The notes beneath the pieces are model-generated. The model did not search any database. It was given only the letters and a program-made list of their open reading frames with translations, and had not been told where the DNA came from. Shown here in pieces: positions 1-9,623 of a stretch of DNA of 9,623 nucleotides (positions are counted from its first letter, which is position 1; each line of letters opens with the position of its first letter). The stretch comes from Candidatus Fermentibacterota bacterium (lineage in GTDB: Bacteria > JAFGKV01): NCBI GenBank assembly GCA_016928395.1, contig JAFGKV010000317.1, positions 1 through 9,623 of the forward strand, in the 5' to 3' direction. Position numbers and translations under genes: made by a program.

Positions 1-81
1 GAGATAGGTGCGCTGTCCACCAGCGAGCGGTGCGCCGGAGACGGGCGCGGGAGCGCCGACGTCGGAGGCGTCAGCGTGAGC
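1..81. other. No recognisable gene at the left edge
   Basis: A G/C-rich stretch in which no reading frame gives a recognisable protein. One frame is open from base 1 into the repeats, ending at 279, but its translation is low-complexity and runs through palindromic elements. Another frame is arginine-rich and also low-complexity. A perfect 10-bp palindrome CCGACGTCGG lies at 56-65. This could be the 3' end of an upstream gene or plain intergenic DNA, and the sequence does not decide which. Confidence 0.4.
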
Positions 82-118
82 AAAATCCCTCCCCCGCCTC
101 CCTTTGCCAAAGGGACGG
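82..118. repeat. Palindromic CCCTTTG/CAAAGGG element, copy 1
   Basis: The core is CCCTTTG (100-106), one central C, then CAAAGGG (108-114), with an AAATCCCTCCCCC-type left flank beginning near 83. Copies 2 and 3 (201-240 and 238-276) share the core and the AAATCCC / GGGGATTT flanks. The set looks like an interspersed palindromic repeat family. The right half of this copy is short and diverges after ACGGG. Confidence 0.7.
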
Positions 119-125
119 GACGCGT

Positions 126-164
126 GAACGCTGAATATCGAACACTCAACATCCAACGTCGAAC
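126..164. repeat. 7-bp-period repeat run (GAACGTT type), upstream run 1
   Basis: Five and a half tandem heptamers in strict register: GAACGCT, GAATATC, GAACACT, CAACATC, CAACGTC, GAAC. The consensus is roughly (G/C)AAYRYY. The same heptamer recurs at 287-310, 8658-8695 and 8788-8808, on both sides of the gene cassette, and I see it nowhere inside the cassette. Confidence 0.75.
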
Positions 165-200
165 CGGAGCGCGGGCGAGGGGCGCGGAGCGCTTGGAGAG

Positions 201-240
201 CCTCCCCCTTTGTCAAAGGGGGAATGAGGGGGATTTGGAA
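201..240. repeat. Palindromic CCCTTTG/CAAAGGG element, copy 2
   Basis: A perfect 9-bp inverted repeat CCCCCTTTG (204-212) / CAAAGGGGG (214-222) around a single central T. It continues into GAATGAGGGGGATTT, the right flank of the element. It abuts copy 3 with almost no spacer. Confidence 0.75.
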
Positions 241-276
241 ATCCCACGCGACCTCCCTTTGCGAAAGGGAGGGGAT
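238..276. repeat. Palindromic CCCTTTG/CAAAGGG element, copy 3
   Basis: A perfect 9-bp inverted repeat CCTCCCTTT (252-260) / AAAGGGAGG (264-272) with centre GCG. It is flanked on the left by AAATCCC and on the right by GGGGATT. It matches copies 1 and 2 in core and flanks, but the outer sequence differs, as expected of a degenerate dispersed family. Confidence 0.75.
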
Positions 277-286
277 TGAGAAGCAT

Positions 287-310
287 GAGCATTCAACGTC
301 GAACGTCGAG
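287..310. repeat. 7-bp-period repeat run, upstream run 2
   Basis: Heptamers GAGCATT, CAACGTC, GAACGTC, then GAG. This is the same unit as the run at 126-164, separated from it by two palindromic elements. It ends about 50 nt before the kinase start, so it may lie in the promoter or 5' leader region. Confidence 0.65.
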
Positions 311-358
311 GCCCTTGAGCAGTGAGGAGAATGCAGTGAGCACATCCCGGGGGATCAG

Positions 359-1960
359 ATGCTGATGTACCAAGCCGGAAGCGTGGTGATCGGGAGATTC
401 GAGCTTCGGCAGAAGCTCGGGGCCGGGGGCATGGGGATCGTCTTCGGCGCCATGGACCGGAAGCTCGACGAAGAAGTCGCGCTTAAGTTTCTCCCACCGG
501 CAATGGCCGGGGATCGCGATTCGCTGGATCTGTTTGCCAGGGAGGTGAAGCGAGCGAGGAAGGTTCCCGGGAAGTACATCCTACGGGTCTATGACATCTG
601 GGACGACGGCGAAGGCGGCGTGTTCGTGACCATGGAATGGGCAAAGGGGGGAGATCTCAATGGCTATCGGAAGCAACATGGACTGGTCGGTTTGCTGACG
701 TGGGACCAGGTTAGGGGTTTACTGCACCCGATCTTGCTGGGCCTGCAGACGGTGCATGAGGCGGGGATCGTGCATCGGGATGTGAAACCGGCGAATATCC
801 TGTTCCGGGAGGATGGGACACCCGTCGTGGCGGACTTCGGAATATCGAAGTCAATCAAGGCCTCCATGAGCCGCATCTCGCAAGATGCGACTATCAGCGG
901 CACGCCGGCCTATATGGCACCCGAAGCGATTCGCGGTGAAGGCGTGAGCCCCGCGACGGATTTGTACGCGATGGGGTGCATGGCATACGAGCTGCTGACA
1001 GGCCATACGCCCTTTGTCGGCGATCCCATGTCGATAATGTACAACCAGACCCATGCAGACCCGTCGTTCCGGGGAATCGAAAGGAATGCGTTGCGGTGGG
1101 TCGGTGCATGCCTGGCGAAAGATCCCGCGCGCAGGGTGCAGACCGCGGAGGCGCTGATCCGAGGCCTGGAGGATCCGAGTCGGTTGCCGATGTATGTGCC
1201 GACCGGTCCTTCGGCGGTGGCCACGGTAGTGCCCGTTCACCAACCGGGGGAGGCGGCACATGCGTCGAGTCCCCCGGCCGCGCCCGCTGACTTGACCCGC
1301 CGAGTGGGGACTCTGCCGAGCGCACAGACTGCGACTCCGGAATCCGCTAGATCCACCGGTGGTCGCGCGGCTTCTCCCCGAGGACCTGCGGTCTCGAGTT
1401 CAGACGTGCGGCCGAGACGCAAACCATCGTCCAATTGGTGGGTTTATGTACCGGTGGGGCTTATCGCACTGCTGGTGATCCTCATTGTGTCGGTTGCCTC
1501 TGTGGCACAAAGGAACAGGGCGCAGCGAGCTATCGGTTCGCCCGCGGCTTCCACAGGCCAGTATCGCACGCCGGCCACGGCGGCCGGCCCATCAGGCTCT
1601 GGCACTGGCCAGGTTCAAGACCAGTTGGGAGTCAGGTCGCAGACGGCCGGTTCGGGATCTGGGGCAACCTCTCAAAGCGACGACCGCGCCGGAGCCTCCG
1701 AGAAGACCCGAACCCCAGTGATTCCCGAGTCGGTTGTTCGCCCCGAAGAGGTCAAACCTCAAGCCAAAGCGGTCAAGCCTTCACCGCCCAAGGTGCAGGC
1801 ACTGTGCCCGAAATGTGGCAAGATGACTGCCAAGACCTCGGACGGGCGATGTACGGAATGCGGCGTACGGCTGGGAAACCGGACCGTTGTGTGCCCGACC
1901 TGCAAGAAATGGACGTCCCCCGGGACTGTCTGTGACCAATGCGGTTCGCGGCTGAGGTAG
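359..1960 (+). CDS. Transmembrane Hanks-type Ser/Thr protein kinase with C-terminal double zinc ribbon
   Basis: ATP-dependent Ser/Thr kinase, predicted to sit in the inner membrane with its catalytic domain in the cytoplasm. The 533-residue protein keeps the full kinase set: glycine loop GAGGMG (21-26), VALK lysine K43, helix-C E62, HRDVKPAN (D141, K143, N146), DFG 159-161, APE 187-189 and D201 of DLYAMG. The activation loop is Ser/Thr-rich (T178, S180, T182), so autophosphorylation is plausible. A low-complexity Pro/Ala/Ser/Thr linker (about 283-358) precedes a single membrane helix (about 361-383). A second disordered stretch follows. The last 51 residues hold four CxxC pairs: C483/C486, C498/C501, C512/C515 and C525/C528, which make two zinc ribbons. 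By topology these should be extracytoplasmic. The start at 359 has only a G-rich weak Shine-Dalgarno (GGGGGA, 349-354); ATG 365 is a possible alternative. It is first in the same-strand cassette, 45 nt before the next gene. Kinase activity is confident; the ligand and substrates are unknown. Confidence 0.95.
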   Translation: MLMYQAGSVVIGRFELRQKLGAGGMGIVFGAMDRKLDEEVALKFLPPAMAGDRDSLDLFAREVKRARKVPGKYILRVYDIWDDGEGGVFVTMEWAKGGDLNGYRKQHGLVGLLTWDQVRGLLHPILLGLQTVHEAGIVHRDVKPANILFREDGTPVVADFGISKSIKASMSRISQDATISGTPAYMAPEAIRGEGVSPATDLYAMGCMAYELLTGHTPFVGDPMSIMYNQTHADPSFRGIERNALRWVGACLAKDPARRVQTAEALIRGLEDPSRLPMYVPTGPSAVATVVPVHQPGEAAHASSPPAAPADLTRRVGTLPSAQTATPESARSTGGRAASPRGPAVSSSDVRPRRKPSSNWWVYVPVGLIALLVILIVSVASVAQRNRAQRAIGSPAASTGQYRTPATAAGPSGSGTGQVQDQLGVRSQTAGSGSGATSQSDDRAGASEKTRTPVIPESVVRPEEVKPQAKAVKPSPPKVQALCPKCGKMTAKTSDGRCTECGVRLGNRTVVCPTCKKWTSPGTVCDQCGSRLR

Positions 1961-2005
1961 GCGGATGTCGTCACCGATGAGAGCATCCAGCCCAAGGAGG
2001 TTGAT

Positions 2006-3412
2006 ATGAGGGTGGCTGCTTTGTTCGTGGCAATGCTATCCTTGGCGGCCACGCTTTGGGCAAAGCCCTGCCCCCGATGCGGGACGGAGAATGATGAGTT
2101 GGCGAAGTTCTGCAAGTCAGGGTGTGGGTATGAGTTCGTCGAGCAGGAGGTGGAGCAAGAAGAGCCGGATCCCGCAACCATCCTCCTGAGGGCAAATGAG
2201 GCCTATGCAGAAGGACGATGGGACGAGGCACTGCGCATCTACGAGGCTTTGCTGAAGAAGGACCCTGAGAACGCTCTGGCGAAGGTACGGATTCCCGACT
2301 GTGAGAGAAGAGTCAGCGAACTCAGGAGACAACGCCAGGCTGAGGAACGAGCCAGAGAGGAGGTTCGCGTCTTCGAACACTGGCTGAGACAAGCCTCCGA
2401 GCAGCGGCAGTATCGATTGGCTACCGCACGAGGTCTCGTCGACGAGGGCAAGCTGGTGGAGGCTGCCACCTACACCTTGCTTGCGCTGGCGCCGGACTGG
2501 AGTTGGCACGAGGGCAGGTCTCTTCTTTGTGATATTGCCGAGAAGTCGAACTGGAGTCATGGCATTGATCAGGCGGCCGGGGTCTTCGCAGACGCCCCGA
2601 TTGCATCACGATTTCGTGAGCAGTTGCAGCAGAGTGCTCTCTCTCTCTGTTTGGAGATGATCTCCGGTCTGGTGAAAGTCGATGTCTCGAACGAGCACGC
2701 CCGAGTTCTCGTTGACTCGGTGTTCGTGGGCCTGACTCCGGTTGAACAGCGGCTTGGTGTCGGCCGGCATGCCATCGTCGTTGAGTTGGAGGGCTACTAC
2801 GCAGTCAGGGAGAGCCTTGAAGTCGCGCCGGGAGATACCGTGCGCCTCACATTCGATCTTACGCCCCTTTTCGGACATGCCGTGTTCCTCTCGCATCCCG
2901 AGGGCGCAGCCGTTCAGGTGAACGGACTGCTCAAAGGCATCACGCCATTGGGACCGATTCGACTCCAGGGCGGCCGCAAGAATCTCTCGTTGGTGCGCAA
3001 GGGATACGAGCCCTGGGGAGGAGTTTTCGAGGTCGGGGAAGGGGACACGGTCTCTGTGTACGGGGATCTGGCGCGCAAGAGCGCCGGGAAGGCGTTCATC
3101 CGTTCGCTCGTGATCCCCGGGTCGGGTCAACGCTACAGGGATCGTGGCACGATGGGCGCGTTCTACACTCTGGCGGAGATGGCTGCCATCGTGGTCAGTG
3201 TGAGGTCCTATGTCTCTTACAACGATGCGGTCGATGAATATGACAGAGCCAAGAGTGCGTATGATCGCGCGACGTCCGGATATGAGCCTCTCTGGAACTC
3301 GATGAACGTGAAGTACGAGGCAGCGAATAGGAAGCGAAAGGACTATAATCTCGCGATTTCTCTCGCGGGGGTAGTCTACGCGGTGAATCTCATAGACTGC
3401 GTGTTGTTCTAG
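2006..3412 (+). CDS. Exported zinc-ribbon/TPR/double-PEGA membrane protein
   Basis: A 468-residue envelope protein of unknown specific role, probably a periplasmic scaffold or sensor partner of the upstream kinase. Residues 1-19 form a signal peptide with likely cleavage after LWA. The mature protein starts directly with a zinc ribbon: C22, C25, C36, C40, where the second pair is CxxxC, not the usual CxxC. A TPR-like segment covers about 58-95, then a charged coiled-coil-like stretch (about 98-125) and a helical region. Two PEGA-type beta domains follow, about 222-288 (with VDSVFVGLTPVEQ) and 292-356 (with VNGLLKGITPLG). PEGA domains are often found with bacterial Ser/Thr kinases. The tail resembles the DUF5683 style: an IPGSGQRY motif (370-377), a hydrophobic segment about 383-400 and another at the very C-terminus (about 449-467), so the protein is probably membrane-held. 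The start is fixed by AAGGAGG at 1994-2000, 5 nt upstream. The first 200 residues are homologous to the product of 6091-7134. Confidence 0.9.
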   Translation: MRVAALFVAMLSLAATLWAKPCPRCGTENDELAKFCKSGCGYEFVEQEVEQEEPDPATILLRANEAYAEGRWDEALRIYEALLKKDPENALAKVRIPDCERRVSELRRQRQAEERAREEVRVFEHWLRQASEQRQYRLATARGLVDEGKLVEAATYTLLALAPDWSWHEGRSLLCDIAEKSNWSHGIDQAAGVFADAPIASRFREQLQQSALSLCLEMISGLVKVDVSNEHARVLVDSVFVGLTPVEQRLGVGRHAIVVELEGYYAVRESLEVAPGDTVRLTFDLTPLFGHAVFLSHPEGAAVQVNGLLKGITPLGPIRLQGGRKNLSLVRKGYEPWGGVFEVGEGDTVSVYGDLARKSAGKAFIRSLVIPGSGQRYRDRGTMGAFYTLAEMAAIVVSVRSYVSYNDAVDEYDRAKSAYDRATSGYEPLWNSMNVKYEAANRKRKDYNLAISLAGVVYAVNLIDCVLF

Positions 3413-3438
3413 ACCGCGCAATTGCTTCAGGAGGAGCC

Positions 3439-5985
3439 ATGGCACTGAGAGGATCGCCGATTGGTCGGCTGTTGCTCCTGTTAGCAGCGGTATCGATCGG
3501 TAGCTTCGTTCTGCACTGTGCGCGCGAGCTGGAAGCGCCTCAGGAGGCCGAGTGGATCGAGGTCAGTTCGCCGCGCGAGGACACCAGTTGGACGGTGGGC
3601 ACGACGGGTCATGTCCGGTGGACATCGAGGGGCACCTCAGGGACAGTATGCCTCGATGTGAGCAGTGACTCGGCCCAATCCTGGCTGGCCATTGCTCCCG
3701 AGGCGCCTGACATCGGAAGCTATGCATGGACGGTGACTGGCACGGCTTGTTCGTATTGTGTGCTGCGTGTCAGGGATGTCGACGGGCAGCCGACGGGCAT
3801 CAGTAAGGCTTTCCGCATTCTCCTGCCAGCTCCTGCTCTCGTGGAGCCAGACAGCGGGACCACAACGCAGAACCGCCGACCGTACTTCGGATGGGCTGAT
3901 GCTCCCGGCGCAACCAGCTATCGTCTGCAGATCGATAGTGGAACAGCGTTTTCTTCGCCACACTCGGATACTGTTGTGACCGTCTCGGAGTACGTGCCTC
4001 ACGCCGATCTCTCCTATGGGACTCATTGGTGGCGGGTGTGCGCAGGCTGCGGCGTTTCTTGGAGTGCATGGAGTGCGCCTTGGAGCGTCATGGTGACCAC
4101 CACGATCGGGGTCCCTCTCCTCACTCAACCATCGGCAGGCGATACCCTCTACGTCGCGATGCCGTATTTCGGGTGGAGTGATGTGCCCGGGGCCACGAAG
4201 TATGAGATCACCATCGGTCTGGATTCGCTCTTGTCCAATCCAGAGGTTCAGGACACCACGGTTGTCTCCGAGTATCAGCAGGCGTTGGCCCTCCCGGCGG
4301 AGCGGCACTACTGGCGAGTTAGAGCAGGAGACGGGTTTGGGTGGGGCGCCTATGCGGGTCCTCAATCCTTCGTCATCCTCAACGGGATCGGCGTCCCCGT
4401 GCTCGACCTACCCCCGGATGGCAGCACGACCTATGACCGCACGCCGTTTCTTCGGTGGTATCCGTTGGTCGATGCCGAGAGGTACCGAGTGGAGATTGCT
4501 GCTGATTCAGACTTCGTATTCGTCGAGGTCGCTGATGAAGTGATGGCAACGGAACTCACGGTGAATGAGATGCTGGCGCTGGGGACTCACTATTGGCGAG
4601 TGCGTGCCGGCGTCGGATCCCTGTGGGGTCAATGGACATCTCCGAGGTCGTTTATTGTCAGCGTCGAGCCGGGCGTCCCTGAGCTCCTGTCACCTGCTGA
4701 TGGGGCTACATTGCAGGATCAGACACCTTCCCTGACATGGTCGAGTATCCTGGGTGCGACGAGCTACGCTGTGCAGGTTGCGGACAACACCGCTTTTGTG
4801 TCGCCGCTTATGGACGCCATCGCGGTTGACACGACAGCAACTGTCTCCCCAGCGTTGGTTTCGGGGGCCTACTACTGGCATGTCAGGGCCGGCAATGGTC
4901 TTGAGTGGGGTGACTGGTCTGATCACTGGCAATTCTTGATTGCGACCGTGCCGGCAGTGCCGGGGTTGGTATGGCCGGACAGCGGAGCGATCGTGGAAAG
5001 TGGTGTACCCACGTTCGACTGGACCGATGTAGAGGCTGCCACGGGCTATCAACTCCAGGTGGACAACACGAATTCGTTTGCGCTGCCGATAGAGATCGAC
5101 GTAGAGACCACGCTCTCGACTTACACGCCTTTGGATAGCCTGATCCGGGGTCGGCACTACTGGCGAGTGCGTGCGGGCAATGATCAGGGATGGAGCGCGT
5201 GGACTAATCCGTGGAGTTTTACCTTCCCCGGGCCGACACTACTCGACATGGTGTCACTTCCGGGCGGGGCATTCATGATGGGGTTCTGCGACTCGACGGG
5301 TGCGGGGTATGATCAACAGCCGGTTCACGAGGTGACCCTGAGTCCGTTCAGCATCTCCCGTTATGAGGTCACCCAGGAGCAGTATGCGTTGTACGACCCG
5401 TCGCACGGGTCTGAGTTCCAGAACACCGAGGGGCCGGTCGAGAATGTGAGTTGGTTCGATGCGGCGCGGTTCTGCAACTGGTTGAGCCGACGCGAAGGCC
5501 ACACGGAGTTCTACGTCGAATCAGACTGGAGCTGCAACTGGACGGCCGACGGCTACCGGCTTCCCACCGAGGCGGAATGGGAATACGCCTGCCGTGGAGG
5601 CACCACGAGTCACTACTACGGTGGGGACACCGACACGCTTTACAACCTGTGTGAACCGCTTGACCCGACGCTCGATCCCATAGCCTGGTATTGCGGCAAC
5701 ACATCCGCTCCCCACGAGGTGGGAGGGAAGACACCGAATGCCTTCGGGCTATATGACACCAGCGGAAACGTGTACGAGTGGTGCAATGACTGGTACCTGT
5801 GGAACTACTACGAGTATTCGCCATCCAGCGATCCTCCCGGTCCCGAGAGCGAGCTGCAGCGTGTGAACCGAGGGGGCTCGTGGTATGGCTATGCCATGAA
5901 CTGCCGATCTGCGGCCAGAGCCGCGGACGATCCCGGCGTTGTGTATCCGGATCTCGGGTTCAGGGTGGTGCGGAGAGGCGGGTGA
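3439..5985 (+). CDS. Exported FN3-like repeat protein with C-terminal FGE-sulfatase (SUMF1-type) domain
   Basis: An 848-residue envelope or surface protein, probably binding or adhesive. Residues 1-26 form a signal sequence. C27 follows VLH, a poor lipobox, so lipidation is uncertain. An Ig-like domain of roughly the Kre9/KNH type spans about 38-129. Five FN3-like repeats run from 131 to 599, each with a Pro-rich entry, W-x-(D/S)-V-x-GATxY and YWRVRAG. The C-terminal domain (601-848) is a formylglycine-generating-enzyme/C-type-lectin fold with the marks LPGGAFMMG, PVENVSWFDAARFCNWL, RLPTEAEWEYACRGG (707-721), FGLYDTSGNVYEW, NRGGSW (810-815) and LGFRVV near the end. Known FGEs use two cysteines after the GGS motif. 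Here only C822 lies in that region and the first site reads WYGYAM, so catalysis is unlikely and ligand binding is the better guess. The start is supported by AGGAGG at 3429-3434. The gene lies 26 nt after gene 2, clearly co-transcribed. The codon pattern matches its neighbours. Confidence 0.92.
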   Translation: MALRGSPIGRLLLLLAAVSIGSFVLHCARELEAPQEAEWIEVSSPREDTSWTVGTTGHVRWTSRGTSGTVCLDVSSDSAQSWLAIAPEAPDIGSYAWTVTGTACSYCVLRVRDVDGQPTGISKAFRILLPAPALVEPDSGTTTQNRRPYFGWADAPGATSYRLQIDSGTAFSSPHSDTVVTVSEYVPHADLSYGTHWWRVCAGCGVSWSAWSAPWSVMVTTTIGVPLLTQPSAGDTLYVAMPYFGWSDVPGATKYEITIGLDSLLSNPEVQDTTVVSEYQQALALPAERHYWRVRAGDGFGWGAYAGPQSFVILNGIGVPVLDLPPDGSTTYDRTPFLRWYPLVDAERYRVEIAADSDFVFVEVADEVMATELTVNEMLALGTHYWRVRAGVGSLWGQWTSPRSFIVSVEPGVPELLSPADGATLQDQTPSLTWSSILGATSYAVQVADNTAFVSPLMDAIAVDTTATVSPALVSGAYYWHVRAGNGLEWGDWSDHWQFLIATVPAVPGLVWPDSGAIVESGVPTFDWTDVEAATGYQLQVDNTNSFALPIEIDVETTLSTYTPLDSLIRGRHYWRVRAGNDQGWSAWTNPWSFTFPGPTLLDMVSLPGGAFMMGFCDSTGAGYDQQPVHEVTLSPFSISRYEVTQEQYALYDPSHGSEFQNTEGPVENVSWFDAARFCNWLSRREGHTEFYVESDWSCNWTADGYRLPTEAEWEYACRGGTTSHYYGGDTDTLYNLCEPLDPTLDPIAWYCGNTSAPHEVGGKTPNAFGLYDTSGNVYEWCNDWYLWNYYEYSPSSDPPGPESELQRVNRGGSWYGYAMNCRSAARAADDPGVVYPDLGFRVVRRGG
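3829..5235 (+). repeat. Five in-frame FN3-like coding repeats (~282 nt each)
   Basis: Repeat units begin at residues 131, 224, 318, 412 and 506 of the 3439-5985 product, a period of 93-94 residues. Each opens with a (G/A)VP or AP entry, then W-x-x-V-x-GAT-x-Y, and closes with (Y/W)W(R/H)V(R/C)AG...W. Repeats 2-4 open with GVP; the first carries an unusual CAGC in place of RAGn. The units are diverged from each other at DNA level, so they are old duplications and not a recent slippage tract. Confidence 0.88.
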
Positions 5986-6090
5986 GGAGTCACAAAAGGT
6001 CAGGAGAAGTTGCAGGCCGGCGAATGATGAGGGAAGAACGCCAGCCTGCCAGGTCTGTGGAGTCGACACACTGCCGAAAGGTGGAATGAC

Positions 6091-7134
6091 ATGAAGGCAG
6101 CAGCAATCCTCCTCATGCTCGCAATCCTCACGGGCAATGCCCGGGCCAAACCCTGCCCTGATTGCGGGACTGAGAACGATGACCTGGCGAAATTCTGCAA
6201 GTCGGGGTGTGGGTTCGAGTTCCAGAAGGCCGGGGATAAGGTCTATGTGAAGGGCGTTGCCGACGAGGCATTCGATGCGGGGAGATGGGAGAGCGCGAAG
6301 CGGCTGTACGAGCACCTGTTGAGTCTGGACCAGGGGAATGCGTGGGCGGAACGTCGGAAGGCTGATTGTGAGCGAGAGTTAGCGGAGGAGACGCGGCGGC
6401 AGAGAGAACGAGCGGCGGCGGAGCGGGCTGCCAGGGAGAAGCGAGAGTACGACGCATGGGTTGCGAATGAGCACCGCAACCAGGCTTTCAATCTTCAGAC
6501 AGCGCAGGGCTTGTTGGAGATCGACGACTACGCAAGCGCCGGCAAGTACGCGCTTCTGGCGTTGGTGGGAGATTGGGAGAATGTAGCGGCACGCACCATT
6601 CTCTGGGAAGTTTTCGAGAACGGATTGCCCGGAGAGTGGGTCGATGTGCAGAAGGAATTTCGTGGTGTACCGGTGGCGAAGAAGTACCGAGATGAGCTGA
6701 CGGAGAATAGTGCGAAAGTTGGCGCCGACATTGTGGTCGGGATGGCCGGGAACGCAGAGCAACGAGGTGACAAGAAGGTGGCAGTGGCCCTATACGCTTT
6801 GGCGGTGCAGTACGACCCGAGCAATTCAGCAGGACGGGAAGGATTGCAGAGGTATTCGCCGCAATCGGGCGAGGATCCAGACTCCCGGCTGCGCAAGCGT
6901 TTGAGGACCATTGAACCCGAGGTGCCAAAATGGGTAGTGGAGCAAGAGATCGAGGCCTTCGCCAAAGTGCGCATCCAGATTCGGGAAGATGGGCGCATCG
7001 GCACGACCGAGTTGACCATGTCGTCCGGGCACCGGGAGCTGGACAACCTCGCCATCGGCGCAGTCAAGGAGTGGCTGTATGAACCAGGGCTCGTTGAGTA
7101 TCGCGTTGTCCGTGTGAATTTCAAGAAGCGATAA
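6091..7134 (+). CDS. Exported zinc-ribbon/TPR protein with TonB C-terminal domain
   Basis: A 347-residue envelope protein and paralogue of the 2006-3412 product. Residues 1-19 are a signal peptide ending ARA or, if uncleaved, an N-terminal membrane anchor as in TonB. Residues 20-44 form the same zinc ribbon (C22, C25, C36, C40, CxxxC in the second pair), with 22 of 25 residues identical to gene 2. A TPR-like/coiled-coil region (about 50-130) with an Arg/Glu-rich helix and further helical repeats follow. The last ~77 residues (271-347) read as a TonB C-terminal domain: a VPKW entry, beta strands around VRIQIREDGRIG, then SSGHRELDNLAIGAVKEW (311-328) and YEP. TonB-C domains contact outer-membrane transporters or other envelope partners. 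A proton-motive TonB role is doubtful, because no ExbB/ExbD lies nearby and no Pro-rich spacer is seen. The start is chosen by AAAGGTGG (6077-6084). The stop TAA overlaps the ATG of the decayed gene that follows. Confidence 0.9.
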   Translation: MKAAAILLMLAILTGNARAKPCPDCGTENDDLAKFCKSGCGFEFQKAGDKVYVKGVADEAFDAGRWESAKRLYEHLLSLDQGNAWAERRKADCERELAEETRRQRERAAAERAAREKREYDAWVANEHRNQAFNLQTAQGLLEIDDYASAGKYALLALVGDWENVAARTILWEVFENGLPGEWVDVQKEFRGVPVAKKYRDELTENSAKVGADIVVGMAGNAEQRGDKKVAVALYALAVQYDPSNSAGREGLQRYSPQSGEDPDSRLRKRLRTIEPEVPKWVVEQEIEAFAKVRIQIREDGRIGTTELTMSSGHRELDNLAIGAVKEWLYEPGLVEYRVVRVNFKKR

Positions 7135-7463
7135 TGGCTTCCCGGCATTTCCCACGGTGGGTGCTGATCGCCATGGTGCTTGGTACGAACGGAGGCCTCT
7201 AAGCCTAAAACCTTGACGCCAGCGCGTTGTGTCGGTATGCAGCAAGCCACGATAACATGCATGGGAGCAGGTGGGAGTGGTTCTGGGATTGGTATGGGCT
7301 CGATGCGTCGCGGTTTGAGAGTGATCTGGTTGGTTCCTCGTTGGTCCGAGAGCGAATCCATCGTGGCGGTGCCTGGGACGACCTGACCCAGGACCGCCGC
7401 TCGGCGAGCCGTGGCGGGAACGATCCCGGTCTTCAAGGCATCGGCTTGGGATTCCGGGGGTGA
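7134..7463 (+). pseudogene. Decayed FGE-sulfatase-domain gene: signal-peptide start plus FGE C-terminal remnant
   Basis: An ATG at 7134-7136 overlaps the preceding stop (TAATG) and opens a 22-codon segment that looks like a signal peptide, with a basic start and then WVLIAMVLG. It ends at TAA 7200-7202; a second stop, TAA, is at 7206-7208. In the same frame the sequence continues from about 7209 to TGA 7461-7463 as the end of an FGE/C-type-lectin domain: DNMHGSRWEWFWDWYG (compare DMHGNVWEWCWDWYG, typical of the family), then HRGGAWDD, RRSASRGGNDPG and GLGFRG. The middle of the gene (FN3-like or N-terminal FGE parts) is absent. The best reading is an internal deletion plus stop codons in a former secreted FGE gene, paralogous to the C-terminus of the 3439-5985 product. 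A short FGE fragment could start at ATG 7227, but no good ribosome site precedes it. Confidence 0.75.
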
Positions 7464-7478
7464 GCAGCGCTCGCTGCT
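7463..7478 (+). other. Stem-loop immediately after the pseudogene stop
   Basis: AGCAGCG (7463-7469), CT, CGCTGCT (7472-7478) is a perfect 7-bp inverted repeat, or a 6-bp stem with a GCTC loop. It begins at the last base of the TGA stop. No T-run follows, so it is not a standard intrinsic terminator. It could slow transcription or mark a processing point between the upstream genes and the VWA gene. Confidence 0.4.
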
Positions 7479-7521
7479 ATAGGCTCGGTCTGGGAGAAAA
7501 CCGGGAAGTCGGAGGTGTGAC

Positions 7522-8631
7522 ATGAAGTCTGTGGCTGTGATTGGGTTCCTTGTGGTGGTGGGAGCAGGTGGAAAGGGCGCTGCGCAGGTCGAGCTGACGC
7601 CGCCGATTCCGACGGCGCAGGGAACGCTGCGGTCCATCGTAACGGTTCGGGACGGGGCCGGAGCCATTGTCAGCGGACTTGCGGCTGATCGGTTCTCGAT
7701 CACCATCGAGGGCCAGTCGGCGGCGGTGTCGTCGGTTCGCCCGATCACGGAGCAGTGGCTGGCCGTGGCCATGCTCATCGACAAGAGTGGGAGTATGAAG
7801 GGCCGGCCCTTGGCCGCGGCCAAAGAGGCCGCAAAGGACTTTGTCCGTAGATGTGGGGGACAGACGCTGTTTGCGGTCGTGCCCTTTGATGAGGACAGCC
7901 TGCCGCCGCCGCAGTTCCTAAGGGCCGACCAGGGGGTCGGGCAGCTCATCGACGGCATCCAGCTCGGCAACAACACCGCCTTGTACGATGCGATACTGAC
8001 CATTCTGCCTTCGTTGGCTGATCATTGGGCGCCGCGCAAGGCAATGATCGCCTTGACCGACGGGAAGGATACGCGGAGCAAGGCAACCTTCAACGCCCTG
8101 GAGAGCCGGATTAAGGGTTCGGCAGTGCCCGTCTACACGGTGGGCCTTGGGAACGATATCGAGGCCCGCAAGCTGGAGGCAGTGGCGGCAGCGACGGGTG
8201 GGAGGTACTTGCACGCCCCGGAACCGAGCGATCTCATACGAATCTACCAGGCCATCGCGGCGGAGCTGGAGAGCGGGTATGTGGTGGAGTTCGAGGAGCC
8301 CGGTGGTCCCGGAGCGACCGGGGGCCGCCAACTTGTGCTGACCGTGCAGACGCCGGGAGGACCGGTCACGCACACGATGCTGTTCGAGCAAGGGGGTGAA
8401 CCGGTGGCCGTGGAGCCTGGGCCGACCCACGCGACGGTCACCGTGTCGCCGAAAGAAGAGGCGTTCCGCTGGGAGCCCGTGGCCATTGGAGCGGCCGTTG
8501 GTCTCCTGCTTGGGCTGGCGGTTGCCTTGATCGCCCGAACCCGCGTGGCGGCCGTGCGAGTTCTGGCGGTTGCGTTGGCCGTGCTGTTGGGCGCTTTGGC
8601 AGGTGGAGTCGTGTCGCTTATCGCGAAGTAG
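7522..8631 (+). CDS. Secreted/membrane-anchored VWA-domain protein with intact MIDAS
   Basis: A 369-residue envelope protein with a von Willebrand factor A domain, a metal-dependent protein-binding module. Residues 1-22 form a signal peptide. A short beta domain (about 33-77, VRDGAGAIVSGL then SITIEG) resembles the lead-in of the VWFA-related proteins common in Acidobacteria. The VWA domain (about 80-275) has a complete metal site: DKSGS (D87, S89, S91), T152 in NNTALYDA and D180 in LTDGKD. After an extended Pro/Gly/Val region, two hydrophobic segments (about 320-338 and 346-368) end the protein, so the VWA should face the periplasm with the C-terminus anchored in the inner membrane. The start is fixed by GGAGGT at 7511-7516. 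It lies 58 nt after the pseudogene stop and on the same strand as the kinase cassette, so it may share the transcript or be partly independent. The specific partner is unknown. Confidence 0.92.
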   Translation: MKSVAVIGFLVVVGAGGKGAAQVELTPPIPTAQGTLRSIVTVRDGAGAIVSGLAADRFSITIEGQSAAVSSVRPITEQWLAVAMLIDKSGSMKGRPLAAAKEAAKDFVRRCGGQTLFAVVPFDEDSLPPPQFLRADQGVGQLIDGIQLGNNTALYDAILTILPSLADHWAPRKAMIALTDGKDTRSKATFNALESRIKGSAVPVYTVGLGNDIEARKLEAVAAATGGRYLHAPEPSDLIRIYQAIAAELESGYVVEFEEPGGPGATGGRQLVLTVQTPGGPVTHTMLFEQGGEPVAVEPGPTHATVTVSPKEEAFRWEPVAIGAAVGLLLGLAVALIARTRVAAVRVLAVALAVLLGALAGGVVSLIAK

Positions 8632-8657
8632 GGGGGGGAAGAGAGGGGGACAAGTCC

Positions 8658-8695
8658 CAACATCGAACGTCGAACGTTGAACGTTGAACGTTGAA
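8658..8695. repeat. 7-bp-period repeat run, downstream run 1
   Basis: Heptamers CAACATC, GAACGTC, GAACGTT, GAACGTT, GAACGTT, GAA in strict register. It is the cleanest run in the window; three consecutive identical units imply recent expansion. It begins 26 nt after the VWA stop, following a G-rich stretch (8633-8650). The core AACGTT is itself palindromic. Confidence 0.8.
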
Positions 8696-8738
8696 GGGGA
8701 AGGACGGAATCTCGCTCGACTACGCCTCTGGAGGGAGA

Positions 8739-8766
8739 GGGTTCGCGGTTGACACCGCTCCTACAT
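8739..8766. repeat. REP-like hairpin element
   Basis: GCGGT (8745-8749), TGAC loop, ACCGC (8754-8758) form a 5-bp stem, with a CTCCTACA tail to the right. Read on the minus strand this is TGTAGGAGCGGTGTCAACCGC. It resembles the TGTAGGAGCGGnnnnnnCCGCGA interspersed palindromes I know from several bacterial genomes. A single copy is present here. The TTGACA inside it is not taken as a promoter. Confidence 0.5.
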
Positions 8767-8787
8767 TGGGGAAGGGAGCGGGGAGGG

Positions 8788-8808
8788 GAACGTTGAGCAT
8801 CGAACGTT
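8788..8808. repeat. 7-bp-period repeat run, downstream run 2
   Basis: Heptamers GAACGTT, GAGCATC, GAACGTT. It is the same unit as the runs at 126-164, 287-310 and 8658-8695, and the last copy before the base composition turns AT-rich. Confidence 0.65.
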
Positions 8809-8892
8809 CAGGGGAAACTGGAAGAGATAGAACAGGGGAAACAGCAAACTTTGTTTTTTAAAGTTGGATGGTAGAGATACTTTATATTTTCA

Positions 8893-8940
8893 AGTAAGTG
8901 TTGATTCCCTGCTGGGTCAGGCCCGAGTTTCACACTTACT
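8893..8940. repeat. Perfect 9-bp inverted repeat in AT-rich stretch
   Basis: AGTAAGTGT (8893-8901) and ACACTTACT (8932-8940) are exact inverse complements separated by 30 nt that include GGGTCAGGCCC. The pair lies 60-110 nt beyond the 3' end of the transposase gene, where an insertion-sequence end would be expected. It may be subterminal IS structure. I cannot assign it as a terminal repeat because the other IS end is outside the window. Confidence 0.55.
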
Positions 8941-8959
8941 GATTTCGATTCTCTTTTGA

Positions 8960-8974
8960 CCTTGCGCTGCAAGG
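8960..8974. repeat. Short perfect stem-loop near the transposase 3' end
   Basis: CCTTGC (8960-8965), GCT loop, GCAAGG (8969-8974). It lies 27 nt beyond the transposase stop. On the minus strand it is followed by TCAAAAGAG, with no T-run, so a standard terminator is not supported. It may be part of the IS end structure or block read-through into the transposase. Confidence 0.4.
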
Positions 8975-9000
8975 GATTCGATGGCCCTTTGTGTAGTTAC

Positions 9001-9623
9001 CTAGAAATGGCGATCCAGCCCGTATAGATCGCTCAGCTGTTCCGCCAGCGGGCTGTTCTTCTCCAGCACCCGGCCACCGCTCTCGTCAGGGTACACCAGA
9101 TACGCCTCCCGTATGCCTCCCATTGCCAGCAGCCATACCCGCGCACTCATGCTCAGTCCCGCCTGTTCCGCTTCCAGTAGCAGCAGCTTCAAGAGCAGCA
9201 ATCCTAACACACAGCAGAACGCATGCATCCGGATCTTCGTGTCCGTCCAGTTCCGGATCGGCCACATGCTTACTTCACTCCGATCCTTCAGCTCCTTGAA
9301 TACATCCTCCACCTTCCGCCTCTCCCCATCCAGCTCGATCATCTCCTCCGCCCGCATCCCCATCCGGTTCGTGAACAACACCCGCTTCCCAAACTGCTTC
9401 TTCTTCTCCCGACACTCGAATCCCCTCCGCCTCACCCGGAGCGTGTCTCCCTCGATCTCGTACTCCACATACCTCCGCGCCTGCGCTCCCTGCACCTGCT
9501 GCTCCCGTAACACCTGATCCAGCCGCCCCCGCGTCCGCGTTCCCTCCTCCTCTCCCCAGTACTGCCTCCACACCTTCCGAAGCTCCTCCTTCGCTCCCTC
9601 GATCCGATGGTTGAATCCCCGTA
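9001..9623 (-). CDS. DDE transposase, IS4/IS1634-like (5' part outside the window)
   Basis: C-terminal part of a cut-and-paste transposase. The frame is open from the stop (minus-strand TAG, 9003-9001) through the window edge. Codons before the GTG at 9573 continue as a plausible protein (IEGAKEELRKVWRQYW), so the gene is cut by the window, not started at 9573. The C-terminal region has RKVEDVFKELK, with a Glu near 9309-9307 in the position expected of the third catalytic residue of the DDE set. It then reads RNWTDTKIRMHAFCCVLGLLLLKLL, in its middle matching the (Y/N)WTDxxIRxH and hydrophobic-helix pattern of IS4-superfamily enzymes, IS1634 type being the closest I recall. The first two catalytic Asp residues should lie upstream of the window. 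It runs convergently toward the VWA gene. Intactness cannot be judged. Confidence 0.8.
   Translation of the reverse strand, partial: RGFNHRIEGAKEELRKVWRQYWGEEEGTRTRGRLDQVLREQQVQGAQARRYVEYEIEGDTLRVRRRGFECREKKKQFGKRVLFTNRMGMRAEEMIELDGERRKVEDVFKELKDRSEVSMWPIRNWTDTKIRMHAFCCVLGLLLLKLLLLEAEQAGLSMSARVWLLAMGGIREAYLVYPDESGGRVLEKNSPLAEQLSDLYGLDRHF

What the first reader, a model, noticed from the sequence alone, without database searches (positions are those of the whole stretch)
1804..2140. Zinc ribbons predicted outside the cytoplasm on a kinase and its neighbour
The kinase ends in two CxxC/CxxC zinc ribbons placed after its only membrane helix. The next gene encodes a signal peptide followed immediately by a zinc ribbon at the mature N-terminus, and gene 6091-7134 repeats that layout. 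Zinc ribbons are normally cytoplasmic, where thiols stay reduced. Three exported copies in one cassette suggest a periplasmic metal- or redox-sensing module, or ribbon-ribbon contacts linking kinase and partners. The Cys patterns and signal peptides are seen directly; the topology and role are inferred.
Basis: partly seen in the sequence, partly recalled or inferred. Interest (0 to 1): 0.75.

Follow-up and report, generated by a model that had tools for sequence, protein, structure and literature searches.

The report
Exported zinc ribbons on envelope kinase
A bacterium from a little-known anaerobic lineage carries a membrane kinase and partner proteins whose small zinc-binding knobs, normally found only inside cells, are predicted to sit outside the inner membrane, probably workable because the genome lacks the usual machinery that oxidises such knobs.

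Summary
The kinase (359-1960) has an intact catalytic domain, one membrane helix and two C-terminal CxxC/CxxC ribbons. Genes 2006-3412 and 6091-7134 begin with a signal peptide followed two residues later by a Cys4 ribbon. The layout recurs in a second cassette of the same genome and in a same-family genome ('Candidatus Fermentibacteria' MAG CSMAG_2897): three of three ribbon kinases lie with an exported ribbon-TPR partner. Where the ribbon is missing, an FGE domain (kinase) or a DUF3280 domain (partner) takes its place. Signal-peptide-plus-ribbon proteins also occur in six unrelated genomes of a 386-genome sample, on HtrA/PDZ proteases and PEGA proteins, without a kinase nearby. All nine such genomes lack DsbB and VKOR (109 of 386 have one; p about 0.05-0.09), and the host's exported proteins show no even-cysteine bias, so exported thiols there need not be oxidised. 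I read the cassette as a trans-envelope phospho-signalling module that works like PpkA-TagR/RtkS: a periplasmic partner docks on the kinase's periplasmic tail, and the ribbons are structural docking knobs. Topology, zinc binding and kinase-partner contact are inferred. A redox- or metal-sensing role is neither supported nor excluded.

The parts
359..1960 (+). Ser/Thr protein kinase - TM - Pro/Ser/Thr-rich linker - double zinc ribbon (533 aa)
   Evidence: PF00069 7.3e-48; GAGGMG, HRDVKPAN, DFG and APE motifs present; one TM helix
1448..1504 (+). single transmembrane helix of the kinase (residues 364-382)
   Evidence: hydropathy scan; the N-terminal kinase domain must be cytoplasmic, so the C-terminus is predicted outside
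1805..1861 (+). kinase ribbon 1, CPKC...CTEC
   Evidence: AlphaFold2 of the double ribbon mean pLDDT 89.8
1892..1942 (+). kinase ribbon 2, CPTC...CDQC
2006..2062 (+). signal peptide of gene 2 (MRVAALFVAMLSLAATLWA)
   Evidence: sequence; n-, h- and c-regions also present in three homologues although the h-regions differ
2069..2125 (+). exported ribbon of gene 2 (C22, C25, C36, C40; CxxxC second knuckle)
2006..3412 (+). gene 2: SP-ribbon-TPR-PEGA-PEGA-DUF5683 (C-terminal membrane segment)
   Evidence: Pfam PEGA 1.4e-20, DUF5683 1.3e-7, TPR_14; TPR region pLDDT above 90
3439..5985 (+). gene 3: probable lipoprotein, Ig/FN3-like repeats and FGE-sulfatase (SUMF1-like) domain
   Evidence: PF03781 2.9e-51; lipobox-like VLHC
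6091..6147 (+). signal peptide of gene 4 (MKAAAILLMLAILTGNARA)
6154..6210 (+). exported ribbon of gene 4 (C22, C25, C36, C40)
6091..7134 (+). gene 4: SP-ribbon-TPR-TonB C-terminal domain; paralogue of gene 2 over residues 1-222
   Evidence: 37% identity; TonB_C 2.1e-8
7522..8631 (+). VWA protein with signal peptide and C-terminal hydrophobic segments; a homologue (by eye) sits in the G002 cassette
   Evidence: PF00092 1.1e-10; G002:C216 2319-3509

Best explanation
A trans-envelope Ser/Thr phospho-signalling module. The kinase domain lies in the cytoplasm. Its single helix crosses the inner membrane, and its tail carries two zinc ribbons in the periplasm. Exported partners (SP-ribbon-TPR plus PEGA/DUF5683, TonB_C or FGE), an FGE lipoprotein and VWA proteins form the periplasmic input. 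Sister cassettes supply cytoplasmic-facing FHA and PP2C partners. The partners most likely dock on the kinase tail, directly or through a shared ligand, and promote dimerisation and autophosphorylation, as TagR or RtkS is proposed to do for PpkA. The ribbons are small zinc-stabilised structural or docking knobs. They can exist outside the cytoplasm because this anaerobe-like lineage has neither DsbB nor VKOR, so exported thiols are not enzymatically oxidised by those routes. Shown: sequence, domain order, conservation and swap patterns, gene linkage, and absence of DsbB/VKOR in the assembled genomes. Inferred: topology, zinc, contact and signal.
For: Ribbon, SP and TM pattern in the window and two more cassettes. 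Ribbon kinase plus SP-ribbon-TPR partner in 3 of 3 cassettes, while the ribbonless partner on C318 has no kinase nearby. FHA and PP2C are adjacent on C117; FHA sits after an SP, an outer domain and a TM, so it faces the cytoplasm. The kinase tail is FGE instead of ribbon on C291, and the partner tail is FGE in G002. DsbB and VKOR are absent in G000-G002 and in all SP-ribbon genomes, against 109 of 386 in the background. No even-Cys bias in exported proteins: 57% against 56%. SP-ribbon recurs on HtrA/PDZ and PEGA proteins in unrelated genomes. The double ribbon is modelled at pLDDT 89.8. Precedent for a periplasmic partner activating a transmembrane kinase: PMC6082577, PMC10482370.
Against: No topology, zinc or interaction data. 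Charges flanking the kinase TM are nearly balanced (4 before, 3 after). The window ribbons score below Pfam cut-offs. The DsbB/VKOR association is weak (p 0.049 by genome, 0.095 by lineage), and other oxidants (a DsbA-only route or DsbI type) were not tested. No FHA or PP2C gene lies in the window itself. Foldseek on the double ribbon gave no significant match. Only three ribbon-kinase cassettes, all in one family, were found.
Confidence: 0.58

Rival explanations
1. Periplasmic metal or redox sensor: the Cys4 sites of kinase and partners switch between zinc-bound and oxidised or apo states, and this gates the kinase.
For: Invariant cysteines on both kinase and partners in 3 of 3 cassettes; thiols would be reduced at rest without DsbB/VKOR, so an oxidant pulse would be a real signal.
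Against: The motif matches ordinary structural ribbons (the C117 copy passes PF13240). Ribbons are swapped for FGE or DUF3280 domains in paralogues, and exported ribbons occur without kinases on proteases and PEGA proteins. Nothing shows switching.
Confidence: 0.17
2. Exported ribbons are neutral remnants: cytoplasmic N-terminal ribbons reused as short folded caps after signal-peptide gain, with no specific role in kinase control; the linkage to the kinase reflects cassette duplication.
For: SP-ribbon proteins without a kinase in unrelated genomes; ribbons lost in C318 and C291.
Against: The ribbon is the most conserved part of the partner, and ribbons occur on both kinase and partner in every ribbon cassette found.
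Confidence: 0.17
3. The ribbons are cytoplasmic after all: the kinase helix is a hairpin or not membrane-spanning, and the N-terminal hydrophobic segments of genes 2 and 4 are uncleaved N-out anchors, as in LapB (from memory).
For: Flanking charges of the kinase helix are nearly symmetric; LapB shows that a TM-TPR-ribbon protein can face the cytoplasm.
Against: Genes 2 and 4 have an R/K n-region, short h-regions and small-residue cleavage sites, conserved across four divergent copies. Downstream domains (PEGA, TonB_C, FGE) are typically extracytoplasmic, and the same SP-ribbon start precedes HtrA/PDZ proteases elsewhere. One helix after an N-terminal kinase domain places the tail outside.
Confidence: 0.08

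Closest known systems
Threonine phosphorylation pathway PpkA-PppA-Fha with periplasmic activators TagR (P. aeruginosa) or RtkS (S. marcescens) (PMC6082577, PMC10482370, PMC11881912)
   Same: Transmembrane Ser/Thr kinase with a periplasmic tail, adjacent periplasmic partner and lipoprotein, PP2C phosphatase and FHA protein in the sister cassette; FGE domains among the periplasmic parts (TagR having an FGE-like fold is from memory).
   Different: No T6SS sheath gene; the tail carries ribbons or FGE; RtkS needs DsbA (PMC6082577) whereas this lineage lacks DsbB/VKOR; the partners are TPR/PEGA/TonB_C proteins.
PknB/Stk1 PASTA kinases
   Same: N-terminal kinase, one TM helix, extracytoplasmic tail; best NCBIfam hit NF033483 over residues 7-390.
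   Different: No PASTA repeats; below cut-off (221.9 against 450 bits); tail is a double ribbon.
Ordinary N-terminal zinc-ribbon (PF13240/PF13248/DZR) bacterial proteins, including ribbon-kinases
   Same: Same Cys4 motif CPxCGxxN...AKFCxxCG.
   Different: There the ribbon mostly starts at the cytoplasmic N-terminus; here it follows a signal peptide or a TM helix.
LapB (TM-TPR-rubredoxin-type ribbon; from memory; weak PDB hit to the kinase ribbons)
   Same: Combination of membrane segment, TPR and ribbon.
   Different: LapB's TPR and ribbon face the cytoplasm and the ribbon is C-terminal; here the ribbon follows a cleavable signal.

Membership tests
T6SS threonine phosphorylation pathway (PpkA-TagR/RtkS-Fha-PppA) | Transmembrane Ser/Thr kinase with extracytoplasmic tail | tested here: met
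   PF00069 plus one TM helix, 151 residues after it; topology by prediction only
T6SS threonine phosphorylation pathway (PpkA-TagR/RtkS-Fha-PppA) | Adjacent exported partner protein | tested here: met
   Genes 2-4 downstream; partner in 3 of 3 ribbon-kinase cassettes
T6SS threonine phosphorylation pathway (PpkA-TagR/RtkS-Fha-PppA) | PP2C phosphatase and FHA protein in the cluster | tested here: inconclusive
   Both on C117 and FHA in G002; none in the 9.6 kb window contig, which begins 358 bases before the kinase
T6SS threonine phosphorylation pathway (PpkA-TagR/RtkS-Fha-PppA) | Type VI secretion system as target | tested here: not met
   VipB/TssC PF05943 absent from G000, G001, G002
PASTA-domain kinase (NF033483) | C-terminal extracellular PASTA repeats and score above cut-off | tested here: not met
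   221.9 against 450 bits; no PASTA in Pfam scan
Zn_Ribbon_1/DZR zinc ribbons | Pfam score above gathering cut-off in the window proteins | tested here: not met
   14.4 and 13.5 against 25; DZR 18.0 against 27.3; C117 paralogue passes with 29.0
Zn_Ribbon_1/DZR zinc ribbons | Four conserved cysteines in two knuckles per ribbon | tested here: met
   Invariant in alignments A1 and A4
Zn_Ribbon_1/DZR zinc ribbons | Binds zinc | not testable with these tools
   needs purified protein

The most novel reading that the evidence does not exclude
Extracytoplasmic zinc ribbons form an overlooked class of envelope modules, placed directly behind signal peptides in lineages without DsbB/VKOR, and in this family they have been built into a kinase receptor whose ribbon-ribbon contacts, or zinc/redox state, relay envelope condition to the cytoplasm.
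Probability: 0.25. Interest if true: 0.75.

Novelty: new variant of a known kind. Interest (0 to 1): 0.56.

Why it matters
Zinc ribbons are usually taken as a sign of cytoplasmic location. If they are stable outside the inner membrane in lineages without DsbB/VKOR, location rules for Cys4 proteins need a lineage-dependent correction. The module also gives a kinase-partner pair, with natural ribbon/FGE swaps, in which to test how periplasmic partners switch on bacterial transmembrane Ser/Thr kinases.

Tried and rejected
Single-protein search of GTDB contigs with gene 2 found no relative; with the alignment only the G002 contig was found. A kinase-tail profile in 386 genomes found no other kinase-TM-ribbon protein; hits were unrelated cytoplasmic ribbons, Met-tRNA synthetases and one N-terminal-ribbon kinase; distant versions may have been missed because the linkers are low complexity. 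40 further ribbon hits were examined for a preceding signal peptide: none, mostly plain N-terminal ribbons. AlphaFold2 on gene 2 with three sequences gave confident TPRs only (ribbon about 50-56, PEGA and C-terminus below 50). Foldseek on the kinase ribbons listed RanBP-type and other zinc-binding folds only at E above 0.6. Literature searches for periplasmic, exported or extracytoplasmic zinc ribbons returned nothing in the open-access library, which does not prove absence. The export predictor used for the Cys-parity test is a crude script (it flagged the kinases too), so that result is supportive only.

Full report
Observation. The window (G000:C51, a 9623-base contig of a 4.79 Mb, 343-contig assembly) encodes a kinase (359-1960), gene 2 (2006-3412), a probable FGE lipoprotein (3439-5985), gene 4 (6091-7134), a VWA protein (7522-8631) and an IS1634-like transposase fragment (9001-9621, minus). 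The kinase has the expected catalytic motifs, one hydrophobic helix (residues 364-382) and eight cysteines in two ribbons at the C-terminus. Genes 2 and 4 begin with a signal peptide and then KPCPxCGTEND(E/D)LAKFCKSGCG. The finding is confirmed, with the detail that both exported copies in the window have a CxxxC second knuckle and, like the kinase ribbons, score below the Pfam cut-offs.

Is it more than chance? The own genome holds a second cassette on C117: FHA protein, PP2C, kinase-TM-double ribbon, SP-ribbon-TPR-PEGA-DUF5683, lipoprotein-like protein. There the exported ribbon is canonical and passes PF13240 (29.0 bits). The same-family genome G002 has kinase-TM-double ribbon, VWA-FHA, SP-ribbon-TPR-FGE and a VWA homologue of the window's; its contig is JAUXFG010000138.1, labelled Candidatus Fermentibacteria bacterium CSMAG_2897. 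Across the four exported proteins (the other three are 30-45% identical to gene 2) the ribbon is the best conserved stretch and all four cysteines are invariant. The kinase cysteines are all kept in three kinases while the linkers differ.

Natural swaps. On C291 a close kinase (62% identical over residues 2-412) ends in an FGE domain instead of ribbons; its contig ends beside it, so its partner is unknown. On C318 a gene 2 homologue has a DUF3280 domain in place of the ribbon and no kinase nearby. So ribbon partner and ribbon kinase go together in 3 of 3 cases, and ribbon and FGE occupy the same slot on the kinase. This fits periplasmic docking modules.

Exported ribbons elsewhere. A profile of the signal-ribbon-TPR start was run on 386 genomes, nearly all from other phyla. 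Outside this phylum, signal peptide followed directly by a ribbon was found in six genomes: three tandem HtrA-like Trypsin_2-PDZ proteases (G185), a similar protease (G260), SP-ribbon-PEGA-PEGA proteins with C-terminal membrane segments very like gene 2 and an SP-ribbon protein that looks like an outer-membrane barrel (G106; barrel by eye, no Pfam hit), two adjacent proteins in G060, and single ones in G121 and G384. None had a kinase motif within the fetched stretches of roughly 6-14 kb. Within the phylum, G001 has an SP-ribbon-TPR protein on a 3.2 kb contig. By contrast 40 further ribbon hits of the same profile had no signal peptide; most begin at the cytoplasmic N-terminus. The layout is therefore uncommon but recurrent, and it does not require a kinase.

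Why it may be possible. DsbB (PF02600) and VKOR (PF07884) were not found in G000, G001, G002, G106, G185 or G060, with controls ringing. In the 386-genome sample 109 have at least one of them, but none of the nine SP-ribbon genomes does: p = 0.049 counting genomes, 0.095 counting lineages, so suggestive only. In about 0.9 Mb of the own genome the even-cysteine fraction is the same in exported and cytoplasmic proteins (57% against 56%, strict set), whereas organisms with oxidative folding tend to show an excess of even counts (PMC12453122). Exported proteins are not Cys-poor (1.27-1.35% against 1.52%). DsbA-only or other oxidants were not tested, and the export caller is crude.

Mechanism. The topology of the whole set is coherent: kinase, FHA and PP2C domains are predicted on the cytoplasmic side of single helices, with ribbon, FGE, VWA, PEGA and TonB_C domains on the other. 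The closest working precedent is the PpkA pathway, in which a periplasmic protein (TagR or RtkS) acts on the periplasmic domain of a transmembrane kinase, leading to autophosphorylation and Fha phosphorylation that PppA reverses (PMC6082577, PMC10482370, PMC11881912). No T6SS sheath gene was found in the three genomes, so this is not filed as that pathway; it is proposed to work like it. The step from linkage to contact, and any signal, is inference.

Structure. The kinase double ribbon is predicted with mean pLDDT 89.8 as short beta strands; structure comparison gave only weak zinc-ribbon matches. The gene 2 model is confident only in the TPR part. AlphaFold does not test zinc.

Verdict. The surprise about thiols is probably explained by the lineage's lack of DsbB/VKOR. 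The kinase-partner idea is supported by linkage and swaps, while metal/redox sensing is possible but unsupported.

Noticed in passing
window 7227-7463: Short ORF resembling the C-terminal end of an FGE domain (WEWFWDWYG...RVRERIHRGGAWDD...GLGFRG), by eye: a decayed FGE gene fragment between gene 4 and the VWA gene.
   Followed up: no
window 80-345 and 8650-8820: Repeated intergenic text: 'ccctttgtcaaagggggaatgagggggattt'-like palindromic elements and 'aacgtcgaacgttgaacg' runs. A related element seems to be translated inside the Pro-rich tail of the C117 PP2C (L007 1977-3611).
   Followed up: no
window 9001-9621: IS1634-like transposase fragment at the contig end (NF033559 68 bits, below cut-off), possibly why the contig breaks here.
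   Followed up: no
L135 3866-8247: Three tandem SP-zinc-ribbon-HtrA-like proteases in an unrelated genome (G185): exported ribbons on periplasmic proteases.
   Followed up: partly
L153 5444-7294: Kinase with an N-terminal (cytoplasmic) ribbon and a tail after its TM helix that looks by eye like a TonB C-terminal domain: the reverse ribbon placement, but sharing a TonB_C-like domain with the window cassette.
   Followed up: no
L077 5919-8261 and L078 3771-5762: VWA-TM-FHA proteins beside these kinases: periplasmic VWA and cytoplasmic FHA in one chain.
   Followed up: partly
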